A stretch of 44,080 bases of DNA, from IMG/VR virus record IMGVR_UViG_3300012005_000013, positions 1-44,080 of that record. One strand, written 5' to 3'. Under the pieces are notes generated by a model that saw only the letters and a list, made by a program, of their open reading frames with translations, was not told the origin of the DNA and did not search any database. Below, piece after piece: positions 1 through 44,080 of this stretch; position 1 is the first letter of the stretch, and each line of letters begins with the position of its first letter. The position numbers were made by a program, and so were the translations under genes. Origin of the DNA: a virus.

Positions 1-58
1 GGCCCATGAGTGTGCAGGATGCGACCCGATTTGTCCCAATGCGAGTGCGAATCCCTCG

Positions 59-76
59 CTCGGGGCATCGCCCGAG
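59..76. terminator. Hairpin downstream of the leftward repressor gene
   Basis: A 6-bp perfect stem (CTCGGG at 59-64, CCCGAG at 71-76) closes a 6-base loop. It lies about 130 bases past the repressor stop and is repeated at the right end of the window. There is no T-run, which is common for GC-rich actinobacterial terminators. The role is inferred only. Confidence 0.3.
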
Positions 77-120
77 TCGCCTCGCTGAGCCTACGTTGAG
101 GGTGGGCGACGAGGAGCACG

Positions 121-252
121 GTGGGCGGGTTCGACGACGCACGGCTAGTCCTGGACGCCGAGGCGCGGATCCGCCGCGCCCTACCCGTCTATGAGGAGGA
201 GGCGCTAAGAGCGCTCGCGGTCCTCGTCTCGATTCTGCTGCGGCTCTTGTAG
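121..252 (+). CDS. Possible small helical peptide (43 aa), convergent with the repressor
   Basis: A GTG at 121 follows a GAGGAG ribosome-binding site at 111-116. The 43-aa product begins MGGFDDARLVLDAEAR and ends in a hydrophobic stretch (LAVLVSILLRLL). Nearly every codon ends in G or C, as in the real genes here, and the product would form an amphipathic then hydrophobic helix. A TACGTT hexamer at 92-97 could be a -10 box. It overlaps the 3' end of the repressor gene by 48 bases on the opposite strand. No family is recognised. It may be real or a product of base composition. Confidence 0.35.
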   Translation: MGGFDDARLVLDAEARIRRALPVYEEEALRALAVLVSILLRLL

Positions 253-543
253 AGCCTCGCGCTCGCCCGTCGTGAGGATGCTCGACTCGCGGCGAACGTA
301 GCGCACACCGTTCAACTCGATCTCGTCCGGCTGCTCGATGCCGAGTAGATCGGCCAGCGGGACTCCGTACGCCTTCGCTAGACGTGCGGCGGTGTGCACA
401 CCGGGTTCCGCCTTCCCGTTCTCATATCGGCTGATGCTGCTCTTTGCGCATCCGGCAGCATCCGCCGCCTGATCCGCTGTCAGGCCAGACGACGCTCGTG
501 CGCGTCGGAAGCGGCGAGCCATCGCGTCCGGGTTCTCAGCCAT
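205..543 (-). CDS. XRE-family repressor (CI-like immunity regulator)
   Basis: This is a 112-aa DNA-binding protein. Residues about 8-65 form a classic XRE helix-turn-helix (GLTADQAADAAGCAKSSISR, then YENGKAEP). A short C-terminal part follows (ELNGVRYVRRESSI) and a charged tail. It has no LexA-type peptidase domain, so induction would not be by RecA-stimulated self-cleavage. I place the start at the ATG at 543 because a TAATCT hexamer lies at 557-552, 8 nt upstream, giving a leaderless message. A second ATG at 585, inside the operator palindrome, would add 14 residues. The gene is divergent from the Cro-like gene at 615 and very likely represses it through the inverted repeat at 583-617. Position and domain support the repressor role; binding is inferred. 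Confidence 0.8.
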   Translation of the reverse strand: MAENPDAMARRFRRARASSGLTADQAADAAGCAKSSISRYENGKAEPGVHTAARLAKAYGVPLADLLGIEQPDEIELNGVRYVRRESSILTTGEREALQEPQQNRDEDRERS

Positions 544-578
544 GTGAGGCGAGATTAGGGATATCTGCCCACTCGGGC

Positions 579-614
579 TTGACATGTGCCGGATTAGGTC
601 CTACGATCCGGCAC
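579..614 (+). promoter_or_regulatory. Rightward early promoter (PR-like), leaderless
   Basis: A perfect TTGACA -35 box lies at 579-584, followed by a 17-base spacer and a TACGAT -10 box at 602-607. The start codon of the next gene begins 7 nt later at 615, so the transcript should start at or next to the ATG with no leader. This is the best sigma-70 promoter I see in the window and probably drives the whole early operon. Confidence 0.75.
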
Positions 615-617
615 ATG
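583..617. promoter_or_regulatory. Operator: 12-bp perfect inverted repeat across the divergent promoter
   Basis: CATGTGCCGGAT (583-594) and ATCCGGCACATG (606-617) are perfect inverted half-sites separated by 11 bases. One overlaps the -35 box, the other overlaps the -10 box and includes the Cro-like gene's ATG. A bound repressor would directly occlude RNA polymerase. A weaker relative, CATGTGAGGCGA, lies at 541-552 over the repressor's own start and could serve autoregulation. Confidence 0.7.
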
Positions 618-824
618 GAGCAGAGGAATCCGATCAGGACACAGCGCCGAGCCGTCGAGATGAGCCAAAGAGAACTGGCCCTCGCCTCGGGCATAGGCCT
701 GCGGACCCTCATCCGATACGAGCACGGCGAGCGCTACCCGACCACGGACGTCCTCGTGCGCCTGGCCGACGCGATCGGCTGCGACGCAGCCGAACTCATC
801 CCCGACACCGCCAAGGCGGCATAG
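615..824 (+). CDS. Cro-like XRE transcriptional regulator
   Basis: This 69-aa protein is almost entirely one HTH_XRE domain (MSQRELALASGIGLRTLIR, YEHGERYPTTDVLVRLADAI), the size typical of Cro-type antirepressors. The ATG at 615 sits 7 nt after the -10 box and there is no Shine-Dalgarno sequence, so translation is presumably leaderless. It is the first gene of the rightward early operon and divergent from the repressor. Its expected role is to bind the shared operator and favour lytic growth. That role is inferred from position; the DNA-binding fold is clear. Confidence 0.75.
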   Translation: MEQRNPIRTQRRAVEMSQRELALASGIGLRTLIRYEHGERYPTTDVLVRLADAIGCDAAELIPDTAKAA

Positions 825-932
825 GTGCTGGTGGCCCGTGAACATCGACGTCGCTCCTCATGGGAGACGACGGTAATGCAACCCCGAGCGCTTGTCGCTA
901 TGGGACCGGCCGGACGGCATCCGGAAACAGAA

Positions 933-971
933 GCGCCCCGTCCAAATCGGCCTGACAGCCGGACGGGGCGC
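933..971. terminator. Strong hairpin, attenuator or terminator between switch and early operon
   Basis: An 11-bp perfect stem (GCGCCCCGTCC at 933-943, GGACGGGGCGC at 961-971) closes a 17-base loop, with no T-run after it. It lies in the 168-base gap between the Cro-like gene and the gene at 993. Similar GC-rich hairpins mark transcription-unit borders in actinophages. It may attenuate read-through from the early promoter or act as a processing site. Nothing else convincing is seen in 825-992. Confidence 0.55.
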
Positions 972-992
972 ACCCAGACAGGAGTCTAGACG

Positions 993-1253
993 ATGGCTAC
1001 CACCGTGCGGTCGATCGAGACCGCCCCAAGCCGACGAGGTGGGCGGAGTGTCCGCTACCTCATCGCCGGTCCGACGCGCGTGAAAGCGTGCACGGACCTG
1101 CTGACGATCAGCGGTCACGCGAGCCGGATGCGGCGCATCGCCGACGAGCTGTACGCCTGCGCCGACGAGATCGACCAGAGCCGGTCGATCGTAAGTCGGA
1201 TCCTCGGCTCGCTGCCGCAGCACGACACGCTGAATGGTCGGAGAGCCGCATGA
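993..1253 (+). CDS. Hypothetical protein (86 aa)
   Basis: The ATG at 993 is preceded by a GGAG ribosome-binding site at 981-984. The protein has a basic N-terminus (SRRGGRSVRYL) and a helical, mixed-charge C-terminal half (RMRRIADELYACADEIDQSR). I do not recognise a family. It is the first gene after the hairpin and its TGA overlaps the next start (ATGA), so it is probably translationally coupled to the HTH gene behind it. Confidence 0.6.
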   Translation: MATTVRSIETAPSRRGGRSVRYLIAGPTRVKACTDLLTISGHASRMRRIADELYACADEIDQSRSIVSRILGSLPQHDTLNGRRAA

Positions 1254-1624
1254 GCCCGCTCAGCCGCACCCGCCAGACAAACAGCATCACCCTCGACGGC
1301 CACCGCGTCCGCGAACTCCGCACCCGCATCGGCCTCAGCCAGCCCGACGTCGCCGCTCTCTCCGGCCTCTCAACCGGAACCATCGGCAACATCGAAGGCG
1401 GCAAGCGCCCGACCCTCACCGTCAACCCGGCGTGTCGCCTCGCCGCCGCACTCGGCGTTCGTCTCGAAGTCATCATCTGCCCGGCTCCGATGCCCGAAGT
1501 GTCGGCGCAGAGCGAAGCGCAGATCCAGCTCCGACTCCTCATGTCGCGAGTCGCGAAGCTCGAATCGGAGAACCAGCGACTCCGCGACAACGCCGCTGAC
1601 CACGTCCTCGGACAGGTGGCGTGA
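1250..1624 (+). CDS. XRE-family regulator with C-terminal coiled coil
   Basis: The 124-aa protein has an XRE helix-turn-helix at residues about 14-72 (RVRELRTRIGLSQPDVAALS, TGTIGNIEGGKRPTL). It ends in a leucine-rich, charged coiled coil (LRLLMSRVAKLESENQRLRD) that probably makes it dimeric. The start is the ATG of an ATGA overlap at 1250 with GGAG just upstream. A longer in-frame extension upstream lies in the preceding gene and looks like shadow sequence. It is the third HTH regulator in the first 1.6 kb. It may control early or late genes; its target is unknown. Confidence 0.75.
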   Translation: MSPLSRTRQTNSITLDGHRVRELRTRIGLSQPDVAALSGLSTGTIGNIEGGKRPTLTVNPACRLAAALGVRLEVIICPAPMPEVSAQSEAQIQLRLLMSRVAKLESENQRLRDNAADHVLGQVA

Positions 1625-2301
1625 TGACCGCGACCACCAAAGTCATCGCCGAGTCAATCAAGTCCGAGTCTCCCGTTCAGTGGAGCACGGAAGTCGCGAC
1701 GTCTTCGGGCGCGTACATGGATTTCGAGGAGCGCGATCGCCTCTTACGACGCGCTGCCAGCATCGAGATCAGCACCCATCTCTGTCGTCGCGGAAGCATG
1801 CTCGACGCCAAGACGCACGAGCAGTATTGGCGCGTCGGTCGAGGCCAACGATTCAAGCGAGGAGAGTCCTACCTCGGCAACGCATTGAATCAGAGCCGGC
1901 AGATCGACCTCAACTGGAAGCGAGTAACACGGGCGCGCGACGAGTTCCGAGCCGACCTGCGAGCGCTCTGGTCGTACTGGTCGCCCGTCCCGAATCTCAC
2001 GCTGTCCCAGGTCACGAAGATCTTCTGGAACAACGGCGTCAACAACTACGGACGGGACCTTCTGGAGACCCAGTCGTATTGGATTCGGAAGCGGCGACAC
2101 GCCGAGATTCGACGTGCTTCTACGCCGATCGTGAACGCCGCATACGAGTTCGCGAGGGTCTGGCCCCACAGCAGCGAGACCGCAGTCATGGAGTCCCTTT
2201 CGGAGTTCGCGAAGGACGTTGACGGCATTCTCGAAGCGCTCCTCGATTTGCATGACGGCAAGCGTGGAGACGAGTTCGACCCGAGGGAGCGTGAGTGGTA
2301 A
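1624..2301 (+). CDS. Hypothetical early protein (225 aa), Trp/Arg-rich
   Basis: The ATG at 1624 overlaps the preceding TGA by one base and follows an AGGTGG motif; a GTG three bases earlier is also in frame. The protein is rich in Arg, Trp and Tyr, with helices such as RARDEFRADLRALWSYW and SYWIRKRRHAEIRRAS. It shows no signal peptide, membrane segment or catalytic motif I can name. It sits between a regulator and a clamp-like protein in the early operon, which suggests a DNA-metabolism or host-takeover role without proving it. Confidence 0.65.
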   Translation: MTATTKVIAESIKSESPVQWSTEVATSSGAYMDFEERDRLLRRAASIEISTHLCRRGSMLDAKTHEQYWRVGRGQRFKRGESYLGNALNQSRQIDLNWKRVTRARDEFRADLRALWSYWSPVPNLTLSQVTKIFWNNGVNNYGRDLLETQSYWIRKRRHAEIRRASTPIVNAAYEFARVWPHSSETAVMESLSEFAKDVDGILEALLDLHDGKRGDEFDPREREW

Positions 2302-2846
2302 TGGCGACTCTGAAGATCCCCGATACCTGCAAGATCGAGCGCTGCGTCAGTAGCGACGACACCAAGACGCTTGGACACCCGAACCTTCGGACATTCGCCG
2401 ACGGTGAACGAGTCGTCATCGCTACTGACGCGGTCAAGATGGTCGTGATCCCGGTCGATACGGACGCGGTCGATGGCGTGATTCCGATGGAAGTCGTCAA
2501 GGCGGCTCGCCGATCCCATGTGGAGATCGACCTTGAACAATCGACCGCGACCGTCACCGAGGACGAGCACCACGAAACGTGGAAGCGTTCAGAGGGTCCG
2601 TATCCTGACTGCGAAGCAATCATGGCGAGGGCGGCCGTCCCTGGCGCGCCTGGTACTCACACCTTCGCGGTGAACGCTCGGCATCTGCTTGCCCTCCAGA
2701 AGGCGATGGGGACCTTGACGCTGGTCATCACTGTCGATACGTCGGATGCGCGGGCGCCGATCTACGTCGCGCCGTGGGGAATGTGCGGATCCGTCGGAGC
2801 GCGCGGCGCCGTGATGCCGATGAACATCTCAAAGGACGAGTCATGA
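2301..2846 (+). CDS. Short DNA sliding-clamp-like protein (DNA polymerase III beta-like)
   Basis: At 181 aa this is about half the length of a bacterial beta clamp (about 370 aa). The pattern fits: RVVIATDAVKMVVIPVD resembles the strand that ends a clamp domain, EGPYPDCEAIM matches the YPD linker element, FAVNARHLLALQKAM resembles the next domain's helix, and the end (GARGAVMPMNI) matches the beta-clamp C-terminus (VMPMRL). Clamps tether polymerases and other enzymes to DNA. A shortened form would need more subunits per ring, or it may work as a decoy or loader partner. Start: ATG at 2301, overlapping the previous stop. The assignment comes from motif resemblance only. Confidence 0.55.
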   Translation: MATLKIPDTCKIERCVSSDDTKTLGHPNLRTFADGERVVIATDAVKMVVIPVDTDAVDGVIPMEVVKAARRSHVEIDLEQSTATVTEDEHHETWKRSEGPYPDCEAIMARAAVPGAPGTHTFAVNARHLLALQKAMGTLTLVITVDTSDARAPIYVAPWGMCGSVGARGAVMPMNISKDES

Positions 2847-3049
2847 CTCCCGCCGAGGTCCTCCACATCTTCCACCGCCTCGAAGCGCAAGTCAACTGTG
2901 CCCAGGATCCAGTCAGCGCGTGCTGGGCGAGCGACGCACGCTACGCGTTCGCGGACGCCAAAGGGCTCAGCGACGGCGAGGGCGAGATCGACTACGCCGC
3001 CGTAGAAGTCCTCTACGCCGAGGTGTACGGAGAGGAGTGGGCGTCGTGA
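2843..3049 (+). CDS. Hypothetical protein (68 aa)
   Basis: This small acidic protein starts at an ATGA overlap with AGGA upstream. It has a helical N-terminus (PAEVLHIFHRLEAQVN) and an acidic C-terminus (EVLYAEVYGEEWAS). No family is recognised. It is coupled to both neighbours by four-base overlaps. Confidence 0.6.
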   Translation: MTPAEVLHIFHRLEAQVNCAQDPVSACWASDARYAFADAKGLSDGEGEIDYAAVEVLYAEVYGEEWAS

Positions 3050-3252
3050 GCGTCCCGATTCACAAGGTCGAGCCGCCGCGCATGTCGTACGACGACCTCG
3101 ATCGCAACGACCTCGAAGACCGCCTCCACGACTTGTGGAAGCTCGTCGATGTGATCGCTGACGAGTTCGCCGCAGCCGGCTATCCGAGCGAGGCGGGAGA
3201 GCTCTACGACTCGTCGTGGATGATCCTGCAGGTCGCGAGGCGACTCTCGTGA
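3046..3252 (+). CDS. Hypothetical protein (68 aa)
   Basis: The GTG start lies in a GTGA overlap and GAGGAG lies upstream. The product is acidic and helical (DLEDRLHDLWKLVDVIADEF). No family is recognised. Confidence 0.6.
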   Translation: MSVPIHKVEPPRMSYDDLDRNDLEDRLHDLWKLVDVIADEFAAAGYPSEAGELYDSSWMILQVARRLS

Positions 3253-3596
3253 GCGCCGCGCATGACGAGGCGTGGGACATCAGGATCACCGAGCCGACGC
3301 ATCCTGTCGCCGCTGCGATCCAGCAGCGAGCCAGCGAGGCCGAAGCCAGGCTCGCCGAGACGCGCGAGTACCTCGCCGCGGCTGAGGCTGCACTCGACGA
3401 ACAAGCCGAGACGATCCGTTGCCTCGAAAAGCGGAATCGGCGCGTGAGCGCGGATCGCGCGCACCTCCTCGATATCGCTCGCGAGGAGGAGCGAGACGCG
3501 TTGACCGCAGCGTTCTGCGGCGGCATCCTCGCCGCGGCTCTGGCGGTCGCTGTCTGGGTGTGGGTGCTTCCGTGGATCGCGGGGATCGTCGCATGA
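3249..3596 (+). CDS. Coiled-coil protein with C-terminal membrane anchor
   Basis: The 115-aa product has a long charged coiled coil (residues about 25-70, for example ASEAEARLAETREYLAAAEA). A single hydrophobic segment of about 25 residues follows (GILAAALAVAVWVWVLPWIA). This tail-anchored layout would place the coil in the cytoplasm. Its early position argues against a lysis role; superinfection exclusion or membrane tethering is possible but unproven. The start is the GTG of a GTGA overlap. Confidence 0.6.
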   Translation: MSAAHDEAWDIRITEPTHPVAAAIQQRASEAEARLAETREYLAAAEAALDEQAETIRCLEKRNRRVSADRAHLLDIAREEERDALTAAFCGGILAAALAVAVWVWVLPWIAGIVA

Positions 3597-3703
3597 GACG
3601 CCTCTGGAACTGGGAGCAGGACCGCGACAACGCCGCCGAGTACGACCATCGAGGCTGGGTCGTCCGCCTCATCCGAATCATCTTGAGAAGGAGCGCGAAG
3701 TGA
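3593..3703 (+). CDS. Small hypothetical protein (36 aa)
   Basis: ATGA and GTGA overlaps on both sides tie this 36-aa reading frame into the operon. A GGGGA motif lies upstream. The product is short and basic at the end (WVVRLIRIILRRSAK), possibly an amphipathic helix. No function can be given. Confidence 0.45.
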   Translation: MRRLWNWEQDRDNAAEYDHRGWVVRLIRIILRRSAK

Positions 3704-3939
3704 GCAGGACCATCTCTCACTCCGAGATCTCGACGATGCTCGGCTGCCAGCAGCGCCACGCCTACCAGTACACCGGGGCTCTCACTGGCGGCGTGACGCT
3801 CAAGCCGGCAGAGACGCACCAGCGGCTCAAGTCCGGCAAGGCGATGCACGCCGCGCTAGAGGTCTGGCACACCGGCGGAACCCTCCAAGCGTCCATCGAG
3901 GCGCTCACCGATGCGCTCGCCGAGGAGGAGTCGTGCTGA
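3700..3939 (+). CDS. Cas4/RecB-like nuclease, N-terminal half (split gene, part 1)
   Basis: This 79-aa protein matches the start of a PD-(D/E)XK exonuclease of the Cas4/AddB/RecB group. It has SHSEISTMLGCQQRHAYQY, in which Cys16 would be the isolated first ligand of a [4Fe-4S] cluster, then SGKAMHAALE with the conserved catalytic His. It then stops, while the catalytic Asp, Glu and Lys and the other three Cys lie in the next gene. The GTG start lies in a GTGA overlap and AAGGAG lies upstream. The two halves probably assemble into one enzyme that makes recombinogenic 3' ends for the Sak4-like ATPase downstream. A sequencing error splitting one gene is the alternative. Confidence 0.65.
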   Translation: MSRTISHSEISTMLGCQQRHAYQYTGALTGGVTLKPAETHQRLKSGKAMHAALEVWHTGGTLQASIEALTDALAEEESC

Positions 3940-4700
3940 CGCTCACACTCCCTGATCCGGTCCTCGCCGAGGGCGAGCGGCTCGCAGCGATCCTCAGCCA
4001 CTACGCGCGGACCGTGCCGCGGCTCGACCTCGTCGCAACCGAAGTCGAGTTCGACGTCCCGCTGCCCGGAAGGGTCACTGGCGCATCATCAAGCAGGTAC
4101 CGATTCTCGGGCCGCTTCGACGGCGTGACCGCCGAGCCGATGATCGCCGAGTTCAAGCTCCGAGGCGTGCTGTCGAGCGTCGAGCAAGTCCTCCTCAGCC
4201 GGCAGACGAGGCTCTACTCGTGGGCGTACTGGCGCCTGCACGGAGTCTATCCCGAGGGCGTCATCGTCGAGGAGATCCTGAACGTCGCGCCCGGCGAGCC
4301 GAAGATCCTCAAGAGCGGCCAGCCGTCGCACGACAAGCGCCAGGCGATCACCGTCGAGGCGTACCTAAACGCCTGCGTGCGAGCGAACGAGACGATGAGC
4401 GAAGAGACGATCGACGCGCTCCGAGCCCGCGTCTGGCATCGCCGACACACGATCAGGCTCACACCGCGCGAGATCCGAGAGGCCGGACGACAACTCGTCT
4501 CCGCCGCCCGCCTCGTCGGGATGCTCGACCGGGGAGAGCTCTACCCGGTCCGCAACCCGAATCCGTCGCGCTGTCCGAGCTGCCCATTCCGAGCTCCCTG
4601 CGCGGACCACGATCCCCGGTTCGCGCTCGAACTCGCCGACGCAGGCGTGTACGAGCTGCAACCCGCCAAGAAGGACCGACCCGGAAGGAAAGCCGCCTGA
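3933..4700 (+). CDS. Cas4/RecB-like PD-(D/E)XK nuclease, catalytic half (split gene, part 2)
   Basis: The 255-aa product carries the nuclease core: FDG (Asp), then IAEFKLR (the E-x-K motif), then SRQTRLYSW (the Q-x-x-x-Y motif). Near the end RCPSCPFRAPC supplies three Cys of a Cas4/AddB-type iron-sulfur cluster. The fourth Cys and the conserved His are in the gene before it. The start GTG at 3933 overlaps the previous stop by 7 bases (GTGCTGA) and follows a strong GGAGGAG, so it is made as a separate, coupled chain. The enzyme should resect DNA ends. The fold assignment is good; the need for both halves is inferred from the distribution of residues. Confidence 0.75.
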   Translation: MLTLTLPDPVLAEGERLAAILSHYARTVPRLDLVATEVEFDVPLPGRVTGASSSRYRFSGRFDGVTAEPMIAEFKLRGVLSSVEQVLLSRQTRLYSWAYWRLHGVYPEGVIVEEILNVAPGEPKILKSGQPSHDKRQAITVEAYLNACVRANETMSEETIDALRARVWHRRHTIRLTPREIREAGRQLVSAARLVGMLDRGELYPVRNPNPSRCPSCPFRAPCADHDPRFALELADAGVYELQPAKKDRPGRKAA

Positions 4701-5431
4701 TGGCGATCACGATCATCGAGAATCCGCCCGCAGAGGCGCAGCTCGCGAAGTTCCTGCTCTACGGAGCGCCCGGCAGCGGCAAGACGATCGCCGCCTGCGG
4801 CCTCCCGAGCCCGATCCTCTACATCAACTGTGAGGGCCCCGACGCCGTCACGACGGGACGCCGGCTACACGCCGAGTCTCGCATCCTAGAGGTCAGGCCC
4901 GAGACGGTCGATGATCTCCGAGCCGCCGTCGCATTCGCGCTCGACCCGCGGAACGAGATCGAGTCGATCGCGCTCGACACGATCGGCGAGGCGTACAAGC
5001 TCGTCCTCTCCGAACTCTCCTCGTCGTCTCCTCGGCCGAGCCTCCAGAACTACGGCGACTCCAACGTGACCATCGCCCGGCTCGCACGGACGCTCCGCGA
5101 CGCGCCGCTGAACGTCGCGATCCTCGCTCACGAGGAAGTCCTCGACAACGACGACGACCGGATCGTGCGACCCTCGACGGGCGGCAAGAAGCTCCCCGAA
5201 GAGGTCATGGCGATGATGAGCATCGTCGCCTACACCGCCGTCGTCCCGGCGCACGAGGAGAAGCCGAAGCGGTACGTCGGCCAGCTCGTCGAGGCGAAGG
5301 GCCGACGCGCGAAGGATCGCTCGGGCGTCCTCGGAGACGTCCGCGACCTCGACCTCGGCGAGTGGATCGCAGCGATCCGCGGAGCCACCACAGAGTCCGC
5401 CGCCGTGGCGGCTGAGAAGGAGTCCAAGTGA
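4700..5431 (+). CDS. Sak4-like single-strand annealing ATPase (AAA_24)
   Basis: The 243-aa protein has a Walker A P-loop (LLYGAPGSGKT, residues about 19-29), a Walker-B-like strand (IESIALDTIGEAYK) and a later strand ending NVAILAHEEV. This is a RecA-like core of the size of phage Sak4 recombinases. These proteins anneal single-stranded DNA together with an SSB. It lies directly between the nuclease and an SSB-like gene, the usual three-gene recombination cassette. The ATG at 4700 overlaps the upstream TGA by one base and AAGGAA precedes it. Confidence 0.8.
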   Translation: MAITIIENPPAEAQLAKFLLYGAPGSGKTIAACGLPSPILYINCEGPDAVTTGRRLHAESRILEVRPETVDDLRAAVAFALDPRNEIESIALDTIGEAYKLVLSELSSSSPRPSLQNYGDSNVTIARLARTLRDAPLNVAILAHEEVLDNDDDRIVRPSTGGKKLPEEVMAMMSIVAYTAVVPAHEEKPKRYVGQLVEAKGRRAKDRSGVLGDVRDLDLGEWIAAIRGATTESAAVAAEKESK

Positions 5432-5895
5432 CCATCACCCTGAACCTGTCAGGCGTCGAAGCGTCGACCGGCGGAGCCGTCCTCGGAGTCGGCAAGCATC
5501 GAGCGACGTTCACCGAGAGCGTCGAAGGAGAGTCGAGCGGCGGCCATCCACAGTTCGAGGTCAAGCTCTCCAACGACGAGGGCTCGATCCGCGACTGGGT
5601 CGTGATCACCGACAAGAGCCTCTGGAAGGTCCGCCAGATGATCGAGGCCGTCGGCCACGAGATCCCGGATGGCGAGTTCAAGTTCCAAGCCTCGTGGCTC
5701 GTCGGCTGCGAGGTCGGGATCACCGTCGCGATCGAGAAGTACAAGGACGAGGATAAGACCCGCGTCAAGTACTACGACCGGCTGCCCGAGACGAAGGCCA
5801 AGAAGATCTCCAGCGGACATGCCTCGACAGGAGTGGACGACGACGATTCGATTCCGTTCCGCTGGATCGACGACGGCGTGCTGGACATCATCTGA
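5428..5895 (+). CDS. SSB-like / DUF669-type ssDNA-binding protein
   Basis: The 155-aa product is beta-rich (GCEVGITVAIEKYKDEDKTR, VKYYDRLPETK), like the DUF669-type proteins found beside Sak4 ATPases. Near the end it has DDDDSIPF, which resembles the acidic SSB tip that docks repair enzymes, but about 12 more residues follow it here. It starts at the GTG of a GTGA overlap after AAGGAG. The likely role is to coat ssDNA during replication and annealing. Assigned by context and composition. Confidence 0.6.
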   Translation: MTITLNLSGVEASTGGAVLGVGKHRATFTESVEGESSGGHPQFEVKLSNDEGSIRDWVVITDKSLWKVRQMIEAVGHEIPDGEFKFQASWLVGCEVGITVAIEKYKDEDKTRVKYYDRLPETKAKKISSGHASTGVDDDDSIPFRWIDDGVLDII

Positions 5896-6104
5896 TGGAC
5901 GTCACCGACCAGGCGACTCGCCAGATGCTCACCCTCGGCCGCGCCATGCTCGCGGCGGCCGAGGAGGAACTACGAGACGCCGAATCACGAGTCGTCGCGA
6001 TCACGGACCAGCTCGACGCCGCACGCGCGGATCGCAGCCGGACTGAGAGGCGGCGGAACCGGCTCGCATGGTTCGTCTCGCAGACCGAGCGCAGCGATGA
6101 CTGA
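5895..6104 (+). CDS. Small coiled-coil protein (69 aa)
   Basis: The sequence is almost wholly helical and charged (MLAAAEEELRDAESRVVAIT, ARADRSRTERRRNRL), indicating a coiled coil. The ATG overlaps the upstream TGA by one base. Its 3' end overlaps the excisionase gene by 8 bases. No family is recognised. Confidence 0.6.
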   Translation: MDVTDQATRQMLTLGRAMLAAAEEELRDAESRVVAITDQLDAARADRSRTERRRNRLAWFVSQTERSDD

Positions 6105-6282
6105 CCGCTTGCTGACGACGCGCGAGGTAGCGACGATCCTGCACTGCCACCAGGACACGGTGCTCCGCAAGGTCGCCAAGCGGAGCATCCCGGCGTTCAA
6201 GCTCGACACGGGCGAGATCCGGTATTGGGAGTCCGAGATCCACGCGTGGATCGAGAAGCACCGGATCGGTAGCGCGGCGTGA
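6097..6282 (+). CDS. xis: Excisionase / recombination directionality factor (HTH_17, MerR-like)
   Basis: The 61-aa protein is a winged helix of the AlpA/HTH_17 type: LTTREVATILHCHQDTVLRK, then the GEIRYWESEIHAWIEKH wing region. Phage excisionases of this size lie immediately upstream of the integrase, as here, with a GTGA overlap. It would bind attP/attL DNA and bias integrase toward excision. Some such proteins also act as repressors. Confidence 0.75.
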   Translation: MTDRLLTTREVATILHCHQDTVLRKVAKRSIPAFKLDTGEIRYWESEIHAWIEKHRIGSAA

Positions 6283-7385
6283 CTAGCCAGCGAGGCCAGA
6301 TCATCCGCATCGACCGAGGCAAGTACGCGGTGCGTTGGCGCGATGGAGTGAGTCGCCGGCAGCGGACCGGGTTCGCGTCGCGCGGCGAGGCTCGCAACTG
6401 GATCGACCTCGAACTGCAACGCATCCGCTCGGGCACCGCGACTCGGCCGCACGCGACGTTCCAAGAGCTTAGGACCGTCTTCATGGCCTCGTATTCGGCG
6501 GCGCCGTCGACGACGACGTGGATGCTCTTCCACCTGGAGAAGATCGAGAAGCAGTACAAGCGTCACGAGATCAGCCGCCTCGACGCTTCCGAGATCGCCG
6601 TATGGCGCCAATCGCTCCCGCCGGGGAGCGCTCACCAGACGATTAGGGTGTTTCGTCAGGTGATGGCGCAGGCCGTCGCGTGGGGATGGATCGACCGCAA
6701 CGTCCTCGCCGCCGTCAAGAATCCGCAGCCGCCCCGCACCGAGTTCTCGACCTTCGCCGGCTGGTCCGACGTGGAGCGGATCGCGGTCGAACTCGGAGAC
6801 CACTACCGAGCCGTCATCATCACGGGCGTCGGCACCGGCCTCCGCGTCGAAGAGATCTTCGGCCTCGAATGGAGCGACGTCGACCTCGACGCTCGCAGCG
6901 TCATGGTCCGCCGCGCCTACGCCAAGGGACGGCTCAAGCGGTACACGAAGACGAGCGGATCGACTCGCCGCGTGCCGCTCCGCAGAATCGTCGCCGACGA
7001 ACTCGCCCGCCACTCGACGTCCACGGGCAGGACGCGCGGCGTCGTCTTCACGAACGAGCACACCGGCCAGCGGATCAACCTTGCGAGCTGGCGACAGCGC
7101 GAGTGGGCGCCCGCATTCGAGGCGGCCGGCGCCGACCGGTTGAGGCCGTACGACATGCGCCACACGTACGCATCTTGGTCGCTCGCCGCGGGCGTGCCGC
7201 TCTTCTCGGTCGCTAGGCGGATGGGCACGAGCGCGCAGCAGATCCAACTCACCTACGGCCACCTCGTCGACGGCGCGGATGACGCCGAACGAGACCTGCT
7301 CGACGCGTGGGATTCAAGCGTTTCCCTGCAAGTTGGACGCGCTGGGGACGCATCACCGAACGAGGAAGGAACAAGCGATGAGTAG
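6279..7385 (+). CDS. int: Tyrosine integrase
   Basis: This 368-aa integrase has an N-terminal arm-binding region (about 1-60), a SAM-like core-binding domain (about 65-160) and a catalytic domain. Catalytic features: Arg in GTGLRVEEIFGL, Lys in the KTSGSTRRVPL hairpin, PYDMRHTYASW (RH motif; the usual His three residues before this Arg is Tyr), and the nucleophile Tyr in TYGHLVDG. It starts at the GTG of a GTGA overlap with xis. attP lies just behind its stop. The enzyme should integrate the genome at a host tRNA-Ala gene. Confidence 0.95.
   Translation: MTSQRGQIIRIDRGKYAVRWRDGVSRRQRTGFASRGEARNWIDLELQRIRSGTATRPHATFQELRTVFMASYSAAPSTTTWMLFHLEKIEKQYKRHEISRLDASEIAVWRQSLPPGSAHQTIRVFRQVMAQAVAWGWIDRNVLAAVKNPQPPRTEFSTFAGWSDVERIAVELGDHYRAVIITGVGTGLRVEEIFGLEWSDVDLDARSVMVRRAYAKGRLKRYTKTSGSTRRVPLRRIVADELARHSTSTGRTRGVVFTNEHTGQRINLASWRQREWAPAFEAAGADRLRPYDMRHTYASWSLAAGVPLFSVARRMGTSAQQIQLTYGHLVDGADDAERDLLDAWDSSVSLQVGRAGDASPNEEGTSDE
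7333..7351 (+). repeat. attP arm-site candidate, left copy
   Basis: TTGGACGCGCTGGGGACGC recurs at 7569-7587 in the same orientation with a single difference at position 12. The two copies flank the tRNA-derived core. Directly repeated arm-type sites bound by the integrase N-terminus are usual in attP. This copy lies inside the 3' end of int. Confidence 0.55.
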
Positions 7386-7407
7386 CAATCTGGCTCTAGG
7401 AGCCAAG

Positions 7408-7451
7408 TGGACCCTACCGGGATCGAACCGGTGGCCTCCTGCGTGCAAGGC
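7408..7451 (-). other. attP: attP core: 3' half of tRNA-Ala(TGC)
   Basis: Read on the minus strand this is the end of a tRNA: anticodon loop with TGC, GCAGG stem strand, 5-base variable loop AGGCC, a perfect T arm (ACCGG, TTCGATC, CCGGT), acceptor strand AGGGTCC and discriminator A. A U at position 70 fits the G3-U70 identity pair of tRNA-Ala. No 5' half is present, so it is not a tRNA gene but the attP core that restores the host tRNA on integration. Identity may continue a few bases past 7451. CCA is not encoded. Confidence 0.85.
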
Positions 7452-7568
7452 CAATCTCGGGGTAGACGCACCGGGTAGCAAGCGTACGCAAGCCTTGGCT
7501 GCGAGCGGGATCGAGGTCTCCGCGTTCGGCTCGCCGCCGAGCATCCAGACACCACGATTCTGGGCGTG

Positions 7569-7587
7569 TTGGACGCGCTCGGGACGC
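7569..7587 (+). repeat. attP arm-site candidate, right copy
   Basis: TTGGACGCGCTCGGGACGC is the partner of 7333-7351 (18 of 19 bases). It lies about 117 bases beyond the tRNA core. Apart from the attP elements, I see no convincing gene in 7386-7601. Confidence 0.55.
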
Positions 7588-7601
7588 GTGGCGGTGGCGT
7601 C

Positions 7602-7838
7602 GTGAGCGCGGCGGACTTCCGACTCGGCGAGGCCGGGAAGCGACTCGACCAGGCGAATGTAGATGTCGAGGCCGAACTCGCCAACATATCCACGTACCAG
7701 GCGGATATTGACGACGCGCAATGGAATCTCGACAACGCGGAAGCTGAGCTCCGCAACGCGCAGAACCGGCAGGAGATCGCGCAGGCGGAGTACGAGCTGA
7801 TCCGCGACGAGCCGCTGTCGAAGGCGGTGTCCTCGTGA
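7602..7838 (+). CDS. Coiled-coil hypothetical protein (78 aa)
   Basis: The GTG start at 7602 follows a GGTGG motif. The product is a long acidic helix (ANISTYQADIDDAQWNLDNA, EAELRNAQNRQEIAQAEYEL), probably a coiled coil. It is the first gene after attP. In the prophage it would lie at the opposite end of the element from int. No family is recognised. Confidence 0.6.
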   Translation: MSAADFRLGEAGKRLDQANVDVEAELANISTYQADIDDAQWNLDNAEAELRNAQNRQEIAQAEYELIRDEPLSKAVSS

Positions 7839-8068
7839 ACCCCCTCGCCGTCCTCGCCCGCGTCGCGATGCGGGCGTACCGCCGACTCCGTCCGAGTCGG
7901 GTGGAGCGTGAGCGTCACCGAGTCGCGAAGGCCGCGATCCTCGACCGGCTCGTCAGCGAGATCGCTGCGTTGCCGTCGCCGCTGGATGACATGGAGATCG
8001 TCGCAATCGCGATGAACACATTCAGCCGCACCACGGCTGTCGATCGGAAGTTTCGCGATGCTTCCTGA
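7835..8068 (+). CDS. Hypothetical basic protein (77 aa)
   Basis: The GTG start lies in a GTGA overlap. The N-terminal third is strongly basic (RVAMRAYRRLRPSRVERERH) and the rest is helical and acidic. No family is recognised. Confidence 0.55.
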   Translation: MNPLAVLARVAMRAYRRLRPSRVERERHRVAKAAILDRLVSEIAALPSPLDDMEIVAIAMNTFSRTTAVDRKFRDAS

Positions 8069-8384
8069 CCCGCTCGCACCGGGCACGAGAGTGCTGATCG
8101 AGGTCGAGGTCGTCAAGCCTCCGTATGCCGGAATGGTGTTCGTCCGGGACGAGGATGCTTGGTTCTGTACCGAAGAGGCCGACCTGATCCCGGAGTCCGC
8201 TGAGCGTGTCCGGCTCGCACTCGCCTACGCCGACGCGAGACGAGATTGGCTTGAAGCCACGGTCGCATGGCACCACAGCGAAGAGAACAAAGACGCGGCA
8301 CTCGTCGCGAACAGAGCACACCGCGCGGCCGTTGACGCTCTCGACGACTACGACCGCCGATCCGCGGAGGCCACCGATGTCTAA
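8058..8384 (+). CDS. Hypothetical protein (108 aa)
   Basis: The ATG at 8058 follows a GGAAG motif and overlaps the previous gene by 11 bases. The N-terminal half is beta-like (GTRVLIEVEVVKPPYAGMVF) and the C-terminal half is a charged helix (RVRLALAYADARRDWLEATV). No family is recognised. Confidence 0.6.
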   Translation: MLPDPLAPGTRVLIEVEVVKPPYAGMVFVRDEDAWFCTEEADLIPESAERVRLALAYADARRDWLEATVAWHHSEENKDAALVANRAHRAAVDALDDYDRRSAEATDV

Positions 8385-8595
8385 GTGGATCGTCATCGAC
8401 CACATGGGCGAATCCGAGTACGTGATCGTCGAGGCCGACACGGCCCTCGAAGCGGCGAAACAGTCGCCTTGGCCCGGAGACGGCGCAGACGAGGGTGAGG
8501 ATTACTACGTCTCGGTCCAACCGGCCGGCGATCCCGAGATCATCGTCCTACGGATCGCAACGCTCGACGAGGAGGCCAACGATGGCGAGTACTGA
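8377..8595 (+). CDS. Hypothetical acidic protein (72 aa)
   Basis: I chose the ATG at 8377 because GGAGG lies just upstream and the preceding in-frame stretch is out-of-frame shadow of the earlier gene. The protein is acidic, with short strands (KWIVIDHMGESEYVIVEADT). No family is recognised. Confidence 0.55.
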   Translation: MSKWIVIDHMGESEYVIVEADTALEAAKQSPWPGDGADEGEDYYVSVQPAGDPEIIVLRIATLDEEANDGEY

Positions 8596-9037
8596 CTTCC
8601 AAGCCGGCGACATCGTCTACGACGTCGACCGACCAGACCTTGTGTTCCGGATGGTCCGACCTCTCTCCGCGACGGATGCGCAGGGCACGATTGTCCTCGT
8701 CTCCCATCCGTCTGATCGTGCGAAGGCGGCTGCGCTCGACGAGATCCGCGCCGCCGAGCGCGGACCGCGGGAGGGAGATGTCACGTTCTTCGCTCGCCGC
8801 GTCCGACTCATCCTCGCGCGGCTCGACGGCGACCAGCACTACGTTCCCCGACTCGGCGACCGCGTGACCCTACCCGGAAACCAACGCTTCACCGGGCCGG
8901 GGCGCATCGAGATCGTCGACGTCGTGCACTCAGAAACGAACTACTGCGTCCACATGGACACCGGCAAGAAAGTCTGGTGCGAAGCCGGCAAGATGGCGCG
9001 GCTCGACGACGACCAGGAGAGGGCCGATGGCAAGTAA
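8582..9037 (+). CDS. Hypothetical protein (151 aa), two beta-rich segments
   Basis: The ATG at 8582 follows GAGGAGG. Two segments look like small beta barrels: FQAGDIVYDVDRPDLVFRMV near the start, and LGDRVTLPGNQRFTGPGRIE through VHMDTGKKVWCEAGKM near the end. The second is reminiscent of KOW/Tudor-type barrels. Function unknown. Confidence 0.55.
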   Translation: MASTDFQAGDIVYDVDRPDLVFRMVRPLSATDAQGTIVLVSHPSDRAKAAALDEIRAAERGPREGDVTFFARRVRLILARLDGDQHYVPRLGDRVTLPGNQRFTGPGRIEIVDVVHSETNYCVHMDTGKKVWCEAGKMARLDDDQERADGK

Positions 9038-9233
9038 CGACGTCGAACTGGTCCAGGTCGAGATGGAGCGGTTCCGGCACATGTCGAAGTCGGCAGCCGC
9101 GATCAACGAACTCCTGTTCTTCCGCAACATGTTCATGGCGCGTGAGGATCGCACGTACGACGATAACGTTTTCGAGCTGGGCGTCTGGACGCTCGACGTC
9201 CTAATCGGGTTCGACCAGGAGCAGGCGTCGTGA
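9027..9233 (+). CDS. Hypothetical helical protein (68 aa)
   Basis: The ATG at 9027 lies 11 bases inside the previous gene, after GAGAGGG. The sequence is helical (MERFRHMSKSAAAINELLFF) with an acidic C-terminus. No family is recognised. Confidence 0.55.
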   Translation: MASNDVELVQVEMERFRHMSKSAAAINELLFFRNMFMAREDRTYDDNVFELGVWTLDVLIGFDQEQAS

Positions 9234-9715
9234 TCGGCCACTGCCCCGCCTGCAAAGCCAAAGCCGTCCTCACGATCCGCAACAACGGCAAAACACGCTG
9301 CGGCTGGTGTCACGCCGAGTGGACTCTAGGCGGACCCGTCACACGCGCCAGAGACGACAAGCCGAGCCTCCGTCTGCCTGTCGTCGTGCGAAGGCTCAAC
9401 GAGCGAGAGCAAGCCGATCGAGCCGAGCGAGCCAGAGACGCTCGGCGGCGCGGGTATTCGTGGCGGATCGTCGCCGCCGAGGTCGGCTACTCGACCGCAG
9501 CCATCGCCGAAAAGGCCGTCCGCAGACTCAACGAGCGAGAGCGAGCCGAGCGAGCCAGAGGCGCGTTGGACACGCACCGGGCGCAGGCAGCTCGAGACGC
9601 CAGACGCCAGGGCCTCTCATGGAGACTCGTCGCCATGCACGCGGGCTATGGCGACCAGCACAACGCACGACGCGCCGTATCGAGACTCATCGAGCAAGAG
9701 CGGAGAGCAGCGTGA
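9230..9715 (+). CDS. Zinc-ribbon protein with two tandem HTH-like repeats
   Basis: The N-terminus is a zinc ribbon (CPACK at residues about 5-9, RCGWCH at about 23-28). Two copies of one module follow: RARDARRRGYSWRIVAAEVG with YSTAAIAEKAVRRLNERER, then AARDARRQGLSWRLVAMHAG with YGDQHNARRAVSRLIEQER. Each resembles a trihelical HTH with a basic leader. The protein probably binds DNA or RNA at a repeated or extended site. It starts at the GTG of a GTGA overlap. It sits just upstream of the resolvase. Confidence 0.6.
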   Translation: MIGHCPACKAKAVLTIRNNGKTRCGWCHAEWTLGGPVTRARDDKPSLRLPVVVRRLNEREQADRAERARDARRRGYSWRIVAAEVGYSTAAIAEKAVRRLNERERAERARGALDTHRAQAARDARRQGLSWRLVAMHAGYGDQHNARRAVSRLIEQERRAA

Positions 9716-9813
9716 CTCCGCCACCAGCCAAGCCACCAATCGACTGGGTGTCGATCCAATCCGAGCACGCGCCGGCGCCATTCTCGAGGCCACTCGACGG
9801 GAGAGACGCGTGA
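9712..9813 (+). CDS. Short proline-rich protein (33 aa)
   Basis: Four-base GTGA overlaps at both ends and a GGAG upstream make this 33-codon frame likely to be translated. The product starts MTPPPAKPPIDWVS. It may act mainly as a coupling leader for the resolvase gene. No function can be assigned. Confidence 0.4.
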   Translation: MTPPPAKPPIDWVSIQSEHAPAPFSRPLDGRDA

Positions 9814-10361
9814 GCGCCTTGATCGCAGGCTTCGACCTCGGCGTGCGGCGCCTCTCGGTCGCCCTCATCGCGATGGATCCAGACAACGACGCCGAGACCG
9901 AGATCATCATCCAATCAGGCGTCATCCTCGACGACGACGACGAAGCAACCCGACTCCAAAGCCTCGGCACACTCACCAGAATCCTCCTCTGCACCAACGA
10001 AGACATCGTCATGGCGTGCATCGAACGCCCAGCCGGCAACGGCTCGCAGACCATGAGCGCCGCATTCGGAGCCGTCTGCTCAGCCATCCCAACCCGCATC
10101 CAGACACGGAGCCTCTACCCCCAGTCGATCAGGAAAACACTAAGCCTCCCGCAGAGCGGCAGACTCCTCACGTTCGAGGGAGCGCCAGCTCGCGCTAGGA
10201 CTAGAGCGCACAAGCATCACCTAATGATCGAGGCTGCCGAATGGCTCGCCGAGCGCGGATACAACGCGCCGATCACGCACGACGACGCCGACGCCGTCCA
10301 CTGCGCACGAGCCGCACGGATCCGCGAGTGGGCCGACACCGAGAGCATCGAGGCCGCGTGA
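9810..10361 (+). CDS. RuvC-like Holliday junction resolvase
   Basis: The 183-aa protein fits the RNase-H-fold RuvC pattern: first acidic residue in IAGFDLGVRRLSVALI, second in VMACIERPAG and the last pair in THDDADAVHCARAA. These four acidic residues would bind two metal ions and nick four-way junctions. A basic region (APARARTRAHKHH) may contact DNA. Phage resolvases debranch replication and recombination intermediates before packaging. It starts at the GTG of a GTGA overlap, just ahead of the zinc-ribbon gene and the helicase. Confidence 0.75.
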   Translation: MSALIAGFDLGVRRLSVALIAMDPDNDAETEIIIQSGVILDDDDEATRLQSLGTLTRILLCTNEDIVMACIERPAGNGSQTMSAAFGAVCSAIPTRIQTRSLYPQSIRKTLSLPQSGRLLTFEGAPARARTRAHKHHLMIEAAEWLAERGYNAPITHDDADAVHCARAARIREWADTESIEAA

Positions 10362-10561
10362 TCCCGCACCGAAACGACGACTCCGCCAACCTCGGCGGCG
10401 ACCTCATCATCGAAACCTGGATGCTCGGCGGACGACCAAACCAGACCCAGCCCGCCGCATCGTGCCGGCGCTGCGGCTGTCGACTCAGCGTGTATCGGGA
10501 TCGCGGAGACGTCGTCTGCGCGCCCTGCTCCACGACCCGAGACGGAGAGGCCGCCGCGTGA
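10358..10561 (+). CDS. Small zinc-ribbon protein (67 aa)
   Basis: CRRCGCR and VVCAPC provide two Cys pairs spaced as in a zinc ribbon (residues about 37-57). It is coupled by GTGA overlaps to the resolvase and helicase genes, suggesting a nucleic-acid role in replication. No closer family is recognised. Confidence 0.6.
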   Translation: MIPHRNDDSANLGGDLIIETWMLGGRPNQTQPAASCRRCGCRLSVYRDRGDVVCAPCSTTRDGEAAA

Positions 10562-11916
10562 CACCAGTCTCACCAAGCAACGAGACCGCCGAGCAGGCAA
10601 TCCTCGGCGCAGCCTTCCTCTCCGACTCCTACCTCGAGCAAGTCCTCGACCAGGTCCACGAGGACGACTACACGAGGACCAGGCACCGCCTCATCCATCG
10701 AGCCATCGCAGCCGTGCACCAGGCCGGCGGCGGCATCAACCAGATCCTCGTCTCCGCCTACCTCCGCGACCACGGCCAACTCGAAGACGTCGGCGGCGAA
10801 GCGTTCATCCACGGCCTCGCCGACACGACACCCATCAGCGTCCGACTCGACCAGACCATCGTCGAAGTCAAAGAGCTCTCAGCCAGGCGACGCATCATAG
10901 ACCTCGCCCTATCGAGCATCAGCGAGGCGCAGACCGGCGAGCGACCAGCCTCGGACGTCCTCCGAGACCTCGCCACCGCAGCCGACAACGCCTCGGCGCC
11001 AGCCCAGAGCAAGAGGCGACTCTACGACTATGACGACCTCATCCGCGCTTGGCACGCTGAAGAAGTCGAGAATCATCAGGACGGCGGCATCCGAACGGGA
11101 CTGCCGACCCTCGACGAGCAGCTCGGATCGCCATTCATGCGCGGCGAGGTCGTCTTCGTCGCCGCCAGGTCGGGCGCCGGCAAGACATGGCTCCTGCTCC
11201 AACTCGTCACCGCAGCACTCCAACGCCGAGCGCAAGCATCCGCGCTCGTCGCGACGCTAGAGATGCGGGCACCCGAGGTCGCGCACCGGCTCCTCGCACA
11301 GACCAGCAGGACTGATCCACACACCCTCGCCAAGATGGCGCTTGTCGGCGACGCCGACTCCGCTTCGCAGCTCGCCCGAGACTCCGAACCAGCACTCGAC
11401 CGGTGCCGATTCATCGACGCTCCATCCGGCCTCGACGACCTGCCACGAGACCTCGCGGCGATGCGGAAACAGAGCCTCGACCCGCACCTCGTTGCCCTCG
11501 ACTACGTCGGACTCGTCAAGCCGCGGCGAGGCGAGAATCCAAAGAACGCGTACGAGCGGACGAGCCGCATCGCGCTCGACCTCAAGGCGTTCGCGAAGGA
11601 AGAGAACGTCGTCGTCATCGCCGCCGTCCAGCTCAGCAGAGACGCAATCAGCGAAGGCAAGCGGCCATCGGTCGAGAAGCTCCGCGACTCCGGCCAGCTA
11701 GAGGAAGCCGCCGACCGGATCATCGGCGTCTGGGACCCCGCGAAGGCTCCGATGATGACCGACCAGGAACGGATGAGCCTCAAGGACGAGATCCGCGTCT
11801 GCGTCCTCAAGAACCGCAAGGGCTCGCAGGACGGCCACGAGATCGAACTCCACTACCACGAGGGACGCGGGCTCTACGAGCCCGCCGACCCGACCAGAGA
11901 GAGGTGGGCCGCGTGA
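10558..11916 (+). CDS. DnaB-like replicative helicase
   Basis: The 452-aa protein has a DnaB N-terminal domain (SNETAEQAILGAAFLSDSYL) and a RecA-like C-terminal motor. The motor shows Walker A AARSGAGKT, an acidic Walker-B-type strand HLVALDYVGLVKPRRG, and the VVVIAAVQLSR and SGQLEEAADRIIGV motifs. The length matches the family. It should unwind DNA at the fork as a hexamer. The start GTG lies in a GTGA overlap. The gene behind it is probably its loader or organizer. Confidence 0.9.
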   Translation: MTPVSPSNETAEQAILGAAFLSDSYLEQVLDQVHEDDYTRTRHRLIHRAIAAVHQAGGGINQILVSAYLRDHGQLEDVGGEAFIHGLADTTPISVRLDQTIVEVKELSARRRIIDLALSSISEAQTGERPASDVLRDLATAADNASAPAQSKRRLYDYDDLIRAWHAEEVENHQDGGIRTGLPTLDEQLGSPFMRGEVVFVAARSGAGKTWLLLQLVTAALQRRAQASALVATLEMRAPEVAHRLLAQTSRTDPHTLAKMALVGDADSASQLARDSEPALDRCRFIDAPSGLDDLPRDLAAMRKQSLDPHLVALDYVGLVKPRRGENPKNAYERTSRIALDLKAFAKEENVVVIAAVQLSRDAISEGKRPSVEKLRDSGQLEEAADRIIGVWDPAKAPMMTDQERMSLKDEIRVCVLKNRKGSQDGHEIELHYHEGRGLYEPADPTRERWAA

Positions 11917-12557
11917 GCGGATGGCTCCGAATCAACGACACGATGGACGAGGACGACGCGCTCCTCGACCTCGCCGAAGAACACGGACCGATCATCTGGG
12001 CCGTCTGGATCGTCGTGCTCTGCCAGGCCAAACGACGAGGACATCGAGGCGTCGTCAACGTCTCTCCGAAGCGAATCGGACGCAGTATCGGGGCTTCCGG
12101 GGACGAAGTCGACTCTGCGCTCGAATGTCTGGCGTCTACAGGTCTCATCAAGGAAGTAACGGTTACTTCCGTTAGTAACAAGAGGGTCGAAATCGCCTCC
12201 TGGAGCAAATTCCAAGAGGACCCGACGAACGCCGAAAGACAATCAAGATTCCGCGCCAATAGCCAAACCGAGAGCCAAGTAACGGTACACGCCGTTAGTA
12301 ACGGAAATAACGCAGACGGGACGGGACTTAAAGAACAGCGTGCGCGCGCCAAGGCGCGCACGCGGAACTCAACCAACCCAGCCGACTACACCGCGGCCGA
12401 ACGCCACGCCATCGTCGCCGCCGACGAAGCCGATCGCCAAGAACGCCAACGCCTCCTCCGAGAAGCCGACGTTGAACGCGCCACCCGAGAAGAAGCCAGC
12501 CTCCAACGCGTCATGCAGCGCGTCGCCGAGATCAAACAACGAGAGGACGCAGCATGA
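11913..12557 (+). CDS. Replisome organizer / replication initiator-like protein
   Basis: The N-terminal 90 residues (WLRINDTMDEDDALLDLAEE, IIWAVWIVVLCQAKRRGHRG) match the winged-helix domain of phage replisome organizers such as those of the DnaD/gpO type. A low-complexity linker with VTVTSVSN and VTVHAVSN repeats follows, then a charged C-terminal helix. As in lambda O, the repeats in the DNA behind that linker look like the replication origin itself (see 12152-12302). It would bind the origin and recruit the DnaB-like helicase encoded just upstream. GTGA start. The linker DNA is clearly AT-richer than its surroundings. Confidence 0.7.
   Translation: MSGWLRINDTMDEDDALLDLAEEHGPIIWAVWIVVLCQAKRRGHRGVVNVSPKRIGRSIGASGDEVDSALECLASTGLIKEVTVTSVSNKRVEIASWSKFQEDPTNAERQSRFRANSQTESQVTVHAVSNGNNADGTGLKEQRARAKARTRNSTNPADYTAAERHAIVAADEADRQERQRLLREADVERATREEASLQRVMQRVAEIKQREDAA
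12152..12302. other. ori: Candidate replication origin: two 26-bp iterons
   Basis: Two 26-base units (12154-12179 and 12277-12302) share AAGTAACGGT at the left and CCGTTAGTAAC at the right, with 5 variable central bases. Each is an imperfect inverted repeat of GTAACGG. The first also contains GGAAGTAAC-G-GTTACTTCC (12152-12170), a perfect 19-base palindrome. They lie in an AT-richer stretch inside the initiator gene, where lambda-like phages place their origin. The role is inferred. Confidence 0.55.
12338..12363. other. Strong hairpin beside the iterons
   Basis: GCGTGCGCGC (12338-12347) and GCGCGCACGC (12354-12363) form a 10-bp stem with a 6-base loop, inside the initiator gene and 35 bases after the second iteron. 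In the DNA it could extrude as a cruciform or serve as an ssDNA initiation or primase site. Confidence 0.4.
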
Positions 12558-12838
12558 ACTTCCACCCAGCACCAGGAGTCGTCCACCGCGTCGTCCTGAA
12601 GTTCGGCAGCGAGATCGTCGCCTACCCCGTCGTCGGATGGAAAACGCTAGACGGCCAGATCCGGCCATGCTGCACGCTCCCTGACGGACAAACTGGCCCC
12701 TGGATGACCGCCGACGGCGCCCACGCCCTCGAATCCCGCTTCATCGACGAAGACTGGAAGCCGCTCTCCGACTGGGACCGCTACCTCACCCAGGGCCAGC
12801 AGCGAATGGCGTCCAAAGAGCGGCGAGCGGCTGAGTGA
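12554..12838 (+). CDS. Hypothetical protein (94 aa)
   Basis: ATGA overlap at the start. The product is beta-rich and polar (VVLKFGSEIVAYPVVGWKTL) with one Cys-Cys pair and several Trp. No family is recognised. Confidence 0.6.
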   Translation: MNFHPAPGVVHRVVLKFGSEIVAYPVVGWKTLDGQIRPCCTLPDGQTGPWMTADGAHALESRFIDEDWKPLSDWDRYLTQGQQRMASKERRAAE

Positions 12839-13047
12839 CCATTTCTCCCGAGTCGTGGTGGGGCAGCGTCACCGCCGCAGAGTTCGACGCGCTGACGACG
12901 CCACAGCGTCACGCCGTCTCGCTCGCCGCTCACGGCGTCGGACAGCGCGAAGCGGCCAGGCTGATCGGCGTCAGCCGGACCGCGTACACGGATCGCCTAC
13001 GCCACGCCGAGCAGCGCATCCTCGCCTACCGATCGGAAGCAGCGTGA
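12835..13047 (+). CDS. Sigma-region-4-like HTH protein (70 aa)
   Basis: The core FDALTTPQRHAVSLAAHGVG, then QREAARLIGVSRTAYTDRLR, matches the sigma-70 region 4 / LuxR type HTH, followed by HAEQRILAYR. On its own such a domain is a small DNA-binding regulator. It sits near the end of the early operon, a suitable place for a late-gene activator, though that is inference. GTGA overlap start. Confidence 0.65.
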   Translation: MTISPESWWGSVTAAEFDALTTPQRHAVSLAAHGVGQREAARLIGVSRTAYTDRLRHAEQRILAYRSEAA

Positions 13048-13355
13048 TCTTCTCACCAGACCAACCCGCCTTCGTCGTGCGCCCGCCGAAGCCGAGCCGA
13101 ACGACGATCACCGAGACGCGGATCGTGGACCTGCGCTTCGTTGCGCTCGAAGCCAGCCTGGACGCGATTCGTCGCGACCAGGCGAACCACGTCGACACGA
13201 AGCAGCTCGACTCGTCGACGCCAGCCGGCCGCCGAGCCCTCCGCGGCATCCCCGTCATCGCCAATGGTGTCGGCGGAACACAACCCGGAACGAACCCGCT
13301 CGCCGAGACGCTCGCCCGGTCGGAGCAGAGCCGACGCGATAGGATGACGTCGTGA
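13044..13355 (+). CDS. Hypothetical protein (103 aa)
   Basis: The GTG lies in a GTGA overlap. The middle is a helix with mixed charge (LRFVALEASLDAIRRDQANH). The ends are Pro/Arg- and Thr/Gly-rich and probably unstructured. No family is recognised. Confidence 0.5.
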   Translation: MIFSPDQPAFVVRPPKPSRTTITETRIVDLRFVALEASLDAIRRDQANHVDTKQLDSSTPAGRRALRGIPVIANGVGGTQPGTNPLAETLARSEQSRRDRMTS

Positions 13356-13621
13356 GCACCCCCGCCTTCCGCCGGATGAGCGCCAATGAGGAGAGGATGC
13401 AGGTCGCCCTACGCCTCCTCGACCTCACCGAGAAGTTCGATCCGCAATCTCGGCTGCTCGCGAAGGCGATAGAACTCGCCAGCCAAATCATCGACGCTGA
13501 TGAGGACGAGCAACAGAGCGAGGAGGAGAGGCTGCGCAACGCCAGACATAACGCGTACACCGATCGCCTCATCGTCGCTCAACGGCGAATCATGGCCATC
13601 CGAGCGTCGAGATCCGCATGA
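13352..13621 (+). CDS. Hypothetical helical protein (89 aa)
   Basis: GTGA overlap at the start and GCATGA at the end. The product is helical (RMQVALRLLDLTEKFDPQSR) with an acidic middle. It ends NAYTDRLIVAQRRIMAIRAS, closely resembling the last part of the sigma-4-like protein two genes upstream (TAYTDRLRHAEQRILAYR). The shared C-terminal motif suggests common ancestry of the two small proteins. Confidence 0.55.
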   Translation: MSTPAFRRMSANEERMQVALRLLDLTEKFDPQSRLLAKAIELASQIIDADEDEQQSEEERLRNARHNAYTDRLIVAQRRIMAIRASRSA

Positions 13622-13854
13622 CCCCGATGAGTGACACCGACAGCGTCGTCCACATCGTCAAGGTCAAGCGCTCCGACGGCTCGTGGGAGATCGACTCGGT
13701 ATGGTCAAGCCGCCTCGACGCCATGGATCGATATGAGAAGGTCATCAATACGTTTCGCGACAACGCCGACGTCGAGGCGTGGCCGGTCTCCCGAGGCGAT
13801 GTGGAGCCGGGTCGCGCTCTCGTCGAGGCGTGGAGGAATCTCGCCAGTGACTGA
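13618..13854 (+). CDS. Hypothetical protein (78 aa)
   Basis: The ATG at 13618 overlaps the previous TGA; a second ATG at 13624 is also in frame. The product has a beta-like N-terminus (SVVHIVKVKRSDGSWEIDSV) and a helical remainder. No family is recognised. Confidence 0.55.
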   Translation: MTPMSDTDSVVHIVKVKRSDGSWEIDSVWSSRLDAMDRYEKVINTFRDNADVEAWPVSRGDVEPGRALVEAWRNLASD

Positions 13855-14068
13855 CACCGACCACATCGCCGAGATCGCCAAGACGACGACCTGCAGCCAC
13901 GCCGAGGTCGAGGAAGCTTGGACGACGCTCCGGAGCCTCCCCGAAGCCGAACGAATCCGAGCGACGAGGAAAAGCTGCGAGATCTCGATTGAGTCCGGCG
14001 ACTCTGGCAGGCCCGCTGCCTATGCGCGGATCATCCTCAATCCCGACGTATGGGGCGACGCGTGCTAG
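13847..14068 (+). CDS. Hypothetical protein (73 aa), last gene of the early operon
   Basis: The GTG at 13847 overlaps the preceding gene by 8 bases and follows GGAGGA. The N-terminal region (HIAEIAKTTTCSHAEVEEAW) has an HTH-like or UBA-like helical pattern. No family is recognised. A hairpin-rich non-coding gap follows. Confidence 0.55.
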   Translation: MTDTDHIAEIAKTTTCSHAEVEEAWTTLRSLPEAERIRATRKSCEISIESGDSGRPAAYARIILNPDVWGDAC

Positions 14069-14153
14069 CATTCCCCTGATCGCCTAGGCGGTCCTCACCG
14101 CCGCGGCCAGTCCCTAGACTGACCGGCCAGGCGCAACGCGCTAGCTATCTCCC

Positions 14154-14179
14154 CAACGCCACCCATCGAGGTGGCGTTG
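14154..14179 (+). terminator. Terminator-like hairpin at the early/late boundary
   Basis: CAACGCCACC (14154-14163) and GGTGGCGTTG (14170-14179) form a 10-bp perfect stem with a 6-base loop, about 85 bases past the last early gene. No T-run follows. Confidence 0.5.
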
Positions 14180-14234
14180 CCCGTTGTGCGCCCCCGCGCA
14201 CCGCTCTCCGCCGCGAAGCGGATAGAGCCTGACC

Positions 14235-14270
14235 CAGCCGAGTCACGGACCCCATGCCGTGGCTCGGCTG
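14235..14270 (+). terminator. Second terminator-like hairpin ahead of the late operon
   Basis: A 14-bp stem with one G-T pair (CAGCCGAG-T-CACGG against CCGTG-G-CTCGGCTG) and an 8-base loop ends 16 bases before the first late gene. It may terminate early transcription or form the leader of the late message. Confidence 0.5.
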
Positions 14271-14286
14271 TGGTCGTTCAACCCCA

Positions 14287-14793
14287 ATGATCGCGACGAC
14301 CCAACACCACCAGCCCGCCGCCCACCCCGCGTGGCGCAGCGTCGTCATCCGCGTCAAGGGCTCGCCCGCGTCGCCGGACCAGCGCCGCAACATCCGCATC
14401 GTCCTCGACACCATCCATCGTGAGACTCGCCGAGAGTCGCCCGTCGAGCGTTGGCGCTACGCCACCGCGGCGATCATGACGATCACGCAGGAATCCGAAG
14501 CTCGGACGGTCCCGACGGCGGACTCGTACGGATCGGTTGGCCTCTTCCAGCAGCAGGCCTCGTGGGGCTCGTATGCGCATCGGATGAGTCCCGAATGGTC
14601 AGCCGTAGCGTGGCTCGACTCGTTCCGACGAGTCCACCACAAGTTCGAAGGCAAGGGGCACTCGCTCGGCTGGCAAGTCGACGAGTCGCAACGCTCCTAC
14701 ACGTACGGAACGCCTCGGCAAGGCCACGACTACGACGCGTGGCACGCCGAAGCGGCGCGGACCGTCGCCGCGTGGAATCGGTGCTTCGCGTGA
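14287..14793 (+). CDS. Lytic transglycosylase / lysozyme-like protein
   Basis: The 168-aa protein has the soluble lytic transglycosylase pattern: AAIMTITQESEAR (the Glu would be the catalytic acid), then DSYGSVGLFQQQASWGS and an SAVAWLDSFRRVHHKF helix. It has no visible signal peptide, so it is probably virion-associated or used with the holin. The start is taken at the ATG at 14287; an upstream in-frame ATG at 14254 lies inside the hairpin. It is the first late gene. The family call is good; whether it acts at entry or lysis is not clear. Confidence 0.65.
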   Translation: MIATTQHHQPAAHPAWRSVVIRVKGSPASPDQRRNIRIVLDTIHRETRRESPVERWRYATAAIMTITQESEARTVPTADSYGSVGLFQQQASWGSYAHRMSPEWSAVAWLDSFRRVHHKFEGKGHSLGWQVDESQRSYTYGTPRQGHDYDAWHAEAARTVAAWNRCFA

Positions 14794-15074
14794 GCGTCGC
14801 CTCGATCCACGAGGACGTAGATCACGCGATCCAGGAGATGGTCAAGGCTGTTTACGAGCGCGACGGAGACGAGGACGATGCTCCCGTCGTGACTGGCTGC
14901 CTCGTCCTTTGGGAGTGCATCGTCGGCTACGACGAGGACGGCGACCCGATCGTCGCGACCGGCCAATACGCGAGCAATGGACGCCAGGCGCAGGCACTCG
15001 GTCTCGCCGTCGGATTCATCCAGAACCAGCAGGCAGAGCGCACCGCGCTCCACGTCCGAGGTGACGAAGCGTGA
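14790..15074 (+). CDS. Hypothetical acidic protein (94 aa)
   Basis: GTGA overlaps at both ends. The product is acidic (KAVYERDGDEDDAPVVTG), with beta-like and helical parts (ASNGRQAQALGLAVGFIQNQ). No family is recognised. Confidence 0.55.
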   Translation: MSVASIHEDVDHAIQEMVKAVYERDGDEDDAPVVTGCLVLWECIVGYDEDGDPIVATGQYASNGRQAQALGLAVGFIQNQQAERTALHVRGDEA

Positions 15075-15655
15075 CGACGCTCACGATCAGCGACCTCGAG
15101 CAGTACCTCGTCACGCCGACACCCATCGGCTCGATGACGAACCTCCGCACCTTCTACAGCCCGATCGACGACGTCCACGGCGCGCTAAAGACGATCATCG
15201 CGTCGGCATCCCACAGCATCGTCATTTCGATGTTCGGGTTCGACGACGACGAACTCGCCGAGCTCGTCGACAACGCGCTCAAGAATCCCGCGATGTTCGT
15301 CCAGCTCACCCTCGACTCGTCACAAGCCGGCGGCAAGCACGAACGCGCGATCTTCGACCTGTACAAGGCCGAGATGACCGGTAACTCCGTGGCCATCGGC
15401 CGCTCAGAACGCGGCGCCATCGTGCACCGTAAAATGGTCATCGTCGACGGCCTGTGGTGGATCGGCGGGTCGACGAACTGGAGCGTCTCAGGTGAGACCC
15501 TGCAGGCGAATGAGATGACCGTCATTCGGGATGCTATGCACTGCGCCAAGGCTCGGACCGTCCTCGATATCACGCATGACAGCATCTTGGCCAAGATGGC
15601 CAAGAAAGCACTCGATGTCCCTATCCTCAAGGCCAAGGAGACGACTCGTGGCTAA
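15071..15655 (+). CDS. Phospholipase D-like (Nuc-type) endonuclease
   Basis: The 194-aa protein has one HKD motif, HRKMVIVDGLWWIGGSTNWS, fitting H-x-K-x4-D-x6-G-S-x-N exactly. It also has the preceding strand IASASHSIVISMFGFDDDEL typical of PLD nucleases. Single-HKD members such as Nuc work as dimers and cut DNA without metal. There is no signal peptide, so it would act in the cytoplasm or be packaged. It is unusual inside a packaging/head operon. Host-DNA breakdown, competitor exclusion or a packaging accessory role are possible. GTGA start. Confidence 0.75.
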   Translation: MTTLTISDLEQYLVTPTPIGSMTNLRTFYSPIDDVHGALKTIIASASHSIVISMFGFDDDELAELVDNALKNPAMFVQLTLDSSQAGGKHERAIFDLYKAEMTGNSVAIGRSERGAIVHRKMVIVDGLWWIGGSTNWSVSGETLQANEMTVIRDAMHCAKARTVLDITHDSILAKMAKKALDVPILKAKETTRG

Positions 15656-15761
15656 GCAGAAGCCATCGTTCAACGGTAGAGCAGCACCCCTCTTCAAGAA
15701 GGTCAGCGGACGCGTATCACCGCCGAAGGTGACGAAGAAGATGGGCAAGACCGGCAAGTAG
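15648..15761 (+). CDS. Small lysine-rich protein (37 aa)
   Basis: A GTG at 15648 follows a good AAGGAG and overlaps the PLD gene by 8 bases. The product is very basic (SPPKVTKKMGKTGK at the end) and could bind DNA or be packaged. No family is recognised. Confidence 0.5.
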   Translation: MAKQKPSFNGRAAPLFKKVSGRVSPPKVTKKMGKTGK

Positions 15762-15763
15762 AG

Positions 15764-16099
15764 GTGACCAGGGCCAGCCACATCTGCTCAATGCCCGGAT
15801 GCCCAGCGATCATCGACGCCGGCAGCCGATGCGAAGCGCACGCCTACCCAGCATCCAAGACACGCGGCGCGCGCGGCTACGAACGAGCGACCTGGCGCCT
15901 CACCGCGAAACGATTCCTCACCCAGAACGCGACCTGTGCGCGCTGCCAAGCCGCCGCGACGATCGTCCATCACATCGACGAACGCGGCGTCGCAGGACCA
16001 CGATGGGGCGATCCGACCAACCTCGAACCACTCTGCCGCAGTTGTCACAGCAAACACCACGCACGCCAGCCGCGACCACGAGCAATGGCCACGAGATGA
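15764..16099 (+). CDS. HNH endonuclease (terminase-associated)
   Basis: The 111-aa protein has the HNH core: CARCQAAATIVHHIDERG, then WGDPTNLEPLCRSCHSKHH. The Cys pairs bind structural zinc and the His-His-Asn-His set forms the active site. N-terminal CSMPGCPAI adds another Cys pair. HNH proteins directly upstream of P27-like small terminases are known to assist cos cleavage in HK97-like phages. The GTG at 15764 begins two bases after the previous stop. Confidence 0.85.
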   Translation: MTRASHICSMPGCPAIIDAGSRCEAHAYPASKTRGARGYERATWRLTAKRFLTQNATCARCQAAATIVHHIDERGVAGPRWGDPTNLEPLCRSCHSKHHARQPRPRAMATR

Positions 16100-16290
16100 C
16101 GACCAGCCCGCCAGATTCCGACATCGACACCCAGCTTCCAACATTTAACATGAAACGACTATCGAATAGTGGACACGCGCTCGCCAGGACACCCTGGGGG
16201 GGTACCCACTATCAAGGTGCACGGGCGTCGCTACGCGGTAGACCATCCTCGCGGAAAGGCCGAGATTCGATGACGGGTCGAAGGTTCTGA
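16096..16290 (+). CDS. Doubtful small ORF across the candidate cos region (64 aa)
   Basis: An ATGA overlap would start this frame and it ends at the terminase start. However, the DNA is unusually AT-rich in part (16135-16170) and contains a G7 run and inverted repeats that look like a packaging site. The predicted protein is low in structure (MTTSPPDSDIDTQLPTFN). It may be translated, or only a fortuitous open frame. The rest of the stretch is treated as the cos candidate. Confidence 0.3.
   Translation: MTTSPPDSDIDTQLPTFNMKRLSNSGHALARTPWGGTHYQGARASLRGRPSSRKGRDSMTGRRF
16158..16212. other. cos: Candidate cos (packaging) site
   Basis: ATAGTGG (16166-16172) and CCACTAT (16206-16212) are inverted around a centre at 16189, with a further ACTAT at 16158-16162. 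A run of seven G followed by TACCC (16196-16207) lies within. Position between the HNH and small terminase genes and the G-rich core match cos sites of many actinophages. Cleavage was not tested, and the terminal repeat of the assembly does not lie here. Confidence 0.4.
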
Positions 16291-16691
16291 TGGGGATCCG
16301 GAAGCCGTCCATGCCGGCGAGGCTCGGCGCCGCCGCGAAACGCGAATGGGATTCGAGCCTTGTGCGCTTGGAGGCCGCCGGCATGGACACCGTCTTGCAC
16401 GTGGAGGCCGTGGAGGTGTTCGTCTGCGCGGTCGATCAGCTCGAGCGGATGCGTCGCGCCTATCAGCGGGAGGGTCGGCCGCTCGTTTCGGAGGCTCCGA
16501 ACGGGATCGTGTTTCCGCATCCGATGGTGAAGATGCTGCGGGAGCAGGAGGCTCACGTGTCGAAGCTCGGCAAGTCGCTGCTCGCCGATCCGGCGTCGGC
16601 GCGCGCTGCGGCGCCGCGCGTGACGGGTCGCCCGACGGGCGACGCTCCGCTCTTGCCCGCGACCGCTCGGGCGAGGCTGCGGGCAGTCTGA
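16290..16691 (+). CDS. terS: Terminase small subunit (P27 family)
   Basis: The 133-aa protein follows the P27-family pattern: LGAAAKREWDSSLVRLEAAG, then the VDQLERMRR helix, an NGIVFPHPM loop and the KMLREQEAHVSKLGKSL helix. It recognises packaging DNA and recruits the large subunit. The ATG at 16290 follows GAAGG and lies next to the candidate cos. The stop overlaps the next ATG. Confidence 0.8.
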   Translation: MGIRKPSMPARLGAAAKREWDSSLVRLEAAGMDTVLHVEAVEVFVCAVDQLERMRRAYQREGRPLVSEAPNGIVFPHPMVKMLREQEAHVSKLGKSLLADPASARAAAPRVTGRPTGDAPLLPATARARLRAV

Positions 16692-18253
16692 TGGTGACGA
16701 TGGTAGAGCGGCCCCGCGGGGCCGCTACTTCTGCGTGGGCGGAGTACGCGTCGGATTCCGATGGCGAGAGCTTCGATGCGTTCTGCGCCGACTTCTTGAT
16801 CCACACCGTGGACGAGTGGGACGGCGATCCGGTCGTGCTCGAGGAGTGGCAGGCCGACGTGTTCGGCGAGGCGCTCGCTGTCACCGAGGAGGGGCGGTGG
16901 CACTGGCGAACCGTCGTTCTTTGCCTGCCGAGGGGAAATGGCAAGACGACGATGATGGCGGCGTACGCGCTGTACCGCCTGATGACGGATGGTGGCGATC
17001 CGCAGATCCTGTTGGCCGCGTCGTCGAACGAGCAGGCCGACCTCGCGTTCGAGATGGTCGAGGCGTTTATTCGCTCCTCGCCGGCGCTCGGCGCGAGGCT
17101 GACGGTTCGGTCGCATGACGGCGAGATCCTCCGCAACGACAAGCGCGGCAAGATCAAGCGCGTCGCCGCGAACGATCGAGGCCTGCACGGATATAACGCG
17201 AGTCTCGTTGTGTGTGACGAGCTGCACGTGTGGGGGACGCCGACGCTGCGCAAGGCGTGGAGCTCGATCAAGAGTGGTATGCGGAAGCGGCCTTCCGCCC
17301 AGGCGGTTGTGATCACGACGGCCGGCGAGGCGCATGAGCGGGCGACCGGGATCCTCGGCTCGATGATCGACGGAAACGAGAAGCAGGGCGAGGTCGAGGC
17401 GCGTCCCGGGCTGCGGATCAGCCGCGACCACTCGTCGAGGACGCTGATCTATAACTGGACGGCGCCGACGATGGATCCGCACGACGTGGCGGCGATGAAG
17501 CTGGCCAACCCTGCGTCGTGGATCACCGAGGAGACGCTCGCCGAGGTCGCGAACGACCCGTCGATGCGGGTCGACGAGATCCTGCGGCTGAACGGCGGCG
17601 TGTGGGCGTCGAGCGACCGGACGTGGATCACGGTTGATTCGTGGCGCGGTGCTCGCGTCGACGAGCAGCTGCGCGATGGCGAGATGGTCTGCCTCGGATT
17701 CGACGGTTCGAGGATCTACGACTCGACGGCGCTCGTCGCGTGTCGCGTGTCGGATGGGATGCTGGCGCCGCTGCGGATCTGGACGAGGCCGGAGCGCGTC
17801 TCCGAGTGGGAGGTTCCTGCTGGCGAGGTTGACGCCGCCGTCGCTGATGCGATCAGTCGTTTCAAGGTGCTTCGGCTATATGCGGATCCGCCGTATTGGC
17901 AGTCTGAGATCGACTCGTGGGCGCTTGCGTACGGGTCGCCGCCCGTCGTCCGCTTCGAGACCAGCAAGCCGAGGATGAGCGCCGCTGCTGAGCGGTTCCG
18001 GACGGACTTGATCGCGGGCGACCTCGTCCACAACGGCGATTTGACTCTCGAGGCGCACGTCTTGGCGGCACAGATGCGCGTGAACCGGTTCGGGTACGTG
18101 CTGGAGAAGCCGTTGTCGGCAGACAATCGGAGTCGGCTGAAGATCGACTGCGCCGTCGCTGCGGTCTGCGCCTATGAGGCGCGTTGCGACGCGGTCGCGA
18201 AGGGTGAGGACGCTGTGCGTGTCCGGAGTCGAAGATTGGTGTCGTTCTCGTGA
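16691..18253 (+). CDS. terL: Terminase large subunit
   Basis: The 520-aa protein has the packaging ATPase motifs: Walker A VLCLPRGNGKTTMMAAY and Walker B ASLVVCDELHVWG, followed by a coupling region (QAVVITTAGEAHE). The C-terminal nuclease domain has acidic residues in CLGFDGSRIYDSTALV, RLYADPPYW and KIDCAVAAVCAYEA. It pumps DNA through the portal and cuts the concatemer. The start is the ATG at 16691; the long open extension upstream is shadow of terS. Typical length. Confidence 0.93.
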   Translation: MVTMVERPRGAATSAWAEYASDSDGESFDAFCADFLIHTVDEWDGDPVVLEEWQADVFGEALAVTEEGRWHWRTVVLCLPRGNGKTTMMAAYALYRLMTDGGDPQILLAASSNEQADLAFEMVEAFIRSSPALGARLTVRSHDGEILRNDKRGKIKRVAANDRGLHGYNASLVVCDELHVWGTPTLRKAWSSIKSGMRKRPSAQAVVITTAGEAHERATGILGSMIDGNEKQGEVEARPGLRISRDHSSRTLIYNWTAPTMDPHDVAAMKLANPASWITEETLAEVANDPSMRVDEILRLNGGVWASSDRTWITVDSWRGARVDEQLRDGEMVCLGFDGSRIYDSTALVACRVSDGMLAPLRIWTRPERVSEWEVPAGEVDAAVADAISRFKVLRLYADPPYWQSEIDSWALAYGSPPVVRFETSKPRMSAAAERFRTDLIAGDLVHNGDLTLEAHVLAAQMRVNRFGYVLEKPLSADNRSRLKIDCAVAAVCAYEARCDAVAKGEDAVRVRSRRLVSFS

Positions 18254-19803
18254 GTTACTACCAGGGCGCGTTCCAAGGGTATCCGGACGGCGGCGGCGTG
18301 GGGCCGACACGGTTCTGGGCCGACTATGGGATGCCGCGGCCGCTGATCGTCGCTCCGGCATTGCCGCCGGGTCTCGACGGGTACGAGCCGGCGTCGCCGG
18401 AGTGGTGGCGTGACCGGTTGATCGGCAGGATCGGGTTGCGGTGGCAGCGCGTCGCTCTCGCCGAGTCGTACTACCAGGGCTATCACCGCCTCGCCTATGC
18501 GACGGATAAGTACCAGTCGGCGTTCGGCGACATGTTCCGCGCCTTCTCGGATAACTGGATGCGGATCGTCGTCGACTCGTGCGCGGAGCGCCTCCAAGTC
18601 CAGGGGTTCCGCCTCGATTCGGGTGCGACGGGCGACCAGTTGGAGATCGGCGACAAGGCGGCGTGGGGGGTTTGGCAGCGGAATCGTCTCGATTCGGAGC
18701 AGATCCTCGCTCATACGACGGCGATCGTGACCGGCCAGTCGTACATCCTCGTCGGCTTCGACGATGACGGGTCGAGTCTGATCCAGGTCGAGCATCCCGC
18801 GCACGCGATCGTCGAGATGGAGCCGTCGACTCGGCGTCGTCGCCTCGCCGGGTTGCGGACGTTCCAGGATGTCGACGGGTCGGTCGTCGTGACGCTCTAC
18901 CTGCCGGACGAGATCTACTGGTGGCGCTATCAAGACAGGGCCTTCACGCTCATCGAGACGTGGGGAAACAACCAGCCGGCGACGGGAAAGAATCCGCTCG
19001 GCGTGGTGCCGCTGATCCCGCTCGTGAACTCGCCGACGACCGCGCAGCGCGAAGGCGAGTCGGACGTGCTGCCCGTCGTTCCGCTCCAGGACGCCGTCAA
19101 CAAGCTCGTCCTGGACATGATGGTCTCGTCGGAGTTCGCCGCGTTTCCTCAGCGCTGGGCGACGGGTCTTGAGATTCCCGAGGACGAGTCGGGGAATCGG
19201 CAGGTGCCGTTCCAGGTCGCGCTCGACAAGATCCTGACGTCTGCCGATCCGCAGACGAAGTTCGGCGATTTCAACGCCGTCAACATGGCGAACTATACGG
19301 GGCCGATCAAGGAGCTCGTCTCGCATATCGCGGCGCAGACATCGACGCCGCCGCACTACTTGATGAACGAGGGGATCAAGAACGTCTCGGCCGACGCGAT
19401 CAAGAGCGCTGAGGCGTCGCTCGTCGCGAAGGTGAAGCGGAAGATGCCGATCTTCGCGGAGGCGTGGGAAGAGGCGATCTCGCTGGCGTCGTTCATCGAC
19501 GGGATCATCCCGACGCCGGAGGCGTGGTCGAGTGAGGTGATCTGGGTCGATCCCGAGTCGCGGACGAAGACGCAGGAGATCGATTCGATCATGAAGCTCG
19601 GCGCGCTCGGCCTGCCGCATATCGCGCTCTGGAATATGATCCCGGGCGTGTCTCCGTCGGAGGTCGAGCGGTGGCGGACGCTGCGCGAGCTCGAGTTGGC
19701 AACGGATCCTGGCTTCTTCGGCGCCCAGTTGACGCCGCAGGATCCCGCGGTCGCGAGTTCGATCCCGCTCGCCGGCAAGGGTGGGAACTTGTATGACGGC
19801 TAG
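18250..19803 (+). CDS. Portal protein (SPP1 gp6-like)
   Basis: The 517-aa protein matches the SPP1-type portal family: RIVVDSCAERLQVQGFRLDS, PLIPLVNSPTTAQREGESDV, LQDAVNKLVLDMMVSSEFAA and TPPHYLMNEGIKNVSADAIK. Portals form a dodecamer at one capsid vertex through which DNA is pumped. It starts at the GTG of a GTGA overlap after terL and is followed by the MuF-like gene, the standard order. Confidence 0.9.
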   Translation: MSYYQGAFQGYPDGGGVGPTRFWADYGMPRPLIVAPALPPGLDGYEPASPEWWRDRLIGRIGLRWQRVALAESYYQGYHRLAYATDKYQSAFGDMFRAFSDNWMRIVVDSCAERLQVQGFRLDSGATGDQLEIGDKAAWGVWQRNRLDSEQILAHTTAIVTGQSYILVGFDDDGSSLIQVEHPAHAIVEMEPSTRRRRLAGLRTFQDVDGSVVVTLYLPDEIYWWRYQDRAFTLIETWGNNQPATGKNPLGVVPLIPLVNSPTTAQREGESDVLPVVPLQDAVNKLVLDMMVSSEFAAFPQRWATGLEIPEDESGNRQVPFQVALDKILTSADPQTKFGDFNAVNMANYTGPIKELVSHIAAQTSTPPHYLMNEGIKNVSADAIKSAEASLVAKVKRKMPIFAEAWEEAISLASFIDGIIPTPEAWSSEVIWVDPESRTKTQEIDSIMKLGALGLPHIALWNMIPGVSPSEVERWRTLRELELATDPGFFGAQLTPQDPAVASSIPLAGKGGNLYDG

Positions 19804-21697
19804 TCAGCATGTCGGCGTCGCGGATGCTCTCGTTCAGCTTCACTCGGCGTATGCGGCGCGGGTGCTTTCGCTCCGTTCGGCGAGCATGGCGGCTGCGGAG
19901 CGCCTCGTTCGTAGCTCGCTGCCGGTCGCCGAGGTGTCGGCTGAGCAGATGCGAGCGGCGATGCGTAGTTTCTACTCGGTTTGGGTGCCGACGATCGATG
20001 CGTACGCGTCGCAGTCGAGCGTCGTCACGACGGCGTATGTGGAGCAGGCTGCTCGTGTCGTCGCGGCGTCGCGGGGAGTTGCGAACGCGGTTGGCAGCGT
20101 CGAGCCGAGCGGCGCGACGACGTCGACGACTCCAGCAGAGCCGCCGTCGATCACTCCTGCCGACTCGATGGTCGAGCAGACGACACGGAACGCGACCGCC
20201 GGCCCCGTCATCGAGGCGAACCGCAGCGAGAAGGCAGGCTTCTCGTGGCCGCAACTGACCGATCGCGTCGTCAATCGGGCTCGCGGCGGAGCGGCGTCGA
20301 TGATCGTCGCCGTCAGCCACAACGCTGGCGTCCGAGCCGCGAAGAGGAGCGGAGCGTTCGCGTCGTATATGCGTGTCGCGCAGTCCGGTGCCTGCGGCGC
20401 CTGCATGGCGATGAGCGGCACGTTCCAATCGATCCCAACCGTCGTCGAGTACCACCTGCACTGTGTCCTAGGCGACACGCTGGTAGAGGGGCCCGCGATT
20501 GGAGCGCATACCCGTCGGCAGTACGAAGGTCCTATCGTCGAAATCAGGACCGCCTCGGGCCAGTTCCTGTCCATCACCCCGAATCACCCGGTACTCACCC
20601 CTCGCGGCTGGGTTCCGGCTGGTCTCCTCCAGGAGGGCGACGAGGTAATCCGCGGCTCCGCTCTCGATCTGTTGGATGAGGTAGTCCCATACGAACAGCA
20701 CGGTCCAGCCTCGATCGAGCAGGTATGGAGTTCGGCGCAGGTGAGTCCGCTTGTCCGCGTGCCAGGAGCCTCCCAGAACTTCCACGGCGACGTCTTCGAC
20801 AGCGAAATCGAGGTTGTATCGGCCTACGGGCCACTCGCGCTCGAACTTGAGGCCGCGCTCGACGAGGAGATCGCGCATTCGCTGTTCGGCGCCGGACATC
20901 TGGACCGCATGCCGTCGCTCGTAGCGTCCTCGGGCGGCGTTCGCGACGACATCTTCAGACTTGACGTGTCCACGGATGGCGGCATGGGCTGGCTCGACGA
21001 GGGCGATTCGCTCTGCTGGCGTCATGCGCTCGAAGCGCAGACGGTTGGCGTCGCTGCCATTGCGGGGGACGATGCCTATCTCGGCCAGGCGATTGCAGAG
21101 AGTCGATCGGCTGACGCCGAGGTCCTTCGACATCTGGAGGAGGGATTCGCCTCGGTCGTACCGGACCTGGAGATCCTGGATGTTGACGGGAAGACGCCGA
21201 GTCCGCGCTTCGATCCCGTTACGGCGCAGGATGACGAAGACACAGCCGACGCTTACGCCGACCTCGGCCGCAGCCTCTGCGGCCGTCTTTCCGGAGCGGT
21301 AGAGACGGATCGCGTCATCTTCCTGAACAAGCGTCACTTTTCGGGTCACGTTTTCAACCTTGAGACGGCCGAGGGTTGGTACTCCGCTAACGAGATCATC
21401 GTATCAAACTGTCGTTGCAGCCTCATCTTCATCCCTGCCGGAGTCAATCGCGACGACTTCCCCGACGTTCCGACGCCGGAAGCGCGCTGGGCGGAGATGA
21501 CGATCGCTGAGCAGGACGCGACGTACGGCGCCGAAGCGGCGAAACTCGTCCGTGACGGCGACGTCCCGATCTCGGCGCTGATCGACCAGGGCGACCAGAG
21601 CGGGATGACGCACCAGTCGAGCCTCGAGCGGCTGCAGCGGATCGCCGCGGCTCGCAAGAACGCTGGGATCTCTTCGATCCCGCTAGGAGCGGCTTAG
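19793..21697 (+). CDS. MuF-like minor head protein interrupted by an intein
   Basis: The 634-aa precursor is an SPP1 gp7/MuF-type head morphogenesis protein. Its extein carries SGACGACMAMSGTF and, once the intein is removed, YHLHCRCSLIFIPAG: the conserved C-x-x-C ... H-x-x-C-x-C signature. Residues 224-539 are a 316-aa intein beginning at Cys (CVLGDTLVEG) and ending VSN before Cys+1. The spliced product would be 318 aa, normal for the family. The ATG at 19793 overlaps the portal gene by 11 bases, with AAGGGTGGG upstream. The extein role is capsid assembly or an internal head protein. Function of the head protein depends on splicing. Confidence 0.85.
   Translation: MTASQHVGVADALVQLHSAYAARVLSLRSASMAAAERLVRSSLPVAEVSAEQMRAAMRSFYSVWVPTIDAYASQSSVVTTAYVEQAARVVAASRGVANAVGSVEPSGATTSTTPAEPPSITPADSMVEQTTRNATAGPVIEANRSEKAGFSWPQLTDRVVNRARGGAASMIVAVSHNAGVRAAKRSGAFASYMRVAQSGACGACMAMSGTFQSIPTVVEYHLHCVLGDTLVEGPAIGAHTRRQYEGPIVEIRTASGQFLSITPNHPVLTPRGWVPAGLLQEGDEVIRGSALDLLDEVVPYEQHGPASIEQVWSSAQVSPLVRVPGASQNFHGDVFDSEIEVVSAYGPLALELEAALDEEIAHSLFGAGHLDRMPSLVASSGGVRDDIFRLDVSTDGGMGWLDEGDSLCWRHALEAQTVGVAAIAGDDAYLGQAIAESRSADAEVLRHLEEGFASVVPDLEILDVDGKTPSPRFDPVTAQDDEDTADAYADLGRSLCGRLSGAVETDRVIFLNKRHFSGHVFNLETAEGWYSANEIIVSNCRCSLIFIPAGVNRDDFPDVPTPEARWAEMTIAEQDATYGAEAAKLVRDGDVPISALIDQGDQSGMTHQSSLERLQRIAAARKNAGISSIPLGAA
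20462..21409 (+). mobile_element. Intein in the MuF H-x-H|C-R-C motif (316 aa)
   Basis: N-terminal splicing block A is CVLGDTLVEG; block B is LSITPNHPVLTPRGWVPAGL with T-x-x-H. Block F/G is GHVFNLETAEGWYSANEIIV, then SN, followed by Cys+1 at 21410. The penultimate residue is Ser instead of the usual His, a known variant. HINT parts occupy about 68 N-terminal and 35 C-terminal residues. The roughly 210 residues between have no LAGLIDADG, HNH or GIY-YIG motif in this frame. An endonuclease gene lies on the opposite strand instead. The precise site in an essential, conserved motif is typical of homing inteins. Confidence 0.9.
20468..21349 (-). CDS. Antisense Vsr/EDxHD-like homing endonuclease inside the intein
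   Basis: The 293-aa product has two N-terminal HTH modules (AIRLYRSGKTAAEAAAEVGV; DRGESLLQMSKDLGVSRSTL). Residues about 150-232 form a Vsr/DUF559-type nuclease of the PD-(D/E)XK superfamily: SGAEQRMRDLLVERGL, GRYNLDFAVEDVAVEVLGG, SWHADKRTHLRRTPYLLDRG and TVLFVWDYLIQQ. Conserved E, D, E, H and D are in place. The GTG at 21349 follows AAGG. Its codons are GC-ending and natural-looking. The stop TAG is the complement of the intein's third codon, CTA. The last 60 residues are antisense to the intein's N-terminal splicing blocks. It probably cuts intein-less MuF genes to spread the intein. Confidence 0.75.
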   Translation of the reverse strand: MTRKVTLVQEDDAIRLYRSGKTAAEAAAEVGVSVGCVFVILRRNGIEARTRRLPVNIQDLQVRYDRGESLLQMSKDLGVSRSTLCNRLAEIGIVPRNGSDANRLRFERMTPAERIALVEPAHAAIRGHVKSEDVVANAARGRYERRHAVQMSGAEQRMRDLLVERGLKFEREWPVGRYNLDFAVEDVAVEVLGGSWHADKRTHLRRTPYLLDRGWTVLFVWDYLIQQIESGAADYLVALLEETSRNPAARGEYRVIRGDGQELARGGPDFDDRTFVLPTGMRSNRGPLYQRVA

Positions 21698-21715
21698 GCC
21701 GCATCCGCACTGTGA

Positions 21716-21738
21716 CGCGTCGGCGCGATGCCGACGCG
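21716..21738. terminator. Hairpin between MuF and scaffold genes
   Basis: CGCGTCGGC (21716-21724) and GCCGACGCG (21730-21738) form a 9-bp perfect stem with a 5-base loop in the 68-base gap before the scaffold gene. It may terminate partially, or protect a downstream mRNA end so that scaffold and capsid are made in large amounts. Confidence 0.45.
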
Positions 21739-21765
21739 GGCAGCGGCATGCAAGGAGCAGACGCG

Positions 21766-22323
21766 ATGTCTGAGACCGACACGGGCGAGACGCCCGAACC
21801 AAAAACGAACGACGACGCCACCGATGGCGGCGACGCTGCGCGCGACGCGCTGCCCGCTCCGATCAAGGCGATCATCGACAAGGAACGAGCAGCGTCCGCG
21901 AAGGCTGCGAAGGATGCGCGCGACGCGCAATCCCAGCTCGCCGAGGCTCGGAAGCTGATCAAGTCGCACGAAGACGCAGGCAAGAGTGACGCTCAGCGCG
22001 TCGAGGATCGGATCCGAGACGCGGAGACGCGCGCGGAGACGGCCGAGAAGCTCGCCAACGAGGCGAGCGTCAGGCTTCTCCGCGTCGGGATCGCCGCGAA
22101 AGTCGGTCTCCCACCCGACCTCGCAGAGCGCCTCCAGGGCGACGACGAAGCATCCGTGACGAAGGACGCCGAGAAGCTCGCAGAGCTCGTCGGTGGTCGT
22201 CGGATCGGCGGTATCGGAGTCGGCACTGGCGGCAGTAAGCCAAACCGTTCGGCGCCCAGCGACCCGTACGCGGAGTTGTCTGCCGGCGTCTTCGAGCGGA
22301 TCAAACAGATGAAGAGGTTCTAG
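21766..22323 (+). CDS. Scaffolding protein
   Basis: The 185-aa protein is acidic at the start and has a long coiled coil (AAKDARDAQSQLAEARKLIK, then IRDAETRAETAEKLANEASV). It ends in a short basic helix (ERIKQMKRF), the usual layout of tailed-phage scaffolds that bind the capsid through the C-terminus. It lies directly before the major capsid gene. I place the start at the ATG at 21766 because AAGGAG precedes it; the in-frame ATGs upstream lie in the hairpin region. Confidence 0.8.
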   Translation: MSETDTGETPEPKTNDDATDGGDAARDALPAPIKAIIDKERAASAKAAKDARDAQSQLAEARKLIKSHEDAGKSDAQRVEDRIRDAETRAETAEKLANEASVRLLRVGIAAKVGLPPDLAERLQGDDEASVTKDAEKLAELVGGRRIGGIGVGTGGSKPNRSAPSDPYAELSAGVFERIKQMKRF

Positions 22324-22326
22324 CTC

Positions 22327-23253
22327 ATGGCGTACTACCAGATCTCAGACTTCGGGTCGCCCCCCGACAATTACGCATGGTTGAAGTCGGACTTCGTGTC
22401 GCAGGCTCTGATCCAGGGTCTTCGCCGCGACTCGGCGCTGATGTCGGTGTCGAACATTCAGCCGACCGACGCGCAGGCCGTCACGATCCCGGTGTTCATC
22501 GGCGGGATGACGGTCGGTCCCGTCGCTGAAGGCGCGGTCAAGCCGACGACGAAGGCCACGGCGTCGTCGCTCGACATCGCGGTCAAGAAGTGGGCCGGGA
22601 TCATCCCGTTCACCGATGAGACGCTGCGGTTTGCTCGTCAGGATCCGACGCAGCTGATCACGCAGGACATGCTGAAGGCTTTCCCGTACGCCTACGACGC
22701 GCATGGCCTCGGCTATTCGGCCGGCACGCCGATCACGTCGACGTTCTCGAACAATCTCGGAGCGTGCACGCAGACGCTCGAGTTGCCCGCGTCGCCCGGC
22801 GACGTATTCGCAACCACGGTCTCGCAGGCGATGGCGCTGCTCCGCGCGAACGGCTACCAGGCCGACGCCGTCGTCGCTTCAAGCGACATCGAAGGCTACC
22901 TCCGCGACCAGCGCAAGTCGTTCGACGTCACGAGCCCGGTCTACACCGAGGGCTACTCGGCCGCTCCGACGGAGATCTACGGCCTGCCGATCGTGTACAC
23001 GTCGAACCTGTCCGCGTTCCCGGCTGGCACCGGCAAGGTCGCCGCGTTCGTCGGCGCGTTCAAGACGAACAGCCTGTTCAAGGAGGCGCTCCAGATCACG
23101 GTCGACGTCGACGACCGCTCCGCGATCACGCTCGGCGGGGTTCTGACTTCGATGTGGGAGTCGAACTTGACCGCTCTGCGGTTCGAGTCGTTCCTCGGCT
23201 ACGCACCGTTCGACCTGAACCGCGCATTCGTCAAGATCACCAACGCCGTCTGA
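22327..23253 (+). CDS. Major capsid protein (HK97 fold)
   Basis: The 308-aa protein fits the HK97-fold capsid: VTIPVFIGGMTVGPVAEGAV (E-loop and start of the P-domain), KWAGIIPFTDETLRFARQDP, a spine helix with DVFATTVSQAMALLRANGYQ, and the IYGLPIVYTSNLSA and SALRFESFLGYAPFDLNRAF-like end. There is no N-terminal delta domain, which is expected with a separate scaffold gene. An AGAGG motif precedes the ATG. It forms the icosahedral shell. Confidence 0.9.
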   Translation: MAYYQISDFGSPPDNYAWLKSDFVSQALIQGLRRDSALMSVSNIQPTDAQAVTIPVFIGGMTVGPVAEGAVKPTTKATASSLDIAVKKWAGIIPFTDETLRFARQDPTQLITQDMLKAFPYAYDAHGLGYSAGTPITSTFSNNLGACTQTLELPASPGDVFATTVSQAMALLRANGYQADAVVASSDIEGYLRDQRKSFDVTSPVYTEGYSAAPTEIYGLPIVYTSNLSAFPAGTGKVAAFVGAFKTNSLFKEALQITVDVDDRSAITLGGVLTSMWESNLTALRFESFLGYAPFDLNRAFVKITNAV

Positions 23254-23271
23254 TAGGCGAGAGGAAGCATC

Positions 23272-23574
23272 ATGAGCGCAGCCACACTCCGGATCGAGGA
23301 GATCGCCGCACGCTGGCGATCAGCCATCGAGGCAGGCGTCGCCGCCGACTTCGAGGGTTTCCGAGGTCAGATCCTCCACCTCGTCGAGGCCGCTAAGGCG
23401 GAGGGCGTATCGAAGTCAGAGATCGACTCTGTGACGAGCGGATTGTCGCTCGACGCAGAGCAGGCGAAGCCAGGTGACGACGCTCCGACGCCGGCTGCGC
23501 GACGAACGAAGAAGCCGGCTGGCACGCCGGATCACGTAGCGGATAACGTGATCACCAGCGGAGACGCGGCGTAG
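23272..23574 (+). CDS. Hypothetical head protein (100 aa)
   Basis: GAGGAAG precedes the ATG at 23272. The N-terminal half is helical (RIEEIAARWRSAIEAGVAAD) and the C-terminal half is Lys/Ala/Pro-rich and probably flexible. Its position between capsid and connector suggests a head-associated role. No family is recognised. Confidence 0.55.
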   Translation: MSAATLRIEEIAARWRSAIEAGVAADFEGFRGQILHLVEAAKAEGVSKSEIDSVTSGLSLDAEQAKPGDDAPTPAARRTKKPAGTPDHVADNVITSGDAA

Positions 23575-23577
23575 CCA

Positions 23578-24057
23578 GTGCCGACTGCGGACTACACGCC
23601 GTCAACGAGTCGCGTGGCGCGGATCATGCGCAGCCGCACACGCGACTCGGACGGAAACGTCGTCGGCGACTTCACGACGATCACGAGCCCGACGGTCGAC
23701 GTCGTCTCCGACATCGTCGGCCAGGCCGCCGACGAGGTCTCGATCGTGATCGGCGAGACGATACCGACCAGGCTCTTTCGAGCCGCTGAGAGTCTCGTCG
23801 CTCTCCGCGCCGCGATGCTCGTCGAGTTGTCGTACTGGCCGGAACAGCTCAGCCACGACGCCAGCCCCTACAACGCGTACGCCTCTCAGTACAAGGACGG
23901 GATGACGGCGCTCCAGGCGCGAATCAACGACTACCTGACAGCGGACGGCTCTACGAGCACCGGCTGGAGTGGCATCGGCGGCATCGCGACGTCATCCGCT
24001 CACGCGACCACGTTCCCGCTTCCGCTGCCCGTCTACGACTTGGACACGCCCGCATGA
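23578..24057 (+). CDS. Head-tail connector protein (gp6-like adaptor)
   Basis: The 159-aa protein sits in the adaptor position between capsid and tail-completion genes. It has helices typical of connector proteins (AAESLVALRAAMLVELSYWP, YKDGMTALQARINDYL). It would bind below the portal. The start is a GTG at 23578 with GGAG a little far upstream. Assigned mainly from gene order and size. Confidence 0.6.
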   Translation: MPTADYTPSTSRVARIMRSRTRDSDGNVVGDFTTITSPTVDVVSDIVGQAADEVSIVIGETIPTRLFRAAESLVALRAAMLVELSYWPEQLSHDASPYNAYASQYKDGMTALQARINDYLTADGSTSTGWSGIGGIATSSAHATTFPLPLPVYDLDTPA

Positions 24058-24494
24058 GGGTCGACATTGAACGCAACGGCTTCACGAAGACGATCCGCAA
24101 GCTGGAAGGGATGGAGGGCCTCACGATGGACCTCCGTCCCGCCTGGCGGCGGATCATGGTCGACGCCGCGAGCATGGAGGAAGCCCGATTCAAGTCGCGT
24201 GGTAACCACGTCTGGAAGCCGCTCGAAGCGAAGACGATCCGGCGTAAGCATGGCGACGACCGGATCAACATCCGGACGGGCGAGCTGCTCGCGACGCTGA
24301 CCGACAAGTCGAACACGTCGAGCCAAGACGGAGCGATCCGGCGGTGGGACGCCCAGTCGATGACGTTCGGGTCGAACATCCACCAAGCCCAGTACGCGAA
24401 CCGGCGTCGGAGCCTGATCTTCGCTCCCCAGTCGCGTCTCCGTTCGTGGGCTCGGATCGTCGAGGATCACATCCTCGACGGGTGGCGTGAGTGA
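24054..24494 (+). CDS. Tail completion / virion morphogenesis protein
   Basis: The 146-aa protein has the pattern of phage virion morphogenesis proteins: RPAWRRIMVDAASMEEARFK, WKPLEAKTIRRKHGDDRI, the NIRTGELLATLTDKSNTSSQ region and a FGSNIHQAQYANRRR segment. Such proteins link the tail to the head neck. ATGA overlap start. Confidence 0.7.
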   Translation: MRVDIERNGFTKTIRKLEGMEGLTMDLRPAWRRIMVDAASMEEARFKSRGNHVWKPLEAKTIRRKHGDDRINIRTGELLATLTDKSNTSSQDGAIRRWDAQSMTFGSNIHQAQYANRRRSLIFAPQSRLRSWARIVEDHILDGWRE

Positions 24495-25093
24495 CGGATT
24501 TCGCTCATGTGGTGCTCGTCACCGACATCGAAACGGCCGTCGAGTCGACGCTGAAGCGGTGGATCGGAGAGTACGTCCGCCTGGTCGAGCGCCAGCAGGG
24601 ATTGACGGCTGGGTTGAAGCCGCTGCCGAAGTCGTGGCGCGTCGACACCGTCGCCGAGAAGTGGCCCGAAGACCAGTTGCCGAGCGTGATGATCATCTCG
24701 CCCGGCACGTTCTCCGAACCACAAGAAGACGGCAGCGGCGAGTATTACGCGTGGTGGAGCATCGGCGTCGGTTGTCTCGCCTCTGCTCCGGACAGCCAAG
24801 CGGCTCGTTTAAACGCGGCGATCTACACCGCCGCTATCCGTGATTGTCTCGTCAACAACCAGACGCTCGGCGGCCTCGCCGAAGGCGTCACATGGCTCCG
24901 CGAGTCCTACAACCTCGCCGAGATCACGAGTGATCGTACGCTCGTCGGCGGCATCGCCGAGTTCAGCGTCCGCGTCGCTAGCGTCGTGACGTGGACGAGT
25001 CCCGCGACGGATCCGCGATCCGATCCGACCCCACCCTGGATCGTCGACCCGATTGTCGAGTCGACGCAGATCACTATGGAGAAGACCGTATGA
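24491..25093 (+). CDS. Tail terminator-like protein
   Basis: The 200-aa protein lies between tail completion and sheath genes, where the tail terminator is expected. Its beta-rich core (LPSVMIISPGTFSEPQED, GIAEFSVRVASVVTWTSP) and N-terminal helix (DIETAVESTLKRWIGEYVRL) fit that family's mixed fold. Terminators cap the tube when it reaches full length. The call comes from order plus fold pattern. Starts at the GTG of a GTGA overlap. Confidence 0.6.
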   Translation: MTDFAHVVLVTDIETAVESTLKRWIGEYVRLVERQQGLTAGLKPLPKSWRVDTVAEKWPEDQLPSVMIISPGTFSEPQEDGSGEYYAWWSIGVGCLASAPDSQAARLNAAIYTAAIRDCLVNNQTLGGLAEGVTWLRESYNLAEITSDRTLVGGIAEFSVRVASVVTWTSPATDPRSDPTPPWIVDPIVESTQITMEKTV

Positions 25094-25287
25094 GCGCCAA
25101 GAGGGCTGCTCGTGTGCGTGGTCTCGCGCCGACCGATACCGGATCCGGCGTCTACCCGCACGGAGAGCACGTCAATCTCGATCCCAGCGATGAGCATGTC
25201 AAGCGTCTCCTCGACGCGGGGCAGATCGAGTGGGTCAACGTCGAAGAAGAGTCCAAGCCTCGAGCCGGAAAGGCGGGTGACGCCTGA
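25090..25287 (+). CDS. Small hypothetical protein before the sheath (65 aa)
   Basis: The ATG at 25090 lies in an ATGA overlap. The product starts basic (SAKRAARVRGLAP), then has EHVKRLLDAGQIEWVNVEEE, a pattern seen in small proteins that precede tail sheath genes. Role unknown. Confidence 0.55.
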   Translation: MSAKRAARVRGLAPTDTGSGVYPHGEHVNLDPSDEHVKRLLDAGQIEWVNVEEESKPRAGKAGDA

Positions 25288-26732
25288 TGCCCCGGCCTGG
25301 CGTTGACGTCCAGCAGACCAGTCGCCCCGCACCGCGTGGGCCGCTGAATAACACCGCGACGCTGTTCATCGTCGGTAAGACGACCAGCGGACGCGTCGAC
25401 ATCGCGGTTCCCGTTCACGGGATCGCCGAGTTCGAGCAGAACTTCGGCGTGCGCCGCTCAGACAGCGGGCTCTGGGATTTCCTCGACGAGCACTTCCGCG
25501 AGGGCGGAGCCCTGGCGTATGTGGGCCGAGTTGTCGGCCCCGCGGCGACCGTCGCGACGCTGACGATCGGCCTCACGACCGGCGTCCAGATCAACGCTTC
25601 CGGGCCTGGCCCGGCGGGATCCCTCTACTCCGTCGGCGTCGTCGCCGGAACGATCGCCGGGACGATCGCATACCAGATCACCGGACCGAACAGCTACATC
25701 GAGCAGTCGCCCGACTTCGCCGCCACCGGCTCCAACGCCGACGCCGCGAACTGGTCGCAGCAGTCTCCGACGATCCGAATCATCGCGCTCGGAACCGTCA
25801 CGCCACCCGTCACCGCCGCCGCTCCGCTCGTCGGCGGCACCGAGGACACGTCGAACATCACCGAAGTGCAGTACGGCGACATGTTGCCGCTCTTCCTCCG
25901 CGATTACGGTCCCGGCCAGGTCGAGTTCGCCGACCTCACGACGAGCGCCGCGCACGCGCTGCTCGTCGCGCATGTCGGTCCGTACAATCGGTGCACCGTC
26001 TTGCAGGCTCCGAGCGGGTCGACTCAGTCGGCGGTCCAGACGCTCGTCGCGTCGGCGCAGACGTCGGCTGGCGTTGATTCGTGGCGCGTTGCGATGGCGC
26101 CGCAGTGGGCGGTCATCCCCGGCCTCGCGCCGTTGCAGACGCGGCTCGTGCCGTACTCGGCGGTCCTGACCGGTCAGATCGCCAGGACCGACGCGGCGTT
26201 CAACGTCGGCACGCCACCCGCCGGGCCTGACCGCGGATCGAGCGTCTACGCGATCGCGCTCGACGTCAACTACAACGACGTGACCATCGCCGCGCTGAAC
26301 ACGAGCGGCGTCATCACCGCGAAGATCGCGTCGGGCGGAGTCGCCACCTGGGGATACCGCTCGATCGCGAACCCGTCGACGTACCCGCAGTACCGCGAGT
26401 TCTCGGGCAACCGCGCGACGATGGCGATCCAATCCGACCTCGAAGCGGTCGCGTTGACGCACCTGTTCCGCGTCATCGACGGCCGAGGACACGAGATCAC
26501 GGACTTCGCGCTCGACATCCAGAGCGTCCTACTCGACTACTGGAACGACGACGTGCTCTTCGGCGACACCGCCGCCGACGCGTTCTCGGTCTCCGCAGGA
26601 CCAACAATCAACACGCCGACGACGATCGCGAACGGCGAGCTGCACGCAATCGTGATGCTCCACACCAGCCCATTCGCTGAGTGGGTACAGCTCAACATCG
26701 TCAAGGTCAAGAGCCAGGAGGCGGTCTCCTAA
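25287..26732 (+). CDS. Tail sheath protein
   Basis: The 481-aa protein has the sheath family N-terminus (GPLNNTATLFIVGKTTSGRV, followed by EFEQNFGVR), a variable middle, and a conserved C-terminus (TIANGELHAIVMLHTSPFAE, then WVQLNIVKV). It shows that the tail is contractile. The middle domains (about 90-200) look like surface insertions. ATG at 25287 overlaps the previous stop by one base; the stop overlaps the tube gene. Confidence 0.9.
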   Translation: MPRPGVDVQQTSRPAPRGPLNNTATLFIVGKTTSGRVDIAVPVHGIAEFEQNFGVRRSDSGLWDFLDEHFREGGALAYVGRVVGPAATVATLTIGLTTGVQINASGPGPAGSLYSVGVVAGTIAGTIAYQITGPNSYIEQSPDFAATGSNADAANWSQQSPTIRIIALGTVTPPVTAAAPLVGGTEDTSNITEVQYGDMLPLFLRDYGPGQVEFADLTTSAAHALLVAHVGPYNRCTVLQAPSGSTQSAVQTLVASAQTSAGVDSWRVAMAPQWAVIPGLAPLQTRLVPYSAVLTGQIARTDAAFNVGTPPAGPDRGSSVYAIALDVNYNDVTIAALNTSGVITAKIASGGVATWGYRSIANPSTYPQYREFSGNRATMAIQSDLEAVALTHLFRVIDGRGHEITDFALDIQSVLLDYWNDDVLFGDTAADAFSVSAGPTINTPTTIANGELHAIVMLHTSPFAEWVQLNIVKVKSQEAVS

Positions 26733-27157
26733 TGAGCGGCAGCGTAGAGAAGCAGCGACTCGTCACCGTCAGCGTGGAGGGCGTCGCGATGGATTCGAAT
26801 CCGTGGAGCGACGTCACCGGCGGCGACTTCACCTCGGACGAGACGAAGTTCACGCCCGGCGGTCTCGCCGTCGAAGAGTCCTACGGCGGGACGCAGCACG
26901 CGTCGAACCCGACGGTCATGCGCGAGGTCAACCTGACGCGAGACATGGCGATGATCAAGGCGCTGAAGGCTGTTCGCGGCCGCGCGCAGGCGACGGTGAA
27001 GATCGTCTGGATCGACATGGACAAGAACGTCATCGCGAACTCCGAAACCCTCTACAAGGGCGTCCTGATGACGGTGACCGAGGCGCCGTACTCGTCGACT
27101 TCGGCGAACGTCGCGAAGCTCAGCCTCGTCATCTCAGCGAACGGACAGTCAGGGTGA
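26732..27157 (+). CDS. Tail tube protein
   Basis: The 141-aa protein directly follows the sheath. Its strands (QRLVTVSVEGVAMDSNPWSD, TKFTPGGLAVEES, VIANSETLYKGVLMTVTEAP) fit the two-sheet tube fold of contractile tails. It polymerises on the tape measure into the inner tube. TAATG overlap with the sheath gene. Confidence 0.8.
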   Translation: MSGSVEKQRLVTVSVEGVAMDSNPWSDVTGGDFTSDETKFTPGGLAVEESYGGTQHASNPTVMREVNLTRDMAMIKALKAVRGRAQATVKIVWIDMDKNVIANSETLYKGVLMTVTEAPYSSTSANVAKLSLVISANGQSG

Positions 27158-27747
27158 GCGGCATCAAAGATACCGGAGTCTTCGCTCGTGTGAAGGCGGA
27201 TCGAGACGCCGAAGCGCAGGAGAAGCACCTCGACGTCGCGATCCCCGGATTCGAGGCGAGCGGCCTCTATATCCGCGTCCGGCCGACGGAGTACAAGCGG
27301 ACGCTGGACCTCGTGACGCGAGCCCAGCGCGCCGGGACGGATCCTGCGAAGCTCGTCGCCGCGACGATCGATCTGATCATCGCGGCGACGGAACAGTTGA
27401 TGATCGAGACGGCGGATGGCGTTCTGGCGCCGTTCGGCGACGTGATCGCGCTTGATCCTGATGTGCCGGAGGAGATCCGTTCGAGGTACGGCGCGGATTC
27501 CGCTCCCGCTTCGTGGGATCCGCGGCTCGCGGACCTGTTCGGCATCAACGCCGTCGAGGACGGTAAGGGCTTCCGGGTCCGTCGCGTCGTCTCGGGTCTG
27601 ATCGTCCAGGGCGTCGGGCAAGAGTCGAAGATCGTCAGTCTCGGCAACGAGATCATCTCGTGGATCGCAGGCGTCAACTCGGACGCTTCGCAAGCCGCGG
27701 TCGCGAATCGTCTCGGCGCTGAGGATGACGACGAGTACGACGAGTGA
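27154..27747 (+). CDS. Tail assembly chaperone-like protein
   Basis: The 197-aa protein sits between the tube and tape measure, the chaperone position. It has an ATIDLIIAATEQLMIETADG helix and an acidic C-terminus (RLGAEDDDEYDE). The GTG lies in a GTGA overlap. The expected partner is the next small gene; the usual -1 slip site joining such pairs is not evident. Confidence 0.65.
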   Translation: MSGIKDTGVFARVKADRDAEAQEKHLDVAIPGFEASGLYIRVRPTEYKRTLDLVTRAQRAGTDPAKLVAATIDLIIAATEQLMIETADGVLAPFGDVIALDPDVPEEIRSRYGADSAPASWDPRLADLFGINAVEDGKGFRVRRVVSGLIVQGVGQESKIVSLGNEIISWIAGVNSDASQAAVANRLGAEDDDEYDE

Positions 27748-27962
27748 ACCTCGACCGTGCCCAGCTCGACCTCGCCGCTCGCGCGGCGCTCGTCGGCGTG
27801 TCCCCACTGGCGGTGATGAGCAGCGACGACCCTGCAATCCTCGCGACGCTCGTGGAGCTCGTCGAAGCGGCAGAGCGTCTCCGACTCGGATGGATGGAAC
27901 GCCAAGCGGTGCTGATCCGGAACGAGATCGCGGACATGCTGAAGGGCGCTTCGAGTGGCTGA
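27744..27962 (+). CDS. Second tail assembly chaperone-like protein (72 aa)
   Basis: This short helical protein (AQLDLAARAALVGVSPLAVM, RLRLGWMERQAVLIRNEIAD) overlaps the previous gene by GTGA and the tape measure by 8 bases. Small proteins here usually cooperate with the first chaperone to keep the tape measure soluble. It is translated by coupling and not as a frameshift fusion. Confidence 0.6.
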   Translation: MNLDRAQLDLAARAALVGVSPLAVMSSDDPAILATLVELVEAAERLRLGWMERQAVLIRNEIADMLKGASSG

Positions 27963-30183
27963 CCTTTCCACTCAGGACGTCGTCCTCCGGCTCCGCGCGA
28001 TCGGCGCTGCCGCGACGGCCGGAGACCTCGAACTCGTCAAGAAGAGCGTCTCGGGCCTCAACGACAAGCTCGCGAAGTCGAAGGTCGAGCAGGACGGTTG
28101 GGCGGCCGCGTCAACGAAGGTGTTCAGCGTCGCCGGGAAGGCTGCTCAGGGCTACTCGAACACGTTCGACAAGGTCACTCACTTGGTGACGGCGAACTTC
28201 ATGAAGATGGCGATCGCGTCTGCGATCTTCGTCGCCGCCGTCGCGATCGTCGGCCTCGCTGTCGGAGCGGTCGCGGGATTCGCGGGGATCGTCGGCTTGA
28301 AGTTCGACGCGATGAAGGAGACCGCCGTCGCTTCGCTGACGAAGCTGACGGGCTCAGCCGCTCAGGCGCAGAAGACGTGGGGCAGCCTCGTCCACTTCGC
28401 GAACACGACGCCGTTCGACGTGCAGAGCCTCGCGACGACGGATGAGATGCTCCTCGCCGCCGGCTTCCACGCGTCGGAGCTGATCCCGCTGATGACGCGG
28501 ATCGGCGACGCGTCGGCGGCGATCGGGACGGGGACGGTTGGCGCGACGGCGATCGCGAAGACGTTCGGCCAGATCAGGAAGAAGGGGACGCTGAACCAGT
28601 CGGAGGTCTCGCAACTCGCGACCGAGGGGATCCCCGTCGAGGCGATCCTGGAGAAGGCGTACAACGTCAACGGCGCGACGCTCGCGAAGGCGATGAGTGC
28701 TGGCCTGATCGGCGGCAACGCCGCGATCAACGTGATCCTGGATGGCATGAACTCGCGCTTCCACGGCGCGATGATGATGCAGGCGAACACGATCGGCCAG
28801 ATCTGGTCGAACGTGAAGGGGTCGGTCGAGGCGGCGCTGGGGACGATCTACGCGCCCGCGTTGCCGGCGTTGAAGCGTCTCGGATCGTTCCTCGTCGACT
28901 TCATGAACCAGTCGAGCGGCTCAAGCAAGAACGCGATCGCGAGCATGGTCGGCGGCGTCGCGAAGGTGACGAGCTGGGCGACCGCCGAGATCATCCGCCT
29001 GTATCACTGGCTCGGCGACCCGAACCGGGAAGGCGTGACGGGCGCGCAGCGGATCGGCGACGCGATGACGGATACCTGGTCGCGCGTGAAGACCGCGTTC
29101 GCGTGGCTGCAGACGCACTGGCCGGCGATCTCTTCGGCGCTCGTCGGGATCGCCGCCGGAGCCTGGGCGATCGTCCAGCACGGCGCGGCGCTCGTCGGGT
29201 TTCTCGGAAAGTTCGCCGGATTATTTGGATTGGACGCGAAGCAGGCGACGGAGTTCCTGGTCGCGCTGCGGTTGTTGAATCCTCTGATTAGCGGCTTGGC
29301 GGGTGTTCTGCCGACGCTGATCAAGGTCGCGCCGGGAGTCGTCGGAGCCTTGGCGTTCATGACGGAGGCGTTCTTCACGCTGGGCGCGTCGGAGACGTTC
29401 GCGTTGGCGCCGCTGCTTGCCGTTGGGACGGTAGCGGCGGTCGTCGTCGCGGCGATCGTCCTGCTCGGCGCTGGGCTGATCGCGTTGTGGCACTTCTCGC
29501 CGAAGTTCCGCGGCGAGATGCAGGCGATCGCGGCGAACTTCAGGAAGATCGTGAGCGAGGTGGAACGCGCTGTGGGCGCGATCGAGCGGTTCCTCGGGAA
29601 GAGCAAAACCGCGAAGGCGATCCTCGGAGCGATCTGGGCGGTCGTCTCGTTCCCGGTGATAGTGGCGCTCGACCAAATCTTCGGCCTCCTGACAGTGGTC
29701 ACGGACCTTCTCGGAGGGCAGTGGGGTAAGGCGTGGAAGGACGCGAAGAAGATGGTCTCGAACATCTTCGACGACCTCGTGAACGCACTCGAAAAGGTCT
29801 ATCACGGCCTCGCGTCGATCCTCGGCCTCGCGGGAGTCACAATAGGAACCGCCAAGTCGGGCGGCACGAACCTATTGAGCGGTCCGATGTCGCCGAACCA
29901 GGCGACGATGATGGCGTTCGACTACGTCCGCACGAACACTCCCGGAGCGCACGGCCCAGGCCGCGCGTATGGCGGGATGGTCGGCCCCGGCGAACGGCAT
30001 ACGCTCGTCGGAGAGTTCGGCCCTGAACGCGTGACGCTGCCCGTCGGATCGAAAGTCCAGACGGCAGCCGAGACGCGCGGCGCGAGTGACGGACAGCCGA
30101 TCATCGTGCAGCTCGTCGTCTCCGGCTCGGTCCTCGCAAGCAAGATGATCGATGGCGTCGTCGCGCTGCGGAGCGTCACATGA
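27955..30183 (+). CDS. Tape measure protein
   Basis: The 742-aa protein has helical N- and C-terminal parts and three hydrophobic blocks (near residues 80-115, 395-430 and 490-525, for example AVVVAAIVLLGAGLIALWHF). The N-terminal half has the tape-measure-domain pattern (TPFDVQSLATTDEMLLAAGF, then ATEGIPVEAILEKAYNV). It sets tail length and leaves first during DNA injection. GTG at 27955, overlapping the chaperone gene. By length it implies a rather short myovirus tail. Confidence 0.9.
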   Translation: MADLSTQDVVLRLRAIGAAATAGDLELVKKSVSGLNDKLAKSKVEQDGWAAASTKVFSVAGKAAQGYSNTFDKVTHLVTANFMKMAIASAIFVAAVAIVGLAVGAVAGFAGIVGLKFDAMKETAVASLTKLTGSAAQAQKTWGSLVHFANTTPFDVQSLATTDEMLLAAGFHASELIPLMTRIGDASAAIGTGTVGATAIAKTFGQIRKKGTLNQSEVSQLATEGIPVEAILEKAYNVNGATLAKAMSAGLIGGNAAINVILDGMNSRFHGAMMMQANTIGQIWSNVKGSVEAALGTIYAPALPALKRLGSFLVDFMNQSSGSSKNAIASMVGGVAKVTSWATAEIIRLYHWLGDPNREGVTGAQRIGDAMTDTWSRVKTAFAWLQTHWPAISSALVGIAAGAWAIVQHGAALVGFLGKFAGLFGLDAKQATEFLVALRLLNPLISGLAGVLPTLIKVAPGVVGALAFMTEAFFTLGASETFALAPLLAVGTVAAVVVAAIVLLGAGLIALWHFSPKFRGEMQAIAANFRKIVSEVERAVGAIERFLGKSKTAKAILGAIWAVVSFPVIVALDQIFGLLTVVTDLLGGQWGKAWKDAKKMVSNIFDDLVNALEKVYHGLASILGLAGVTIGTAKSGGTNLLSGPMSPNQATMMAFDYVRTNTPGAHGPGRAYGGMVGPGERHTLVGEFGPERVTLPVGSKVQTAAETRGASDGQPIIVQLVVSGSVLASKMIDGVVALRSVT

Positions 30184-30941
30184 CGCAGCGTCACGTGACG
30201 CGGCCTCACGGCGCCTCGAAGAAGAAGACGTCGCACTCGACGAAGGGCGCGGTGAAGCCGCCGATCTTCACGCCGCCACGCGCCGGCTTCGTCGTCTTCT
30301 CGTCCAACCAACTCGGACTCTCAGTCACCGTCCGCATGGACTCGACGAACCCCGACGTCATCGAGGGCATCGCCGGTACCTGGAACGAGGTTCCGCGCCC
30401 ACACCGGCGTAGCATCACGACGTTCGCCGGCTGGCCCGCGCTCAAGCGCACCATCGGCGTCTTCTTCAACGGCCACAACAAGCTCCAGGCCGACGGGTCG
30501 TGGGGCCAGTCCGTCGAGCCGGACATTCAGACGTTCGAAGCGATCTGCGGCGAAGCAGGGCCGAGCCATGAGCCTTGTCCGATCGAGCTGACCGGCGCGA
30601 TCGATTATTCGGGCGCGTCGTGGGTCTGCGTCGGGATCGATTGGGGCGACCGGATCGTCAACGTGAAGACGGGCGAGCGTGAGCGTCAGCACGCCGTCAT
30701 CCACCTGATGGAGTACACGACTCAGGCGACGACGACGGGTAACGCCGTCACGAAGACGCAGACGGCGTCGGCGAAGTTCACGCGGTACACCGTCCGCAAG
30801 GGCGACACGCTGCAATCGATCGCGCATCGCTTCCTCGGAGACGCGAAGAAGTGGACGCTGATCGCTGCGGCGAACAAGATCCGCGACCCGAAGAGCATCA
30901 AGCCGGGTCAGACGCTTCGGATCCCGAAGGAGTCGCGGTAG
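30180..30941 (+). CDS. LysM baseplate/tail protein (gp53-like)
   Basis: The 253-aa protein ends in a LysM domain (RYTVRKGDTLQSIAHRFLGD, then AANKIRDPKSIKPGQTLRIP, residues about 203-250). Its N-terminal part is beta-rich with a basic, flexible start. LysM-bearing proteins after the tape measure join the tube to the hub and may bind peptidoglycan. ATGA overlap. Confidence 0.8.
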   Translation: MTQRHVTRPHGASKKKTSHSTKGAVKPPIFTPPRAGFVVFSSNQLGLSVTVRMDSTNPDVIEGIAGTWNEVPRPHRRSITTFAGWPALKRTIGVFFNGHNKLQADGSWGQSVEPDIQTFEAICGEAGPSHEPCPIELTGAIDYSGASWVCVGIDWGDRIVNVKTGERERQHAVIHLMEYTTQATTTGNAVTKTQTASAKFTRYTVRKGDTLQSIAHRFLGDAKKWTLIAAANKIRDPKSIKPGQTLRIPKESR

Positions 30942-33100
30942 TGGCGACGCTCCAAGGCCTCGTCGCGACGGCGTCGACGAATGCGGCGAAGAGCGTCGCG
31001 GCGAAGCATCGTCAGGTCGCGCTCGCCGCCTCAACGACGGCAGGAACGCCGCACCACGAAGCACTGATCCGGTCGATCATCGTCACCGGCCCCGCACTGA
31101 CGATGGACGTGATCGGCGGCGTCACCAGTGGCGGCATCGACTGGACGATCGACCAGGTGCCGACGCTGACGCTCGTCTTCGACGACGCAGAGCGGACGCT
31201 TCTGCGGTCCGGCATCTTCGTCGCCACCACGACCTGCATCGTCGCCGGAGACGAGTACTCGCTCTGGCAACTCTCGAAGAGCGGCGACTCGCTCACGTCG
31301 ACGTGGATTCCGACGCTCGTGAAGCTGATGAAGAAGAACACGACGCGGCTGAAGGTCGAGCGTGGTCGCGGCCACACGCGCGTGTCGTTCGCTCGTCGGA
31401 TCGCGATGCAGACGCCTGGCGTCCGGTTCTTCTCGCCCCGGGACCCGGCGCCGTCAGACTTGAAGCGGAATCCTAGCGACCCGAAGCCGACGCTATCGAC
31501 GAGTGGTGGTTTCGGAGGTGCGCCGAACGGTCCGAGTTTCGGATCGACGCCGGTCTCGAGCGCTCCGTCGAATCCGCAGACGCGCGGTCGCGGGTTCTCG
31601 TCGACGCAGAAGGACTTCATCGTCGCGTACGCGAGCGGCACCGGCCTCGACATCGGAGTCGTCGCCGCGCAGCTCGCGAACGAGGAGTCCGTCGGCGCGA
31701 CTCTCCCCTCAGGCCATAACGATCAGAACTGGTTGAACGTCGGCAATACCGACACGCGGTGGATGGGCGGCAGCGTCTGGACCGGGTTGAATGGTTCGCA
31801 GGCGGGCGACTTGTCGGCGAAATGGGCGACGGGCGTCGCGACGATCAGAGGATTCGGGCACGCCGCGCCCAGCATTCAAGACGCGATCAGCGGCGCTCGC
31901 GGAAAGCCTCCAGCCGTCCAGATCTCAGCGCTCCAGCATTCCGGCTGGGCGTCGAGCGGCTACCCAAGCCTCCCGAGCATCTATGCGAGCGTCGTGCCGC
32001 TCGTCGCTGGTTGGCACACGACCGCGATGGCGCCGTACGGATCCGCCGGATCGACACTCGCCCAGATCGCGCTCGCCTCGCTAGCGAATGCGACGAGCGG
32101 CATCGTCGACTCGTCCGCCGCTGGACCCTACGACTTCTATCGAGGCAAGCCGGGAGGGCCGGTCGAGGATACGTGGGCGTGCCTGACGCGGCTCGCTGCG
32201 GAGATCGCTTGGCGGAAGTTCTTCGTCGTCGGCACGAACACCGTCTGGTTCATCTCGGATGATGATCTGCTCCGCCAACCCGTCCGAGCGAACCTCCAAG
32301 AGTTCACGAATAGCGTCGACACGATCGACTTCGCGCTCGACGAAGGCGCGCCGCGAAGCCCGCTCACCGTCAACCTTAGAGTCGGCGCGTGGAAGGATTG
32401 GACGGGAGCAGTCTTCACCGTCGAAGGCGTCGGGCCGGCCGATCCCGGCTACTGGATCTGCACGTCGGTGAAGCGTGATTTGTTCGACGCGGCGGGGACG
32501 CTCACGCTGTCGAAGAAGCTGTATAGCTTCCCGGAGCCTGTCACGTCGAACGTGACGGCCGGCGCGGGTGGATCTCGGACGACGAGCACCGCCGCGGGTG
32601 GATCTCCGACGACGATCGACGAGCTCGGCAACCCGTCGACGTCGACGAATCCGGCGACGACGCTGAACCCGGCGCAACTCATCGGAGCGAACGCGTTCAC
32701 CCTCTCGCCGATCCGCCAACGGATCGTCGCGGAGGCCGCGCTCGCCTACAACAACCGCAGCCGCTTCACCTACGCCGAGGTCCGCCCGATCCCGTCGAGT
32801 TGGGCGTCGTCGAGCGTGACGACGGATTGTTCGGGGTTCGCGACGCTCGTCTTCAAGGCGGCCGGAGCTCCAGACCCGAACGGAGCGGGATACAACGGCT
32901 CCGGAAACACGTCGACGCTCCAGGCGCACGGCTCAGCCGTCACCGCGCCGAAGCCGGGCGACCTCATCTTCTACACGAATCCGGACCACGTCGCCGTCTA
33001 TGTCGGCTCCGGCAAGGTCGTCGAGTTCGGCGGCGACCCGATGCACGTCGAGCCGTGGAACTACCGCACCGTGACCGCGATCCGGAGCTACGTCGCATGA
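30941..33100 (+). CDS. Baseplate hub with two embedded wall hydrolases
   Basis: The 719-aa protein is a fusion. Residues about 35-150 resemble a hub (gpD/gp27-type: IIVTGPALTMDVIGGVTSGG). A glucosaminidase-like domain follows at about 220-370 (STQKDFIVAYASGTGLDIGV, ANEESVGATLPSGHNDQNW, with the likely catalytic Glu in LANEES). The hub resumes at about 405-560. The C-terminus (about 610-719) is NlpC/P60: TTDCSGFATLVFK (Cys) and NPDHVAVYVGSGKVVE (His). It would dig through peptidoglycan during injection, cutting both glycan and peptide bonds. GTG at 30941 follows AAGGAG. Confidence 0.85.
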   Translation: MATLQGLVATASTNAAKSVAAKHRQVALAASTTAGTPHHEALIRSIIVTGPALTMDVIGGVTSGGIDWTIDQVPTLTLVFDDAERTLLRSGIFVATTTCIVAGDEYSLWQLSKSGDSLTSTWIPTLVKLMKKNTTRLKVERGRGHTRVSFARRIAMQTPGVRFFSPRDPAPSDLKRNPSDPKPTLSTSGGFGGAPNGPSFGSTPVSSAPSNPQTRGRGFSSTQKDFIVAYASGTGLDIGVVAAQLANEESVGATLPSGHNDQNWLNVGNTDTRWMGGSVWTGLNGSQAGDLSAKWATGVATIRGFGHAAPSIQDAISGARGKPPAVQISALQHSGWASSGYPSLPSIYASVVPLVAGWHTTAMAPYGSAGSTLAQIALASLANATSGIVDSSAAGPYDFYRGKPGGPVEDTWACLTRLAAEIAWRKFFVVGTNTVWFISDDDLLRQPVRANLQEFTNSVDTIDFALDEGAPRSPLTVNLRVGAWKDWTGAVFTVEGVGPADPGYWICTSVKRDLFDAAGTLTLSKKLYSFPEPVTSNVTAGAGGSRTTSTAAGGSPTTIDELGNPSTSTNPATTLNPAQLIGANAFTLSPIRQRIVAEAALAYNNRSRFTYAEVRPIPSSWASSSVTTDCSGFATLVFKAAGAPDPNGAGYNGSGNTSTLQAHGSAVTAPKPGDLIFYTNPDHVAVYVGSGKVVEFGGDPMHVEPWNYRTVTAIRSYVA

Positions 33101-33375
33101 CTCGCCTCGACGACATGCTCCTCGTCGCGCCCCAGCCCGAAGCGGGATCCGAACTCATTCCCAGTCGAGTCGTCGCGGCGCCCGCCTCGAGCTCGTCGCT
33201 CGTCGCCGTGCAGCTCTCGTCGGGTGAGACGTGGCGCGCGCCGTGGACGGAGCATCCGACAACTCCGACGACGCCCGCCGCGTCGGACTATGCGCTCGTC
33301 GCGCTCGACTCGGCTGGTCAGCCGTGGGTCGTCGCGTGGTGGCCCGCATCGGCTGGCGATCCGCACGCCATCTAG
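33097..33375 (+). CDS. Small baseplate-associated protein (92 aa)
   Basis: ATGA overlap start. The product is beta-rich (SRVVAAPASSSSLVAVQLSS, ASDYALVALDSAGQPWVVAW). Lying between hub and gp25-like wedge, it occupies the place of the spike or a spike adaptor in compact myoviruses, but no OB-fold or His-rich tip is visible. Confidence 0.55.
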   Translation: MTRLDDMLLVAPQPEAGSELIPSRVVAAPASSSSLVAVQLSSGETWRAPWTEHPTTPTTPAASDYALVALDSAGQPWVVAWWPASAGDPHAI

Positions 33376-33384
33376 GAGCCTCTG

Positions 33385-33705
33385 TTGACGCTGATTCCAC
33401 ATATCGCCCTCCCCGTCGCCGCCGACTCGACGGGCCGCCTCGTCGTGAACGATCAGGACTCGCCGAGCGACATCCACGACTGCATCGAGCTCGTTTTGCG
33501 GACGGAGAAGGGGACGCTCGACTTCGACCCCGACTATGGCCGCCCGAGCTTGTGGGCGCAGCTCCCCGAAGTCGCGGCTGCGCTCGTCACGGCGACGATA
33601 GGACAGTTCGAGCCGCGCTCAGACGCGCTGATCGAACTCGATCCGGACGCGTACGACGATCTCGTCTACGGGATCCTCGTCGACACGACTGGGGCGTCTT
33701 CGTGA
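33385..33705 (+). CDS. Baseplate wedge protein (gp25/W-like)
   Basis: The 106-aa protein matches the gp25 family: IHDCIELVLRTEKGTLDFDP, then DYGRPSLW, then ALVTATIGQFEPR, with the conserved glycine-rich turn. It nucleates sheath assembly on the baseplate. The start is a TTG at 33385, chosen because GGAG lies 7 bases upstream and no ATG/GTG fits; TTG starts are rare in this genome. Confidence 0.85.
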   Translation: MTLIPHIALPVAADSTGRLVVNDQDSPSDIHDCIELVLRTEKGTLDFDPDYGRPSLWAQLPEVAAALVTATIGQFEPRSDALIELDPDAYDDLVYGILVDTTGASS

Positions 33706-34940
33706 GCTATCTGCCGTACGTGATCGACGCTAATCCGGATGATCTCGCGCAGGCCGCGTTTGACTCGTGGGCGGCGCAGTATCCGGGATGGGTTCCGGCG
33801 CAGGGCAACGTCGAGGTCGTTCAGATGCGCGCGCTCGCCGCGATGATCGCGGAGCTGATGAGCGTCGCTGCGGACGTCCCGGCGTCGGTGTTCCGCGCTT
33901 GGGGGCCGTTCGTCGGGATCTACCCGATCGAGGCGGTGTCGGCTCAAATCTCGGTGACGATCGCGACGACGACGGGGTATCCGCCGCAGATCGCTGCTGG
34001 GACGCAGTTCGCGATAGTCGACCCGACGGGGCAACAGACGGCGTGGGTTCTCGCCGCGTCGACAACGCTCGCCGCGTCCCCCGTCGCGGCGACGCTCATA
34101 GCCGTCCAGCCGGGAGCGGCGCAGAACGCATATCCGGCGACTTCGACGATCCAGCTCGTTGACACCGTCGATCCGCTCGGCGTGTCGCTCGTCGGCGTCG
34201 GCGCGGTCGTCGCGACGAGCGTCAGTACGGGTGGTCTCGACGCGGAGACCGACGACGCGTACCAGGCACGATTGTCGAGCGAGTTGACGCTGCTGGCGCC
34301 GCGTCCGATCCTGCCGGTCGACTTCGCGATCCTCGCACTCTCACGACCAGATATCAGTCCGGTCTTCCGCGCGTTGGCGATCGACACGTACGATCCGGGG
34401 ACCGCGAACGGCGGCACGAGCGCCGGCCCCGCGACCGGTATCTCTCGCTGCGTGACGGTCGTCGTGATGGACGCGTCGGGCGGCGCGCCGAGCGGCATCG
34501 CGAGCCTCGCGACGTGGCTCGACTCGCTGCGAGAGATCAACTTCCAAGTCTTCGTGATGGCGCGCATCTTGGCGACGGTCTATGTGTCGTACACCGTCAA
34601 GGCGCTCGCCGGGTACGCGACGACGGATGTGCAGACGGCCGTCAATCAGGCGATCGAGGGATACTTGTCGCCGCTCGGTTTCGGCGTCCCGCCAGACGCC
34701 GGAGCGGTGACGGCTGGATGGGTCGCGCAGCCGCTCGTCCGGTATCAGGACGTCTCCGCGATCATCTCGGGCACGCCCGGCGTCGACTACTACTCGGCGT
34801 TGACGATCGGCACGGCAGCATCGCCGACAGGGACGGTCGATGTGACGCTCGACACGGTTGGAGCGACGGTCCCGACGACCGCGACGAGCGGCGGCGGCTG
34901 GACGGATGTCGGCGCGTCGATCGTGGGGACGGTCAGCTAG
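33702..34940 (+). CDS. Baseplate J-like wedge protein
   Basis: The 412-aa protein matches the baseplate J/gp47 family: VEVVQMRALAAMIAELMSVA, YPPQIAAGTQFAIVDPTGQ and GLDAETDDAYQARLSSELTL, then DFAILALSRPDISPVFRALA. It forms the wedge ring with the gp25-like and gpI-like neighbours. GTGA overlap with the gp25-like gene. A long in-frame extension upstream is shadow. Confidence 0.88.
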   Translation: MSYLPYVIDANPDDLAQAAFDSWAAQYPGWVPAQGNVEVVQMRALAAMIAELMSVAADVPASVFRAWGPFVGIYPIEAVSAQISVTIATTTGYPPQIAAGTQFAIVDPTGQQTAWVLAASTTLAASPVAATLIAVQPGAAQNAYPATSTIQLVDTVDPLGVSLVGVGAVVATSVSTGGLDAETDDAYQARLSSELTLLAPRPILPVDFAILALSRPDISPVFRALAIDTYDPGTANGGTSAGPATGISRCVTVVVMDASGGAPSGIASLATWLDSLREINFQVFVMARILATVYVSYTVKALAGYATTDVQTAVNQAIEGYLSPLGFGVPPDAGAVTAGWVAQPLVRYQDVSAIISGTPGVDYYSALTIGTAASPTGTVDVTLDTVGATVPTTATSGGGWTDVGASIVGTVS

Positions 34941-35564
34941 ATGCCCGCGGTTCGACCTACGCTCGGCGTCGTCGCCGAGCAGCTCTACTCGTACGTGGCG
35001 CCAGCCGGGTATGACGAGGCCGCGCAGGGATACCCACTCGCCGCGCTCTGCTACGCGACGTGCGCCAGCGTCGAAGCGGTCGCTGCGCTCGTCCGAGACG
35101 ACCCGGCCACGGGCGAGCCCGGCTATTCGACGCTCCTCGACGTCGACCGGGCGGCATCCGAGTCGCTCGACTGGCTCGCCCAGTTCGTCGGCGTCAAGAT
35201 CCCCTCAACGGTCACCATGGACGCGGCGCGTCGATCGTGGATCCACGCGACCGGAGGCTTCCAGCGTGGCACGCAGGCGGCGATGATCGGCGCTATCCAA
35301 CCACTCCTCATCGGCACGCAGAGCGTCCAGATCCTCGAACGGACACCCGACGCGTACAACTTCGAGGTCTACACGAAGACGAGCGAGACGCCGTCGACGA
35401 CCGCCGTCCATGCCGCGATCGTCGCAGCGAAGCCGGCCGGGCTCATCCTCTACTCGTACCAGGCGGTCAGCGTCAACACGTGGGACCTCCTCCACACCAA
35501 TTACGCGACGTGGAACGCGTTGTACACCCGCTACGCGACGTGGAACGCCATGCATACCCCTTAG
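34941..35564 (+). CDS. Tail protein I-like with C-terminal 10-residue repeats
   Basis: The 207-aa protein follows gpJ, where P2 gpI-like proteins lie. It contains TLLDVDRAASESLDWLAQFV and RRSWIHATGGFQRGTQAAMI, both typical of the family. The end has almost three copies of W-[DN]-x-[LM]-[HY]-T-x-Y-A-T encoded by 30-bp repeats at 35481-35560. The repeats may form the attachment point for fibres. ATG follows the previous stop directly. Confidence 0.75.
   Translation: MPAVRPTLGVVAEQLYSYVAPAGYDEAAQGYPLAALCYATCASVEAVAALVRDDPATGEPGYSTLLDVDRAASESLDWLAQFVGVKIPSTVTMDAARRSWIHATGGFQRGTQAAMIGAIQPLLIGTQSVQILERTPDAYNFEVYTKTSETPSTTAVHAAIVAAKPAGLILYSYQAVSVNTWDLLHTNYATWNALYTRYATWNAMHTP
35481..35560 (+). repeat. 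30-bp coding tandem repeat, 2.7 units
   Basis: Units begin at 35481, 35511 and 35541. Each encodes a Trp-led decapeptide at the C-terminus of the gpI-like protein. TACGCGACGTGGAACGC is conserved between units. Expansion or contraction by slippage could alter fibre docking. Confidence 0.75.
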
Positions 35565-35576
35565 GAGCTGCTTTCG

Positions 35577-36335
35577 ATGCCAGGAATCACCACACGCGCC
35601 GCGCTGCCCTATCCGCTCGGAACCGAGCCCGTCGGAACCTCGGGCTCGGGCGCGCAGCAGATACAAGACCTCGCCACGAGCGTCGACTCGTCGTTCGCGA
35701 TGTACGCGCAGGGAGCGAACGCGTCGAAGCCAGCAGCGGGAAAGCAAGGACGCATCTACAAGAGCACCGACCAGGCGATCCTCGACTATGACAATGGTAC
35801 GAGTTGGGAGACGTACCGGGCAGCCACGCCATTCGTCTCGACGCTACCCACCAGTCCCGCCACCGGCCAAGAGGTCTACCTAGAGCCGCAGTCGTCCACG
35901 GACGCGATCTGGCACATGGCGTGGAACGGGTCCCAATGGGTCTTCCTCGGCGGCAACCCGGCCGTGTACTCGCTCGGCGCGACGGTAGCGTCGGCCGGCG
36001 GATGGGGGAACTTCCTCAACGCTACGATCCCGTTCACCGGCTCGTACTACTTCGCGATCGACATCGTATTCCAGAGCACGTCCCCCTACACCCTGATCTA
36101 TTACTACGGCTACTCGCGGACGAACACGAGCGGCGGTCCGACGCTGAAGCAGTTCACCGCTCCGGGCGGATCGACCGTCTCGACTGGTGTCGACGCGACG
36201 CCGACACTCCTCGACACGTCGACGTGGACGGCGGGAGACGTTTTCTACGTCATGAGCAAGTATTACGCGACGGGCGGCACCGCTCCGAACATCGTCGACG
36301 CTCGCGTCCGGATCACGCCGCAGTACCTCAGCTGA
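35577..36335 (+). CDS. Tail fibre protein (receptor-binding candidate)
   Basis: The 252-aa protein has the pattern of short actinophage fibres: PGITTRAALPYPLGTEPVGT at the start, then QDLATSVDSSFAMYAQG (a trimeric helical neck), GRIYKSTDQAILDYDNGTSW, and a beta-rich Tyr-rich tip (YYFAIDIVFQSTSPYTLIYY). GGAG precedes the ATG. The tip is the likely receptor-binding part. Confidence 0.75.
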   Translation: MPGITTRAALPYPLGTEPVGTSGSGAQQIQDLATSVDSSFAMYAQGANASKPAAGKQGRIYKSTDQAILDYDNGTSWETYRAATPFVSTLPTSPATGQEVYLEPQSSTDAIWHMAWNGSQWVFLGGNPAVYSLGATVASAGGWGNFLNATIPFTGSYYFAIDIVFQSTSPYTLIYYYGYSRTNTSGGPTLKQFTAPGGSTVSTGVDATPTLLDTSTWTAGDVFYVMSKYYATGGTAPNIVDARVRITPQYLS

Positions 36336-36337
36336 TC

Positions 36338-36682
36338 ATGACCCCATCAGAGCCAACACTCCGAGAGTTCTTCGAGATCCAGTTTTCCGCTCAATCCAGA
36401 CTCATGGAGGAGTGGAATAAGCGGCTGGACGAGCGTTTCCAAGCGCAAGAGATGGCCGTCCAGTTCGCACTCGCCGAGCGTGAGAAGGCGATGAGCGCAG
36501 CATTGACCGCAGCCAAAGAGGCCGTGGGTAAGGCCGAGTTGGCGGCGGCTGATGCGTTCGATCGGCTGACCGAGGCGCTGGACAAGATCCAGGACGTGCA
36601 GTCGAAGATTGTCGGCGCGGTCATGCTGCTCGCCGTCTTATTTCCGGCCTTGACAGGCACGCTCTACCTGCTCGTCCGCTGA
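36338..36682 (+). CDS. Membrane-anchored coiled-coil protein (lysis-module accessory)
   Basis: The 114-aa protein has an amphipathic coiled coil (VQFALAEREKAMSAALTAAK, EAVGKAELAAADAFDRLTEA). One C-terminal membrane segment follows (VGAVMLLAVLFPALTGTLYL). This family is common just before holin and endolysin genes in actinophages. It could be an accessory holin or a spanin-like linker. No good ribosome-binding site; start taken at the ATG three bases past the previous stop, by reinitiation. Confidence 0.6.
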   Translation: MTPSEPTLREFFEIQFSAQSRLMEEWNKRLDERFQAQEMAVQFALAEREKAMSAALTAAKEAVGKAELAAADAFDRLTEALDKIQDVQSKIVGAVMLLAVLFPALTGTLYLLVR

Positions 36683-36692
36683 CGAAAACCGC

Positions 36693-36713
36693 TGGCTGCG
36701 CGGCTCGCAGCCA
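36693..36713. terminator. Hairpin before the holin gene
   Basis: An 8-bp stem (TGGCTGCG at 36693-36700, CGCAGCCA at 36706-36713) with a 5-base loop follows the coiled-coil gene by about 10 bases. A second, 6-bp hairpin (TCCGCC/GGCGGA, 36718-36735) lies next to it. Together they fill the 83-base gap and may reduce or delay lysis-gene expression. Confidence 0.45.
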
Positions 36714-36765
36714 ACCCTCCGCCCATCGTGGCGGAATCATCGAATCCCACTAGGGAGGCTTTCGC

Positions 36766-37065
36766 ATGCCCAACATCACTCAGGACGCCGTGAACAGGAC
36801 CGCGAGGACCGTCATCCAGGCCCTCGTCGGCTACCTCGTCGCGCTCGCCGCCGCTCACGGCCTCAACGTCTCGTCGGCAGTCCAGGACGAGATCCTCATC
36901 GTCGGAACGCCGATCGTCGCAGGCCTCGTCGCCTACCTCTGGCGCCGATACCTCGACGGCTCCGGCATCCCAAGCTTGGCGCCGCCCGTCGTCGTCCAGC
37001 CGGCACCGGTCGTGCCGGTGGTTCCTGCTCCAGCTGATCCTCCGACTCCGGGGAGCGCCGCCTGA
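36766..37065 (+). CDS. Holin
   Basis: The 99-aa protein has two hydrophobic helices (ARTVIQALVGYLVALAAAHG and ILIVGTPIVAGLVAYLWRRY) separated by a short loop. A Pro/Val-rich tail follows (VVVQPAPVVPVVPAP). Size, topology and position directly before the endolysin fit a two-segment holin. A strong GGGAGG precedes the ATG. It would permeabilise the membrane at a set time. Confidence 0.8.
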   Translation: MPNITQDAVNRTARTVIQALVGYLVALAAAHGLNVSSAVQDEILIVGTPIVAGLVAYLWRRYLDGSGIPSLAPPVVVQPAPVVPVVPAPADPPTPGSAA

Positions 37066-37784
37066 TGGTTCGCCCTCTGGAGCAAGTCCGTCGGAAGCGC
37101 CTCGGCGTCAGATATGCCGATCGGCACGGGATCCCTCACCCCGGCGTCCGAATGATCCCCGGCTCAGGACGCGCATGGATCGCACTGCGAACCACGCTAA
37201 ATCGTCGCGCCGAGAGGAAGGGCAACCCGCCGCTCAAGGATCGCCTGTCATCCGCGGCGCTCGCGATGATCGAGAACGACGACCCGGCCAGCAAGCTCAA
37301 AGCGAAAGCCACTCGCGACCGGCTCGCCGCACTCAAGATCGCGCTCGGCGAAGTCGGAGTCAAGGAGGAACCCGCCGGATCGAACAGCGGCCCGCGTGTC
37401 TCGCAGTACGAGGCCGTCGCCGGCATCAACCACCAGCCGTGGTGCGCGTGCTTCGGCACGTGGTGCTTCAAACAGGCCGGTGTCCTTCTCTCCGGATTCA
37501 ACGTCGCGTACTGTCCTTCGTGGGTCGCATCGGCCCATGCCGACCAGCACGGACTGCGCGTCATCGGTCACTCCGAAATCGAGCCGGGAGACGTCGCGAT
37601 CTATGACTGGAACAACGATGGAGTCGGCGACCACTGGGGCTTCGTCATCTCTTCGACGCCCGGAGGACACAAGGCCGTCGAGGGAAACACCTCCGTTGCT
37701 GGCTCTCAGAGTAACGGCGGAGAGGTCTGCATTCAGGATCGTTCGCTCTCCGACGTTGAGTGTTACATCCGGGTCTCCGGCTGA
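37065..37784 (+). CDS. Endolysin with CHAP domain
   Basis: The 239-aa protein has a basic N-terminal region (about 1-90) and a CHAP-type amidase/peptidase. Catalytic Cys lies in INHQPWCACFGTWCFKQAGV and catalytic His in GVGDHWGFVISSTPGG, followed by KAVEGNTS. There is no signal peptide, consistent with holin-dependent release. The basic N-terminus may bind the wall, replacing a separate binding domain. ATG overlaps the holin stop by one base. Confidence 0.85.
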   Translation: MVRPLEQVRRKRLGVRYADRHGIPHPGVRMIPGSGRAWIALRTTLNRRAERKGNPPLKDRLSSAALAMIENDDPASKLKAKATRDRLAALKIALGEVGVKEEPAGSNSGPRVSQYEAVAGINHQPWCACFGTWCFKQAGVLLSGFNVAYCPSWVASAHADQHGLRVIGHSEIEPGDVAIYDWNNDGVGDHWGFVISSTPGGHKAVEGNTSVAGSQSNGGEVCIQDRSLSDVECYIRVSG

Positions 37785-38110
37785 TGCCAGCGACGAGCGA
37801 CATCAGCGTCTACTCCGGCGACGACTATGCGCTCTCCGTCTCGATCGTCAACGCGGGCGTCGCCGTCGACATCTCGTCGCATACGGGGTGGCAGGCCGAG
37901 TGGCGCTCTAGCCGTGCGAGTCCGACGAGCGTCGCGTTCGTCGTCACCGTCACGAATGCGACGCTCGGACAGCTCACCGTCTCGATGGCCAAGGAGTTGA
38001 CGGCGACGATCACGCCCGGCGGCGTCTGGGACATCCAGGCCGTCATCGGCGGCCTCACGACGACGCTCCTGACCGGCAGCGTCGCGTGGCAGCAGGACGT
38101 GACTCGGTGA
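37784..38110 (+). CDS. Beta-rich structural protein (BppU-like)
   Basis: The 108-aa protein is a beta sandwich by pattern: YSGDDYALSVSIVNAGVAVD, then WQAEWRSS, then TNATLGQLTVSMAKELTATI. This resembles the N-terminal domain of BppU-type upper-baseplate proteins, which attach receptor-binding modules. It begins the second fibre cluster, after the lysis genes. ATG overlaps the endolysin TGA. Confidence 0.6.
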   Translation: MPATSDISVYSGDDYALSVSIVNAGVAVDISSHTGWQAEWRSSRASPTSVAFVVTVTNATLGQLTVSMAKELTATITPGGVWDIQAVIGGLTTTLLTGSVAWQQDVTR

Positions 38111-38448
38111 CGACGCAGACAGTCACCGTCGACATCGCGCCGGGACCATCCAGGCTCGTCGTCGACACGGCGAAGGCTGGCGTCTCCTATCCCTCGCAGC
38201 AGGTCTCGGTGTCGCTCGTCGGCGTCGCCGGACCTCGCGGGCCGGCCGGCACGGCGGGCGGCTCAGTCGAGACGTATGCGCTGACTTCGGTGTCGAGCTT
38301 CGACGCGGCGCACTCGTTCTCGACGCCGCCCGACGCGACGCTCGTCGACTCGTCGGGAGTCCTCGTCGAGACGGATGTGTCGTACTCGGCGGGGCACGTC
38401 TACCTGTCGTTCTCCGTGCCGTTCACCGGCACCCTCTACCTCTCATAG
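38107..38448 (+). CDS. Fibre-like protein with short collagen-like stretch (113 aa)
   Basis: The N-terminus is beta-rich. AGPRGPAGTAGG (residues about 45-56) is a short Gly-X-Y run that would trimerise. The C-terminal half (ALTSVSSFDAAHSFSTPPDA, HVYLSFSVPFTGTLYLS) resembles fibre tips. It is coupled to the BppU-like gene by GTGA, suggesting that the two make one appendage. Confidence 0.6.
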   Translation: MTTQTVTVDIAPGPSRLVVDTAKAGVSYPSQQVSVSLVGVAGPRGPAGTAGGSVETYALTSVSSFDAAHSFSTPPDATLVDSSGVLVETDVSYSAGHVYLSFSVPFTGTLYLS

Positions 38449-38457
38449 GAGCCAAAG

Positions 38458-39240
38458 ATGGCGCGCAAGATCCTAGTCAACCTCGACGTCACGAACAATA
38501 GGGTTGTCAATCTCGCGGACGGATCGGCCTCGACTGACGCGGTGACGCTGCAACAGCTCCAGGCCGGGATCCGCGGCCTCGACTGGAAGCCGAATGTCCG
38601 CGTCGCCGGAACGACGAATATCTCGCTCGCCGCGCCCGGAGCGACGATCAACGGCGTCACGATGGCCTCCGGCGACCGGGTGCTACTCAAGGATCAGACG
38701 GCGGGCGCAGAGAACGGCATCTGGGTCTGGACGGGCGCCTCGTCGGCGCTGACGCGAGCCGTCGACGCCGACACCGGGACGCTGACCGCGGGGCTCGCCG
38801 TGACCGCGGTTGAGGGCACCGTCGACGGCGACGTCGTCTGGCAGCTGACGACGAACGATCCGATCACCGTCGGCACCACCGCGCTCGCCTTCACGAAGCT
38901 CGGCGGATCGAGCGCCACCTACACGGCTGGCGTCGGCCTGTCGCTCGTCGGCAGCGCGTTCGCGGTCGTCGCCGGCAGCGGGATCATCGCCGACGTCACC
39001 TCGACCAGGATTGATCCGGCCGTCGTGACCCGAAAGTACGCGATCAACGTTCCTTCGGGCGCGACGACGGCGACGATCACGCACTCGCTCGGCACGCTCG
39101 ACGTCATCGTGCAGATCGTCGAAGTCTCCTCCGGCGCCGTCGTCGACGCGGACGTCGTCGTGGCGACGACGAACACGGTCACGGTGACGTTCGCCGTCGC
39201 TCCGACGGGCGCCCAGTACAGAGCGATCGTCCTCGGCTAA
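38458..39240 (+). CDS. Tail fibre protein (260 aa)
   Basis: A good GGAG lies before the ATG. The N-terminus (ARKILVNLDVTNNRVVNLAD, then GSASTDAVTLQQLQAGIRGL) is the classic fibre entry module. A domain with VRVAGTTNISLAAPGATING and DRVLLKDQTAGAENGIWVWT follows, widespread in phage fibres. The C-terminal part is beta-rich (HSLGTLDVIVQIVEVSSGAV). It is probably a trimeric receptor-binding fibre. Confidence 0.8.
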   Translation: MARKILVNLDVTNNRVVNLADGSASTDAVTLQQLQAGIRGLDWKPNVRVAGTTNISLAAPGATINGVTMASGDRVLLKDQTAGAENGIWVWTGASSALTRAVDADTGTLTAGLAVTAVEGTVDGDVVWQLTTNDPITVGTTALAFTKLGGSSATYTAGVGLSLVGSAFAVVAGSGIIADVTSTRIDPAVVTRKYAINVPSGATTATITHSLGTLDVIVQIVEVSSGAVVDADVVVATTNTVTVTFAVAPTGAQYRAIVLG

Positions 39241-40133
39241 TGGCGCGCAAACAGCTAGGCGTCGCGCCCTCGGGCTCGACCGACGCCACCACGAAAGCGT
39301 ACGTCGACGCGGGCGCAACGACGCTCGTCGCGTACACCGTCGCGGGGACCTATTCGTGGACGATCCCCGCAGGAGCGAAGGCCGCGCGCGTCAGCATCTG
39401 TGGCGGCGGCGCGGGCGGCGGCTCCGGGATGAGCGTCGCGTCCGGCACCGCCTGCTCTGGCGGAGCGTCTGGCGCTGGCGGCGACCTGATGGAGAGCATC
39501 GTCGACCTGACGCTGCTCGCGTCGCCTGTCGCCGTGATCGTCGGCGCTGGCGGGATCGCCGGCACCGCCGCGACCGCCGCCGTCGGGGTCGCGGGCGGCA
39601 ATGGCGGCCTCTCTAGCTTCGCGGGTGTCGACTCGGGATACTCGACGGCGAAGGGTGGTGGCGGCGGCAAGAGTGCCGCGGCGTCGGTCGCCGGAGCGGC
39701 TGGCGGCAACGTCAGCGGAACGAACCAGGTCTCTGGCGTCGCCGGAGCGAGCGCAGCGGCAGGGTCGGCCGCTGCCGGCGGTGCCAAGTGGCAGGGAGCG
39801 CCTGGCGGCTCCGGCGGGGGACTCGCCGCGACACCCGTCAGCTTGGCCGGTGGCAAAGGTGGCGGCCAGAACGCCTACGACTCGAACGGAGGCGGCGCTG
39901 GCGCTTCGGCGGGCGGCTCAGGCTCGGCTCCAGCCGCGCTCCCCGCGGGAATCTTGCTCCCCGGTCCGGGCGGTGGCGGCGGCGGCTCGGTCGCGGCGGC
40001 TAACGGCGGCACTGGCGGCGCGGGCGGTCCCGGTGGCGGCGGCGGCGGCGGAGGCGCCTCGATAAGCACGCACGCGTCGGGCGCCGGTGGTGCTGGCGGC
40101 GACGGCTTCGTCTACATCATCGTCCACTACTGA
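39240..40133 (+). CDS. Glycine-rich fibre/adhesin protein (297 aa)
   Basis: It starts ARKQLGVAPSGSTDATTKAY, a shortened version of the preceding fibre's N-terminus. A lectin-like YTVAGTYSWTIPAGAKAARV strand set follows, then more than 200 residues rich in Gly, Ala and Ser (GGGGGKSAAASVAGAAGG and similar). Such runs can pack as polyglycine-II helices, as in Gly-rich phage adhesins. The end (GGDGFVYIIVHY) closes a beta structure. Probably a host-range tip; TAATG overlap with the previous fibre. Confidence 0.75.
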   Translation: MARKQLGVAPSGSTDATTKAYVDAGATTLVAYTVAGTYSWTIPAGAKAARVSICGGGAGGGSGMSVASGTACSGGASGAGGDLMESIVDLTLLASPVAVIVGAGGIAGTAATAAVGVAGGNGGLSSFAGVDSGYSTAKGGGGGKSAAASVAGAAGGNVSGTNQVSGVAGASAAAGSAAAGGAKWQGAPGGSGGGLAATPVSLAGGKGGGQNAYDSNGGGAGASAGGSGSAPAALPAGILLPGPGGGGGGSVAAANGGTGGAGGPGGGGGGGGASISTHASGAGGAGGDGFVYIIVHY

Positions 40134-40144
40134 TCGGACTCGAT

Positions 40145-41563
40145 ATGCCTACGATCTATCGCCGCTGCGCGATCCTGACCGACTCGGGCGCGCTGCCACC
40201 CACGGTTCCACTCTCGTCGGCGTTCATCAACCCGGGCCGAACGAACGTCCGCGACTCGGTGAGAGCCGGCGGCGGCCTCGCGCTCCGCTACGCCAACGCC
40301 TGCTCAGTCGACGGTCCCGGAGCGGCCAGAGTCGCCGTCACCTATGAGCAGTGCGCGGCGAACGGGTGGCTGGCGCTCGACACCGCGTCCGGCCAGCCGT
40401 TCAAGGTCGGCAGCTTCGCCGAGTACGTCGTCGACCCTCGCTCGCAGGCGTATCGGGACGCGGCCGCTGAGGGCCTCGTCGCGTTCGTCAACGGTTGGGA
40501 TGGCGTCGAGCTCGACAATACGATGACGAGCTGGATGTGGATCTGGCCCGGCGGCAAGATCCCGTCGACGGCTCCATCGTGGTTGGCTGATCCGGCGCAG
40601 TACGCGCCGATCGTCGCCGCGCTCCTCGATACCATCCGAGCCAAACTCAACCCGCTCGGAGCCAAGGTCTATGTCAACTGTGGCCCGACGGTTGACTTGC
40701 CCGGCGCGCCGGTCCGCAAGCAGATCGTCGCGCACGCCGACGGAGCCCTCGACGAGCACTTCATCCGCGGCAACCTGACGAACAGGATCATCCCCGGCAG
40801 CCCGAACCTCCAGCGAGCCCTCGACGGAATCCGCGACGCCGGTGCTGCTGGCTGCGACGCCATGACGCTCTACAACCCCGGCACGCCAGCCGAGGACGCG
40901 TTCGCGATCGCCTGGTACGCGATCGGAGCCGTGCCCGGCAAGGCATCGTGGGCGACGAGTTCGGGCTCGTACTCGTCGGTATCGGCGGCTGACCCGTTCG
41001 CCGCGCTCAGGCCGCTCGGCGAGCCGACCGCAGCCGCCGTCCAGGCGAGTGACGGGTCGTGGTCGCGCGTCTTCGAGCATGGAACCTTGACCGTCAACCC
41101 CACAGCGAAGGCGGTGAATGGCCTCACGCTCGGCGTCAATATCAGCTTCGGCACGCCTCCACCGCCTCCGGTCGATCCGCGTGACGCGCAGATCGCCACT
41201 CTCGCCGCGCTCGTCGCCACCCTCACCACGCAACTCGCCGCCGAGACGACGAGAGCAGACCAGGCCGTCACGAATCAGCGATTCGTCTCCGCCCAGCTCG
41301 TCACGGCTCAGGACCAGCTCACACTCCTGCGAGCCGCGGCCGCGAAGCCGGCACTGCCGTACCGGACCCTCGCCGAGCAAGCCGCAGTCGGAGCCGCGTG
41401 GAGCGTCTGGCAATCCTACGGCCCCGAAGTCGGACGAATCAAGCGCGGATCCGCCGGCTGGGACGCACACGAGATGAAGGGCGCCGACTACACCGCGAAG
41501 CTCTCGGCGGTGCAGGTGCTCTCGAACCAGCTCACCGACGCCGCGGCCGCCGCCAAGGCGTAG
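40145..41563 (+). CDS. Putative glycoside hydrolase (GHL15-like) tail protein
   Basis: The 472-aa protein has the pattern of a TIM-barrel hydrolase family: VVDPRSQAYRDAAAEGLVAF, NGWDGVELDNTMTSWMWIW (candidate acidic catalytic residues) and LGAKVYVNCGPTVD, then a CDAMTLYNPG strand. The C-terminal part is a coiled coil (IATLAALVATLTTQLAAETT) and a helical region. In this cluster it is likely a virion depolymerase acting on host surface glycans. It is the last gene of the late operon. Confidence 0.65.
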   Translation: MPTIYRRCAILTDSGALPPTVPLSSAFINPGRTNVRDSVRAGGGLALRYANACSVDGPGAARVAVTYEQCAANGWLALDTASGQPFKVGSFAEYVVDPRSQAYRDAAAEGLVAFVNGWDGVELDNTMTSWMWIWPGGKIPSTAPSWLADPAQYAPIVAALLDTIRAKLNPLGAKVYVNCGPTVDLPGAPVRKQIVAHADGALDEHFIRGNLTNRIIPGSPNLQRALDGIRDAGAAGCDAMTLYNPGTPAEDAFAIAWYAIGAVPGKASWATSSGSYSSVSAADPFAALRPLGEPTAAAVQASDGSWSRVFEHGTLTVNPTAKAVNGLTLGVNISFGTPPPPPVDPRDAQIATLAALVATLTTQLAAETTRADQAVTNQRFVSAQLVTAQDQLTLLRAAAAKPALPYRTLAEQAAVGAAWSVWQSYGPEVGRIKRGSAGWDAHEMKGADYTAKLSAVQVLSNQLTDAAAAAKA

Positions 41564-41579
41564 ACGCCGCCCTCATGGG

Positions 41580-41592
41580 TACAGTCTGGCGC
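41580..41592 (+). promoter_or_regulatory. Leaderless promoter -10 (TACAGT) for the accessory gene
   Basis: TACAGT at 41580-41585 lies exactly 7 bases before a GTG at 41593, the same spacing as the early promoter before 615. No consensus -35 box is present 17 bases upstream. It would let the next gene be expressed independently of the late operon. Confidence 0.45.
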
Positions 41593-42477
41593 GTGGCCGA
41601 GGCGAAAATCGATCTCACGTACGACGGGCCCGCGCTCGTCAACGGCACGATGCCCGTTGCCGAGCTCGCGCCCGCGCTGCTGGCGCTCGGCCAAGTCTAC
41701 TCGCTCGCCGGATCGATCCTGGAGCCGCATCGTCCCCAGCTCGTTCTCGAGATCAAGGGGACGCGGCAGGGCTCGTTCATCATCGACCTGATCCTCGATG
41801 CAGGCGGACTCTGGGACTCGTTCCGTGACCTCGTCACCTCAGAGGACGCCCAGGCGCTCGAGTGGCTGATCACTATGGTCGGCGGTTTCCTGACGATCAC
41901 GAAACGGCTCCACGGTCGCTGGGTCACCAAGGAAGACCCAGCCGAGGACGGGAACATCCGTCTGCATCTCGATGACGGGACCATCGCGGTCGTCTCAGTA
42001 CAGAGCCTAGAGCTCTACCGCAACATCGAGATTCGACGACAGGCCAAGGTCGTCGTCCAGCCGCTGCGCTCCGACGGCATCGACGAGCTCGTCATCCGCG
42101 GCGCGGGCGCCACTGTCCGGATCACCGAGGAAGATGTCGCCGCGTTTGAACTACCACCGCAGTCCGAAGATGTCCTGCTCGACAACGTGAGCGAGCGCGT
42201 CCTGTCGATCGCCGCTCCCGTGTTCGTCGACGGCAACAAGTGGCGCCTGACCGACGGCGAGGCGAAGTTCAGCGCGATCATGGAGGACCAGTCGTTCCTC
42301 GGCCGCGTGGATGCCGGCGAGAAGTTCGCGAAGGGCGACATGCTGCGTTGTCGGCTCCGGACGATCCAGACGAAATCCGAGACCGGACTCAAAGCCGAGT
42401 ACCGCGTGGAGAAGGTCCTCGAGCACATTCTCCGTGCGATCCAGCTGCCGCTACCTGAGCATCCACCCGAGGAGTAG
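41593..42477 (+). CDS. Accessory protein of unknown function (294 aa), possible lysogenic conversion gene
   Basis: The N-terminus AKIDLTYDGPALVNGTMPVA, then ELAPALLALGQVY, then PQLVLEIKGTRQGSFIIDLI looks like a conserved family I have seen scattered in bacterial accessory regions, with no defined function. A single hydrophobic helix (LEWLITMVGGFLTITKRL) and a beta-rich C-terminal half follow. I prefer the GTG at 41593, 7 bases after a -10 hexamer; the ATG at 41575 is an alternative and lacks a ribosome-binding site. It lies after the last late gene, a usual place for morons. Defence or superinfection exclusion is a guess. Confidence 0.6.
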   Translation: MAEAKIDLTYDGPALVNGTMPVAELAPALLALGQVYSLAGSILEPHRPQLVLEIKGTRQGSFIIDLILDAGGLWDSFRDLVTSEDAQALEWLITMVGGFLTITKRLHGRWVTKEDPAEDGNIRLHLDDGTIAVVSVQSLELYRNIEIRRQAKVVVQPLRSDGIDELVIRGAGATVRITEEDVAAFELPPQSEDVLLDNVSERVLSIAAPVFVDGNKWRLTDGEAKFSAIMEDQSFLGRVDAGEKFAKGDMLRCRLRTIQTKSETGLKAEYRVEKVLEHILRAIQLPLPEHPPEE

Positions 42478-42511
42478 CAGCCCAATTACCCGACGCCGAG
42501 TCCGCCACCTA

Positions 42512-42531
42512 GCCTGACGACGAAGACGACG
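42512..42531 (+). repeat. 20-bp direct repeat, left of the toxin-antitoxin pair
   Basis: These 20 bases (starting GCCTGACGACG) recur exactly at 43179-43198. Both copies lie 7-8 bases beyond the stop codon of a leftward gene. They bracket the toxin-antitoxin cassette. Confidence 0.75.
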
Positions 42532-42538
42532 CACAGCT

Positions 42539-42871
42539 CTACGCGTGCTGGAGTTCGCGCGTCCCGCCGAAACGCAACGCGGCGTCCTGAGTCGCCTTGT
42601 TGCTCTCGTCGACGAAGTCCTTCACGATCATCTCCATGCACTGCGCCCGCTGAAGCATCACCAGCGGGTTGTCGGCCTCCAGCGTGAAGCTGGCGTCGAG
42701 GCGCTGCTCGATGAAGTTCCCGCCGATGCAGAGGCCACGCGCGTGCTTCGACCGCTCGTCGGCGAGGATGAACTCCTCGAACCGGTCCGACTCGGAGACG
42801 AGCTCGTCGTCGGTGATGGGAATGCCGCGCTGGATCGTCATCACGAAATTCCGCTCCATGAGCATCATCAT
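42539..42871 (-). CDS. Putative antitoxin partner of the HicA-like protein (110 aa)
   Basis: The product starts in an ATGA overlap with the HicA-like gene and is therefore co-translated with it. It has a beta/alpha pattern (MTIQRGIPITDDELVSESDR, RLDASFTLEADNPLVMLQRA) that resembles the partially degraded RNase-H fold of HicB-type partners, in which an F-x-A/ADxP-x-A helix follows the strands. No HTH is visible. Several Met lie at the start; the first is chosen for the overlap. Function as antitoxin is inferred from the pairing. Confidence 0.5.
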   Translation of the reverse strand: MMMLMERNFVMTIQRGIPITDDELVSESDRFEEFILADERSKHARGLCIGGNFIEQRLDASFTLEADNPLVMLQRAQCMEMIVKDFVDESNKATQDAALRFGGTRELQHA

Positions 42872-43137
42872 GACACGCTATCCGGCAACGTCAAACCGCC
42901 CCGTTTGAACTCGGATCGCTTGTTCATCAGCGTCCGGTTGCTGCTCGGTGTGCTGGGCACCTTCACGAATGACCCGTTGGTGGGATGCTTGCACAGCAGG
43001 TAGTTCTTGCCGGTTTTCGTGACTGACCAGCCTTGATCCCACGCTGCTCGGATCAGCGAGTCGAAGTCTTTTCGCGTGTGTTTGGGACGCTTGGCGTCAG
43101 GATCGTCGATGCGGTCCTTATGGAGTGGAGTGGGCAA
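42868..43137 (-). CDS. HicA-like toxin (89 aa)
   Basis: The pattern KDFDSLIRAAWDQGWSVTKT, then NYLLCKHP, VKVPSTPSSNRTLMNKR and EFKRGGL matches the small dsRBD-fold HicA mRNA interferases. The His normally next to the Gly-Lys/Ser is Asn here (GKNYLL), so activity may be altered; a later His (KHP) could substitute. The start is a TTG at 43137, 7 bases after a TAGAGT hexamer (43150-43145), suggesting a leaderless message. With its partner it could stabilise the prophage or block other phages. Confidence 0.6.
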   Translation of the reverse strand: MPTPLHKDRIDDPDAKRPKHTRKDFDSLIRAAWDQGWSVTKTGKNYLLCKHPTNGSFVKVPSTPSSNRTLMNKRSEFKRGGLTLPDSVS

Positions 43138-43178
43138 CCGGCTTACTCTAAGGGGTGGGCCGGTCGCGACGTCCTCAC

Positions 43179-43198
43179 GCCTGACGACGAAGACGACG
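43179..43198 (+). repeat. 20-bp direct repeat, right of the toxin-antitoxin pair
   Basis: Exact partner of 42512-42531. It lies between the HicA-like gene's promoter and the stop codon of the collagen-like gene. The distance between copies is 667 bp, one promoter plus two genes. Confidence 0.75.
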
Positions 43199-43206
43199 AG
43201 TCACGA

Positions 43207-43728
43207 CTACGGAGCCGCGCAGACCGCGTAGGCGTTGATCGTTGTCGCTACCCCCGTCGTGTTGTCAACGATCATTGCCCATCCAGATCCATCCGACCTC
43301 GGGGCCGAGTAGCCGTTCATGGCGATGTTCGAGTAGTAGCCGCCGCCGACCACCTTCGTGCCTGCCGGGCAGAAGGCTTGGGCGGTCGTAACGACTCCGC
43401 CTCCCGGAGCCGTCGTGTCCGGTCCCGTGACGTAACTGACCTTCGCCGGGTCGAATCCGCCGTTCGCGCCGTTCGCGCCGTTCGCGCCGGCTGCGCCGGG
43501 AGATCCAGGGCCGCCAGCCAAACCCATCGGTCCTGCCGCTCCGATCGGGCCGCGCGGACCAGTCTTGCCTCGGAGCTTCTTGACGGCCGACTTCGAGAGC
43601 TTGTCGTAGCTGATCGAGCCCTTCTTGATGTTCTTGCCGTTGATCTGCGAGCTGATGGCGTAGCCGGTTCCTCCGGTGACGCCGAGTCCGATGACGACGG
43701 CGGCCGTCACGGTGACGAATCTCTTCAT
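43207..43728 (-). CDS. Secreted/anchored collagen-like surface protein
   Basis: The 173-aa protein begins with an uncleaved-anchor-like signal (MKRFVTVTAAVVIGLGVTGG). NGKNIKKGSISYDKLSKSAV, then KKLRGKTGPRGP, is a module very common in Solirubrobacterales surface proteins. A Gly-X-Y run with about 12 triplets follows, then a beta-rich C-terminal domain with two Cys (FCPAGTKVVGGGYYSNI; YAVCAAP). I take the ATG at 43728, with GAGGAAG upstream; an in-frame ATG at 43800 lacks a site. A TACAGT -10 lies at 43761-43756. It is probably a host-derived gene expressed in the lysogen to change the cell surface. Confidence 0.75.
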   Translation of the reverse strand: MKRFVTVTAAVVIGLGVTGGTGYAISSQINGKNIKKGSISYDKLSKSAVKKLRGKTGPRGPIGAAGPMGLAGGPGSPGAAGANGANGANGGFDPAKVSYVTGPDTTAPGGGVVTTAQAFCPAGTKVVGGGYYSNIAMNGYSAPRSDGSGWAMIVDNTTGVATTINAYAVCAAP

Positions 43729-43755
43729 GCTTCCTCTTCCCTTAGGTGTGATCTG

Positions 43756-43761
43756 ACTGTA
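43756..43761 (-). promoter_or_regulatory. -10 box (TACAGT) of the collagen-like gene
   Basis: Read leftward, TACAGT ends at 43756. The start codon at 43728 follows a short leader with a Shine-Dalgarno sequence. The same hexamer precedes the accessory gene at 41593. No clear -35 box is visible. Confidence 0.45.
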
Positions 43762-43762
43762 C

Positions 43763-44079
43763 GCCCATGAGTGTGCAGGATGCGACCCGATTTGTCCCAA
43801 TGCGAGTGCGAATCCCTCGCTCGGGGCATCGCCCGAGTCGCCTCGCTGAGCCTACGTTGAGGGTGGGCGACGAGGAGCACGGTGGGCGGGTTCGACGACG
43901 CACGGCTAGTCCTGGACGCCGAGGCGCGGATCCGCCGCGCCCTACCCGTCTATGAGGAGGAGGCGCTAAGAGCGCTCGCGGTCCTCGTCTCGATTCTGCT
44001 GCGGCTCTTGTAGAGCCTCGCGCTCGCCCGTCGTGAGGATGCTCGACTCGCGGCGAACGTAGCGCACACCGTTCAACTC
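43763..44079. repeat. Direct terminal repeat, right copy (317 bp)
   Basis: Exact copy of 2-318. It repeats the non-coding stretch, the possible peptide at 121-252 and the repressor's 3' end (the window ends inside that gene). It closes the circle: on the joined molecule the order is collagen-like gene, about 240 bases, repressor, all leftward. Confidence 0.9.
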
Positions 44080-44080
44080 C

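Follow-up and report, generated by a model that had tools for sequence, protein, structure and literature searches.

In one viral genome, the two ends of a Cas4/RecB-like nuclease lie on two overlapping open reading frames, which raises the question of whether the virus makes this enzyme from two chains or whether a normal single gene has been broken, either in the phage or in its sequence. The window, meaning the whole stretch of DNA analysed, is an IMG/VR virus record of 44,080 bp with a G+C content of 66%. It carries genes for terminase, portal, major head protein, tail sheath, tape measure and DnaB helicase, also encodes a phage integrase and an excisionase-like HTH protein, and is that of a temperate contractile-tailed phage. 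The features of the nuclease locus are as follows.

3688 to 3693, plus strand: AAGGAG, Shine-Dalgarno-like site of ORF A
3700 to 3939, plus strand: ORF A, GTG start, 79 aa, N-terminal part of a PF12705 Cas4/AddB-like nuclease
3923 to 3928, plus strand: AGGAGG, Shine-Dalgarno-like, 4 nt ahead of the GTG of ORF B; also codes part of the conserved Glu-Glu(-Glu) of ORF A
3933 to 3939, plus strand: 7-nt overlap GTGCTGA, containing the start of ORF B and the stop of ORF A
3933 to 4700, plus strand: ORF B, GTG start, 255 aa, C-terminal part of the PF12705 nuclease

One nuclease on two reading frames

Each ORF alone matches PF12705 above the gathering score, ORF A over positions 1-70 (E 1.1e-6) and ORF B over positions 97-246 (E 6.3e-6), and a continuous reading through both gives a single match over 1-246 (E 1.6e-15). 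The phrog_1218 "exonuclease" family is likewise divided (8-69 in A, 108-329 in B), and the read-through protein aligns without a break over the junction with the single gene of Weizmannia phage Youna2, at 26.9% identity. The homology is collinear, and A and B are opposite ends of a single PF12705 (Cas4/AddB/RecB-like) nuclease, as an initial annotation made from the sequence had proposed.

That annotation had also assigned a Cys and a His to the first chain and the Asp, E-x-K, Q-x-x-x-Y and three Cys to the second. An alignment with 90 distinct relatives bears this division out for all ten residues, each retained in 88-90 of the 90. Those of ORF A are Cys16 (90/90) and His50 in a GxxxH motif (88/90); the catalytic columns of ORF B are Asp63 (90/90), Glu73 (D or E in 90/90), Lys75 (90/90), Gln91 (90/90) and Tyr95 (90/90), followed by Cys214 (89/90), Cys217 (90/90) and Cys223 (88/90), in the numbering of B. 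The His, Asp, (D/E)xK and QxxxY motifs of PF12705 nucleases are thus all present across the pair, and so is the four-Cys pattern of the Cas4/AddB type, with one N-terminal Cys (C16, on A) and three C-terminal ones (C214, C217 and C223, on B). In Cas4 and AddB, the N- and C-terminal parts are stapled together by an Fe-S cluster bound to this one-plus-three set, and Sso0001, a single-chain Cas4, needs every one of its four Cys to be soluble (PMC3466216). By analogy, the A+B nuclease would have a four-Cys metal site, probably Fe-S. Cas4 (Sso0001), AddB, AdnA and ACE1 share with the window the Cys arrangement and the H-D-ExK-QxxxY series; in those proteins, however, the Cys set closes within one chain, whereas Cys16 of the window lies on a separate polypeptide. 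AddB and AdnA in addition carry a helicase part, unlike the phage enzymes.

Structure prediction is consistent with the further proposal of a four-Cys set that must span both chains, as is the Cys requirement of Sso0001. The AlphaFold model of ORF B alone (pLDDT 80) begins with a loop and then a helix and has a confident catalytic core, at about 79-97 by block over residues 11-200. Confidence falls to 53-60 in the Cys segment (residues 201-240), against 82-94 in the counterpart of a single-chain relative (L022), a comparison between different sequences and alignments; this loss fits a Cys module that needs chain A and is only suggestive of one. The model of L022 itself has a pLDDT of 89, and its top fold matches in the PDB are ACE1 (9iab), AdnA (6ppr and 9np6) and AddB (3u4q and 4cej), with human EXO5 (7lw7) and Cas4 Sso0001 (4ic1) also among them. 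The junction maps to a loop of this model between helices 77-83 and 86-100, an inter-helix position where a chain end is predicted to be tolerable.

The 7-base overlap of the initial annotation is present as described, with ORF B in the -1 frame relative to ORF A. Third-position G+C is of the coding type in both (0.90 in A, 0.84 in B), and codon usage places the switch of frame at 3925-3933, so that the stop of A, the start of B, the Shine-Dalgarno (SD) sequence and the codon-usage switch all fall inside about 15 nt. The sequence of the junction contains no homopolymer. We considered whether part of the domain is missing at this point and rejected the idea, as the overall spacing is normal (His-to-Glu 64, against 62-86 in relatives). 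The E-to-Y spacing is 24, against 16-18 in 86 of 90 relatives, leaving about seven extra residues exactly at the junction.

Relatives and neighbours of the divided gene

To place the split among related phages, we compared 111 nuclease loci, which include repeats of the same contig and represent 90 distinct proteins. The nuclease is one uninterrupted ORF in 109 of them, one (L020) is cut by a contig end, and the window alone is split. Loci fetched through the neighbouring ATPase, a retrieval that cannot be biased by the frame of the nuclease, were single-gene in all complete cases, and the nuclease was in one piece in every row listed from a spread sample of 452 phage records. Two apparent exceptions were rejected: L020 resembled an N-terminally truncated nuclease, but its ORF runs off the start of the contig, and LittleFella, which looked partial by tblastn, has one 353-aa gene.

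The initial annotation had named a single fused gene in relatives as one of two observations that would refute a two-subunit enzyme, and a single gene is what 109 of 109 complete relatives have. No second genome with a split nuclease was found among these, none of which is closer than about 27% identity, and the collections searched held no relative above that level. Searches for related loci with ORF B, the AAA_24 ATPase and A1 yielded either no relative or a pattern that could not be used; those with the portal and terminase gave only relatives of 26-41%, all of them without this nuclease, and DNA-level searches of phages and plasmids gave nothing. The split is known from one contig and is derived relative to the single gene of all relatives found. 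Because those relatives are single-gene but at most about 27% identical, they show that the split state is derived and do not show that it is an artefact.

The nearest known counterparts are the phage PF12705 "Cas4-like" exonucleases of phrog_1218, for example those of Weizmannia phage Youna2, Bacillus phage BSTP12 and Curtobacterium phage Shrew (gp83). They resemble the window in fold, in all ten motif residues and in their place directly upstream of AAA_24 and DUF669/SSB genes, but they are single chains of about 330-410 residues, whereas the window has 79 + 255 aa and a best identity of about 27%. Downstream of ORF B, the operon continues with two genes, and the same kind of overlap is seen between its neighbouring genes.

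4700 to 5431, plus strand: AAA_24 (Sak4-like, RecA-type) ATPase, PF13479 E 2.4e-15, overlapping ORF B by 1 nt
5428 to 5895, plus strand: gene in the SSB/DUF669 position, assigned by position and weak PHROG matches only (phrog_3724, function unknown, E 1.6e-9; phrog_14876, 1.6e-6)

AAA_24 lies immediately downstream of the nuclease in 105 of the 108 loci with both in reach, the window counted, and a DUF669/SSB gene occupies the corresponding place in L003, L004, L006 and L009. The order in annotated phages is nuclease, AAA_24, DUF669/SSB, and Sak4 genes often adjoin DUF669-type SSBs (PMC5928155). The window has the order of a Sak4-type recombination module, namely nuclease, AAA_24 (the Sak4-like annealase) and SSB-position gene, and because of this context the A/B enzyme is most likely the end-resecting exonuclease of such a module. 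A CRISPR-associated Cas4 was rejected: over the stretch examined (1088-7385) the nuclease is surrounded by a phage early operon with the recombination module and the integrase, and no cas1/cas2 or CRISPR stands beside it. Phage members of PF12705 are not CRISPR-associated (PMC5704561).

A shorter ORF was seen in one of the other loci, L012 (IMGVR_UViG_3300025009_000193), where positions 5563-6108 encode 181 aa beside AAA_24 and SSB-like genes. It has the RecB-like motifs GTAAHKIIE, DFSFVADRR, VDYKTG and LQLYVYAF and lacks the Cys cluster; from its sequence, it is possibly a minimal form of the same nuclease.

Two cistrons, a read error or a broken gene

The initial annotation had taken a strong ribosome-binding site (RBS) of its own for ORF B as a mark of two genes. 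The site is there, since AGGAGG stands 4 nt ahead of the GTG, but as an argument it is weak, being coded by a conserved Glu-Glu motif. Specifically, GAGGAGGAG codes Glu75-77 of ORF A, and Glu occupies columns 76 and 77 in 69/90 and 79/90 of the single-chain relatives (77-88%). At the position of the junction, 44% of single-chain relatives have an SD-consensus match of at least 5 nt, while the rate at other positions in these genes is 19%. Because Glu-Glu is conserved in single-chain relatives, the SD-like stretch is a piece of the ancestral gene's coding sequence, and we rejected taking the RBS alone as proof of two genes. A sequence that arose from Glu codons may nevertheless work as an RBS.

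How often chance would produce such a junction was estimated from random one-base deletions in the long genes of the window. In 11.6% an A-type stop lay no more than 12 nt from the change, in 7.5% a start codon was at hand as well, and an SD match came in addition to both in 0.67% (at least 5 nt) or 0.08% (at least 6 nt). Allowing for the conserved Glu codons, we estimate that the last figure rises to about 1-3%.

On this evidence, we give about an even chance to a real, translationally coupled two-chain nuclease made from two overlapping cistrons. In its favour, neither half has lost a catalytic or Cys residue, and stop, start, SD and codon switch coincide in a way that 0.08% of random deletions match when the SD is counted. 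Against it stand the single contig and the lack of any split among complete relatives (0/109), together with an SD that conserved Glu codons explain and a spacing that is slightly short. This weighting and those of the alternatives below are judgements, not computed posteriors, and a few per cent are left for anything else.

A sequencing or assembly error, by which a normal single gene has acquired a net one-base frame error near 3925-3940 in this contig, is an unlikely explanation that still deserves serious weight. All complete relatives have a single ORF at the corresponding place, the read-through aligns in one piece to Youna2 with one PF12705 match, and the SD could be coincidental Glu coding; moreover, lone frame transitions bridged by homology are expected to be mostly sequencing errors (PMC3711429). 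The same study holds that frameshift errors should lack an RBS, and its authors discarded candidates with a strong downstream RBS (PMC3711429). The junction, on the other hand, lacks a homopolymer, and no other gene among those tested is broken. An error would by chance have to hit a loop between two helices at a point where a stop, a GTG and AGGAGG stand together (0.08% with the SD, 7.5% without), and it leaves unexplained the extra junction residues, which a misread of a single base would not produce.

Rather improbable, in our judgement, is a real but inactivating indel in a defective variant or prophage, in which the ORFs would be debris or only B would be made. The split occurs once only, and a temperate phage with an integrase may be sampled as a prophage, where losing a recombination gene is tolerated. 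Coding bias nonetheless persists in both halves, with every motif residue in place, and B keeps a plausible start and SD. The terminase, portal, head, tail sheath, tape measure, DnaB and integrase genes, which are the major genes tested, are all uninterrupted, and there is therefore no sign of poor assembly or of a decaying prophage.

Programmed -1 ribosomal frameshifting, or hopping, would make a single-chain protein, and it has in its favour that B is in the -1 frame of A with an SD-like element just upstream of the stop of A. Known SD-stimulated recoding sites have an SD-like element upstream. Stimulators of this type are mentioned in PMC3711429. We consider recoding very improbable, because ORF A has no in-frame X XXY YYZ slippery heptamer, the codons TCG TGC would re-pair with GTC GTG, with mismatches, after a -1 slip, and local structure is not significant (z 0.48).

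Returning to two cistrons, we suggest that a single ancestral nuclease gene underwent fission into two overlapping cistrons in one virus, an event that would have been survivable because the conserved Glu-Glu codons were already RBS-like and the break fell in an inter-helix loop. Ribosomes ending A at TGA would start B at the overlapping GTG, using for initiation the AGGAGG that also codes the last glutamates of A, and such coupling would yield roughly matched amounts of the two chains. Chain A, with its N-terminal helices, Cys16 and His50, would dock on chain B, with the RecB core and three Cys, so that the active site is formed again, and the four-Cys metal staple (probably Fe-S) restored by A and B together would also tie the chains to each other. 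The full form of this proposal is an obligate two-chain PD-(D/E)XK nuclease with Cys and His on a 79-residue chain, an inter-chain Fe-S cluster and coupling through a Glu-Glu-codon RBS, and we put it forward tentatively, as possible though short of probable. Coupled overlapping pairs such as drrAB and the fs-gene clusters of PMC3711429 likewise overlap in different frames, the start and RBS of the second ORF lying at the stop of the first; such pairs are usually separate proteins or domains, whereas the halves described here form a single catalytic domain.

If real, this arrangement would be a natural split of one catalytic domain across its metal cluster. It would offer a ready test of Fe-S staples as points of inter-chain assembly and of gene survival after fission by reuse of SD-like coding sequence, and Glu-Glu codons near inter-helix loops may then allow internal initiation in single-chain relatives as well. 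If not, the locus holds a phage exonuclease of the usual kind whose sequence contains one frame error.

Further observations on the phage

Two overlapping ORFs on opposite strands near the start of the window (205-585, minus; 444-824, plus) show XRE-like (Cro/C1) features and are likely the immunity region; the Pfam search of this region used the minus-strand ORF (205-585). Just downstream of the integrase gene, positions 7404-7452 on the minus strand read as the 3' half of a tRNA-Ala (anticodon TGC), which is likely the attP core. ARAGORN found no whole tRNA in the window, and searches of host genomes and IMG/VR with the tRNA-Ala half gave no identical sequence.

The portal (18250-19803) matched 2,596 phage records, with Streptomyces and Thermobifida phages at the top (36-38%). 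The head genes are thus akin to those of actinophages, yet the phage is contractile-tailed, with a tail sheath gene at 25287-26732. Positions 38458-39240 lie amid the tail genes, yet their PHROG matches, which are strong (E 7.9e-62), are to proteins of head decoration and virion structure.
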